Shown here one piece after another: positions 1 through 42,324 of a stretch of DNA of 42,324 nucleotides (position 1 is its first letter; every line of letters begins with the position of its first letter). Location: NCBI GenBank assembly GCA_002793215.1, contig PFPU01000126.1, forward strand, positions 1-42,324, given 5' to 3'. This stretch comes from Flavobacteriales bacterium CG_4_10_14_0_2_um_filter_35_18. GTDB taxonomy: Bacteria; Bacteroidota; Bacteroidia; Flavobacteriales; Flavobacteriaceae. The notes under the pieces are model-generated. The model was not told where the DNA came from and made no database searches. It saw only the letters and a program-made list of their open reading frames with translations. The position numbers and the translations under genes were made by a program.

Positions 1-1758
1 AGTATTTGTTGATTCTTGTAATTTATTGTTTTTATATTGAGACATAGCTAACCAAGTAAGGTTTTCAATGTGATATGTACTTTCTTTAAGTAATTGATTT
101 AAAACAGATTCAGCCTTTTTAAAATCGCCAACATAAAATAAAGATTTTGCTAAATCTATGCCTGCTGAATTTTGTTCTGAATTTTTTATAAATTCTCTAA
201 AATAAATATTCGCTAAAACCTCCTCATTACTTAATATTAACTGATTAGCGGCAAAAAAATAAATTGCTAGCCATGCGTCCTTATCCATTTTTAATTTAAA
301 TGATTCTAAGGTTTTCTTTAAATCATTAAAATTTCCCAGTCTTATTTTAGCTGCAATTAAAGTGTGAAATAAATAACTATTTTCTGACGAAACCGTTATG
401 TTGGCTAATAAATTTTCTACTTCCTTATATTTTTTTAATTCAATATTGGCAATTGATTTTAAATAGATTCGGTATTTACAATAGGTACAATTTTCTAAAT
501 CCATTTTATCCATCGGAATCTTTTGAAAAATGCTATCAACATCTATAGGTTTATTGACAAATTGAATGGCCACCGCCATTGTACTTTCATTAGATTCTAA
601 ATCGTAAGGTGCAAAATTATATTCATAAAGTATTGATTTATAAATTTTTTTGTTATTTCCTTCTAGTAATGCTTGGTATAAATTAAGTAAATTTTGTTGT
701 CTATGATTGTTGTATGCCGGAATTATTAGGGCTCTTCTTAAAGAATCGGCTATGTGATACTGTCCAGTATTGTAATAATTGGCAATGCGCAGCACTTTAG
801 GTTCAAAATAACTGGAATCAATTTCAATCGCTTTGTTCAAATATTCTAAGCTCAACTTTCGTTTGTCTAAATTTGCTTTGGCGTTAAGTACATATTTATA
901 GGCTTCATATTTGGGCGGAAATTCTTGCAGATTTTCATTTTTTTTATCTTCGGTTATTAAATAACCTAAAATAAGTTGTTTTAAAGATTCCATGCAAACC
1001 AATGGATCATTGATATCACAAGAAATACTTTTAAATGAGATGAGAACTTTATTAAATTCACCATCTGATATAGAACATTGAAATAATAAGGTGCTATCCT
1101 TTAAAAAATAATTGCCAGATATTAATTTTCCAGGTTTAAAATAAGCTTTTACAATATCATAATCGGCTGTTTTATAAGTGTTTGTATTGATAATTTTAGA
1201 ATAATCTTCAATTACTTGTGGTGATACCGTTTGACCGATTTGATTTTCAGTAATGCCATGAATTAACCAATCGGCTACCATTTTACCGATGATATCATAT
1301 TTTACATCTCCAGTATTATTACCAAATTTTAAAATTGCTATTTTATCATTTACAATAGTGCTTACCAATTTTGGTTCAGAACTGGTAAACTTATTATTGA
1401 TAATAATTATAATGATAAAGATAGATAATAAACTGGTTATCAAACTAAATGTAAAATACATTTTTTTAAAAGAACTCTTTTTATAAGTGTATATTTTTAT
1501 ATCAGCTTCTGAATCATCAATCGTCTTTGAATTTTTTTCAAGCACTAACAAATGAAACCGCCAAACCAAAAAAATATTTATTGGAAACCCTAAAATAAGT
1601 ATTAATAAAAGAATGGTAACCGAAGTTTTTGGTAAACCTAATGGTTCGGCAGTAATCGCTAATACTTGAAGAAGAACCCAACTAGATACAAGATAAATAG
1701 AGAGTTTTTTAAAAACTTCCTTATCTAAACACTCATTAAAAAAAACTTTTAAATTCAT
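1..1758 (-). CDS. TolB-like/TPR membrane-anchored protein, 5' part only
   Basis: An open frame of exactly 586 codons runs from ATG at 1758 to the left edge without a stop, so the C-terminus is missing. Residues about 20-40 (LSIYLVSSWVLLQVLAI) and 45-68 form two membrane segments of the kind seen at the N-terminus of Bacteroidota TPR/adenylate-cyclase-like proteins. A third helix at about 101-122 ends in a run of isoleucines. Residues 138-170 (IAILKFGNNTGD, then VADWLIHGIT) look like the start of a TolB/FlgO-like domain. From about residue 270 the protein is helical with TPR-like spacing (YLNKAIEIDSSYFEPK is one clear unit). No HTH or cyclase domain is visible in the part present. The TPR part probably lies outside the cytoplasm and binds protein partners, but that is inference. 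It is divergent from the repeat peptide gene at 1866, with 107 bp between starts. Confidence 0.72.
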   Translation of the reverse strand, partial: MNLKVFFNECLDKEVFKKLSIYLVSSWVLLQVLAITAEPLGLPKTSVTILLLILILGFPINIFLVWRFHLLVLEKNSKTIDDSEADIKIYTYKKSSFKKMYFTFSLITSLLSIFIIIIIINNKFTSSEPKLVSTIVNDKIAILKFGNNTGDVKYDIIGKMVADWLIHGITENQIGQTVSPQVIEDYSKIINTNTYKTADYDIVKAYFKPGKLISGNYFLKDSTLLFQCSISDGEFNKVLISFKSISCDINDPLVCMESLKQLILGYLITEDKKNENLQEFPPKYEAYKYVLNAKANLDKRKLSLEYLNKAIEIDSSYFEPKVLRIANYYNTGQYHIADSLRRALIIPAYNNHRQQNLLNLYQALLEGNNKKIYKSILYEYNFAPYDLESNESTMAVAIQFVNKPIDVDSIFQKIPMDKMDLENCTYCKYRIYLKSIANIELKKYKEVENLLANITVSSENSYLFHTLIAAKIRLGNFNDLKKTLESFKLKMDKDAWLAIYFFAANQLILSNEEVLANIYFREFIKNSEQNSAGIDLAKSLFYVGDFKKAESVLNQLLKESTYHIENLTWLAMSQYKNNKLQESTNT

Positions 1759-1865
1759 ATATTGGCAATAAAAATCTACTGAAATTAAGAAATAATAAAT
1801 TACTTATTTGGTTCTTTAAAATAAAATGCCTAATATAGACAAATTTTTAACTAAAAAAAATTACT

Positions 1866-2009
1866 ATGGCTAATCAAAAAAATCAAAAAACAGCAAATTC
1901 GGGTATTACTATTGACCCTAAAAAAGGCAATGCTAATTCGGGCATTACCATTGACCCTAAAAAAGGTAATGCTAATTCGGGCATTACCATTGACCCTAAA
2001 AAAACCTAG
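1866..2009 (+). CDS. 47-residue tandem-repeat peptide, function unknown
   Basis: ATG at 1866 to TAG at 2007-2009 encodes 47 residues. After a short polar leader (MANQKNQKTA) the unit NSGITIDPKKGNA occurs twice in full, followed by a third copy ending NSGITIDPKKT. The units differ at DNA level only by synonymous third-position changes (GGT/GGC, ATT ACT/ATT ACC, GGC/GGT), which points to selection on the peptide. The product is basic and hydrophilic, has no cysteine, no signal peptide and no membrane segment. Two terminator-like hairpins follow directly and the first includes the stop codon, supporting an independent transcription unit. I do not recognise the family. It could be a ligand or scaffold peptide, or the precursor of a modified peptide, but no maturation enzyme lies beside it. 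Confidence 0.62.
   Translation: MANQKNQKTANSGITIDPKKGNANSGITIDPKKGNANSGITIDPKKT
1896..2006 (+). repeat. Three tandem 39-nt units in frame (2 full, 1 partial)
   Basis: Units lie at 1896-1934, 1935-1973 and 1974-2006. They are contiguous, a multiple of three long, and in the reading frame of the 47-residue gene. Unit 2 differs from unit 1 at three synonymous positions. Unit 3 keeps the first 30 bases and then ends in a Thr codon before the stop. The lack of spacers excludes a CRISPR array. Confidence 0.9.
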
Positions 2010-2068
2010 TCAAACTAGGGTTTATTTTAATCATACAAAAGGCGTTAACAAATTGATTAACGCCTTTT
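2002..2068 (+). terminator. Two consecutive hairpins; the second probably bidirectional
   Basis: Hairpin 1 pairs CCTAG (2005-2009, containing the TAG stop codon) with CTAGG (2015-2019) across TCAAA, extended by flanking AAA/TTT and followed by a T-rich stretch. Hairpin 2 pairs AAAAGGCGTTAA (2037-2048) with TTAACGCCTTTT (2057-2068) around an 8-nt loop. It has A tracts and T tracts on both sides, so it can also serve the converging EamA gene that ends at 2086. Confidence 0.8.
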
Positions 2069-2085
2069 TAATTTAGATTATTTTT

Positions 2086-3003
2086 CTATTTTGAGAACCT
2101 CGAATAAATGGCTAATTTTCGTTTAGTGTTTATAAAATAAACGCCTGTCAATAAAATGGCAGCCGCTAAAATAGATTGCCCAGTAATTTTCTCGTTTAAA
2201 AAATACCAACCTAACAATATAGCAATTACAGGATTTACATAGGTTGAAGTGGCTACTTTTTCGGGTGAAACTGCTCGTAATAAATAATTAAACGAAGTAT
2301 AAGCCACAATGCCTCCAAATACAATTAAAAGCACCATTGAAACTTGAACTTTAGAACTCCATTGTGTTGGTATTGTCCATACTTCACCGCGTATCAAACT
2401 AAATAAGAGCAATAGCATTCCTCCCATAAACATTTGGTAACCTGTATTGATAAAATAGTTTGAAGGTAAATCGGCTTTTCCAACAAAAATGCTTCCATAA
2501 CTCCAACTCAACAAGCAGGCGAAAATCATCAACATACCAATTCCAGAACCTTCTTGGCTAAGCAATTGTTTTTGGCTCACCAACAAATAAATTCCAATTA
2601 CGCCAAGAACAACGCCAATAATAGACATTGGTTGTATTTTTTTTCCGTCCAGTAAAAGCATCATCAATAAAACAATAAGTGGTTGTGCGGATATTTCGAG
2701 TGCAGCAAAGCCACTATCGACGTATTTTAGTGCCCAAACCAATCCCCCATTGCCAAAGGTTAGAAATAAAAAACCTGCTATGGTACAATTAATTAACTGT
2801 TTTGTTGTGATTCTAAGTTTTTTTCCCATTGAGGCGGCAATTATAAAAATTAAAACACCGGCAGTAATAAATCGTATTGAAGCCAACATCAATGGTGGAA
2901 GTTCGGTAACAGCTATTTTATTAAAAAGATAGGTCGATCCCCAAATGACATAAATCGAAAAAAATGATAAAATAATAAGTATCTGATGTTTAGATTTATC
3001 CAT
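2086..3003 (-). CDS. EamA/DMT-family transporter
   Basis: This 305-residue inner-membrane protein has about ten hydrophobic helices arranged as two EamA repeats. The N-terminal helix carries the IWGSTYLFNKIAV motif typical of the drug/metabolite transporter superfamily, and the second repeat carries PVIAILLGWYFLNEKIT, another EamA signature. Length matches the usual 290-310 residues. Members export amino acids, metabolites or drugs, and the substrate cannot be told from sequence. The gene stands alone: 116 bp separate its start from the DUF2231 gene upstream on the same strand, and it ends at the hairpin at 2037-2068. Confidence 0.9.
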   Translation of the reverse strand: MDKSKHQILIILSFFSIYVIWGSTYLFNKIAVTELPPLMLASIRFITAGVLIFIIAASMGKKLRITTKQLINCTIAGFLFLTFGNGGLVWALKYVDSGFAALEISAQPLIVLLMMLLLDGKKIQPMSIIGVVLGVIGIYLLVSQKQLLSQEGSGIGMLMIFACLLSWSYGSIFVGKADLPSNYFINTGYQMFMGGMLLLLFSLIRGEVWTIPTQWSSKVQVSMVLLIVFGGIVAYTSFNYLLRAVSPEKVATSTYVNPVIAILLGWYFLNEKITGQSILAAAILLTGVYFINTKRKLAIYSRFSK

Positions 3004-3119
3004 TGATGAATTTTAGATGGAATTTAAAAAGTTATTTCAATTGGTAATATTAAGAAAAACAATCCAACCAAAATTTTATAATTAATAACAACGCCTTAAA
3101 ATAAAGAAAAACAAGCTCT

Positions 3120-3581
3120 CTAGTTGTGATTTTTCAAAATGGATGGTGCTAATTCAACACCAGCGCCGTGACTGTAAACTAGTTCTCCTCCTAAATAGCC
3201 CGTAAACATTACCGATCCTATCAAAAAGGTAAATAATAAGATTGTAATCCATTTTGTAAACGTAGAATCTTTTTTTAAATACATCACAAACGACTTAAAT
3301 AAAACGGTAGCAATTGCGAGCAGAAGTGTTATTAAACCTGCCTGTTCATGCAATTCAACAGGAACTTTTAGTGAACCCGATTCAATGCCATCCCCTGCCA
3401 AATTTCCGCTAATGTAAGCGGCAATAGCCCCAATAACTCCTATAAACAATAAATAAAATGAAACCTCTTTAAAAAAAAGTTTTTTGTTTATTAATCCAAA
3501 AAGCTCCGAAAAATAGCCAACAATTAAAAGCGCTATCGGAAAATGAATAATTAGCGCATGAAGGTGAGTTGCTGATATCAT
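3120..3581 (-). CDS. DUF2231-type membrane protein
   Basis: The 153-residue product has four predicted membrane segments. It opens with HLHALIIHFPIALLIVGYF, the histidine-rich first helix that defines DUF2231-like proteins (His residues followed by a HFP turn). A second conserved-looking stretch is AAYISGNLAGDGIE, followed by His in LHEQAGLITLL. The pattern of His in membrane helices resembles heme- or metal-binding membrane proteins, but no function is established here. It may be co-transcribed with the EamA gene downstream, though the 116-bp gap makes this uncertain. Confidence 0.75.
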   Translation of the reverse strand: MISATHLHALIIHFPIALLIVGYFSELFGLINKKLFFKEVSFYLLFIGVIGAIAAYISGNLAGDGIESGSLKVPVELHEQAGLITLLLAIATVLFKSFVMYLKKDSTFTKWITILLFTFLIGSVMFTGYLGGELVYSHGAGVELAPSILKNHN

Positions 3582-3723
3582 TTAGTTAGAAATTTTATTG
3601 CAAATTAAATAAAATTTGATTTAGGAACGCCCTTATGAGGTATAAATTTTGCTTAAAAAGTGTGTTTATAAAAATTGTAGTTACCTGTTTTAAAAACAGA
3701 ATTATTTTTTTAAATGAAAAATG

Positions 3724-3731
3724 TATATTTG
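3724..3731 (+). promoter_or_regulatory. -7 box TATATTTG for the Asp-box protein gene
   Basis: TATATTTG matches the Bacteroidota -7 consensus TAnnTTTG and would give a leader of roughly 17 nt before the ATG at 3754. I could not find a clear -33 TTTG at the right spacing. Confidence 0.55.
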
Positions 3732-3753
3732 AGAGTTAATAATCTAAATACCT

Positions 3754-6700
3754 ATGAAAAAATATGTTTTTATTCTTGCCTTTTTTATCCTTAGTGCATC
3801 CATTGCTCAAGAGGTAAATACTTACTTTAAGCCTTTAAAATATCGAAACATCGGTCCTTTTCGTGGAGGGCGCTCTGTTGCAACAAGTGGCGTTATAAAT
3901 GACCCCCTAACCTATTATATGGGAACAACTGGTGGTGGTTTATGGAAAACAAATGATGCCGGTCAAGCTTGGGAAAACATCTCGGACGGTTTTTTTAAAA
4001 CAGGTTCAGTTGGGGCCGTTGCCGTTTCAGAATCTAATCCGAATGTGGTTTATTGTGGTATGGGAGAGCACGCTATTAGAGGCGTTATGACGTCCTATGG
4101 TGATGGCGTTTACAAATCTACCGATGCCGGAAAAACTTGGAAAAAAATGGGTTTAGAACATACACGTCAAATTTCTAGAATTGTTATTAATCCAACCAAT
4201 CCGGATATTGTTTACGTGGCCGCTCAAGGAGCTTTTGCCGAACCTACTAAAGATCGCGGGGTTTATAAATCAATAGATGGCGGCAAAACTTGGAAAAATG
4301 TTTTGTTTGTCAACGATTTAACGGGTTCTTCCGATTTATCACTCGATATAAACAACCCCGAAGTGCTCTATAGTGCAATGTGGCATCACCAACGTACACC
4401 TTGGGAAATGATTAGTGGTGGCATTGGAAGTATGCTTTATAAATCAATTGATGGTGGTGAAACTTGGTTTAAAATTGATAAGGGTCTCCCAAAAGAAAAA
4501 GGGAAAATGGCAATTGCCGTCAGTCGCGAAAATTCACAAAAAGTTTATGCTTTGATTGAAAGCGACAGCAACAAAGGCCACGGTGGCTTATTTGTTTCGG
4601 ATGATTCGGGTGAAAATTGGCACTTGGTAAGTGGTGATAATCGCCTCACACAACGGTCGTGGTATTATATTAAAGTTTTTGCCGATCCTAAGAATGAAAA
4701 CACCGTTTATGTGTTAAGTGCAGCCGCATTTAGGTCAACTGATGGCGGTAAAACTTGGGAAGAAATTGAAGGTACCCACGGCGATTTTCACGACTTGTGG
4801 ATCAATCCTAACAATCCAAAAAATCTAGCAATTGCAGATGATGGAGGTGTATTCATCTCTTTTAATAATGGAAAAAATTGGTCTAAAAATAACAATATGC
4901 CAACGGCTCAAATGTATCGAATTAATGCTGATAATTTATTCCCTTATAATATTTATGGCGGCCAACAAGACAATACTTCTGTTAAAATTGCAAGTCTTTC
5001 GTTAGGTAGATGGGAAATTTCACAACAAGATTGGACTTATGCAGCTGGTGGCGAAAGTGCCTTTTTGGCTTTTGACCCCAATAATCCGCGTTATGTTTTG
5101 GGTGGTAGTTATTTAGGTACCATTGAATCTTTAGACATGGAATCTAAGGCAAGCACAAATATTATGGAAGCCCCCATTCAATATTTAGGCAGAGCCGCCA
5201 GAGATATGAAATATCTTTTTAATTGGAATGCCCCAATAATAAGGTCTCAACACGAACCAAACACCTTTTTTCACGGGGCGCAACTAGTTTTAAAAACTAC
5301 TGATATGGGTGAAACTTGGACCGAATTTTCACCCGATTTAACGCGGAATATTGATGAAAAACAAGGCTTTGGAGGAAGTCCTTTTACTGTTGAAGCCGTA
5401 GGAGCCGAAAATTATGGAACCTTAAGTTACATTCAAGAATCGCCCACCGAAAAAGGCGTTTTTTATACGGGAAGCGATGATGGCTTTGTATATCTTACCA
5501 AAGACAATGGCGCACATTGGACAAATATTACGCCAAAGGGACTTAAAGAATGTTTAATTAATGCCATTGAGATTTCCGCTACCAACCCTGCAACGGCTTA
5601 TATTGCAACTACGCGGTTCAAATTTAATGACTTTACGCCTGCCCTTTACAAAACTACTGATTATGGTAAAACTTGGACCAATATTAGCGCTGGCATTCCT
5701 TATGGTGCCTTTACAAGAGTTGTGAGAGAAGACCCAATTAAAAATGAAATACTCTATGCGGGTACTGAAACTGGCATGTACATTTCTTTAAATGGAGGCA
5801 CCTTTTGGCAATCATTTCAGTTAAATTTACCTATTACACCAATTACCGATTTAATGGTTCATAAAGGCGATTTAATTGTCGCAACTTCTGGCAGATCATT
5901 TTGGATATTAGACGATTTAAGTGTTATAGAACAGTATCAAACTAATCAAGTTAAAACAAAGTTATACAAACCAGAACCAGCCATTTATGGCACTTGGGGA
6001 AGCCCTTTAAATAGTAACTCAGCCGAATTTAAAGGTTCAAATTCATTTTCGGGTGTTAATCCGGCAAATGGGGTGGTATTTTATTATGAACTCCCAAAAG
6101 TAGCCGATTCTGTTGCGGTAACCTTGCAAATAAGAGATGAAAAAGGCCATTTAATAAATACCTTTAGCTCTGTTAAAGATTCGCTTTATAAAAAATGGGA
6201 TGGCGGTCCGGATGCAACACCAAACTTGACTAAAAATACAGGCTTAAACCGCTTTGTTTGGAATAAGCGTTATCCGATGATGCCGGGCATTCCTGATATG
6301 TATATGGAAGCTAGTTATAGCGGTCATTTGGCCTCGCCGGGGACTTATAAAGCCGAATTAAAAGTTGGAAATACCCGTTTAAATGCGGATGTGGTGATTG
6401 AAAAAAATCCGCTTTACGAAACCAAAGAAAATTCCTATCAAACGTATGATAGTTTTATGACCTCAATGGAACAAACACTTACCGACATGCATTTAAAAGT
6501 GAATTTGTTGATGAAAGCACAAACCCAAATTAAAGCTGCTTTATTGATACTAGCAAATGAAAAAGGCCACGAAGATTTAATAAAATCAGGTAAAGCACTG
6601 ATTGCTAAATTAAATGATTGGGATGAAGCCATGGTTCAACGAAAATCAAAAGCCTATGATGATGTTGAAAATTTTCCAAACAAATTTACGGCCGAATACT

Positions 6701-6888
6701 TCTTTTTAATCAATCAAACTGAAAGTAGCATTCCGCGTGTCAATAAATCATCGGTTGACCGAAAAAATGAACTCGATTTACAATGGAATAAACTTAAAGC
6801 CAGTGCCGATTCATTCATCAAAACCGAAATACCAGAATTTAATAAACAATTGTGGCAAGCCGGCATTGGAGCGATAAATATGAAATAG
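3754..6888 (+). CDS. Secreted sortilin-like (VPS10/BNR) beta-propeller protein
   Basis: The 1044-residue protein has a Sec signal peptide ([18 protein letters not shown]) and then a long series of Asp-box turns (S/T-x-D-x-G-x-T-W). Examples are [40 protein letters not shown] and TTDYGKTW; I count about eleven over residues 65-690. This is the layout of the VPS10/sortilin-like 'glycosyl hydrolase' family, common and usually about 1000-1080 residues long in Bacteroidota. After about residue 740 comes a different domain containing [20 protein letters not shown], conserved in this family, and a helical C-terminus. No catalytic glycosidase residues are evident, so enzymatic activity should not be assumed. 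The protein is likely periplasmic or outer-membrane associated. It is monocistronic, with a -7 box before it and a strong terminator after it. Confidence 0.85.
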
Positions 6889-6912
6889 CTTTAAATTTTT
6901 TAACATAATTAT

Positions 6913-6945
6913 AAAGGTCTTGACTTTAAAGAAGTCAAGACCTTT
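6913..6945 (+). terminator. Bidirectional hairpin terminator
   Basis: AAAGGTCTTGACTT (6913-6926) pairs perfectly with AAGTCAAGACCTTT (6932-6945) around a 5-nt loop, with T-runs on both strands. It lies between the converging Asp-box gene (ending 6888) and the helicase gene (ending 6982), so it can stop transcription from both sides. Confidence 0.88.
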
Positions 6946-6981
6946 TTATTTGAAAGCCTACTCTTTTTAATTTAAAAATAT

Positions 6982-8298
6982 TTACTTTTTTGAACTAACT
7001 TCCGCTTTATGCTGAAGCAGATAATTTGCTACTAATTTATCTATCAATTCATCTTTTGTCAGGTGGTGAAAAATTGTTTTAATCTTATCTTTTAAATCGG
7101 ATGAAATTTCGTGATTTGGCTTTGTTTTAAAAAGCTGTTTTGCCCACAAAATGGCGTTATTTTCTTCAACACTTGCCGAATTAGGCTTTTCTAATTCTTT
7201 AAAATCAAGGCCTAAGGTTAAGTTAAAAGCACTTAATTTTTCTTCTTCCTCTTCTTGAATAACGCATAGTGAAAGGCCCTTTGCTCCTGCTCTAGCCGTT
7301 CGTCCACTGCGATGAACGTAAGTTTCGGCAAGTTCAGGTAAATGATAATTAACCACATAACTAACTTCTTTAACATCAATACCTCTTGCGGCTAAATCGG
7401 TTGCTACCAAAAGGTTGATATGACCTTCTCTAAATTGAGCCATTATACGGTCGCGAATGGGCTGTGTTAAACTGCCGTGAATGGCACCACAAGAAAACCT
7501 ATTAATGGCCAAATTTTTTGCCAGCTTGGCAACTGCCGCCTTAGTTTTACAAAAAATAATGCCGCGTTGGTTTTCTTTTGAAGCTAAAAAATGCATTAAT
7601 ATATTTAGTTTTTCGATGGGTTTTACCACAATAAATTGATGTTCAATTTCTTGATTGCCTATGGTTTGCATATCAACGCTGACTTGAATGAGCTGTTTCG
7701 ACAAATAATTTTGAATCAACTGTTTTATTGCTCCAGGAAGTGTTGCCGAAAATAAAAAGGTGCGCCTTTGTTTTGGTAATTCCGCAATTATTTCATCTAA
7801 GCCCTCTTTTAAAGCGCTGAGCATTTCATCGGCTTCATCTAAAACCAAATACTTAGCATGCTTAATATCAATGGCTTTTCGCTTTATTAAGTCAATTAAA
7901 CGCCCTGGAGTTGCCACTACAATATGAGTGGTATTTAACAAATTTTCAATTTGTGGCTTTATAGGAATGCCACCGCAAGTTGCAACAATGACCAAATTTG
8001 GAAGGTATTTTGCATAAGTCTGTAAATTGCTAAAAATCTGATTTCCTAACTCCCGAGTTGGTACTAAAATAAGGACTTGAATGTACTGATCTTTAAAGTC
8101 AATTAACTGTAATAAAGGCAAACCAAAAGCAGCCGTTTTACCCGTTCCTGTTTTGGCTAAACCAACAAAATCTTCGGTTTTTGTAAGTAAAACCGGAATT
8201 GTTTTTTGCTGTATTTCGGTTGGTTCAGTTATATTTAAATCGGCTAAAGCCTTTGTTAAGGGTGCTAAAATACCTAGTTTGGTGAATGATTTTGACAT
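6982..8298 (-). CDS. DEAD-box RNA helicase (helicase 1, canonical DEAD)
   Basis: The 438-residue protein shows every core motif in order: Q motif (FTKLGI...EPTEIQQKTIP), motif I AKTGTGKT, Ia PTREL, Ib TPGR, motif II DEAD in LDEADEML, motif III SAT, motif V ARGID and motif VI HRSGRTARAG. The C-terminal tail of about 70 residues is helical and charged, with no recognised RNA-binding domain. It is expected to unwind or remodel short RNA duplexes with ATP in the cytoplasm, during ribosome assembly or mRNA turnover. It lies only 16 nt downstream of helicase 2, so the two are very likely co-transcribed, and the hairpin at 6913-6945 ends the unit. Similar in type to RhlE/CsdA proteins, but I cannot assign an orthologue. 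Confidence 0.93.
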   Translation of the reverse strand: MSKSFTKLGILAPLTKALADLNITEPTEIQQKTIPVLLTKTEDFVGLAKTGTGKTAAFGLPLLQLIDFKDQYIQVLILVPTRELGNQIFSNLQTYAKYLPNLVIVATCGGIPIKPQIENLLNTTHIVVATPGRLIDLIKRKAIDIKHAKYLVLDEADEMLSALKEGLDEIIAELPKQRRTFLFSATLPGAIKQLIQNYLSKQLIQVSVDMQTIGNQEIEHQFIVVKPIEKLNILMHFLASKENQRGIIFCKTKAAVAKLAKNLAINRFSCGAIHGSLTQPIRDRIMAQFREGHINLLVATDLAARGIDVKEVSYVVNYHLPELAETYVHRSGRTARAGAKGLSLCVIQEEEEEKLSAFNLTLGLDFKELEKPNSASVEENNAILWAKQLFKTKPNHEISSDLKDKIKTIFHHLTKDELIDKLVANYLLQHKAEVSSKK

Positions 8299-8314
8299 TT
8301 TTTCTCGTTTCTCG

Positions 8315-9664
8315 TTACTTCTTTTTGTTGCGCAAATTAAAATTTTTATCCCCTCTTGTAAGTGGTTTATGGTATTTTTTTGCTAAATCTCTCCGGTAAG
8401 ATCCTCCTTGATTTTCTTTGAGATTTTTTTCTTTCTTTTCGTGAAAACTGTTATCCGGTTTTAATTGCTCTGAATCTTTTCGCTCGGCATCGTGAATTTT
8501 TGGTTGCTCTTCGGGAATCAATTTTGTTGAAACGTCAACTTCTTGTGGAAAATCATTCATCGGAATTTCATAAGACATCAGTTTTTCAATGGCCTTTTTA
8601 TAAGCAGCTTCATTTTTTGTAAAAAACAAAATGGAAGTTCCTGTTTGAGAGGCTCTTCCGGTTCTACCGATGCGGTGCATATAATTTTCGGGATAATGTG
8701 GTGTGTCAAAATTGATAACATGGGTAATTTTATTTAAATCTAAACCACGAGCCATCACGTCGGTAGCGATTATAATTCGGTTTTTACCTTCATCAAATTG
8801 CGCAATTGAACGCATTCGATAATTTTGAGTTTTATTAGCGTGAATCACACAACATTCTGAACCAAATTCAGCTTCAAGTGCTTCAAATAACCAATCGGCT
8901 TGTTTTTTTTGAGCTACAAATACCAGCACTTTACCAAATTTTTTACGGTCATTTAACAAATGTGACAACAAATTGATTTTTGTATAAAAATTTTTAACCG
9001 GATAGCATTGTTGTGAAATATTTTCTAAAGGCGTTCCGCTTACCGCCATCGAAATTTTAATAGGCATCGAAAAGTAATCATCAATTAAGGCATCTACATC
9101 CTCTGTCATCGTTGCCGAAAACATGATATTTTGCCTGCGTTCGGGGAGCAATTCGAAAATGTTTTTCAGCTGAAATCGGAAACCTAAATCTAACATCACA
9201 TCCACTTCATCAATTACCAATTTTTTAATTGCTTTTAGCTGTAAAGCCCTGCTAATCACCAAATCGTATAAGCGACCTGGCGTTGCCACAATAATATCTA
9301 CCCCCTTTGCAAGGGCTGTTCTTTGTGAGTTTATATTAACACCTCCAAAAACGCCAACAATGCGCAAATTGCAATATTTTGCATACAATTCAATTTGGGC
9401 AACCAATTGAATGACCAATTCGCGGGTAGGTACCAAAATTAAGATTCTGGCATTTAAATCTTTAGAAAACTTTAATTCTTGAAGAATTGGCAACATATAA
9501 GCCAAGGTTTTTCCGGTACCAGTTTGTGCAATTCCAACCATATCTTTGCCAGAAAGAATCACTGAAAAGGCTTCTTTTTGTATGGGAGTAAGCGTTTTAA
9601 AACCCAAATCATCAACGGCATGTTGCAATTGTTTTGAAAGGTTTAATAGGTTAAAAGTATCCAT
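8315..9664 (-). CDS. DEAD-box family RNA helicase (helicase 2, DEVD variant)
   Basis: The 449-residue protein has Q motif (TLTPIQKEAF), motif I AQTGTGKT, Ia PTREL, Ib TPGR, motif III SAT, motif V ARGLD and motif VI HRIGRTGRA. Motif II reads DEVD (IDEVDVMLDLG) instead of DEAD; the two acidic ends and Glu needed for Mg-ATP are kept. The C-terminal 70 residues or so are strongly basic (RRDLAKKYHKPLTRG then NLRNKKK), as expected for a nonspecific RNA-binding tail, resembling RhlE-type helicases. It sits in the middle of three same-strand helicase genes, with 40 nt upstream and 16 nt downstream. Confidence 0.92.
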   Translation of the reverse strand: MDTFNLLNLSKQLQHAVDDLGFKTLTPIQKEAFSVILSGKDMVGIAQTGTGKTLAYMLPILQELKFSKDLNARILILVPTRELVIQLVAQIELYAKYCNLRIVGVFGGVNINSQRTALAKGVDIIVATPGRLYDLVISRALQLKAIKKLVIDEVDVMLDLGFRFQLKNIFELLPERRQNIMFSATMTEDVDALIDDYFSMPIKISMAVSGTPLENISQQCYPVKNFYTKINLLSHLLNDRKKFGKVLVFVAQKKQADWLFEALEAEFGSECCVIHANKTQNYRMRSIAQFDEGKNRIIIATDVMARGLDLNKITHVINFDTPHYPENYMHRIGRTGRASQTGTSILFFTKNEAAYKKAIEKLMSYEIPMNDFPQEVDVSTKLIPEEQPKIHDAERKDSEQLKPDNSFHEKKEKNLKENQGGSYRRDLAKKYHKPLTRGDKNFNLRNKKK

Positions 9665-9704
9665 CTAAATTGTATTATTTAAAGGTATTTATCTTTAAAA
9701 AGTC

Positions 9705-11015
9705 TTAAACTAGGTTGATTCTGACTTTTTTATTTTTTAGTTTAGTATTGTTTAACAGGCCAATAAGTTGATTTACTTTAAAACTTGAAACGGCTACAAA
9801 GGCGCAATCTTGTTTAAGTTCAATCATTCCTAATTCATCTTTTTCAAGGTGTCCTTGTTTTATGAATAAGCCGGCAATATCCCCTTTTGAGATTTTATCT
9901 TTGCGACCGCCCGAAATAAACAAAGTTTGCCAATCATTAGCTTCTGTCATTGTTTTATTTTCTATGATTTCAATTTTTGAATCTTTAATAAAATCGGGTA
10001 AATTTTCGCGTTCCCACTTTATAACATAAGCGGTACCGGCATGATTCATGCGAGCGGTTCTTCCGTTTCTATGGGTAAATTCCTGCACGCGGTGTGGCAA
10101 TTGATAATGGATGATAAATTTTAATTCTTGTATATCTAAACCTCTAGCAGCCAAATCGGTGGCAATAATGATTTGGTGTGTTTTATTTCTGAATTTTATC
10201 AGAGCGCGTTCTCTTTCAATTTGTTCCATCCCCCCAAAAAAACAACCGTGATTTATCTTATTTTCGGTAAGAAAATCGCTGACAATTTGAATGGTATCTT
10301 TAAAATTACAGAAAATAATTCCGGGTTCATTGCCAATGTGATTGAGCAAATTAACAAGGGTCTTTAACTTGTCTTTTGAAGGAGAAATAACTGTTTTTAG
10401 CTTTAATTGCGCAATGCCTTCCTCAAGATAATTGATGTAAAACGGATTTTCTAATCCTACAAATTTAGGAATTTCAATAGATTGGGTGGCTGAAGTTAGG
10501 ATTCGCTTTGAAACTTTTGGCAAAGCCAATACAATTTCATTCATATCTTCTTCAAAACCAATTTCTAAAGATTTATCAAATTCATCTAAAACTAACGTAT
10601 TGATATTTTGAATTGAAAAGCTTTCTTTTCGCAAATGATCGGCAATTCTACCCGGTGTGCCAACTAAAATTGTTGGAGGGTGTTTTAGTTCTAACTTATC
10701 TTTAGAAAACGGGCGACCTCCATAAACGGCATTGGCTTTAAAACCCGCACCCATATCTCTAATAACTTGTTCAATTTGAATGGCTAACTCACGTGAAGGA
10801 ACTAAAATAAGTACTTGAACCTGCGATAAAGCAAGCTCCAATTTATTGATAATTGGCAATAAAAAGGCAAAAGTTTTGCCCGTTCCTGTTGGAGATAGCA
10901 AGACAATATTTGAATGGTTTTCTATGGCCTTTTGGGCTTCTTCTTGCATCATATTGAGTTGTTTAATTCCCAATTTATCAAGAATATTTTTTTGTGTTTT
11001 AAAATGAGCGGACAT
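9705..11015 (-). CDS. DbpA-like DEAD-box helicase (helicase 3, DEFD variant)
   Basis: This 436-residue helicase has motif I SPTGTGKT, Ia PSREL (Ser for the usual Thr), Ib TPGR, motif II DEFD (LDEFDKSLE), motif III SAT, motif V ARGLD and motif VI HRNGRTAR. The last 75 residues or so (ISGGRKDKISKGDIAGL, later CAFVAVSSFKVNQL and KNKKVRINL) match the DbpA RNA-binding domain. In E. coli DbpA this domain recognises hairpin 92 of 23S rRNA and targets the helicase to large-subunit assembly; the same role is inferred here. It is the first gene of the three-helicase unit. A -7 box lies only 5 nt upstream of the ATG, suggesting a leaderless or near-leaderless mRNA. Confidence 0.9.
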   Translation of the reverse strand: MSAHFKTQKNILDKLGIKQLNMMQEEAQKAIENHSNIVLLSPTGTGKTFAFLLPIINKLELALSQVQVLILVPSRELAIQIEQVIRDMGAGFKANAVYGGRPFSKDKLELKHPPTILVGTPGRIADHLRKESFSIQNINTLVLDEFDKSLEIGFEEDMNEIVLALPKVSKRILTSATQSIEIPKFVGLENPFYINYLEEGIAQLKLKTVISPSKDKLKTLVNLLNHIGNEPGIIFCNFKDTIQIVSDFLTENKINHGCFFGGMEQIERERALIKFRNKTHQIIIATDLAARGLDIQELKFIIHYQLPHRVQEFTHRNGRTARMNHAGTAYVIKWERENLPDFIKDSKIEIIENKTMTEANDWQTLFISGGRKDKISKGDIAGLFIKQGHLEKDELGMIELKQDCAFVAVSSFKVNQLIGLLNNTKLKNKKVRINLV

Positions 11016-11019
11016 TTTG

Positions 11020-11027
11020 CAAAAGTA
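11020..11027 (-). promoter_or_regulatory. -7 box TACTTTTG for the three-helicase operon
   Basis: On the minus strand the sequence reads TACTTTTGCAAAATG, the ATG being the helicase 3 start. TACTTTTG fits TAnnTTTG, with the C often seen after it. The expected transcription start falls at or beside the start codon. No clear -33 element was seen. Confidence 0.5.
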
Positions 11028-11139
11028 CTGCTAATCTGCATAAGTCTGTTATTTTAATTTTTAGGGGTTATTTTAGGTAATTAGGATAAAAGATATTAAT
11101 TTCACGACAGAAAAAATTAATTTTTAAATAGTTAAGAGC

Positions 11140-11496
11140 GTGATACAAAAATTAAATTGGAATGCGATTCCTACCGAACAAGTCAACCCCATGATGGTGC
11201 GCCAAATGGTTTATGGCAAAGAAATTATGATTGTAAAAATGAGCTTTAAAGATGGTTTTGAAGTCCCTTGGCATCAACACCCTAATGAACAAATAAGTCA
11301 AATATTCAAAGGGATTTGTCGCTTTTGGCTTGCCAATCAAAGTGAATCTATTGATTTAAAAGCTGGTGAAATTCTCGTAATTCCTGCCAATGTTGCACAT
11401 AAAGCCTTGATGATTGGCGCTGTAGAAGCGGTAGATACTTTTTCACCTCCACGTCAAGATTGGCTTGATGGTACCGATAATTACTTAAAAAGATAG
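11140..11496 (+). CDS. Cupin-domain protein
   Basis: A 118-residue single-cupin protein. Cupin motif 1 is VPWHQHPNEQISQIFKG (His45, His47 and an acid/amide ligand at 50-51), and motif 2 is LKAGEILVIPANVAHKA (His87). These histidines are the usual metal ligands. The C-terminal FSPPRQDWL is common in small bacterial cupins of this kind. The start is GTG at 11140: an in-frame TAA at 11125 limits extension, and the next Met would remove the first strand. The stop is followed after 3 nt by the SDR gene, so the two form an operon. This operon sits in opposite orientation inside the helicase cluster. Substrate unknown. Confidence 0.82.
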   Translation: MIQKLNWNAIPTEQVNPMMVRQMVYGKEIMIVKMSFKDGFEVPWHQHPNEQISQIFKGICRFWLANQSESIDLKAGEILVIPANVAHKALMIGAVEAVDTFSPPRQDWLDGTDNYLKR

Positions 11497-11499
11497 ACT

Positions 11500-12264
11500 A
11501 TGGATTTAGGTTTATCCGATAAAGTTGCTTTTGTAGCGGCGTCAAGTCAGGGACTTGGCAAAGCGATTGCCTTAACTTTAGCAAAAGAAGGGGCGACCGT
11601 AATTATTTGTGGCAGAGAGGCCTCAACTTTAGCCCTTGCTAAAAAGGAGATTGAAACGGTTAGTTCAAAGCCCGTTTTAGCGCTTACGGGCGATTTATCA
11701 ATCGCTTCAAATCGCGAAAGCATTATAGCTAGGGTTTTAAAAAAGTTTAAAGTGGTTGATATTTTAGTTACCAACACGGGTGGTCCAAAATCGGGAACGT
11801 TTGAAACCTTGCATCAAGAAGATTGGGATCAAGCCTATCAATTATTGTTGGGAAGTGCTGTTGGATTAATCAGCGGATTGTTACCGGCCTTAAAAGCCTC
11901 AAAATCTGGACGCATCATTGCCATCACCTCACAGGCTGTAAAACAACCAGTTGACAATTTGATTCTTTCAAATGCAGTTCGCTCTTCGGTTGTTGGATTA
12001 ATAAAAACATTGGCTAATGAATTAGGTTGTTATAACATAACGGTCAATAATGTGATGCCCGGCTATACCGAAACTGCCCGTTTACAAAAACTGTTGCAAA
12101 GTAATCCTGAAATGGCAAATACTGTTAAAGATATTCCGCTTAAGCGTTTTGGTAAACCAGATGAATTGGCTGCCGCAGTTGCTTTTTTAGCCTCTGAACA
12201 AGCAAGTTATATCACTGGAGTTTCGTTGGCAGTAGATGGAGGATGGATAAAAAGTATGCTGTAA
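11500..12264 (+). CDS. Atypical short-chain dehydrogenase/reductase (FabG-like)
   Basis: The 254-residue protein has the SDR Rossmann fold: a cofactor-binding AASSQGLGKA near residues 13-22, GREAS after strand 2, TNTGG (91-95, replacing NNAG), and the family end GVSLAVDGG. The catalytic region has Ser144 (ITSQAVKQP) but no YxxxK: the equivalent positions read Ser157 and Arg161 in LILSNAVRSSV. This matches the known SDR branch of FabG-like proteins with imperfect cofactor and active-site motifs, so ordinary ketoreductase activity should not be assumed. It is translated 3 nt after the cupin gene, which suggests the two act on the same small molecule. It ends 4 nt before the converging helicase 4 gene. 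Confidence 0.85.
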   Translation: MDLGLSDKVAFVAASSQGLGKAIALTLAKEGATVIICGREASTLALAKKEIETVSSKPVLALTGDLSIASNRESIIARVLKKFKVVDILVTNTGGPKSGTFETLHQEDWDQAYQLLLGSAVGLISGLLPALKASKSGRIIAITSQAVKQPVDNLILSNAVRSSVVGLIKTLANELGCYNITVNNVMPGYTETARLQKLLQSNPEMANTVKDIPLKRFGKPDELAAAVAFLASEQASYITGVSLAVDGGWIKSML

Positions 12265-12268
12265 TTTT

Positions 12269-13387
12269 TTAGCTATTCGTTTCAATAAACCGAATATTTA
12301 AGGCTTTTTGAAAATTTTGAATTAAAGGCAGTTCGGTTGGAAGAATGAGTGCGATTGAATAGCCTGCTTTTCCGGCTCGCGCGGTTCTGCCACTGCGGTG
12401 TGTATAATATTCTAATTGTTCGGGCAATTGGTGGTGAATGACAAAAGCTAAATTATTAACGTCGATGCCACGTGCCGAAACATCTGTTGAAATTAAGATT
12501 TGAAGTTTGCCATTTTTAAAGGCGCGCATGGCTTTATCACGGTCACGTTGTTGCATATCACCTTCTAAAGCGGCAACCGAAAATCCCTCTAATTTTAGTT
12601 TTTCTGTCAAACTTTGTGTGCCGAGTTTTGTTCTACAAAAAATAATGCCCCGTTCACCACGTCGTTTATCTAATAAGGCAATTAAAACCTTTATTTTTTC
12701 TTTAACACTGGTTTTAATATATTGATGGGTGATGTTCGCATTGACCAAGGTGTTTTTGTTAATTTCAACCTTAGCCGCATTATTGCTCATAAATTTTTTG
12801 ATGATATTTTGAATTTCATCTGGCATTGTAGCCGAAAAAAGCCAAGTATTCCGTTTACCCGTTGTGTAGCGCAAAATACGATTTAAATCTTCTTTAAAGC
12901 CCATGCTGAGCATTTCATCGGCTTCATCTAAAACAATGGTTGATATGTGCGACAAGTCAACTTCACCACGTTCAATCAAATCTATAAGCCTTCCGGGAGC
13001 TGCAACAATAATATGCGTGGTTCGCTTTAAGGATTGAATTTGCTTTTCAATTTTTTCTCCGCCATAAACGCCTTCAATAAAGATTTTTTTATCAGAAAAC
13101 TTTGTGAATTTAAACAACTGTTTTTGAATTTGCTGAACAAGTTCTCGGGTTGGCGCTAAAATTAGGGATTGAATTGTAGGAGAATTTGAGTCTATTTGTT
13201 GCAAAATAGGCAGCCCAAATGCAGCGGTTTTACCAGTTCCGGTTTGTGCAAACCCAATAAAGTCAGTTTTTGAATTCAATAAAATTGGAATTGTTTTTTC
13301 CTGAATTTCGGTTGGATTTTTAATATCCAATTCTGCTAAGGCTTTTATAAATTCCGGATTGATTCCTAAGGCTGAAAATGATGACAT
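12269..13387 (-). CDS. DEAD-box RNA helicase (helicase 4, core only)
   Basis: The 372-residue protein consists almost only of the two RecA-like domains: Q motif (PTEIQEKTIPILL), motif I AQTGTGKT, Ia PTREL, Ib APGR (Ala for the usual Thr), motif II DEAD (LDEADEMLSMG), motif III SAT, motif V ARGID and motif VI HRSGRTARAG. It stops about 35 residues after motif VI, so it lacks the long C-terminal extension of DeaD/CsdA. Closest in type to helicase 1. It lies 66 nt downstream of the cold-shock-domain gene on the same strand with no strong terminator between them, so the promoter at 14091 probably drives both. A role in unwinding RNA at low temperature is inferred. Confidence 0.92.
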   Translation of the reverse strand: MSSFSALGINPEFIKALAELDIKNPTEIQEKTIPILLNSKTDFIGFAQTGTGKTAAFGLPILQQIDSNSPTIQSLILAPTRELVQQIQKQLFKFTKFSDKKIFIEGVYGGEKIEKQIQSLKRTTHIIVAAPGRLIDLIERGEVDLSHISTIVLDEADEMLSMGFKEDLNRILRYTTGKRNTWLFSATMPDEIQNIIKKFMSNNAAKVEINKNTLVNANITHQYIKTSVKEKIKVLIALLDKRRGERGIIFCRTKLGTQSLTEKLKLEGFSVAALEGDMQQRDRDKAMRAFKNGKLQILISTDVSARGIDVNNLAFVIHHQLPEQLEYYTHRSGRTARAGKAGYSIALILPTELPLIQNFQKALNIRFIETNS

Positions 13388-13405
13388 ATAAGGTTGTTTT
13401 TTAAA

Positions 13406-13438
13406 CTATTAAAATACGTGAGCCGTCTTGTTTAATAG
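13406..13438 (-). other. Weak intercistronic stem-loop
   Basis: CTATTAAA (13406-13413) and TTTAATAG (13431-13438) form an 8-bp AT-rich stem with a 17-nt loop between the cold-shock gene and helicase 4. It has a short T-rich stretch downstream on the minus strand. It could be an attenuator or a 3'-end stabiliser, but the stem is weak. Confidence 0.3.
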
Positions 13439-13453
13439 GAAAATATTTTGATT

Positions 13454-13903
13454 TTATATTTTTTTAACGCGAACGGCATTCATTCCTTTTAAACCGCGTT
13501 CGAGCTCAAAACTAACTTTATCATTTTCTTTAATTTCATCAATAAGGCCGCTAACGTGAACAAAATATTTTTCTTGAGAAAGTGCTTCTATAATAAAACC
13601 AAATCCTTTTGAGGAATCAAAGAATGAAACTTTACCCTGTTTTTCGGCAGATTCTTCTTCGCGGTCTTCTTTTTTAGGAACGCCAATTTCAATGCTTGAA
13701 GCATCAATTTTTATTTTATTTGCAGGATCTTGAGGGGTGTCGCTAAAATTGCCATATTCATCAACATAAACCAGCATATTTTCAAGACCGCCTCCTTTTG
13801 AACTCGCTTTTCGAGCGACACGTTTTTTTTCTTTGTCTTCTCTTTTTTTCAAAAGTTTTTTTTCTCTTTCAATCTTACTAAAGGTTTGTTGCGATTTAGC
13901 CAT
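13454..13903 (-). CDS. Cold-shock-domain protein with basic N-terminal extension
   Basis: The 149-residue protein has a C-terminal cold-shock domain (residues about 88-149) beginning GKVSFFDSSKGFGFI, which includes the RNP-1-like KGFGFI, followed by the RNP-2-like KYFVHVS. The first 40 residues are dominated by Lys, Arg and Glu (IEREKKLLKKREDKEKKR). They are followed by a short conserved-looking VYVDEYGNFSDTP and an acidic linker. This architecture, twice the size of CspA, is common in Flavobacteriia. The protein is expected to bind single-stranded RNA and melt structure. It precedes helicase 4 on the same strand and has an unusually long leader. Confidence 0.9.
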   Translation of the reverse strand: MAKSQQTFSKIEREKKLLKKREDKEKKRVARKASSKGGGLENMLVYVDEYGNFSDTPQDPANKIKIDASSIEIGVPKKEDREEESAEKQGKVSFFDSSKGFGFIIEALSQEKYFVHVSGLIDEIKENDKVSFELERGLKGMNAVRVKKI

Positions 13904-14098
13904 AAATTTTAATAGGTATTTTTAATTTAGATATTTATAAATAACGTAATGTAATTATCACTTATTGGTATTGATTTATTGTTAAAAACCATTTTTTTTA
14001 ACCTAAATTATACAAAAATTAAATAAGTTGTTGTGATAAAAGTGTTCTGAAAGAACAGCAATAGCGACCTATTTTATTGAAAATTACGCGCAAAGATA
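13904..14098 (-). promoter_or_regulatory. Promoter and long 5' leader of the cold-shock gene
   Basis: On the minus strand TATCTTTG (14091-14098) fits the TAnnTTTG -7 box and is followed by GC. Transcription would start near 14086, giving a leader of about 180 nt. Near its 5' end the leader carries a hairpin, TGTTCT-GAA-AGAACA on the plus strand (14043-14057). Long leaders that refold in the cold are known for enterobacterial cspA; a similar role here is inference. From 14099 to the next gene end at 14204 I see nothing further. Confidence 0.5.
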
Positions 14099-14203
14099 GT
14101 GTTTCGTTTTCAATTTATGATAAAGGACTCCCAAATTATTTTTTTTGAATATTTATTACGACTTAAAACTCATCTTTTACAACTAATGAAATCGATTATT
14201 AAA

Positions 14204-14821
14204 TTATGCGTTGAATTTAAGAAAGCTAAAAACAGGGTCTTTAATTTTATATTGAAAACAAATCATTAAAAATATTGAATTTACAAACATGTGTAACAGC
14301 ACTAAATACAATATAGCATAAAACGGAACCCCAAGAATTTGGTAAGGCCAAGCATAAACCCAAACTCCCAAATTAATGGTAATCATTTCACCAACAACTG
14401 GAAAAATCATTGATACCAAAATAAATATTACAAATTTTTGGTTTAAACTTTTAGGTTTAAAATAAGTGATGAGCGCTCTTTCAAGTTTATACATTAAATA
14501 AAAAGCTAAAGCCCACGCAAACGGAAGCCAATATGGAAAATCCCTTCCAGCGCTTAAATTTTGATAGGTCCAAAAGTGGTTATAAATGCCCCACTTTTCT
14601 ACAATAACCCCAATTAAACTGGTGCTTAGCATCCCAAATAACAAGATTAAATTTTGTTGACTCTTTTTTAAAATTTCAACATTCAATTTCCAAACAATAT
14701 AAATTCCGAGAAGAATTGCGATTATTAAATCATGCTGGTGAAGCAAACCAATCATTACGCCTGCAAGTATTAATTTTAAAAAAGCTTTTAAAATTTCTTT
14801 TACAAGTTTGTTATAAAACAT
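14204..14821 (-). CDS. Multi-helix membrane protein, family not recognised
   Basis: The 205-residue product has about six hydrophobic helices, with aromatic-rich loops (GIYNHFWTYQNLSAG, FPYWLPFAWALAFYLMYKLE, GVWVYAWPYQILGVPFY). Charged residues are sparse, and a Glu sits in a membrane-proximal VVGEMITI. It has no signal peptide of its own and no cytoplasmic domain. It starts 11 nt after the stop of the acylase gene upstream, so the two are almost certainly co-transcribed and may act together at the envelope. I do not recognise the family. Confidence 0.75.
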   Translation of the reverse strand: MFYNKLVKEILKAFLKLILAGVMIGLLHQHDLIIAILLGIYIVWKLNVEILKKSQQNLILLFGMLSTSLIGVIVEKWGIYNHFWTYQNLSAGRDFPYWLPFAWALAFYLMYKLERALITYFKPKSLNQKFVIFILVSMIFPVVGEMITINLGVWVYAWPYQILGVPFYAILYLVLLHMFVNSIFLMICFQYKIKDPVFSFLKFNA

Positions 14822-14832
14822 ATTTTATCTTA

Positions 14833-17019
14833 TTAATTACCAGGGTGGTATTTTGATTCAACGTGTTTTAAAACCGATTCTTTATAAAAGTAAACCTCTT
14901 TAAACTGCCCTTTAGAATAGGCTAATGCTTGGTCATTAAAATGAGGTGATTTTGGGTCTCCACTATTGCCCCCTGCTAACAAGCTTTTTGCTTTTACTTT
15001 GTCGCCAAATTCAACTATGGCAACAAAACTGTTTCCGCGTGTGCCAAAAATATGTTTGGTATTATTGGTATAGTTTGCGCCAAAAGCCGCTAATGCGCCC
15101 CAAGTTCCTGAGGCTAAACCCACAGGAATACTCGGTTTTGTGTCATCAAATGCTTGACGGATAGCACCATTTAAACGTTGGTAGCGATTAATCTCACCCC
15201 AAGGGGTATTCCAAGTGCCAAAATCGGTGGTTAATTGATTGACTGTTTTGGTGAAAATTTCTAAGCGTTCTAGTTCAGGAGATTGATTTCCATAATATTG
15301 AAAGGTTTTTATCATTGATAAACCTTCGGGTTTAGCCCCTTCTTTGCCATAGGTCATGCCATAAAAATGAGCTAATGACATGGCAACCGAAGTTTCGGAT
15401 GTTTTAAAATCCCATTTGCGCAATACTTCGATGGCCTCTTTTAAATTTTTATAAGCTTTTTGATGTTTGTCATAAGCTTGAATCAAACCGGGAATTAAAT
15501 CTTTAAATGCAGGTAAATAGGGGTCGTAAGCTAAATTTATAAGTTTGTCTAAGGTAAAATCTTTTTGATTTGAAAGCAATTCAATGGCGTGAATGGCACG
15601 GTAATTTTCTTCATCATTAGACATATATTTTGGATAATTTTCTGGTTTTGGACTAAATTTTCCAGCTGCGGTAAAAGGGGTTGAATTACAATTTTGAATC
15701 CACCCATTTTGTGGATTTAAAAAGTTTATAGTTTCGGCTACTGTGTGAAGTCCTTGCCAATCGGTTTCGGGATTACTACCATCTAAGGGTTTTGTATAAT
15801 CGTATTTTTGATTGCGAATGGGCATAAAATTACCGTGAAAATAGGCAATATTACCTTCGGCATCGGCATAAACGGTGTTGTTTGAGGAATTTGTTCTAAT
15901 AGCCATCATCTCCATAAATCCTTGATAACCATTTTGTTTTGTTCTGGTAAATGATTGATTTAATGCTTTTATAGGATTCCACATTAATGACGTTGCCGTC
16001 CACTGATTATCTATAATTTGTGTGATTGGTCCGTGATGGGTGTGATAAATTGTAAAGATTTTTTCTTTAAGTTGGTTTTCTAATTTATATTTTAAAATCA
16101 CTTGTGAACTGTCGACAGGACGCCATTCTGTACCATATTTATAAGATTTTTTACCATTCTCATCTTTTATAATTTCTTTATATTCATCAATTACATCGGC
16201 ATAAGATGAGGTATGCATCCAACCCGTTTTTTCATTAAACCCTTGATAAACAAAAAATTGACCCCAAGTTACTGCGCCATACGCATTTAATCCCTCTTCA
16301 CTAACGACATGAATTTCGGGTCTAAAATAAAAAGAGGTATGAGGATTAATTAACAAAAGAGCCTTGCCAGATTTGGTTAAGTTGCCCGCAATAGCGATGC
16401 CGTTAGAACCTTGTGGCTCTTGAAACCGACTCAAATTATTTAAACCATTTCCTTCACTATTTAATGCTAAAGCGGTTTTACTTTCATAAAATGCTTTAAT
16501 GCGTTCAATTGAAATACGTTCAATGTCGCCACCAATAGAGCCTTCACTAAAATACATTGGCATCCAAGGTTCAAAATAGTTTATTAATTTTGGTTTTACT
16601 TCTGGATGTGTGTATAGATAAAAATTAATGCCATCCGCGAAAGCGACACACAACTTTTTGAGCCATTCCGGACTCTTATTATAATTTTCTTTGGCTTGTT
16701 TGGTAGTCATAAACATTTGGGCGCGTAAATCGCTGAAAACAGCCTGCTCCCCTTCAACTTCGGCTAATCTGCCAATAGCCCAAATGTAATTTTGCTCAAC
16801 GCGATTAAAATCGTCTTCACATTGGGCATACAACATTCCAAAAACAGCATCGGCATCGGTTTTGCCATAAATATGCGCAATGCCATAGTTATCTCGGATA
16901 ATTTCTACATTTTTAGCTTGATTTTTCCAAGCTAAAAGTTCCTTATCTTTTTTATTTTGACAAGATTGTATAATAAAAAGTATAAAAAATAGGCTAATAA
17001 ATTGAAAATACGTTTTCAT
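14833..17019 (-). CDS. Lipoprotein acylase of the penicillin amidase family (S45)
   Basis: The 728-residue protein begins with a lipoprotein signal ending IIQSC (Cys20), so it should be membrane-anchored outside the cytoplasm. The alpha-subunit part carries IIRDNYGIAHIYGKTDADAVFG and YAQCEDDFNRVEQN, both typical of the family. The autocatalytic site is QGSNGIAIAG: Ser205 would become the N-terminal nucleophile of the beta subunit after maturation. Later INPHTSFYFRPE and the C-terminal GNSFVAIVEFGD also fit penicillin or aculeacin-type acylases. These enzymes cleave amide-linked acyl groups from beta-lactams, acyl-homoserine lactones or lipopeptides; the substrate here is unknown. It is followed after 11 nt by a membrane protein gene. 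Confidence 0.9.
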   Translation of the reverse strand: MKTYFQFISLFFILFIIQSCQNKKDKELLAWKNQAKNVEIIRDNYGIAHIYGKTDADAVFGMLYAQCEDDFNRVEQNYIWAIGRLAEVEGEQAVFSDLRAQMFMTTKQAKENYNKSPEWLKKLCVAFADGINFYLYTHPEVKPKLINYFEPWMPMYFSEGSIGGDIERISIERIKAFYESKTALALNSEGNGLNNLSRFQEPQGSNGIAIAGNLTKSGKALLLINPHTSFYFRPEIHVVSEEGLNAYGAVTWGQFFVYQGFNEKTGWMHTSSYADVIDEYKEIIKDENGKKSYKYGTEWRPVDSSQVILKYKLENQLKEKIFTIYHTHHGPITQIIDNQWTATSLMWNPIKALNQSFTRTKQNGYQGFMEMMAIRTNSSNNTVYADAEGNIAYFHGNFMPIRNQKYDYTKPLDGSNPETDWQGLHTVAETINFLNPQNGWIQNCNSTPFTAAGKFSPKPENYPKYMSNDEENYRAIHAIELLSNQKDFTLDKLINLAYDPYLPAFKDLIPGLIQAYDKHQKAYKNLKEAIEVLRKWDFKTSETSVAMSLAHFYGMTYGKEGAKPEGLSMIKTFQYYGNQSPELERLEIFTKTVNQLTTDFGTWNTPWGEINRYQRLNGAIRQAFDDTKPSIPVGLASGTWGALAAFGANYTNNTKHIFGTRGNSFVAIVEFGDKVKAKSLLAGGNSGDPKSPHFNDQALAYSKGQFKEVYFYKESVLKHVESKYHPGN

Positions 17020-17101
17020 TTTAGCTAAAGTTAAGGATTGATTACAAATTTAATAAAAATCATTAAAGGATTGGCTTTATGTTTATTATTGACTGATTTT
17101 G

Positions 17102-19075
17102 TTAATAATCTAACAGCGCGCTTAACGCATTTTTGAAGCGTTCTCTAGGTAAAAATTGATTTTCTAGTGCCTTGGCAAAGGGAATTGGTGTTTCTAAACT
17201 GCCAATGCGTTTAATGGGTGCATCTAAAAATTCAAAACATTGTTCGGCGATAATGGCTGCGATTTCGGATGACAATCCACCAAATAAAGTGTCTTCTTGT
17301 AACAGTATGACTTTTCCTGTTTTCTTTACGGATGTTAAAATTGTATCTAAATCGAGTGGTTGCAAACTTCTCAAATCAATTAAATCACACTCATCCGAAA
17401 AATCATTTAAAGTCTCTAAAGCCCAATGAACGCTAGCGCCATAAGTAATGATAGTCACTTTATTGCCAGTTTTTAAAACAGAAGCCTGACCAAGCGGAAT
17501 GGTATAATAATCATTGGGGACTTCCTGTGATATAGAACGATATAGCGCTTTATGTTCAAAATAGAGTACCGGATTTGGATCGGCAATAGCTGAAGCAAGC
17601 AAGCCTTTTGCATCAAATGGAAATGCAGGATAAACAACTTTTAAGCCAGGCGTTTTTAAAAACCAAGCTTCGTTAGTTTGACTATGAAATGGGCCGGCGC
17701 CAACACCTGCGCCACACGGCATACGCAAAACCACATCGGCTGTTTGTTGCCAACGGTAGAACGATTTTGCTAATAAATTGATAACAGGATTAAATCCGGT
17801 GGAAATAAAATCGGAAAATTGTAATTCAACAACACTTTTAAAACCGGCAATTGATAGTCCGTATGCCGTTTCAATAATAGTCGATTCGCAAATGGGTGTA
17901 TTGCGCACACGCTCAGCGCCAAATTCATTTAAAAATCCTTCAGTAACCTTAAAAACGCCACCATAGTCGGCAATATCTTGTCCCATTAAAATTAGCTTAT
18001 CGTGCTTTTGCATCGCTTGAAATAAACCTTGCGAAATGGCATCTACAAACCGGATATTTTTAGAATTATTTGATGGCGTTACTAGTTCTAAGTTAAACGG
18101 ATTGTAAACATCATTCAATTCATTTTCTAAATTAGCTACAATAAGCGGTTCATTATTAGCAATTTCAAGATTGGTGTTGATTTCATCAGCGATTTCATTT
18201 CTAAAATCAAGATCTTCTTGAAGTGTTAAAATATTTTGAGCTAACATAAACTCATAATAATTTTTAATAGGATCTTTTTGTTCCCATTTTTCTAAAAGGG
18301 CTTTTGGAACATATTTAGTACCGCTAGCCTCTTCGTGGCCGCGCATTCTAAAAGTTAAAAATTCAATTAAAATTGGGCGCGGATTAGCTCTTACGCTCAA
18401 AGCAAGTTCTGAAATTTTGTTGTAAACTTCTAAAATATTATTGCCATCAATTTGAAGGCATTCCATACCATAACCTTTGGCTTTATCAATCATAAACTCA
18501 CAAGCAAACTGTTGGTTGCTAGGCGTTGAAAGTCCATAGCCATTATTTTCAATACAAAATAAAACGGGAAGTTTCCAAACGGATGCTACATTTAGCGCTT
18601 CGTGAAAATCACCTTCGCTAGTTCCGCCATCACCCGTAAAAACGGCTGTCAATTTGTTATTTTTGCTAAGAATATTTGCTAAAGCGATGCCATTAGCAAT
18701 CCCTAATTGAGGTCCTAAATGAGAAATCATTCCAATAATGTGATAGTCTTGAGTTCCAAAATGGAACGAGCGGTCTCGCCCTTTTGTAAATCCACTCAAT
18801 TTACCTTGCCACTGAGCAAAAAGGCGGTATAAGGGAATTGGTCTTGTTGTAAAAACACCTAAATTGCGGTGCATTGGCAAGAGGTATTCATCTTCTTGTA
18901 AAGCAAGTGTTACGCCAACAGCAATGGCTTCTTGACCAATGCCTGAAAACCATTTTGAAATCTTACCTTGGCGCAAAAGCACCAACATTTTTTCTTCAAT
19001 TAATCGTGGTTTTAAAAGATTTTTATAGAGAATTATTAATTTTTCTTTTGATAATCCATTGATTATAAAGTTCAT
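17102..19075 (-). CDS. Fused alpha/beta 2-oxoacid dehydrogenase E1 (branched-chain type)
   Basis: This 657-residue protein joins both E1 subunits. Residues 1-320 are the alpha part, with the thiamine-diphosphate motif GDGGTSEG (148-155) ending in IENN (175-178), preceded by the substrate-loop region HRNLGVF. Residues about 345-657 are the beta part (GQDIADYGGVFKVTEGF, then TPICESTIIETAYGL and RMPCGAGVGAGPFHSQ). The fusion is frequent in Flavobacteriia. It decarboxylates a 2-oxoacid and passes the acyl group to lipoyl-E2; E2 and E3 are not in the window. An Lrp-family gene lies directly upstream on the same strand, the arrangement expected for branched-chain keto-acid use (compare BkdR-bkd in Pseudomonas putida). 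Pyruvate or another substrate is not excluded. Confidence 0.9.
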   Translation of the reverse strand: MNFIINGLSKEKLIILYKNLLKPRLIEEKMLVLLRQGKISKWFSGIGQEAIAVGVTLALQEDEYLLPMHRNLGVFTTRPIPLYRLFAQWQGKLSGFTKGRDRSFHFGTQDYHIIGMISHLGPQLGIANGIALANILSKNNKLTAVFTGDGGTSEGDFHEALNVASVWKLPVLFCIENNGYGLSTPSNQQFACEFMIDKAKGYGMECLQIDGNNILEVYNKISELALSVRANPRPILIEFLTFRMRGHEEASGTKYVPKALLEKWEQKDPIKNYYEFMLAQNILTLQEDLDFRNEIADEINTNLEIANNEPLIVANLENELNDVYNPFNLELVTPSNNSKNIRFVDAISQGLFQAMQKHDKLILMGQDIADYGGVFKVTEGFLNEFGAERVRNTPICESTIIETAYGLSIAGFKSVVELQFSDFISTGFNPVINLLAKSFYRWQQTADVVLRMPCGAGVGAGPFHSQTNEAWFLKTPGLKVVYPAFPFDAKGLLASAIADPNPVLYFEHKALYRSISQEVPNDYYTIPLGQASVLKTGNKVTIITYGASVHWALETLNDFSDECDLIDLRSLQPLDLDTILTSVKKTGKVILLQEDTLFGGLSSEIAAIIAEQCFEFLDAPIKRIGSLETPIPFAKALENQFLPRERFKNALSALLDY

Positions 19076-19107
19076 CGTGAAGTTATTTTGTTAGCTATTT
19101 TAATTAT

Positions 19108-19115
19108 CAAATGTA
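19108..19115 (-). promoter_or_regulatory. -7 box TACATTTG of the E1 gene
   Basis: The minus strand reads TACATTTG, a full match to TAnnTTTG, 33 nt before the ATG at 19075. A transcription start near 19102 would leave a leader of about 27 nt. The palindrome at 19131-19148 lies 15 nt further upstream, where the -33 element would be. Confidence 0.6.
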
Positions 19116-19130
19116 GCGAAAATAGTGTAC

Positions 19131-19148
19131 TACTTATTATAATAAGTA
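19131..19148. promoter_or_regulatory. 18-bp perfect palindrome, candidate Lrp-family operator
   Basis: TACTTATTATAATAAGTA reads the same on both strands. It lies in the 116-bp gap between the Lrp/AsnC gene (ending 19192) and the E1 start (19075), spanning roughly -25 to -45 of the E1 promoter. Its position over the -33 region suits a repressor or an activator. Assignment to the neighbouring Lrp protein is inference. Confidence 0.5.
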
Positions 19149-19191
19149 CAAAAATTATCTTTTAAAACAGCTCTAAAAAATTGACATTAAC

Positions 19192-19671
19192 CTAAAGTTC
19201 AGCAAATATTTGATGCATCAAGCGATTTTTATCATTGATGCTTTCAAAAAGCGAAATTGAGGTTTCTGTACGTTGGACATCAGGTATTTGGTCAATTTTA
19301 AAAATAATATCTTTTGCATGTTTTGTATCACGAGCGCGTAATTTGCAAAATACACCAAATTTGCCTGTTGTTAAATGGGCTACGGTTATTTCTGGAATTT
19401 TTACCAATTCTTCTAAAACGGCTTCGGTGCTTGAACTTTTAATTAAAAATAGGCCAACATAGGCAATAAATGAATAGCCCAATTTATCGTAATCTAATTT
19501 TAGCGTAGAGCCTTTTATAAGACCTTCTTCAATCATTTTATTAACGCGAATGTGGATTGTTCCAGCTGAAACGCCATATTTTTTAGCAATATCTGTAAAA
19601 GGTGTTCTTGCATTTTCAATTAAGACATCTATAATTTGGTGGTCTAATTCGTCGATATTAAATTTTTTCAT
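19192..19671 (-). CDS. Lrp/AsnC-family transcriptional regulator
   Basis: The 159-residue protein has the standard Lrp layout: an N-terminal winged helix (residues about 5-55, LDHQIIDVLIENARTPFTDI, then GVSAGTIHIRVNKMIEEGLI) and a C-terminal ligand/oligomerisation (RAM) domain (about 70-150, including VAHLTTGKFGVFCKLRARD). These regulators respond to amino acids and form octamers or hexadecamers. The gene is flanked on the same strand by the M14 peptidase (79-bp gap upstream) and E1 (116-bp gap downstream). Inverted repeats lie in front of both this gene and E1. Regulation of branched-chain keto-acid oxidation and of its own gene is a reasonable inference. Confidence 0.92.
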   Translation of the reverse strand: MKKFNIDELDHQIIDVLIENARTPFTDIAKKYGVSAGTIHIRVNKMIEEGLIKGSTLKLDYDKLGYSFIAYVGLFLIKSSSTEAVLEELVKIPEITVAHLTTGKFGVFCKLRARDTKHAKDIIFKIDQIPDVQRTETSISLFESINDKNRLMHQIFAEL

Positions 19672-19698
19672 TACTTTGATTGATTTTTTGCGAAATTC

Positions 19699-19719
19699 GG
19701 AATATAATTGAGATATTCC
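19699..19719. promoter_or_regulatory. Inverted repeat GGAATAT-N7-ATATTCC upstream of the Lrp gene
   Basis: A 7-bp perfect inverted repeat with 7-bp spacer lies 28 bp before the regulator's ATG at 19671. Position suggests an autoregulatory site. Its sequence differs from the palindrome in front of E1, so a single shared operator is not shown. Confidence 0.4.
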
Positions 19720-19749
19720 TAATAAAATAAAGAAAAATTAAAATATTTG

Positions 19750-20835
19750 TTAATTAATAAACTTAAATAATGAATTTAGGTTATTTTCAGAATCAATTAC
19801 TATATTTTTTGCATCAATAAAAGTATTTGCACCATAAGTGGATAAGTCTCCTATTTTTTCAATTGTTGGAATTCTAATCAATTGATTATCTTTAAGTTCT
19901 TCGATATATAAAATTCCAATAGAAACATTTTTAGAATCTAGCAAGACGTTATTGATGATAATATCGAGATAGTTGGTGTCATTTTCAGGAATGTCTTTAT
20001 AAATGTCAATCGTTGCAAAAGTATTTGTTGAAATACTCAACAAGCCCGTTAGTAGCGATTTAAAATAATAATAGCGTACTTTTTCTCGGTTGTAATCGTC
20101 TTTAAAATGACCTGCTTCAATTAAAATGGTGCAAAATCCATCTTTCTGAAAATTATCGCCCGTGGCATTTGGGTAAAATTCATCGTTATAACGTGACACA
20201 TTTTTGGGAATATCGCTTTTAACGGCTTGAAACATAGAACTAATGATGGCCATTGATTTTAAACGTTCCGCAGTAAGCTTTCGCGAAGGTTCGGTAGCAG
20301 GCGACAAAAATGAAATGCTAGCTGGTTCTTTGGTTTGTGCCACACTATAAATATTACGCTGGTCGTGTAAGTTAAAACAAAAATCAGGTTGAAACTCATT
20401 CAATGTATGACGCAAAAGTTTGCTCTCGGGAGCCATTAATGTAGTTGCATCTCTATTTAAATCAATTTGTTGCGCATTTACTCTGGTGTAAGCCAAGGCT
20501 CCATCAGGATTGAGGATTGGAATGATTTTAATGGTACAAAACTTTAAAATGGCTTTGACTTTTTGAGGTGAATTTGGGTTTTTAAAAACATTGAGCAAAT
20601 CAAATACAACTTTGGTAGCAGTAGCTTCGTTTCCGTGCATTTGCGTCCAAATTAAAATTTTAATAGGACCGTTCCCTAAAATGATATGATATATGGGTTT
20701 GTTTAAAAATGATTTACCAATCTGGTTTATTTGATAGGATTTATCATGAAGTAAAAGTAAAGGCTTTATGTTCTCACAATGAATCCACTTGCCAATTAAG
20801 CTTAGTTCTTTGTTATTTTGAAAGAGTTTTTTCAT
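19750..20835 (-). CDS. Cytoplasmic M14-family zinc carboxypeptidase
   Basis: The 361-residue protein has the M14 active-site set: zinc ligands His67 and Glu70 in QMHGNEATA, Arg118 and Asn127-Arg128 (IDLNRDA) for substrate carboxylate binding, His157 in NLHDQR as third zinc ligand, and the catalytic Glu240 in ILIEAGHF. The catalytic domain covers about residues 30-260, and the last 90 residues form an extra domain. There is no signal peptide, which is unusual for a digestive carboxypeptidase and fits an intracellular amidase or peptidase (compare MpaA-type enzymes); the substrate is unknown. The start codon lies 6 nt from the first of the TTACA-N2-TGTAA operators shared with the divergent XRE gene, so control by that regulator is likely. 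Confidence 0.87.
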   Translation of the reverse strand: MKKLFQNNKELSLIGKWIHCENIKPLLLLHDKSYQINQIGKSFLNKPIYHIILGNGPIKILIWTQMHGNEATATKVVFDLLNVFKNPNSPQKVKAILKFCTIKIIPILNPDGALAYTRVNAQQIDLNRDATTLMAPESKLLRHTLNEFQPDFCFNLHDQRNIYSVAQTKEPASISFLSPATEPSRKLTAERLKSMAIISSMFQAVKSDIPKNVSRYNDEFYPNATGDNFQKDGFCTILIEAGHFKDDYNREKVRYYYFKSLLTGLLSISTNTFATIDIYKDIPENDTNYLDIIINNVLLDSKNVSIGILYIEELKDNQLIRIPTIEKIGDLSTYGANTFIDAKNIVIDSENNLNSLFKFIN

Positions 20836-20841
20836 ATCAGT

Positions 20842-21122
20842 TTACAAATGTAATTAAAGATATATTTACAAATGTAAACACTATTTCAAATAATAATATT
20901 ACATTTGTAACTATATATCAGTCTATTTAATGACTTAAAAATGATTTTTGTAAACAACGGTAATACTAATTTAATAATTTTTATTATATACACTTTATCA
21001 GACTATTATATCTTTTTAATTCAAGTATATTATAGTAATATTTACCTTGATACAACAGATAATTTTGTTAATTAAAATTATATTTATTACATTTGTAACT
21101 TAATAAATAATTACAATGGTAA
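20842..21122. promoter_or_regulatory. Operator array TTACA-N2-TGTAA between M14 and XRE genes
   Basis: Four perfect 12-bp copies lie at 20842-20853, 20866-20877, 20899-20910 and 21087-21098. A fifth at 21111-21122 has one half-site mismatch and covers the XRE start codon. Pairs 1-2 and 4-5 are each spaced 24 bp start to start. Copies 1 and 2 read TTACAAATGTAA on the plus strand, copies 3 and 4 read TTACATTTGTAA. Each perfect copy therefore includes a TACATTTG -7 box pointing toward the nearer gene for copies 1, 2 and 4. A bound repressor would block the promoters directly. The middle of the region, 20911-21086, is AT-rich and otherwise shows only half-sites. Confidence 0.75.
21064..21095 (+). 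promoter_or_regulatory. Promoter of the XRE regulator gene
   Basis: A -33 TTTG at 21064-21067, a 20-nt spacer and TACATTTG at 21088-21095 fit the Bacteroidota consensus TTTG-N17-23-TAnnTTTG. The -7 box is inside operator copy 4. The leader would be about 15 nt. Confidence 0.7.
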
Positions 21123-21535
21123 ACAATGAAGAATTTGCAGATCGTATCAAAAAACTATTGGCTTTTTATAATTTATCAGCAACTCAATTTGCTGATAAAA
21201 TAAATGTACAGCGTTCGAGCATCTCTCACCTCCTATCTGGTAGAAATAAGCCAAGTTTAGATTTTGTAATTAAAGTTGTAAAAAAATTTAATGAAGTAGA
21301 TTTATATTGGTTGCTTAATGGCAAGGGCGTATTTCCTAAACAAGAAGATTCACTGCCAAATAAAGCGATTATAACAGCGTTACCGTTAGAATCTACAGAC
21401 CCGCTCAAAATGGAACCAAAAGTAGAAACAGAACCGCTTTTAGCAAAGAAAACAGCATCCGTTAAGGGAAAATCAATTGACCATATCATCATTTTTTACA
21501 ATGACGGTAGTTTCAAAAAATATGAAGCGGTTTAA
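21116..21535 (+). CDS. XRE-family helix-turn-helix regulator
   Basis: The 139-residue protein has an N-terminal HTH of the Cro/C1 type (residues about 5-60: FADRIKKLLAFYNLSATQFA, then INVQRSSISHLLSGRNKPS, then WLLNGKG). A flexible low-complexity linker with Pro, Glu and Lys follows, then a short C-terminal strand (IDHIIIFYNDGSFKKYEAV) of a kind common in Flavobacteriia. It has no protease-like domain, so it is not a LexA/CI-type repressor. The operator array upstream, one copy over its own start codon, indicates autoregulation and joint control of the divergent M14 peptidase. The stop codon lies inside a terminator stem. Confidence 0.9.
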   Translation: MVNNEEFADRIKKLLAFYNLSATQFADKINVQRSSISHLLSGRNKPSLDFVIKVVKKFNEVDLYWLLNGKGVFPKQEDSLPNKAIITALPLESTDPLKMEPKVETEPLLAKKTASVKGKSIDHIIIFYNDGSFKKYEAV

Positions 21536-21556
21536 CCAAGGAGGTTAAACCGCTTC
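21524..21556. terminator. Terminator hairpin that includes the XRE stop codon
   Basis: GAAGCGGTTTAACC (21524-21537) pairs perfectly with GGTTAAACCGCTTC (21543-21556) around a 5-nt loop. The left arm encodes the last three residues and the TAA stop. T-runs are weak (AATAAAG downstream), so efficiency is uncertain. The converging M1 gene ends at 21578 and may also use it. Confidence 0.7.
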
Positions 21557-21577
21557 AATAAAGCTGTATAAGTTTAT

Positions 21578-24028
21578 TTATTTTAACTTATTAATTCCTT
21601 CATTAACAATAGCTAACAATGCTGTTTCATTAGCTAAATGTGCTTTAGTTTTTAAATCAATAACTTTTTGCATCAATTGCAACATCATTTTATCAGCGCC
21701 ATACGATTTAAATTGCAAGCCCGTTTTAACAAAACTGTCAATCATTACTTGGGTTGCCTCAACATTACTTGAAGCTGCGATCCATTCAAAAGCCTTACCG
21801 TATTCAGTTTGGACATCTTTATCAGGATTAAAAAACATCCCAGCTATTAAGTTTGTGGCGATAAAAGCCATTTCGCTTTCGTCTTTTTCTTTAATAAATA
21901 GACTCACTAAATTAGCGTTCATATATTTTTTTGATTCGGCTGGTATTGATTTTGCTGCCTTTAAAGCACCGATTTTATCAATATTATACAAAGCACTTAT
22001 TGCATTTGATTGAACCGAAAAGGACGTACTTTTAAGTGCATCGTTAAACAAACTTAAATATTTTTTGTCGTTTAAGTTTCCTAACACCTTAACAGCCTTT
22101 GCCTGTACTAAGGTTTTTGGGTCATTTTTTGCTAAATCTTCAACAATTTTAATGGCTTTTTTTGCTTTTTTGGGATTTGATAGGTCAATATTTTCTAAAG
22201 TCATAATTCGCAAACCAAAATAAGAATCATTTAAAGCGCTGGTCAAAACAGTATAGGCTTCTTCATTATCTTGTTGTTTTGAAAGGGCTTCAATTACACT
22301 TCTGCGCGCATCGTAGCTTTTTAAATGGGTGTATTGATAGCTGAAATTTTGGATTGTTTTAGAGCTATCAGTGAGTTGCATTAATAAATCTTTATCGGGA
22401 TCAATATCAATTAACAAGGGTTTTGAACTTGTTTCAAAGCCCAAGGAATGTGTTTGTTTATCAATCCAAACGTCGTAATGCTTTTTGCCTGTAGCTTCAT
22501 AAACATCAATACCTAAAGGAAAATTAAACACTTTTTCACCTTGCTTTAGATTGAAATATAGCTTTTTAGCTTTTTCATCATAAGAATAGTTCACATTTAA
22601 CTCAATATGTCCACTATTAAAATACCATTGATTAAAAAACCAATTTAAGTCTTTACCACTTACGGATTCAAATGCCAAACGGAGCTGGTGTGCTTCGCCG
22701 GTACCAAATTTATTAGTTTCTAAGTATTTTTTAAGTCCACCAAAAAAAGCGTCATCACCTAAAAAATTTCGCAACATGTGCAATACGTAACCGCCTTTGT
22801 TATAGCTAACGGCATCAAACATATCTTCTTTATCGGCATAGTGAAATCGCACCAAATCTTTATTGGCACTATTACTGTTAAAATAGCCGTTTAAATCATT
22901 ATATCGCAAAGCATCGGCGTGGTCTTTTCCATATTTAAATTCGCGCCACAAATATTCACTATAATTGGCAAATGACTCATTAACAGTTAAATTAGACCAA
23001 CTTTCGGTTGTTACCAAATCACCAAACCAATGGTGAAATAATTCGTGAGAGATAACATCTTCCCAAGCGTTTTGGTCAATTAATTGTCCGGGGACTTGAT
23101 AAGCAGATTCTTGATGTAAAACGGCGGTAGTATTTTCCATAGCGCCGCTAACAAAATCAATACCAACAATTTGAGAAAATTTTGGCCATTGGTATTCAAC
23201 ACCTAACCTATCAGAAAAGAACTGAATCATTTCGGGTGTTAAACCAAATATTTGTTTTGCATAAGGGGCATATTCTTTAGTTACATAATAATTAACTTCA
23301 CGGCCTTTCCATGAATCTTTTATAATTTCATAGTCACCTATTCCCATAAAAAACAAATAAGGTGCGTGGGGAAGATCCATTTTCCAATAATCGGTACGAG
23401 TGCCATCGGGGTTATTGGTTTGATTGATTAATAGGCCATTTGATAGTGTTACAAATTTATTTGGAACCGTTATATAAATCTCTTCGGTTGACTTTTGATT
23501 GGGTGTATCTAAAGTGGGAAACCACACACTATTTGATTCGGTTTCACCTTGTGTCCAAATTTGAGTAGGCTTATCAGGGTCTGTTTCGGTTGGGTCGATA
23601 AAATATAGCCCTTTAGCATCAGTAATGGCTTGACTGCCTTTTTGAGCAACTTCTTCGGGGCGGGCAATATATTTAATATAAACCATATATTTTTCGCCCT
23701 TGGCAAAGATATTTCCCAAATTTATTGTTAATTTATCATCCTTATAATCATATTTTAAGTCTGTTTTGCCATTCGAAACCTGAGTTATTAGCATGGCTTT
23801 TGCATCAAGCGTTAGGGAATTAGTTGAATAAAAGTGTGGTTTTAGTGTTAACCAAGCTTCACCATTCATCTGACTTTTGGCGAAGTTAAAATCAACTTTT
23901 AATTTGGTGTGTACTAAATCACTTTCTTTTGTTCGCTCAGCTCTGTAGGGAATTTCACTTAGTTCTTGGGAAAATAAAGATAAATTTACCCATAATAAAA
24001 GGGTAAGAAAAAATACTTTTTTAATCAT
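21578..24028 (-). CDS. M1-family zinc aminopeptidase, exported
   Basis: The 816-residue protein starts with a Sec signal (KKVFFLTLLLWVNLSLFSQ). It has the M1 exopeptidase motif GAMEN (295-299) and the zinc site HELFH (His328, Glu329, His332) with the third ligand Glu351 in NLTVNESFANYSE. The N-terminal beta domain covers about 25-225 and the thermolysin-like domain about 230-480. The C-terminal part (about 530-816) is made of helical HEAT/ARM-like repeats. It releases N-terminal amino acids from peptides, presumably in the periplasm. It is a single gene between two hairpins. Confidence 0.93.
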   Translation of the reverse strand: MIKKVFFLTLLLWVNLSLFSQELSEIPYRAERTKESDLVHTKLKVDFNFAKSQMNGEAWLTLKPHFYSTNSLTLDAKAMLITQVSNGKTDLKYDYKDDKLTINLGNIFAKGEKYMVYIKYIARPEEVAQKGSQAITDAKGLYFIDPTETDPDKPTQIWTQGETESNSVWFPTLDTPNQKSTEEIYITVPNKFVTLSNGLLINQTNNPDGTRTDYWKMDLPHAPYLFFMGIGDYEIIKDSWKGREVNYYVTKEYAPYAKQIFGLTPEMIQFFSDRLGVEYQWPKFSQIVGIDFVSGAMENTTAVLHQESAYQVPGQLIDQNAWEDVISHELFHHWFGDLVTTESWSNLTVNESFANYSEYLWREFKYGKDHADALRYNDLNGYFNSNSANKDLVRFHYADKEDMFDAVSYNKGGYVLHMLRNFLGDDAFFGGLKKYLETNKFGTGEAHQLRLAFESVSGKDLNWFFNQWYFNSGHIELNVNYSYDEKAKKLYFNLKQGEKVFNFPLGIDVYEATGKKHYDVWIDKQTHSLGFETSSKPLLIDIDPDKDLLMQLTDSSKTIQNFSYQYTHLKSYDARRSVIEALSKQQDNEEAYTVLTSALNDSYFGLRIMTLENIDLSNPKKAKKAIKIVEDLAKNDPKTLVQAKAVKVLGNLNDKKYLSLFNDALKSTSFSVQSNAISALYNIDKIGALKAAKSIPAESKKYMNANLVSLFIKEKDESEMAFIATNLIAGMFFNPDKDVQTEYGKAFEWIAASSNVEATQVMIDSFVKTGLQFKSYGADKMMLQLMQKVIDLKTKAHLANETALLAIVNEGINKLK

Positions 24029-24103
24029 AGTAATTGAAAATTAAGTTTATAAATTTTAGGATTCAAATATAATTGATTAATAGATTAATAATTTGTTAAA
24101 AAA

Positions 24104-24125
24104 AAACCACGAAAAATCGTGGTTT
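24104..24125 (-). terminator. Terminator of the sigma/DUF4252 operon
   Basis: On the minus strand AAACCACGA-TTTT-TCGTGGTTT is followed by a run of T, a textbook intrinsic terminator. It lies 25 nt past the stop of the last gene of the operon (24150) and before the M1 start at 24028. Confidence 0.88.
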
Positions 24126-24149
24126 AAATTTTAATTCAATTTTATTTTA

Positions 24150-24695
24150 TCAGTTAAAAAAGCTTTTTAAGTTCTGAATTTTTGAGGTATCTATTTTACC
24201 TGACCTTGCCAAACTAAACAGTTTAAAAGCTTTATTGGCATCCATTTTTTCACCCAAAACCCTAACCAAAACTAGGCCTTTATCATTTGATGAACCAAAT
24301 AATATAAATTGGTCAACACTGGTATCATTACCCAAATATTTAATGGTTACCAAATTGGTTCCATCCTTAAAATGCATTAAATCTTTATATGATTTGTTTG
24401 CCAATATTTTATTGATGGCTATTTTTTCAGTCTCGTATTTTGGGGCATTAAGTTCTGTTTTTTTTAAAGCGAGCACATTTAATTTTTTAAATGATTCGAT
24501 TGCTTCTTTAGCCTCTAAAGGCAATTCTTTATTATTGACATCACCTAAAATGCTTGACGGAATATCAATAGCTAGAAAGTCGGAATCTTGTTGATGTTTT
24601 ACAAAATAATTTTGCATTTCAGCATCGCTAGAGCAGCTTATAATTAGTACGATAACTACAATAAGCCAAGTTATAAAATTAATGATTTTAAACAT
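24150..24695 (-). CDS. DUF4252 lipoprotein
   Basis: The 181-residue protein has a lipoprotein signal (ITWLIVVIVLIISC, Cys21) and then a DUF4252-like domain. Recognisable parts are KSYKDLMHFKDGTNLVTIKY, a domain-typical segment with a strand after DG, and LVRVLGEKMDANKAFKL near the end. It is a paralogue of the gene just upstream, with which it shares the L-x-x-x-KDG-x-N-x-V pattern. Two nucleotides separate the two genes. DUF4252 proteins are Bacteroidota envelope proteins of unknown function, frequently encoded beside an ECF sigma factor. Confidence 0.85.
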   Translation of the reverse strand: MFKIINFITWLIVVIVLIISCSSDAEMQNYFVKHQQDSDFLAIDIPSSILGDVNNKELPLEAKEAIESFKKLNVLALKKTELNAPKYETEKIAINKILANKSYKDLMHFKDGTNLVTIKYLGNDTSVDQFILFGSSNDKGLVLVRVLGEKMDANKAFKLFSLARSGKIDTSKIQNLKSFFN

Positions 24696-24697
24696 CT

Positions 24698-25249
24698 TTA
24701 ATTATTTTTAGTTTTTATATCTTTAAGATGTTCACCACCCGGAATATTCATTTTTGCTGTCAATTTTGAAATATTTTTAAGGTCAATATTTCCTGTCAAA
24801 GAGACAATAACACCTTGTTTTTTACCGTCTTCGGTTGCGTTTATAAACATTAAAAGCTCATTCACAAAATTGGGATTGTTGCTTTGTTTTACATAAATTT
24901 TGACGTTGTTTGAACCATCTTTGGCGCGCATTAATTCGGTTAAATTACTTGTCTTTAAATAAGTGGCAACGGTAGCTTCCATTTGGCTGGCAATAGTAAG
25001 ATTTTCTGTGGCAAATACTTTCAATTCCGAAAGGCCTTTAATTAAATTAAGATACTCGCTATCAGATTCTTGTCCAATAGAACTCATCAAGCTAAAAGCT
25101 GATTTATTAACCACTACTACTTTTACATCATCCATATCTTCAAATTTATTAAACGCAGATTGCGCCTGACTTATTTGAGGTAAAACGGCTAATATTAAGC
25201 CTAAAAATAGGCCTTTAAATGTTTTGTTTTTTATTGTTTTCATAATCAT
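24698..25249 (-). CDS. DUF4252 exported protein
   Basis: The 183-residue protein has a cleavable Sec signal (KGLFLGLILAVLPQISQAQS). The mature domain contains KFEDMDDVKVVVVNKSAF, TSNLTELMRAKDGSNNVKIY and VSLTGNIDLKNISKL, the DUF4252 pattern of alternating strands and helices. It lacks a lipobox, so unlike its paralogue downstream it should be soluble in the periplasm. A Met-Ile-Met start gives two possible ATG codons two codons apart. It lies 19 nt after the small membrane protein gene in the same operon. Confidence 0.85.
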   Translation of the reverse strand: MIMKTIKNKTFKGLFLGLILAVLPQISQAQSAFNKFEDMDDVKVVVVNKSAFSLMSSIGQESDSEYLNLIKGLSELKVFATENLTIASQMEATVATYLKTSNLTELMRAKDGSNNVKIYVKQSNNPNFVNELLMFINATEDGKKQGVIVSLTGNIDLKNISKLTAKMNIPGGEHLKDIKTKNN

Positions 25250-25268
25250 TTTTGTTATTTGTTATTTG

Positions 25269-25703
25269 TTATTCATTTTCTTTAAAAATTTTGTTTGTTG
25301 TGTTTTCAAATTCTTGTAATTGCGCAAAGGCAAAAGTGCTTTTATTCAAGTTATTAGAAATCAGTTCTAGCGCTTGCTGAGTTGTTTGATAGTCTTTTAA
25401 AAGTTGCGCTTGCTTGGTTTTATCAACTTGGTTTTTATAAAGATACGATCCTAAAACAACTACAAACATGGCGGCAATTGACAACCACTTGTATGGCACT
25501 TTAAATTTTTTATTCAAAACAATTGGTTTATTTGATTCTTCAGCATTTTTAAATGCATAATATCCAAATAAATCTTGGTAAGCTTCTAAATGAGCAGGGA
25601 CTTTTTGTGTTGTAAAATACTGACGGATAATTGCTTCTTCATTTAATGAAGTAGCTCCTTCAAAATATTTATCCAGTAACTTTTCTATATTATTTAATTC
25701 CAT
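25269..25703 (-). CDS. Single-pass membrane protein, putative anti-sigma factor
   Basis: The 144-residue product has an N-terminal cytoplasmic segment (LLDKYFEGATSLNEEAIIRQYF, then LFGYYAFKN), one membrane helix at about 72-88 (WLSIAAMFVVVLGSYLY), and a helical polar C-terminus outside. Its start overlaps the end of the sigma factor gene by 14 nt, suggesting translational coupling. Sequence identity to known anti-sigma factors is not visible. The role is inferred from topology, the short YFEG/E-rich N-terminus often seen in such flavobacterial proteins, and context. Confidence 0.7.
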   Translation of the reverse strand: MELNNIEKLLDKYFEGATSLNEEAIIRQYFTTQKVPAHLEAYQDLFGYYAFKNAEESNKPIVLNKKFKVPYKWLSIAAMFVVVLGSYLYKNQVDKTKQAQLLKDYQTTQQALELISNNLNKSTFAFAQLQEFENTTNKIFKENE

Positions 25704-26199
25704 ATTGGTGTTTTTTAATGAGTTGTTCTCTTACTATTTGTCTGGCTCTTGAAAGGGCTACTCTGACAGCAGCCTCTTTTACGCCTGTTATTTCTGCAAT
25801 TTCTTCAAATTCATATTGCTCAATATCTCTTAACTGAATCATTAATTTTTGTTGAGCTGTTAAACCTTCAATTATTTGATGAACTTTATCAATACTGTCT
25901 TGCAATTCAATTGTTTTCTCTAATGAAGCATCACTTGCGGTATAGTTACTATAAACTAACGTTAAATTATCTGCGCGTTTTGATTTTAGCTGGTCTAAAC
26001 AATAATTTTTGATCATTGTCATTGCGTAAGCTTCAACATTTTGATACTGTATCAATTTTTCTTTTTGATTCCAAAGTTTTAAATACAACTCCTGCGTGGC
26101 ATCTTCGGCTTCGTCATTTGAAATAAGCATCCGTTTTGCCAAACGGTAAACTTTATTTTTAAATGGCATAACTAATTGTAAAAAAGCTTCTTGATGCAT
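25690..26199 (-). CDS. ECF sigma factor (sigma-70 family)
   Basis: The 169-residue protein has region 2 (about 8-75: FKNKVYRLAKRMLISNDEAE, then DATQELYLKLW with the DAEDATQE-like core-binding motif) and region 4 (about 110-165: LTAQQKLMIQLRDIEQYEF, then GVKEAAVRVALSRARQIV as the HTH for -35 recognition). Length and order are those of extracytoplasmic-function sigma factors. It is the first gene of a four-gene operon: sigma, membrane protein, DUF4252, DUF4252. It probably directs transcription of this operon or other envelope genes in response to a signal held by the membrane protein. Confidence 0.92.
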   Translation of the reverse strand: MHQEAFLQLVMPFKNKVYRLAKRMLISNDEAEDATQELYLKLWNQKEKLIQYQNVEAYAMTMIKNYCLDQLKSKRADNLTLVYSNYTASDASLEKTIELQDSIDKVHQIIEGLTAQQKLMIQLRDIEQYEFEEIAEITGVKEAAVRVALSRARQIVREQLIKKHQYGIK

Positions 26200-26327
26200 T
26201 TAATCTTAATTTTTAATAGGTGTTTTATAGTAAGACGAGCAAGTTAAGATTTTGTAACTTTATTTATTTAGTTCAGCACATTATTTTTAAATTGCAGTCG
26301 TTATATCACTAACTTAATCTTTACGTC

Positions 26328-27767
26328 ATGAAACGCATTAGCCCATTTCTGTATTCTTTATTTATTGTTTTTTTTCTTGTCGGATGTTCAAACAAATCAG
26401 ATAAAATACCTAATGACTTAGAAATCCACGATTTTGTTTGGCGTGGTTTAAATGAAGTCTATTTTTGGAAAGCACAAGTGCCAAATCTCGACGATTTTAA
26501 ATTCACAAATCAATCACAATTAAATAGCTATTTAAAAGGCTTTAACACACCTGAATCCCTTTTTGAAAGTCTGCTATTTGACCGAAATAATACCGATAAA
26601 TGGAGTGTTATTTTCGATGATTATATAACACTTGAAAATTTGCTCAATGGAATATCATTACACAACGGTATGGAATTTGGCCTCGTACACGTTTCAAACA
26701 ATAATACCGATATTTTTGGATATGTGCGTTATGTACTTCCAAATACCGATGCCGAACAAAAAGGCGTTTTACGTGGAATGGTTTTTAACAGTGTTAATGG
26801 AACCCCGCTTACGATGAACAATTTTTCGAGCCTTTTATTCTCAAACAATAATTCTTATAGCATTGGTTTAGCCACATATAATAATGACGGCACTGTAACA
26901 GCAACTAACCAAACAATTAATCTTGATAAGATAGAATATCAAGAAAATCCAATTTTTTTGAGCAATGTCATTACAAGAGGCAGTCATAAAATAGGCTACT
27001 TAATGTATAACGGATTTTTTAGCGGATTTGATAATCAATTAAATACAACTATTTTAAATTTAAAAAATCAGGGCATTACCGAATTGGTTTTAGATTTGCG
27101 TTATAACGGAGGTGGTTCTGTTCGAACAGCAAGTTTTTTGGCCAGTATGATTACCGGACAGTTTACAAACCAGCTTTTTACAAAAGAACATTGGAATGCA
27201 AACCTTCAAAAACAATTTGAAGACCATAATCCAGAATTTTTAGTCAATAACTTTTCGGCTAAATTAGCCGATAACACCGCTATAAATCATCTAAATTTAG
27301 ATAAACTTTATGTAATTACTACCGGTAGCACTGCTTCGGCAAGCGAATTGGTTATAAACGGATTAAATCCTTATATCACTGTAAAAAGTATCGGCACAAA
27401 AACCGTGGGTAAATACGTCGCTTCCATTAAAGTTTACGATTCAAAAGATTTAGGAAGGGCTGGCGCAAATCCAAATCACACTTATGCCATGCAACCTATT
27501 GTTTTAGAAGAGTTAAACAAACTAGACTTCAATGATAAAGATGGTTTTGATCCAACTATTTTATTGCCCGAAGATTATGGCAATTTAGGCATCCTTGGCG
27601 ATGAAAATGAGCCACTCTTTAAAGCTACGCTTGATTTAATTAGTACAGGCGGTAAATTGATTTCTGCACAAAAGGAACTATTTCTCGAAAAACCTTTCTC
27701 GGGGTCTAACGAACAAAAACTTAAACAAACAATGGTTGTTGACAAAAAAATAAATAACAATCAATAA
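26328..27767 (+). CDS. S41-family serine protease, lipoprotein
   Basis: The 479-residue protein has a lipobox (FFLVGC, Cys20). A helical N-terminal region (residues 30-110) and a PDZ-like region (about 110-200: EFGLVHV, LPNTDAEQKGVLRG) follow, then the C-terminal processing-protease core (about 215-460). The catalytic pair is likely Ser337 in TTGSTASASE and Lys362 in TKTVGKYVAS, spaced 25 residues as in Tsp. LVLDLRYNGGGSV precedes them as usual for S41. The enzyme should be anchored at the envelope and degrade periplasmic proteins or peptides. Its last 7 nt overlap the converging patatin gene. Confidence 0.9.
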   Translation: MKRISPFLYSLFIVFFLVGCSNKSDKIPNDLEIHDFVWRGLNEVYFWKAQVPNLDDFKFTNQSQLNSYLKGFNTPESLFESLLFDRNNTDKWSVIFDDYITLENLLNGISLHNGMEFGLVHVSNNNTDIFGYVRYVLPNTDAEQKGVLRGMVFNSVNGTPLTMNNFSSLLFSNNNSYSIGLATYNNDGTVTATNQTINLDKIEYQENPIFLSNVITRGSHKIGYLMYNGFFSGFDNQLNTTILNLKNQGITELVLDLRYNGGGSVRTASFLASMITGQFTNQLFTKEHWNANLQKQFEDHNPEFLVNNFSAKLADNTAINHLNLDKLYVITTGSTASASELVINGLNPYITVKSIGTKTVGKYVASIKVYDSKDLGRAGANPNHTYAMQPIVLEELNKLDFNDKDGFDPTILLPEDYGNLGILGDENEPLFKATLDLISTGGKLISAQKELFLEKPFSGSNEQKLKQTMVVDKKINNNQ

Positions 27768-28675
27768 CCTTTGCTTTTTAACTCATTTGATGAGTTTGCA
27801 TTTTGCGATTCAGCGTATTTAAAGCCCTGTTTCCACCACTTTTCCATCTTTTTCTTTTCGAATACCAATGAATTAGTGGTTAAAATAGTTGGCGTATAAT
27901 AAAGATTTAGGCAGGCATTGTGATTTTTGGCTTCTAATTTTCCAATGACAACATCTTGTAAACCACCTTGTTCTAACATAAATCCAAATAAATAAGTCAA
28001 CATTTCAAACGGGTTTCTAGAACCCATTCTGTTAAACTGGTTTATTTCGGTATCTAAAATAATCACATCAATTTCGGTTGCTCCTAAATCAATAGCTTGT
28101 TTTATAGGAACTAGAGTTCCAAAACCACCATCGGCATATTCAAAATTATTTTTTTCTAAAATACTCATAAAGGGTGCATAATTACTCGAAGCCCAAATCC
28201 AATCACAATAATCTTCGTAAGTACAATCTTTTAAACGCTTGTATTCTACTTCATTTAAAGTAACATTTGAAACCGTAACTACCACTTCTTTTTTAGATGC
28301 TTTTAAGGTGTCAAACATTTCCCTGGTAATTTTCTCTTTTATAAGACGTCTTAAATTTTCGCTTCTGCCAAATGTTTTTGCGCTTTTTAAGAAGCTCAAA
28401 ATTAAATTAAAATGGTTGATACCAAAAGTTGTATAACCCTTATGTTTTTTAAATATAAAGGGATTTAAACTAAAGATATCTTTGGCACAAATATTTGTAT
28501 AAATATCTTTTATCGCTTGTACTCTATTCAAAGCCAAATGAGTTAGCATTAAACTTCCCGTAGAAGTTCCTACCAAAATATCGTAATCTTTATGCTTTTC
28601 TTCAATTAAATATTGTGCTACACCTCCGCCAAAAGCACCTTTACTTCCACCTCCTGATATGACTAAAGCCTTCAT
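27761..28675 (-). CDS. Patatin-like phospholipase
   Basis: The 304-residue protein has the patatin oxyanion loop SGGGSKGAFGGG (7-18), the nucleophile elbow GTSTG with Ser38, and the catalytic Asp182 in YADGGFGTLVP, preceded by ASSNYAPFM. These form the Ser-Asp dyad of patatin-type lipid acyl hydrolases. There is no signal peptide or membrane helix, so it should act in the cytoplasm or on the inner face of the membrane. The C-terminal part (KKMEKWWKQGFKYAES) is helical and basic. The gene is monocistronic and its 3' end overlaps the S41 gene by 7 nt. Confidence 0.92.
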   Translation of the reverse strand: MKALVISGGGSKGAFGGGVAQYLIEEKHKDYDILVGTSTGSLMLTHLALNRVQAIKDIYTNICAKDIFSLNPFIFKKHKGYTTFGINHFNLILSFLKSAKTFGRSENLRRLIKEKITREMFDTLKASKKEVVVTVSNVTLNEVEYKRLKDCTYEDYCDWIWASSNYAPFMSILEKNNFEYADGGFGTLVPIKQAIDLGATEIDVIILDTEINQFNRMGSRNPFEMLTYLFGFMLEQGGLQDVVIGKLEAKNHNACLNLYYTPTILTTNSLVFEKKKMEKWWKQGFKYAESQNANSSNELKSKGY

Positions 28676-28724
28676 TTTTTAAAATTTTAAGTTAAACTAT
28701 AAGTCCCTATTTTTATAAATGGCT

Positions 28725-28732
28725 TACATTTG
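28725..28732 (+). promoter_or_regulatory. -7 box TACATTTG for the Ycf48-like gene
   Basis: TACATTTG fits TAnnTTTG and would give a leader of about 15 nt before the ATG at 28753. No clear -33 TTTG was found at the usual spacing. Confidence 0.5.
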
Positions 28733-28752
28733 ATAAATTTAAATAAATATTT

Positions 28753-29787
28753 ATGATATATAGGGGATTTTCATTTTTTATGGTTTTAAGTTTTTATAGT
28801 CTTAGCGCACAAATTATTGATAAGGTTGAAATTAAAACCATCTTGAATGCGAACGCTGGTTATAGGGCATTAGAAGCTCTAAATGACAGTACGGTAGCTT
28901 TTGCAAACAGTAATGGTGAAGTTGGTGAAATAGCTTTATCAGGTAAAACACGTTACTATAAAATTGATTTACCAAAAGATTCTAGCAATCATTTTAGAGC
29001 CATCGCCAGCACTTCAAACTATTTATTTGCCTTAAATATTGAATCACCTGCAAGACTATATAAATTTGATAAACAACGGTATAATCAATTAGGAAAAGTG
29101 GTTTTTTTAGATAATAACCCCAAAGCCTTTTATGATGCCATGTACTTTTTAGATGATAAAAACGGCATTGCAATGGGCGATCCTACGGATGATTGTTTAA
29201 CAATTATCACAACAATTGACGGTGGCACAACTTGGCAAAAAACGGATTGTAAAAATTTGCCTAAAATTGAACCCGGCGAAGCGGCTTTTGCGGCAAGCAA
29301 TACCAATATCGCTTCAAGCAAAAAAAATATTTGGATTGCGACTGGTGGTTTAAAATCACGCGTTTTTCATTCTGCCAATCTCGGAAAAACTTGGAACGTT
29401 TGCGTCACACCATTTATTCAAGGAAAACCAACAACAGGCATTTATTCTATGGCATTCTACAATTCTAAAATTGGAATTATTTGCGGTGGTGATTACACCG
29501 ATAAATCGGCTAATCTAAATAACAAAGCCATTACGAACAACGGTGGTAAAACATGGAAAATTGTGGCTAATAATGTATTGCCCGGTTATATAAGCTGCGT
29601 GCAGTTTGTGCCAAATTCTAATGGAAAATCACTAATTGCCGTAGGAACAGAAGGCATTTATTTGACTAGAAATGGCGGCAATAATTGGACTGAAATAAGT
29701 ACGGAAGGCTTTTACTCCATCCAAATTGTAAATGAACACACTGCTTTTTTAGGTGGTCAAGGAACAATTGCCACCCTAAAATTCTAA
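28753..29787 (+). CDS. Exported Ycf48/BNR-like beta-propeller protein
   Basis: The 344-residue protein has a signal peptide (SFFMVLSFYSLSAQ) and Asp-box turns around a seven-bladed-propeller pattern: IDGGTTWQK, ANLGKTWNV, NNGGKTWKI and NGGNNWTEI. Between them are strand motifs such as KNGIAMGDPTD and KIGIICGGDY typical of Ycf48/HCF136-like proteins. Many flavobacterial homologues are labelled 'oxidoreductase' without enzymatic evidence, and no cofactor motif is visible here. It is followed after 3 nt by a small lipoprotein gene, so both are likely made together and sit in the envelope. Confidence 0.82.
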   Translation: MIYRGFSFFMVLSFYSLSAQIIDKVEIKTILNANAGYRALEALNDSTVAFANSNGEVGEIALSGKTRYYKIDLPKDSSNHFRAIASTSNYLFALNIESPARLYKFDKQRYNQLGKVVFLDNNPKAFYDAMYFLDDKNGIAMGDPTDDCLTIITTIDGGTTWQKTDCKNLPKIEPGEAAFAASNTNIASSKKNIWIATGGLKSRVFHSANLGKTWNVCVTPFIQGKPTTGIYSMAFYNSKIGIICGGDYTDKSANLNNKAITNNGGKTWKIVANNVLPGYISCVQFVPNSNGKSLIAVGTEGIYLTRNGGNNWTEISTEGFYSIQIVNEHTAFLGGQGTIATLKF

Positions 29788-29790
29788 ACT

Positions 29791-30351
29791 ATGAATCTGC
29801 TAAAATTTTCATTTATTTTAATGGCACTTATGCTTTGTGCAGGCTGTTCTAATAACGGCGAAATCTTTAAAGATTACAACTGTAAAACAAGCGCTGTGCA
29901 AACAAAACAGATTAAAGACGCCTATTTAAAATTTAGTTTAGAAGTTCCAATAAATTGGAAAACAGAATTGTATATGGATCAAAGCACTTCCATATTTGCA
30001 ACTGCCGATACTACTAAACAATTATCGGAAACATTCTTAATAAAAACCTCCTTAATTCCTGGTTTATTGCGCCTAAATCAAGCTACTTCAGATACTATAA
30101 AATCAGAACTCACCAAAAACCAATGGCACATAAACCGCATTAAAAAAGGACTCTTTAAAAATGCTGAAGCATTACTCATCACTTCACAAAAACAACAATC
30201 CAACATAAAAATTGAAGGACTTCACCTATATTTTAGTCTTGAAAATGAACATTATTTTGAAATTGAAATTCAATGTTTTGGTGATAAAAATAGCGATGAA
30301 CGCTTTTGCCAAGCTATTAAGGTCATCAATTCCTTAATTATTAATGAATAG
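29791..30351 (+). CDS. Small lipoprotein, PsbP-like fold possible
   Basis: The 186-residue protein has a lipoprotein signal (LMLCAGC, Cys19). The mature part includes LKFSLEVPINWKTELY, where a VP-x-x-W pattern resembles PsbP/DUF1795-type domains, and a repeated strand pattern through HLYFSLENEHYFEIEIQCFG. I do not recognise the exact family. It lies 3 nt behind the propeller gene, so the two probably act together at the membrane. Confidence 0.7.
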   Translation: MNLLKFSFILMALMLCAGCSNNGEIFKDYNCKTSAVQTKQIKDAYLKFSLEVPINWKTELYMDQSTSIFATADTTKQLSETFLIKTSLIPGLLRLNQATSDTIKSELTKNQWHINRIKKGLFKNAEALLITSQKQQSNIKIEGLHLYFSLENEHYFEIEIQCFGDKNSDERFCQAIKVINSLIINE

Positions 30352-30363
30352 TCGGTTATTAGG

Positions 30364-30394
30364 TTGTATAGTTAACTCCGTTTACCTAATTTTG
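30364..30394 (+). promoter_or_regulatory. Promoter of the pepT-lysA operon
   Basis: TTG at 30364-30366, a 20-nt spacer and TAATTTTG at 30387-30394 fit the Bacteroidota promoter. The leader to the ATG at 30412 would be about 12 nt. Confidence 0.6.
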
Positions 30395-30411
30395 GCGAAA
30401 ATTTGTAAAAA

Positions 30412-31650
30412 ATGTTACAGCACATCATCGATAGGTTTATAAAATATGTTTCAATTGATACACAATCCGACCCAAACAATCCTGCTTTTCCAAGTACAGA
30501 AAAACAATGGACTTTGGCAAAACTACTTGAAAAAGAATTGAAATTTATCGGTTTAACCGATGTAAACCTTGACGAAAATTGTTATCTAACAGCTACTTTA
30601 CCTTCTAATATTAGTTATAAAGTCCCTACTATTGGATTTGTAGCACACATTGATACGAGTCCCGATTTTAGTGCCGCGCACGTAAACCCACAGGTTCATA
30701 AAAATTATGATGGCAAAGCAATTGTTTTAAACGCTGATGACCCTATTATTCTAGACCCAAAAGAGTTTAAAGAATTGATAAATTATAAAGGTCAAACCTT
30801 AATTACGACCGATGGCAATTCACTTTTGGGCGCTGATGATAAAGCCGGAATAACCGAAATTGTTACGGCAATGGAATTTTTACTAACACATCCCGAAATT
30901 AAACACGGCATCCTAAAAATTTGCTTTACGCCCGATGAAGAAGTCGGCAAAGGTGCTCATAAATTTGATGTAAAATCCTTTAATGCTGATTGGGCTTACA
31001 CAATGGATGGCAGCGAATTAGGTGAATTGGAATTCGAAAATTTTAATGCCGCTAGTGGTTTGGTTGAAATTAAGGGAAAAATTGTACATCCTGGTTATGC
31101 CAAAGGCATTATGATTAACGCCATGACCATTGCCACTCAATTTATTACGGCGCTTCCTGCAAATGAAGTTCCCGAACAAACCGATGATTATCAAGGTTTT
31201 TATCACCTTTACGGGATGAAAGGAAGCGTAGAAAAAGCAAGTCTACAATACATTATTAGAGATCACGACCGTCAAAAATTTGAAGCACGTAAATTGCATT
31301 TTAGTGCAACAGCAGATGCGTTAAATAAAAAATTAGGCAATAATTTGATTGCAACAACCATAAAAGATCAATATTTTAATATGCGAGAAAAGGTTGAACC
31401 CGTTATGCATATTGTTGATATTGCTAAGGAAGCAATGATTCAAGCAGGCATAAAACCAAATATTAAAGCCATTAGAGGAGGCACTGATGGAGCACAATTA
31501 TCTTATATGGGTTTACCTTGTCCAAATATTTTCGCTGGCGGTCATAATTTTCATGGACGCTATGAATATGTTCCAGCCGAATCTATTCAAAAAGCAACCG
31601 AAGTAATTATTAATATTGCCCAAATTACCGCAAAAAAATTTGAACACTAA
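30412..31650 (+). CDS. pepT: Peptidase T (tripeptide aminopeptidase)
   Basis: The 412-residue cytoplasmic protein is M20-family. It has metal ligand His79 and Asp81 in VAHIDTSPD, bridging Asp142 in LLGADDKAGI, catalytic Glu176 and ligand Glu177 in TPDEEVG, and the late GGHNFHGRYE motif with the final His ligand. N-terminal IDTQSDPNNPAFPSTEKQ and the length (about 408 in E. coli) are characteristic of PepT. The lid domain covers about 215-320. It removes the N-terminal residue from tripeptides using two zinc ions. It is translated 3 nt before lysA, so the genes form an operon. Confidence 0.95.
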   Translation: MLQHIIDRFIKYVSIDTQSDPNNPAFPSTEKQWTLAKLLEKELKFIGLTDVNLDENCYLTATLPSNISYKVPTIGFVAHIDTSPDFSAAHVNPQVHKNYDGKAIVLNADDPIILDPKEFKELINYKGQTLITTDGNSLLGADDKAGITEIVTAMEFLLTHPEIKHGILKICFTPDEEVGKGAHKFDVKSFNADWAYTMDGSELGELEFENFNAASGLVEIKGKIVHPGYAKGIMINAMTIATQFITALPANEVPEQTDDYQGFYHLYGMKGSVEKASLQYIIRDHDRQKFEARKLHFSATADALNKKLGNNLIATTIKDQYFNMREKVEPVMHIVDIAKEAMIQAGIKPNIKAIRGGTDGAQLSYMGLPCPNIFAGGHNFHGRYEYVPAESIQKATEVIINIAQITAKKFEH

Positions 31651-31653
31651 ACT

Positions 31654-32859
31654 ATGGAATCTAAAGATTTACTAAACTTAACCGAAAAATACGGCACCCC
31701 TCTTTATGTTTATAATGCCGATGTTATTGAATCACAATACAATCGCATAATAAATGCTTTTAAAACCGTTAAAAAAGTTAAGGTAAATTATGCCGTTAAA
31801 GCTTTGTCTAACATTTCTGTATTAAAGTTATTTAAAAAATTAAAATCGGGATTAGATACCGTATCAATTCAAGAAGTTCAGTTGGGCTTAAAAGCAGGAT
31901 TTTCTCCTAAAGAAATTATTTACACACCCAATGGTGTTTCATTTGAAGAGATTGTTAAAGTTGCTAAACTTGGCGTTCAAATAAACATTGATAACCTTTC
32001 TATCTTAGAACAATTTGGACATCTATATCCTGAAATTCCGGTTTGTGTGAGAATCAATCCGCATATTATGGCAGGTGGCAACAGAAAAATTTCTGTAGGA
32101 CATATTGACTCTAAATTTGGTATTTCAATTCACCAAGTGCCTCATATTTTGCGTATTGCCGATAATACAAAGATGATTATCAATGGCGTGCACATGCACA
32201 CTGGTTCTGATATTTTAGATATTGATGTGTTTGTAAGTGCTACCGAAATACTTTTTAATGTAGCCGAACAATTTAAAGATTTAGCCTTTATAGACCTAGG
32301 TAGTGGGTTTAAAGTTCCCTATAAAGAAGGCGACATCTGTACAAATATTGAAGAATTAGGTGAAAAATTAAGTGAGCGATTCAACGAATTTTGCAAAAAT
32401 TATGGCAGAACGATTAGCTTAATGTTTGAGCCTGGTAAATTTTTGGTAAGCGAATCGGGTAAATTTTTGGCAAAAGTAAATGTCATCAAACAGACAACTT
32501 CAAACGTGTTTGCGGGTATTGACAGTGGGTTTAACCACCTGATCCGCCCCATGTTTTATGATGCTTATCACCACATTACCAATCTTTCAAACCCAGAGGG
32601 TAGAGATCGTTATTATACTGTTGTAGGCTATATTTGTGAAACCGATACCTTTGGCACCAATCGCCGCATTTCTGAAATCCGTGAAAATGATATTTTGTGT
32701 TTTAACAATGCCGGCGCTTATTGTTTTAGTATGGCTTCTAATTATAATTCACGCTTTAAACCCGCCGAAGTGCTTTGGTATCAAGGCAAAGATTATTTAA
32801 TTAGGTCAAGAGATACCTTTGACGATATTATCAAAAATCAGATTGAAATAGCGCTTTAG
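31654..32859 (+). CDS. lysA: Diaminopimelate decarboxylase
   Basis: The 401-residue PLP enzyme has Lys49 in VNYAVKALSN as the likely Schiff-base lysine, the MHTGSDI loop, the phosphate-binding DLGSGF, EPGKFLV, and the substrate-binding CETDTFG with the cysteine contributed across the dimer. YNSRFKPAEVL near the C-terminus is also typical. It converts meso-diaminopimelate to L-lysine, the last step of lysine synthesis. Co-transcribed with pepT, which may tie peptide use to lysine supply. It ends 3 nt before the converging TauE/SafE gene. Confidence 0.95.
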   Translation: MESKDLLNLTEKYGTPLYVYNADVIESQYNRIINAFKTVKKVKVNYAVKALSNISVLKLFKKLKSGLDTVSIQEVQLGLKAGFSPKEIIYTPNGVSFEEIVKVAKLGVQINIDNLSILEQFGHLYPEIPVCVRINPHIMAGGNRKISVGHIDSKFGISIHQVPHILRIADNTKMIINGVHMHTGSDILDIDVFVSATEILFNVAEQFKDLAFIDLGSGFKVPYKEGDICTNIEELGEKLSERFNEFCKNYGRTISLMFEPGKFLVSESGKFLAKVNVIKQTTSNVFAGIDSGFNHLIRPMFYDAYHHITNLSNPEGRDRYYTVVGYICETDTFGTNRRISEIRENDILCFNNAGAYCFSMASNYNSRFKPAEVLWYQGKDYLIRSRDTFDDIIKNQIEIAL

Positions 32860-32862
32860 CAA

Positions 32863-33612
32863 CTAATGTTTTAAAGCTAAAATTGTAGAAATTAGCATAA
32901 TTAAACCCGTAAAAACATTCAAATAAATTACTAGTTTTCGAAATTTAAAAGCGTTAATGCGCGAGGCTATTTTTACACCCCAACTCGACCCAATAAAAAG
33001 TAAAGGCAAGGCAAAAGCCGAATATTTTATGGTTTCAATACTCAGCAAACCTTTATAATAGAAGGCAACTGTGCTAAACAAACTCGAAACTACCATAAAC
33101 CAAATAAAAATACCTCTAAAAAGTTCTTTACTATAACCCTTTCTATCTAAGGCAAGAGCCAAAGTTGGACCGCCAATTGAAATGCTACTGGTTAACAAAC
33201 CACTTATGAATCCTGCAAAAACAATGGGTTTATCTAAATTCTTTTTTGCCAATTTTACACCTGACAACATCTTTAAAGAAAATAAAATTACTAAAAAACT
33301 AATGACCAATTTTAAGATATTGGCATCGATATAAGTTAAAATATAAATTCCGAATGGTATTCCCAATAACGATGCAATCATCATAGGAATCAAATAATAA
33401 GCTCTTACTTTCTCTTTAAGTTTTAATAAAACCAAAATGCTGGTTACCAAATTAAAAATTACCAAAGCTGGCACTAGCACATTCATTGGAAAAATAAATG
33501 ATAAAACCGGAATGGCTAACAACGAAAAACCAAATCCCGTAATTCCTTTGATTACCGAAGATAAGAGTATCACCAAACCCGTTAAAATTAAAAGATAAAA
33601 CTGTATGTGCAT
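32863..33612 (-). CDS. TauE/SafE-family sulfite/anion exporter
   Basis: The 249-residue inner-membrane protein has about eight helices in two similar halves. Signature stretches are SSVIKGITGFGFSLLAIPVL in the first half and LLTSSISIGGPTLALAL in the second, the conserved loops of TauE/SafE (DUF81) proteins. Members move sulfite, sulfoacetate or other small organic anions; the substrate is unknown here. A -7 box (TAACTTTG, minus strand) lies about 18 nt upstream of the start. It stands alone in the window. Confidence 0.9.
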   Translation of the reverse strand: MHIQFYLLILTGLVILLSSVIKGITGFGFSLLAIPVLSFIFPMNVLVPALVIFNLVTSILVLLKLKEKVRAYYLIPMMIASLLGIPFGIYILTYIDANILKLVISFLVILFSLKMLSGVKLAKKNLDKPIVFAGFISGLLTSSISIGGPTLALALDRKGYSKELFRGIFIWFMVVSSLFSTVAFYYKGLLSIETIKYSAFALPLLFIGSSWGVKIASRINAFKFRKLVIYLNVFTGLIMLISTILALKH

Positions 33613-33629
33613 AAAATCTTATTATTTTT

Positions 33630-33637
33630 CAAAGTTA
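33630..33637 (-). promoter_or_regulatory. -7 box TAACTTTG of the TauE/SafE gene
   Basis: The minus-strand sequence matches TAnnTTTG and would give a leader of about 13 nt before the ATG at 33612. The rest of the 190-bp divergent gap toward the peroxiredoxin gene is very AT-rich and shows no clear second promoter. Confidence 0.5.
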
Positions 33638-33802
33638 TATATTTAAAGACTATTTTTCTTTATTAGCTTTGTTAATCTTTTTTTAATTTTCTTACAAGTT
33701 TATAAACTTTTAAAACAATCTGTTTTAAAAAAATAAACCATAAAATAATGTAAGTTTAAATATAATTTACGACTGTGCTCTTTAATAAAACAACTAAATC
33801 TT

Positions 33803-34483
33803 ATGAAAAACTTTGCCTTCTTATTACTAATAACACTATTTACTTTTGCTTCTTGCAAAAAAGACACGCCTACAAAATCAGAAGAATCCCCAGCTAATCA
33901 AACAGAAATGGCAGTCGGCGATAATACCAAGTTTGGTATGGATGCCTCTAGCAATCCACAAGGGTTGGCAGTTGGTTCACAAGCACCAAACGTCAAGCTT
34001 ACTTTGGCAGATGGCTCTGTTATTGCCTTAGAAGATTTATACAAAAAACAACCCGTTGTACTTTTCTTTTACAGAGGTTATTGGTGTCCCGTTTGCAACA
34101 AGCACCTATCTGCTTTAGCTAAGCAAGCTCAAGATATTGAATCTAAAGGCGTTAAACTTTTGGCTATTACACCCGAAACCTACGAAAACGTAACAAAAAC
34201 AAAAGATCAAACGGGTGCTAAATTCACTATAATATCCGATTCTGACGATAGTATTTTAAATGCTTTTGATGTGGCTTATAAAGTGACTGATGACTATCAA
34301 AATAAGATTCAAGAGCATTTAAAAGCATCCATTGCCAACACCAATGCAAACGGGCAAGCAGTTTTACCGGTACCTGCAACCTACATTATTGACTCTAACG
34401 GAAAAATTGTGTACCGACAATTTAACCCAGATTATCAAGAGCGCGCCAGTATTGATGATATCATCGCCAATCTGCCAAAATAA
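33803..34483 (+). CDS. Membrane-anchored peroxiredoxin-like (AhpC/TSA) lipoprotein
   Basis: The 226-residue protein has a lipobox TFASC (Cys18), a 35-residue polar linker and an AhpC/TSA thioredoxin-fold domain (about 55-220). The active-site region is FFYRGYWCPVCNKHLSAL, with Cys95 and Cys98 arranged C-P-V-C. This gives a CxxC resembling thioredoxin-like peroxiredoxins rather than the single T-x-x-C of typical 2-Cys enzymes. The C-terminal PATYIIDSNGKIVYRQFNPDY is characteristic. It probably reduces peroxides or disulfides outside the cytoplasm. Single gene, followed by a terminator. Confidence 0.87.
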   Translation: MKNFAFLLLITLFTFASCKKDTPTKSEESPANQTEMAVGDNTKFGMDASSNPQGLAVGSQAPNVKLTLADGSVIALEDLYKKQPVVLFFYRGYWCPVCNKHLSALAKQAQDIESKGVKLLAITPETYENVTKTKDQTGAKFTIISDSDDSILNAFDVAYKVTDDYQNKIQEHLKASIANTNANGQAVLPVPATYIIDSNGKIVYRQFNPDYQERASIDDIIANLPK

Positions 34484-34501
34484 TTAATACATTTTTTATT
34501 A

Positions 34502-34537
34502 AAAATCCGATTTTAAAGCCATTTGAAGTCGGATTTT
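34502..34537 (+). terminator. Terminator after the peroxiredoxin gene
   Basis: AAAATCCGA (34502-34510) pairs with TCGGATTTT (34529-34537) across an 18-nt loop and is followed by further Ts. It lies 19 nt after the stop codon. Confidence 0.75.
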
Positions 34538-34561
34538 TTTAGGCATTAAAATTAATAATTG

Positions 34562-34569
34562 TACTTTTG
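34562..34569 (+). promoter_or_regulatory. -7 box TACTTTTG of gcvT; fixes the gcvT start
   Basis: TACTTTTG followed by C fits the TAnnTTTG(C) box. Transcription would begin near 34575, downstream of the TTG codon at 34559 that would give a longer reading frame. The ATG at 34598 is therefore the likely start, with a leader of about 23 nt. Confidence 0.6.
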
Positions 34570-34597
34570 CAGCACAAAAAAACTCACAAATCAACTC

Positions 34598-35680
34598 ATG
34601 AAAAATACCGCTTTAACTCAAATTCACGAAAAATTAGGCGCTAAAATGGTGCCTTTTGCAGGATATAATATGCCCGTTCAATACGAAGGCGTCAATGCCG
34701 AACATTTAACCGTTAGAAATGGTGTAGGTGTTTTTGATGTGTCGCACATGGGTGAATTCTTTCTTAAAGGAAAAAATGCCCTTGCACTCATTCAAAAAGT
34801 AACAAGTAATGATGCCTCCGTTTTATTTGATGGCAAAGTTCAATACAGCTGTTTGCCAAATTACGACGGCGGTATTGTCGATGATTTATTAGTTTACAAA
34901 ATTTCAGATACCGAATATATGTTGGTGGTTAACGCCTCTAACATTGATAAAGATTGGAATTGGATTTCAAAACACAACGATTTAGGTGTTGAAATGACCA
35001 ACGCCTCTAGCACAACTTCTTTATTGGCAATTCAAGGCCCTTTGGCTGCAAAGGCCTTACAATCCTTGACGGATGTTGATTTGGCAAGTATGGATTATTA
35101 CACTTTTAAAATCGGTACTTTTGCAGGATTAAAAAACGTAACAATTTCGGCTACAGGCTATACTGGCAGTGGCGGATTTGAAATTTATTTTAAAAATGAA
35201 GAGGCCATTCACGTTTGGGAATCGGTATTTAAAGCTGGTGCAAAATATGGTATCAAACCAATTGGATTAGCAGCAAGAGATACTTTGCGCTTAGAAATGG
35301 GTTTTTGTTTATATGGTAATGATATTAATGACACCACTTCTCCTATTGAAGCCGGTTTAAGCTGGATTACCAAATTTAACAAAGATTTTATCAATGCCGA
35401 AGCTTTAAAAATTCAAAAAGAAAAAGGAACTGCTATAAAATTGGTAGGTTTTAAGATGATTGACAAAGGCATACCACGTCATGAATATGAAATTGCAGAT
35501 GCCAAAGGCAACCCAATTGGACACGTAACCTCAGGAACGATGAGTCCTTCGTTGAAAGTTGGTGTTGGTATGGGCTATGTTTCTTCAAATTATGCTAAAT
35601 TAGGTTCCTTAATATATATAGTGGTGAGAGATAAACCTCTAAAAGCCGAAGTAGTGAAATTTCCTTTTTATAAAGGCTAA
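34598..35680 (+). CDS. gcvT: Aminomethyltransferase (glycine cleavage T protein)
   Basis: From ATG 34598 the protein has 360 residues, the usual GcvT length (E. coli 364). Characteristic stretches are [24 protein letters not shown], the tetrahydrofolate-binding region around [33 protein letters not shown] and [18 protein letters not shown]. It transfers the methylene group of the lipoyl-bound aminomethyl intermediate to tetrahydrofolate. GcvH and GcvP are not in the window. GlyA, which links to the same C1 pool, is encoded 2 kb away. The longer frame from a TTG at 34559 is rejected because it starts upstream of the promoter. Confidence 0.95.
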
Positions 35681-35684
35681 AACA

Positions 35685-35722
35685 TGTCCCTCCACTTAAG
35701 GGTTGTCCGAAGGACGGGGTGA
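35685..35722. repeat. GC-rich double palindrome between gcvT and acyltransferase genes
   Basis: The only notably GC-rich intergenic stretch of the window. CCCT (35688-35691) can pair with AGGG (35699-35702), and GTCC-GAA-GGAC (35705-35715) forms a tight hairpin followed by GGGG. It fills the whole 42-bp gap between two convergent genes. It may be a terminator or a member of a dispersed palindromic repeat family; only one copy is present here. Confidence 0.4.
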
Positions 35723-36262
35723 TCAAAACAATTCTGGATGTTTCCCTTTAACGCCTCTATAAAAATCATAAAAATGATTAAAGTCGGCTTCAATATTATC
35801 TGTGGTAAAATAAGGCTCCGAAAATTTAACTGTTTTATGCTCAAAATCTAAGGCAATCATTACAATAGGAACTTTAGCTCCCTTGGCAATATAATAGAAT
35901 CCCGTTTTCCATTTTTCTGTTTTTTTACGCGTTCCTTCTGGTGAAAGTGCCAAAATAAACGCATCTTTCTTATTGAATAGGTCAACAATTTGATCAACCA
36001 GATTATGGCTTTTGGTTCTATCTACAGGCGTGCCTCCTAACAATTTAAAAATAAATCCAAAAGGTGGTTTAAATAAACTGTCTTTACCAATATAATTAGC
36101 TGGAATTCCTAATGCAAATTTTGTCAAAACACCTAAAGGAAAATCGAGCCAGCTGGTATGTGGCGCGGCAATAATGATATATTTTTTCAAATCTTTAGGA
36201 GCTGAATTAGAAAAATGCCAGCCTAAAATTCGTTTATAGATGAACAAACAGATAATTTTCAT
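35723..36262 (-). CDS. PlsC-like glycerophosphate acyltransferase family protein
   Basis: The 179-residue protein shows the acyltransferase motifs: HTSWLD (His35 to Asp40, the HX4D catalytic pair), GGTPVDRTKSH (motif II region) and SPEGTRKKTEKWKTGFYYIA (motif III, E-G-T-R), then KVPIVMIALD (motif IV). It is shorter than classic PlsC (about 240), a size common among flavobacterial 1-acyl-sn-glycerol-3-phosphate acyltransferase homologues. It acts at the inner membrane on lysophosphatidate or a related lipid acceptor. Single gene converging on gcvT. Confidence 0.88.
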   Translation of the reverse strand: MKIICLFIYKRILGWHFSNSAPKDLKKYIIIAAPHTSWLDFPLGVLTKFALGIPANYIGKDSLFKPPFGFIFKLLGGTPVDRTKSHNLVDQIVDLFNKKDAFILALSPEGTRKKTEKWKTGFYYIAKGAKVPIVMIALDFEHKTVKFSEPYFTTDNIEADFNHFYDFYRGVKGKHPELF

Positions 36263-36327
36263 AAACTTGTTTAAAATTCAATGGTCATCAAATTTAAAAA
36301 TATTAATTTTATAAGCTAATTTATTTT

Positions 36328-37629
36328 ATGATGGATTTACTATTAATTATTATTGGCGGGCTTGTCTTTATCGCACTTGGTTATTTTATTGGAATGTTTC
36401 AATCTAAGTCGGTTGCTTCAAAAGAAATCTCCAGTTTGAGTTCTGTTAATAAAATGTTGTTATCCGATAAAGAGAATCTATCACAACAAGTTACAAAACA
36501 GCAAATAGAAAACAATACCTTTCAAATATCCCTAACAAAAAAGGAAAGTGAACTCGCCTATTTATCCGAAAAATTAGACACTCAAAAAAAGGATTTAACC
36601 GATTTACAAGAAAAGTTTACTAAAGAATTCCAATTGCTCGCCAATAAAATTTTGGAAGAAAAATCGGAGAAATTTACCATCCTCAACAAAGAAAATATAG
36701 AAAATATTCTAAATCCGCTACAAGAAAGAATTCTGACTTTCGAAAAACGTGTTGAAACTTCACATAAAGAAAGCATTGATTATCACGCCGCACTACGCCA
36801 ACAAATCGTCGGTTTAACCGCTATAAACGAACAAATGAGCAAAGAAGCGGTAAATTTAACTAGAGCGTTAAAAGGCGACAGCAAAACCCAAGGTAATTGG
36901 GGGGAAATGATTTTAGAACGCGTTTTAGAAAAATCGGGTTTAGAAAAAGGGCGTGAATATGAAGTTGAACAGAGCTTTTCGGTTGATACTGAAGGCAAAC
37001 AACGCCTCCGACCGGATGTAATTATTAATTTACCCGACAATAAAAAGATGATTATCGACTCTAAAGTAACACTGACAGCCTACGAACAATATGTAAATGC
37101 AGAGAATGAAGTTGATAAAATCCATTTTATAAAAGAACATGTGCTTTCAATAAACCGACATGTTAATCAACTCAGTGAAAAGCGTTATGAGGATTTATAT
37201 CAAATTGAATCTCCAAATTTTGTCTTACTCTTTATTCCGATAGAACCTGCATTTGCATTGGCTCAAAGTCATGATGCTGATTTATACAATAAGGCATTCC
37301 AAAAAAATATCGTTATTGTTACGCCAACAATCCTTTTAGCAACACTTAGTACAATAAACAGCTTGTGGCAAAATGAAAAACAGCGTCAAAATGCCGTAGA
37401 AATTGCCCGTCAAGCGGGAGCACTTTACGATAAATTTGAAGGTTTATTCAATGATTTAATAGGAATCGGCAAAAAAATGGATGACACAAAAAAAGACTAT
37501 GAAAGTGCCATGAATAAACTGTCAACAGGTAATGGCAATTTAATTACGCGCGTAGAAAGTATTAAAAAATTGGGGGCGAATGCTAAAAAATCGCTTCCAC
37601 AATCTATTATTAACAGAGCAATTGAATAA
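36328..37629 (+). CDS. rmuC: RmuC-family DNA recombination protein
   Basis: The 433-residue protein begins with a membrane helix (LLLIIIGGLVFIALGYFIGM), followed by a coiled coil over about 30-110 (many Gln, Lys, Leu in heptads). The RmuC domain covers about 120-400: KTQGNWGEMILERVLEKSGL, RLRPDVIINLPDNKKMIIDSK and LFIPIEPAFALA are its core sequences. RmuC limits inversion at short inverted repeats in E. coli and has a nuclease-like fold; the PDVIINLP...IIDSK stretch is consistent with that. ATG-ATG start; the first ATG is used here, but the second is equally possible. A strong bidirectional terminator follows immediately. Confidence 0.92.
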   Translation: MMDLLLIIIGGLVFIALGYFIGMFQSKSVASKEISSLSSVNKMLLSDKENLSQQVTKQQIENNTFQISLTKKESELAYLSEKLDTQKKDLTDLQEKFTKEFQLLANKILEEKSEKFTILNKENIENILNPLQERILTFEKRVETSHKESIDYHAALRQQIVGLTAINEQMSKEAVNLTRALKGDSKTQGNWGEMILERVLEKSGLEKGREYEVEQSFSVDTEGKQRLRPDVIINLPDNKKMIIDSKVTLTAYEQYVNAENEVDKIHFIKEHVLSINRHVNQLSEKRYEDLYQIESPNFVLLFIPIEPAFALAQSHDADLYNKAFQKNIVIVTPTILLATLSTINSLWQNEKQRQNAVEIARQAGALYDKFEGLFNDLIGIGKKMDDTKKDYESAMNKLSTGNGNLITRVESIKKLGANAKKSLPQSIINRAIE

Positions 37630-37630
37630 A

Positions 37631-37658
37631 AAAAGCCGCGCCAAATGGCGCGGCTTTT
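37631..37658. terminator. Bidirectional terminator between rmuC and glyA
   Basis: AAAAGCCGCGCC (37631-37642) and GGCGCGGCTTTT (37647-37658) form a 12-bp perfect GC-rich stem with a 4-nt loop (AAAT). A and T tracts on both sides make it work for both convergent genes. Confidence 0.92.
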
Positions 37659-37662
37659 AGGT

Positions 37663-38946
37663 TTAGCTCCTTTTCCAAGTAAACAAAGGCTTTTTATGCA
37701 TCAAAAGATTGACGGCTTTGCCTACTTCTAAAATGACGTTTTCATCGGTAAAGTGGGTAATGACTTGGTCAATTAAATCGATAATCGTAAACATATCTGT
37801 TTCAACTAAGCCTCGTGTTGTAACTGCTGCAGCGCCAATTCTAATTCCCGAAGTGATAAAAGGTGATTTATCATCAAAGGGTACCATATTTTTATTTACG
37901 GTAATATGTGCTGCAACCAGTGCTCTTTCAGCTTCTTTGCCAGTAATATTTTTATTGCGCAAATCAATGAGCATCATGTGATTATCAGTTCCATCCGAAA
38001 TTAGGTGATAATTTTTAGCTACCAATGCTTTTGCCAAGGCTGCCGCATTTTTTTTAACTTGTATTTGATAGAATAAAAAATCATCTGTTAAGGCTTCTTT
38101 AAAAGCAACTGCTTTTGCAGCAATCACATGTTCTAAAGGGCCACCTTGCGTGCCCGGAAAAACAGCCGAATCTAATAAAGCCGACACTGGTTTAAGGATT
38201 CCCTTAGGCGTTTTTTGCCCAAATGGATTGTCAAAATCTTGTCCCATCATAATCATTCCGCCTCGTGGACCTCTCAAAGTTTTATGCGTTGTTGTAGTAA
38301 CTACGTGACAATGTGGCAATGGGTCATTTAAAATACCTTTTGCTATTAATCCAGCGGGATGCGAAATATCGGCAACTAGCAAAGCGCCTACTTTATCGGC
38401 AATGGCTCTAAAAGTTTTAAAATCCATGTCTCTTGAATAAGCAGAAGCACCCGCAATAATAAGTTGTGGTTTTTCTTTTAAAGCAATGCTTTCTATTTTA
38501 TCATAATTCAATCGTCCGGTTTCTTGTTCAACACCATAAAAGCTTGGTTTGTAAAGTTTTCCTGAAAAATTAACTGAAGAACCGTGCGTTAAATGGCCAC
38601 CATGAGACAAATCAAAACCCAAAATTTTATCACCCGGATTTATTAAAGCTTGATAAACAGCTGCATTGGCTTGAGAACCAGAATGTGGTTGCACATTGAT
38701 ATAAGCCGCTCCAAAAAGTGCTTTTGCGCGATCAATAGCCAATTGTTCAACTAAATCTACAACTTCACATCCACCGTAATAACGCTTATTTGGATAACCT
38801 TCGGCATATTTATTAGTAAGTACCGACCCCATTGCATCTAAAACCTGTTGACTTACGTAATTTTCGGATGCAATTAACTCCAAACCATTGGTTTGTCTGT
38901 CAGTTTCTTCTTGAATTAAATCAAAAATTTCTTGATCTCTTCTCAT
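37663..38946 (-). CDS. glyA: Serine hydroxymethyltransferase
   Basis: The 427-residue PLP enzyme has [10 protein letters not shown], the [15 protein letters not shown] loop, the folate-binding region, and [14 protein letters not shown] with Lys222 as the Schiff-base lysine. [11 protein letters not shown] and [12 protein letters not shown] are also diagnostic. It interconverts serine and glycine while charging tetrahydrofolate with a one-carbon unit, and is functionally linked to the nearby gcvT. The protein covers the family's usual length. The start ATG is preceded by a -7 box about 40 nt upstream. Confidence 0.97.
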
Positions 38947-38984
38947 TTATTGATTGTAATTTTAAAGTTTAGTTAAATTAAGAC

Positions 38985-38992
38985 CAAAAGTA
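38985..38992 (-). promoter_or_regulatory. -7 box TACTTTTG of glyA
   Basis: The minus-strand TACTTTTG matches TAnnTTTG and implies a leader of about 33 nt. A TTTG on the same strand (39007-39010) is 14 nt further upstream, shorter than the usual 17-23 nt spacing, so the -33 element is uncertain. Confidence 0.5.
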
Positions 38993-39024
38993 ATAAATTC
39001 ATTTTTCAAATCGTGATATTCTTC

Positions 39025-39032
39025 TATATTTG
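39025..39032 (+). promoter_or_regulatory. -7 box TATATTTG of the fumarylacetoacetase gene
   Basis: TATATTTG fits TAnnTTTG. The leader to the ATG at 39105 would be about 67 nt. It is divergent from the glyA promoter 33 bp away; no clear -33 element. Confidence 0.45.
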
Positions 39033-39104
39033 AACCAAATTAATTTTTACATTGCAACGTTTAAGTTTAATGGATTATAAAAATTAACCAAAAAAATAAA
39101 TGCC

Positions 39105-40379
39105 ATGAAAATCACCGCAAACAATCCCAAACGAAAATCTTGGTTAGAAGTTAGCCCTAATTCTGATTTTCCAATTCAAAATATTCCCTTTGGCGTTTTT
39201 TTAACCAAAGACAATATTATGACTATTGGCTCTCGAATTGGTGATTTCGCAATTGATTTGGGCGCTCTTCACCAATTAGGTTATTTTAAAGGTATTGACC
39301 TTACTGATGATGTTTTTTTACAAGATCGCTTGAACGATTTTATCGCTCACGGCAAAGGAATTTGGCGATTGGTTAGAAATAGAATCGCCGATTTATTTGA
39401 TATTGAAAACCCTAAGTTGCAAAATAAGAAAAAAGATATTCAGCAAATTATTCATCTAGTTGCCGATATTGAAATGCACTTGCCCGTAAACATTGGTGAT
39501 TATACCGATTTTTATTCAAGTAAAGAACATGCTTTAAATGTTGGAAGCATGTTTAGAGATCCTAATAATGCCCTATTGCCTAATTGGTTACACTTACCCG
39601 TTGGTTATCACGGACGAAGCTCTTCAATTGTACCTACTGGCAAAGCTATTCACCGACCTTTTGGTCAATCTAAACCAGCTGGTGCTGAAAACCCTATTTT
39701 TGGACCCTCAAAAGCAGTTGATTTTGAATTAGAAATGGCATTTATCACTACCGATGTTAACAAATTGGGAAAACGAATTTCAATAGATAAAGCCGAAGAT
39801 TATATTTTCGGAATGGTGTTGTTTAACGATTGGAGCGCCAGAGATATTCAGGCTTGGGAATACGCACCTTTAGGTCCTTTTTTAGGCAAAAATTTTGCCT
39901 CAACCATTTCTCCTTGGATTGTAACTTTAGATGCTTTAGAACCTTTTAGAATTGCCAGCCCAAAACAAGACCCAAAACCGTTTGAATACCTTCAGCAGGA
40001 AGGCAATAATAGTTTTGATATTCACCTTGAAACCTTCATAAAACCCGAAAACGGCATCGAAAATAAAGTAAACCATTCCAATTTTAGTAATTTGTACTGG
40101 ACAATGGCACAACAATTAACGCATCACACCAGCAATGGTTGTAATGTAGTTGCCGGAGATATGATGGGATCTGGAACCATTTCGGGTCCAACTCCCGACA
40201 GTTATGGCTCCATGTTAGAATTATCGTGGAATGGAACCAAACCTCTAAAATTAAATGATGGCTCCCTCCGCCAATTTATCAATGACTATGACACCGTAAT
40301 TATGCGTGGTTATTGCCAAAAAGATAAAGTCAGAATAGGTTTTGGCGATTGCGCCGGAAAACTCTTACCTGCTTTATAA
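39105..40379 (+). CDS. fahA: Fumarylacetoacetase
   Basis: The 424-residue protein has the N-terminal domain of FAH (FPIQNIPFGVF, then IGDFAIDLGALHQLGYF) and the catalytic FAH domain. Metal- and substrate-binding stretches include DFYSSKEHALNVG, LPVGYHGRSSSIVPTG, ELEMAFI, GMVLFNDWSARDIQAWEYAP and GDMMGSGTISGP. It hydrolyses fumarylacetoacetate to fumarate and acetoacetate, the last step of tyrosine and phenylalanine degradation. Length matches the family (about 420). Other genes of the pathway are not in the window. It ends 5 nt from the converging ytxJ gene. Confidence 0.95.
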   Translation: MKITANNPKRKSWLEVSPNSDFPIQNIPFGVFLTKDNIMTIGSRIGDFAIDLGALHQLGYFKGIDLTDDVFLQDRLNDFIAHGKGIWRLVRNRIADLFDIENPKLQNKKKDIQQIIHLVADIEMHLPVNIGDYTDFYSSKEHALNVGSMFRDPNNALLPNWLHLPVGYHGRSSSIVPTGKAIHRPFGQSKPAGAENPIFGPSKAVDFELEMAFITTDVNKLGKRISIDKAEDYIFGMVLFNDWSARDIQAWEYAPLGPFLGKNFASTISPWIVTLDALEPFRIASPKQDPKPFEYLQQEGNNSFDIHLETFIKPENGIENKVNHSNFSNLYWTMAQQLTHHTSNGCNVVAGDMMGSGTISGPTPDSYGSMLELSWNGTKPLKLNDGSLRQFINDYDTVIMRGYCQKDKVRIGFGDCAGKLLPAL

Positions 40380-40384
40380 ATTCA

Positions 40385-40768
40385 TCATATAACGATGTTT
40401 AAAAGCTCATAATGTGAGTCGTGTGCAATGACTTTGCCATTTTTTAATACTAATAACTGAGGTGATTGATGTTGCACATCAAATCTACTTGCCAAAGTAT
40501 TTGAAACTTCTCTAAAACTTAATAAGTCTAGTAAATAGTAAGTTACATCTAATTTAATTTCTGTTTGTCTTTCAAAGTTTTTAAGCACTGCCCTACTGAT
40601 GCCACATTGTGTGCTATGTTTAAAAATGACAATCTTTTTTGTGAAAGAGTCTTTTTCAAGCTGGTCAATTTGGTTGATAGCGTTTAAATCTTTCCAAGGA
40701 AAAATAGATTGGGGTTTATCAGTATGATTTGGTTTATCTGATTTAAAAAGTGATTTTATAAAATTCAT
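40385..40768 (-). CDS. ytxJ: Monothiol bacilliredoxin, YtxJ type
   Basis: The 127-residue thioredoxin-fold protein has a single active-site cysteine, Cys55, in KHSTQCGISRAVLKNFE, a pattern characteristic of the bacillithiol-system protein YtxJ. The C-terminal FDVQHQSPQLLVLKNGKVIAHDSHY gives the cis-Pro (S-P-Q) and following strand. It is expected to take part in bacillithiol-linked disulfide exchange in the cytoplasm, which implies that this organism makes bacillithiol; the synthesis genes are not in the window. It is divergent from clpB with 140 bp between starts. Confidence 0.88.
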   Translation of the reverse strand: MNFIKSLFKSDKPNHTDKPQSIFPWKDLNAINQIDQLEKDSFTKKIVIFKHSTQCGISRAVLKNFERQTEIKLDVTYYLLDLLSFREVSNTLASRFDVQHQSPQLLVLKNGKVIAHDSHYELLNIVI

Positions 40769-40823
40769 TGTAGTTCTATTTTAAAATTTAAGGTTTAAAA
40801 GACGCTTTGTCTTTAAATTCTTA

Positions 40824-40854
40824 CAAAAATAAGTCATTTTGGCTGATATTTTTG
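40824..40854. promoter_or_regulatory. Divergent -7 boxes of ytxJ and clpB
   Basis: The minus strand carries TATTTTTG at 40824-40831 (toward ytxJ, leader about 50 nt) and the plus strand the identical TATTTTTG at 40847-40854 (toward clpB, leader about 50 nt). Both fit TAnnTTTG, only 15 bp apart. No clear -33 elements were identified. Confidence 0.45.
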
Positions 40855-40908
40855 GTAAATTGGTGCTTGGTATTGGTTTTGATAGTTTTTAATTCTAAAA
40901 CAAACGTT

Positions 40909-42324
40909 ATGAACTTTAACAATTTCACCATTAAATCGCAAGAAGTTGTACAACGCGCACAACAAATTACACAAGGTCTTGGTCAACAACAAATTGAGAA
41001 TGCACATTTTTTGCAAGCAATTTTAGAAGTTGATGAAAATGTCATGCCTTTTATTTTAAAAAAATTAGGCGTTAACATTCCCCTATTTAAACAGACCCTC
41101 AATCGTATTTTAGAAGGTTTTCCTAAAGTGAGTGGTGGTGAATTGATGCTTTCAAAGTTGGCTAACACCATGCTTTTAGACGCCAGCAATATCGCCAAAA
41201 AGATGAAGGATGAATATGTTACTATTGAGCATATACTGATAGCTATCCTTAAATCAAAAGACCAAACGGCGCAACTTTTAACCGATAATGGCATTAATGA
41301 AGATCAGTTAAAAACCATAATAGCCGATTTGCGAAAGGGTCATAATGTAAATTCTCAAAATGCCGAAGAAACCTACAATGCACTTAATAAATATGCAAAA
41401 AATTTAAATCAATTGGCAAATGACGGCAAGCTAGACCCTGTTATTGGGCGAGATGAAGAAATTAGACGCATCTTGCAAATCTTGTCGCGCCGCACCAAAA
41501 ACAATCCTATTTTGGTAGGTGAACCCGGCACGGGTAAAACTGCCATTGCCGAAGGCTTAGCGCACCGAATTGTAAAAGGCGATGTGCCCGAAAATTTACA
41601 AGATAAAATCATCTTTTCTTTAGATATGGGCGCATTAATAGCCGGTGCAAAATACAAAGGTGAATTTGAAGAACGCCTAAAATCGGTTGTAAAAGAAGTG
41701 ATTGATGCTAATGGACAAATTGTTTTGTTTATTGACGAAATACATACACTTGTTGGCGCAGGTGGTGGCGAAGGCGCTATGGATGCGGCTAATATTTTAA
41801 AACCCGCACTTGCTAGAGGTGAATTGCGCGCAATCGGTGCAACAACTTTAAACGAATACCAAAAATATTTTGAAAAAGATAAAGCTTTAGAACGTCGTTT
41901 TCAAAAAGTTATGGTCGATGAACCCGATATTGATAGTGCCATTTCAATTTTAAGAGGCATTAAAGAAAAATATGAAACTCATCATAAAGTTCAGATTAAA
42001 GATGAAGCTATTATTGCCGCTGTAACTCTATCTGCTCGTTATATTACAGACCGTTTCTTGCCAGATAAAGCCATCGATTTGATGGATGAAGCCGCTGCAA
42101 AACTGCGAATGGAAATAAATTCTAAACCAGAAGAATTAGATGCTCTTGACCGTAAAATTATGCAGTTAGAAATAGAAATTGAAGCCATTAAACGTGAAAA
42201 AGATAATGAAAAATTAGCGAGTTTAAAAAAGGAATTAGCTAATTTTAAAGAAAACCGCGAAGGAATCTATGCCAAATGGAAAAGTGAAAAAGAGGTGGTA
42301 GATAAAATTCAATCCGCTAAGGAA
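40909..42324 (+). CDS. clpB: ClpB disaggregase, N-terminal part (cut by window end)
   Basis: ATG at 40909 opens 472 codons running to the right edge with no stop; full-length ClpB is about 860 residues. Present are the Clp-N double repeat (residues 1-145), the first AAA+ module with Walker A GEPGTGKT (204-211), pore-loop [11 protein letters not shown] and Walker B FIDEIH (274-279), and the start of the coiled-coil middle domain (from about residue 400, [20 protein letters not shown]). The middle domain distinguishes ClpB from ClpA and ClpC. With DnaK it extracts polypeptides from aggregates after heat stress. No CIRCE inverted repeat was seen upstream. Confidence 0.95.

Follow-up and report, generated by a model that had tools for sequence, protein, structure and literature searches.

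Type IV Thoeris is a system in which a TIR protein makes N7-cADPR and this product activates a caspase-like protease (PMC12847820). In the EACC1-caspase two-gene conflict system, the gene for a single-span membrane protein precedes one whose product has a caspase at its N terminus and variable domains at its C terminus (Kaur et al., 2020; PMC7159879). The stretch of DNA analysed here, a contig of 42,324 nt from a Flavobacteriaceae genome (referred to as the window), carries close to one end a short repeat peptide gene. Genes of this kind are divergent companions at the head of a caspase operon of the Flavobacteriaceae. The operon is headed by C1 or C2, encodes the metacaspase-like protease C0 and often also TIR and PGDYG proteins. 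It belongs in kind with the described caspase/TIR conflict systems, judging by the parts of the sources that were available (PMC7159879, PMC8195603, PMC12799240, PMC12847820). The features of the window that concern this study are the following.

1-1758, minus strand: C1, a membrane protein by reading, with a TPR-like C-terminal part; cut by the contig start
1759-1865, no strand: divergent intergenic region of 107 nt between C1 and the peptide gene (the median gap is 107 nt, n=41)
1807-1838, plus strand: promoter-like element, TTTGG at 1807-1811 and TAATATAG at 1831-1838, from the recurrence of TA[AT]TATAG
1866-2009, plus strand: 47-residue repeat peptide gene, an ORF from ATG to TAG (stop codon 2007-2009), with homologues and a third-position bias
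1896-1934, 1935-1973 and 1974-2006, plus strand: three repeat units, the last one short, from ORF reading and Tandem Repeats Finder
2005-2019, plus strand: hairpin overlapping the stop codon, terminator-like on both strands, from folding and a terminator scan
2037-2068, no strand: hairpin with a 12-bp stem and A/T runs, terminator-like by reading, from folding; absent from the terminator-scan list

The peptide reads MANQKNQKTA, followed by NSGITIDPKKGNA, NSGITIDPKKGNA and NSGITIDPKKT, that is, ten leading residues and units of 13, 13 and 11 residues. A preliminary description of this DNA had reported a 47-residue frame made of a 13-residue repeat with exactly these units in frame. Tandem Repeats Finder places the array at 1896-2003 with a period of 39, 2.8 copies, 95% matches and a score of 195, while the runner-up among its five rows scores 47. 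The four differences between neighbouring units are all synonymous, as had been described, and all at codon position 3, and they are weak evidence when taken alone. At the position of the first motif K of most relatives, the peptide has N. Hairpins had been said to begin at the stop codon; the first one contains it, the second one lies downstream, and the region 2000-2075 folds with z = -5.4. Elsewhere in the window (6982-13903, minus strand) four DEAD-box-helicase-like ORFs lie within 6.5 kb and adjoin a cold-shock-domain-like ORF, both assignments being made from translations only.

Relatives of the peptide were sought in 397 Flavobacteriaceae genomes and in further genome sets, all of which are samples. 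With the single peptide as query, 50 of the 397 family genomes matched at E up to 1, the window's included. Three others were accepted on reading of the frame (G191, G336, G102), and in each a free-standing ORF of 46-47 residues carries three units; six further loci were rejected on reading, and the remainder was judged from the match table. A pattern scan over the contigs of 84,980 species gave 91 stretches, which led to six loci: two in Altibacter (one of them A. lentus), one in Croceitalea, one in a MAG filed under Flavobacterium sp. and two in other Flavobacteriaceae MAGs. A nine-row peptide profile matched 18 of the 397 family genomes at E 0.05, and the window's and 11 others were accepted by frame, among them further, more divergent members. 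A 24-residue frame in G383 was rejected, and G025, G069, G137, G223 and G288 are weak table entries, two of which were scanned and showed no motif. This profile misses most divergent arrays found through C1 (see below), so a negative peptide search carries little weight. The one other genome from the genus of the window gave no match to peptide or C1. In the order sample a four-row profile matched 22 of 296 genomes at E 0.1, the window's among them; three of these loci were read and judged to be chance matches, and the others were judged from the table. The nine-row profile matched 9 of 295 genomes in the class sample, namely the window's and eight with weak matches. Searches of Pfam and NCBIfam with four peptides gave nothing above curated cut-offs, and a PDB sequence search with the peptide gave no match. 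On plasmids, seven records with weak partial matches were discarded (best E 0.05, in Staphylococcus Ig-like genes), and none of 46 pattern stretches in viral contigs was confirmed.

The preliminary description had predicted homologues with variable copy number, and these are indeed present in Flavobacteriaceae. The set comprises 46 peptides, of which 39 are arrays and seven are not, with copy numbers from one (the motif then lying near the C terminus) to 34 (G231). The single motif copy is seen in L130, L131, L132, L134, L135, L147 and L157. The unit period ranges from 7 to 17 aa, and the units differ widely between genomes: there is a heptamer (GIKSKTG), there are octamers (DGGGINPK, DSGSIIPK, EGPGLTSK, SGPVIKSK, TGPGVKSK) and 12- to 14-mers (SKPGGSIKPQGT, NSGITIDPKKGNA, KPGANIQPKTQATS), and 16- and 17-mers also occur. 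They share the loose pattern K-x-G-x-x-[I/V/L]-x-[P/S]-K; two peptides lack any K/R-x-G, namely the octamer peptide of G283 and, in G199, the one on the C1 side. Over the 46 peptides, K, G, P, S, N, D, T, Q and E make up 79% of the residues and aromatic residues 0.3%, and the product is small and probably unfolded. Two peptide/C1/C0 operons stand in tandem in L095 and L096, with a unit that differs between the two; the second peptide is 141 aa long in one of the genomes and 105 aa long in the other, a congener.

Purifying selection on the repeat had been proposed from the window's silent differences, and the whole class of arrays bears this out. Across all 39 arrays the period is divisible by 3, and the 711 mismatches between units fall 59/23/629 at codon positions 1/2/3, with the array ranges chosen from DNA alone. 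This count supersedes an earlier estimate (0.52 synonymous, 0.017 nonsynonymous), which was biased by ranges picked by protein identity. The third-position bias indicates that the copies are not fresh duplicates and that each is kept at nearly the same protein sequence.

The promoter-like word TA[AT]TATAG lies at -31 to -39 in 35 of the 46 peptide genes, compared with 2.7% in mono-nucleotide shuffles. The word is missing from 11 of the 46 and occurs 65 times elsewhere within the loci. Of a longer word, ACTAATATAG, 26 copies stand upstream of peptides and a single one lies elsewhere, counting both strands of the 616 kb; the window has CCTAATATAG and no exact ACTAATATAG. The single occurrence outside known peptides led to a further peptide (L157), the frame of which ends in KPGVIIRPVGD. 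In L154 a second TTTnnCTAATATAG word lies at position 2163 of the plus strand, apart from the known peptide gene. The start-to-start gap in 41 C1-headed cases, a set that includes cases found through the peptide, was 75 nt once, 100-113 nt in 37 and 126-130 nt in three.

C1, a protein of about 655 aa, carries TPR-like repeats and, as read from its sequence, membrane segments near the N terminus. The Pfam model TPR_19 is above cut-off in the C1 of L091 and sub-threshold in the window copy, which matches the C1 profile at E 7.9e-248, being itself a member of that profile. C2, of about 176 aa, is made up of a single long helix at the N terminus and a helical domain, and has a weak Pfam match to DED (death-effector, E 0.018). 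Most of the top structure rows for its C-terminal domain are HEPN, with a best Z of 7.4 (rmsd 3.4, 90-94 residues aligned), a value under 8 for a helical bundle, and a best Foldseek E of only 0.2; the folded domain, as modelled, may be HEPN-like. C0 of L091 has about 748 aa and Pfam matches to caspase (Peptidase_C14, 3e-21), DUF676 hydrolase (1e-8) and TPR-S (2e-16). C0 is mostly fused to hydrolase and TPR domains, and a subgroup with a short C0 of about 460-510 aa matches the caspase part. The catalytic His and Cys motifs of metacaspase/paracaspase-type C14 peptidases are present in 18/18 C0 proteins, in which YSGHG, DCCHA, D24 and D150 are invariant. The solved structures nearest to the C0 model, a poor one with a mean pLDDT of 59.8, are metacaspases and MALT1; the model also matches LGN TPR structures, and TPRs match each other readily. 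C3 is a PGDYG-like protein of about 74 aa (26.3 bits in Pfam vs a cut-off of 27) that recurs in the operon, e.g., at 13053-13271 of L091. PADLOC matched the TIR proteins and C0 (in L091 a caspase model at 2e-14 and, more weakly, LmuA), not C1, C2 or C3.

The contig ends inside the window's C1, so the rest of its operon is out of view, and no C0 was found in the 90%-complete genome. The preliminary description had seen no modifying enzyme or exporter beside the gene. Among the recurring neighbours, too, no modifying enzyme or peptide exporter was recognised, with ten proteins scanned with Pfam; what had been overlooked is the divergent C1, the head gene of the caspase operon. A multi-core RiPP precursor would be expected beside a modifying enzyme, protease or exporter; near the peptide a caspase-type protease and two types of permease recur, a TauE-type permease in four loci and a gluconate-permease-like gene in five. 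In L094, L095, L096 and L098 the operon adjoins two further shared clusters of threonyl-tRNA synthetase-like and small initiation-factor-like genes (by reading), and three of these four loci also have a ribosomal-protein-L20-like gene, possibly a preferred site.

We compared the window and 17 further loci. Each of the 17 others has C0; with the window counted, C1 is present in 15 of 18, C2 in 13, the PGDYG protein in 12 and a TIR cluster in 10, with several of the regions ending at contig or fetched-region edges. As the 17 loci had come from peptide searches, the search was repeated through C1. This gave 45 matches in 40 of the 397 family genomes; 14 lie in the window or in regions already collected and the other 31 in 29 new regions. 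Among these 31, the peptide accompanies 26 of the 26 C1 genes with C0 next in line and 0 of the 5 without it (Fisher test, 5.9e-6, relatedness ignored). The 26th peptide is the one in L157 found through the promoter word, where C1 is fragmented, and in L155 the C1 start is unaligned and the peptide lies farther from the assumed start. The peptide-free C1 genes are those of L133, L138 and L156 and the extra upstream C1 of L139 and L146, with no peptide detected less than 700 nt away from any of the five; in L156 only about 1.8 kb are visible downstream of C1. Motif strings near C0-less C1 in L138 (between stops) and L139 (interrupted by a stop) were chance-like and were rejected. In L139 and L146, which have the additional C1 copy, C0 sits behind the second C1.

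In L054, L055, L056 and G199 the peptide faces C2, about 200 nt away, rather than C1, so that the peptide tracks the protease operon rather than C1. G199 has in addition a separate C1, and divergent from it a second peptide gene that encodes a single motif and lies behind the same promoter word. A C1 about 5 kb from the C2-C0 operon of L090 has its own divergent peptide, acidic and with a single motif, behind the same promoter word. As a control, 2 of 301 other locus genes have a divergent repeat ORF, both of them antisense readings of the peptide array. The 26 C0 loci from the C1 search have a TIR match in 16 cases (three below 50 bits; the regions end at about 7.5 kb or at contig ends) and C2 in eight. 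In the class sample C1 was found in 1 of 198 genomes, the window's own, and plasmids and phages gave no C1 match. All C1 genes detected in these samples belong to Flavobacteriaceae.

A short frame of low complexity could in principle be functionless, since slippage might create single arrays, or it could encode a secreted or modified peptide that acts alone and has nothing to do with the operon. The codon-position bias, the fixed position, the promoter word and the tracking of C0 speak against both and in favour of a functional peptide, and we consider such an origin highly improbable. Of the functions that the preliminary description had offered, a binding peptide is the one we favour, and a secreted signal or a modified-peptide precursor is less likely.

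The peptides were then compared with the proteins of their own operons by local alignment, against shuffled pairings. The own peptide scored 944 with C2 vs 617 for shuffled pairs (sd 61, 0/5000, 18 loci) and 968 with its own C2 linker vs 650 (sd 61, 0/20000, 21 loci). Excesses were also seen with the C1 linker (863 vs 773, sd 30, 24/10000, 41 pairs) and with C3 (485 vs 449, sd 14, 31/5000, 23 loci), there was a weak one with TIR (347/5000, 25 loci), and none with C0 (2008/5000) or C4b (3984/5000). Five related loci (G201, G368, G365, G283, G209) account for the C2 signal; their C2 linkers hold near-copies of their own octamers, for example AKDGGGINPKDGGGINPK alongside the peptide (DGGGINPK)9. 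Within this clade alone the pairing is specific at 344/20000, and the 16 C2 loci outside it show no genome-specific match (364 vs 365 shuffled, 10758/20000). A Lys with S, G, D or E behind it is present in 21 of 21 C2 linkers, compared with 61.5% of random C2 segments. In the C2 of L054 it is K80, which lies between the folded domain and the long N-terminal helix, where pLDDT is under 50 and the chain is probably flexible.

Where C2 is missing and C0 is short, the C1 linker matches the peptide at 294 vs 250 (sd 16, 108/20000, 8 loci), this set of eight related loci having been defined after seeing the result. The motif [SA]K[SDEG] occurs in the C1 linkers of all eight, in 0 of 18 loci with C2 and in 4 of 15 others. 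ASSKSGID is found in both peptide and C1 linker of G210, and in G195 SAI replaces SGI in both. The mean synonymous difference between C2 and peptide in four loci was 0.67, 0.91, 0.35 and 1.11, compared with 0.63, 0.40, 0.40 and 0.55 inside the peptide of the same loci. In L143 one C2 unit is identical to a peptide unit in DNA, so gene conversion may be the source of the likeness there. Thus, in part of the loci a motif is shared between the peptide and the cytosolic-side linker of C2, or of C1 if C2 is missing.

We take D24 and D150 of C0 to correspond to the basic-residue S1 pocket of metacaspases and MALT1, and we assume Lys/Arg cleavage specificity for C0 from what is known of these proteases, which the two invariant Asp fit. 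Given this likeness and the two Asp, a Lys motif in a flexible linker is a plausible site of recognition or cleavage, and the peptide a multi-copy mimic of it. In 15 of 44 loci, Pro is the residue that most often stands behind the motif Lys/Arg of the peptide, whereas the corresponding Lys in the C2 linkers is followed by S, G, D or E (by reading), which leans towards a poorly cleavable decoy and not a pure substrate. On this ground our leading reading, with a probability of roughly 0.4, is that the peptide is an unfolded multivalent mimic of the protease recognition site that binds and probably restrains C0.

In such a mechanism C0 would recognise a Lys site, [S/A]-K-[S/G/D/E], in the linker of C2 or C1, and the peptide would present between one and about 34 mimics of that site, roughly of the shared pattern given above. 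Acting as a decoy or pseudosubstrate inhibitor, it would bind C0 with avidity and keep it away from the membrane substrate. If the peptide were lost in infection or stress, C0 would be free to act, along with the hydrolase and TIR effectors. More tentatively, the array, the membrane-protein linker and the protease specificity might co-evolve by lineage, a mimic array of variable copy number governing the caspase, which would make it a new class of multivalent regulator.

The same Lys residues could instead mark the peptide as the substrate, cut by a Lys/Arg-specific protease into identical signal oligopeptides, like multi-copy pheromone precursors, with C1, the TIR proteins or neighbouring cells as the target. 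Units that are the same in protein and not in DNA would suit this, as would octamer arrays such as (DGGGINPK)n with one Lys per unit. Bonds before Pro are, however, poorly cut by Lys/Arg proteases of the metacaspase/MALT1 type, which counts against cleavage in the 15 loci, an argument weakened by the fact that no peptide has Pro behind every Lys/Arg. Moreover, seven of the 46 peptides are not arrays, and no receptor or peptide exporter was recognised, although the two permease types recur. We consider processing into signals unlikely.

Equally unlikely, in our view, is that the peptide is a multivalent scaffold that gathers C0 and activates it by proximity, with the C2 or C1 linker as a membrane dock for the same site. 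Activation by proximity is common among caspases, C0 has TPR repeats, and a valency that varies up to 34 units would agree with such a role; the single motif copy in seven operons does not. As the units vary widely between genera and are constant within a gene, the array could also be a bait, whose destruction would report a phage protease or other invader factor attacking the guarded linker motif. TIR and caspase genes occur in anti-phage operons, yet no invader protein was identified and neither peptide nor C1 had a match in the phage collection, and we regard a bait as quite improbable. We continue to prefer a decoy or inhibitor of C0.

To our knowledge, substrate choice and restraint of bacterial caspases are largely open. 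In these operons, candidate recognition motifs can be read directly from the genome, where a single gene beside the protease holds as many as 34 near-identical copies. A membrane partner repeats the motif in some of the loci, and specificity, inhibition and co-evolution thereby become testable across many genera. The locus also illustrates that a short repetitive gene, easily taken for noise, can be a constant member of an operon.

What the operon may share with type IV Thoeris is gene content, caspase-like and TIR genes standing together in one operon; TIR was seen in only 16 of the 26 loci. As far as the available parts of that description go, C1, C2, the PGDYG protein, the hydrolase/TPR-S fusion and the divergent repeat peptide set the present operon apart. 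The gene order of the EACC1-caspase system fits the C2-bearing loci (8 of 26), where C2 has its long N-terminal helix and C0 an N-terminal caspase; this is a likeness of architecture. That system is prevalent in actinobacteria, with no repeat peptide mentioned in the parts of the paper at hand (PMC7159879), whereas the present one is found in Flavobacteriaceae. In the canu caspase-nuclease loci a MALT1-like caspase likewise acts on an operon partner, as C0 would here, but the partner is a nuclease and the accessible text describes no peptide array (PMC12799240). The FxSxx-COOH/VMAP systems also combine a small variable peptide and a peptidase in a conflict operon; there the peptidase is a zincin, radical-SAM enzymes take part in some types and no tandem array is described in the portions available (PMC7159879). 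The literature on caspase/TIR conflict or defence systems, on the motif strings and on PGDYG, with partial journal coverage and sources in part, gave no description of the peptide. Taken together, we regard it as possibly a new type of regulator within an operon of a known kind.
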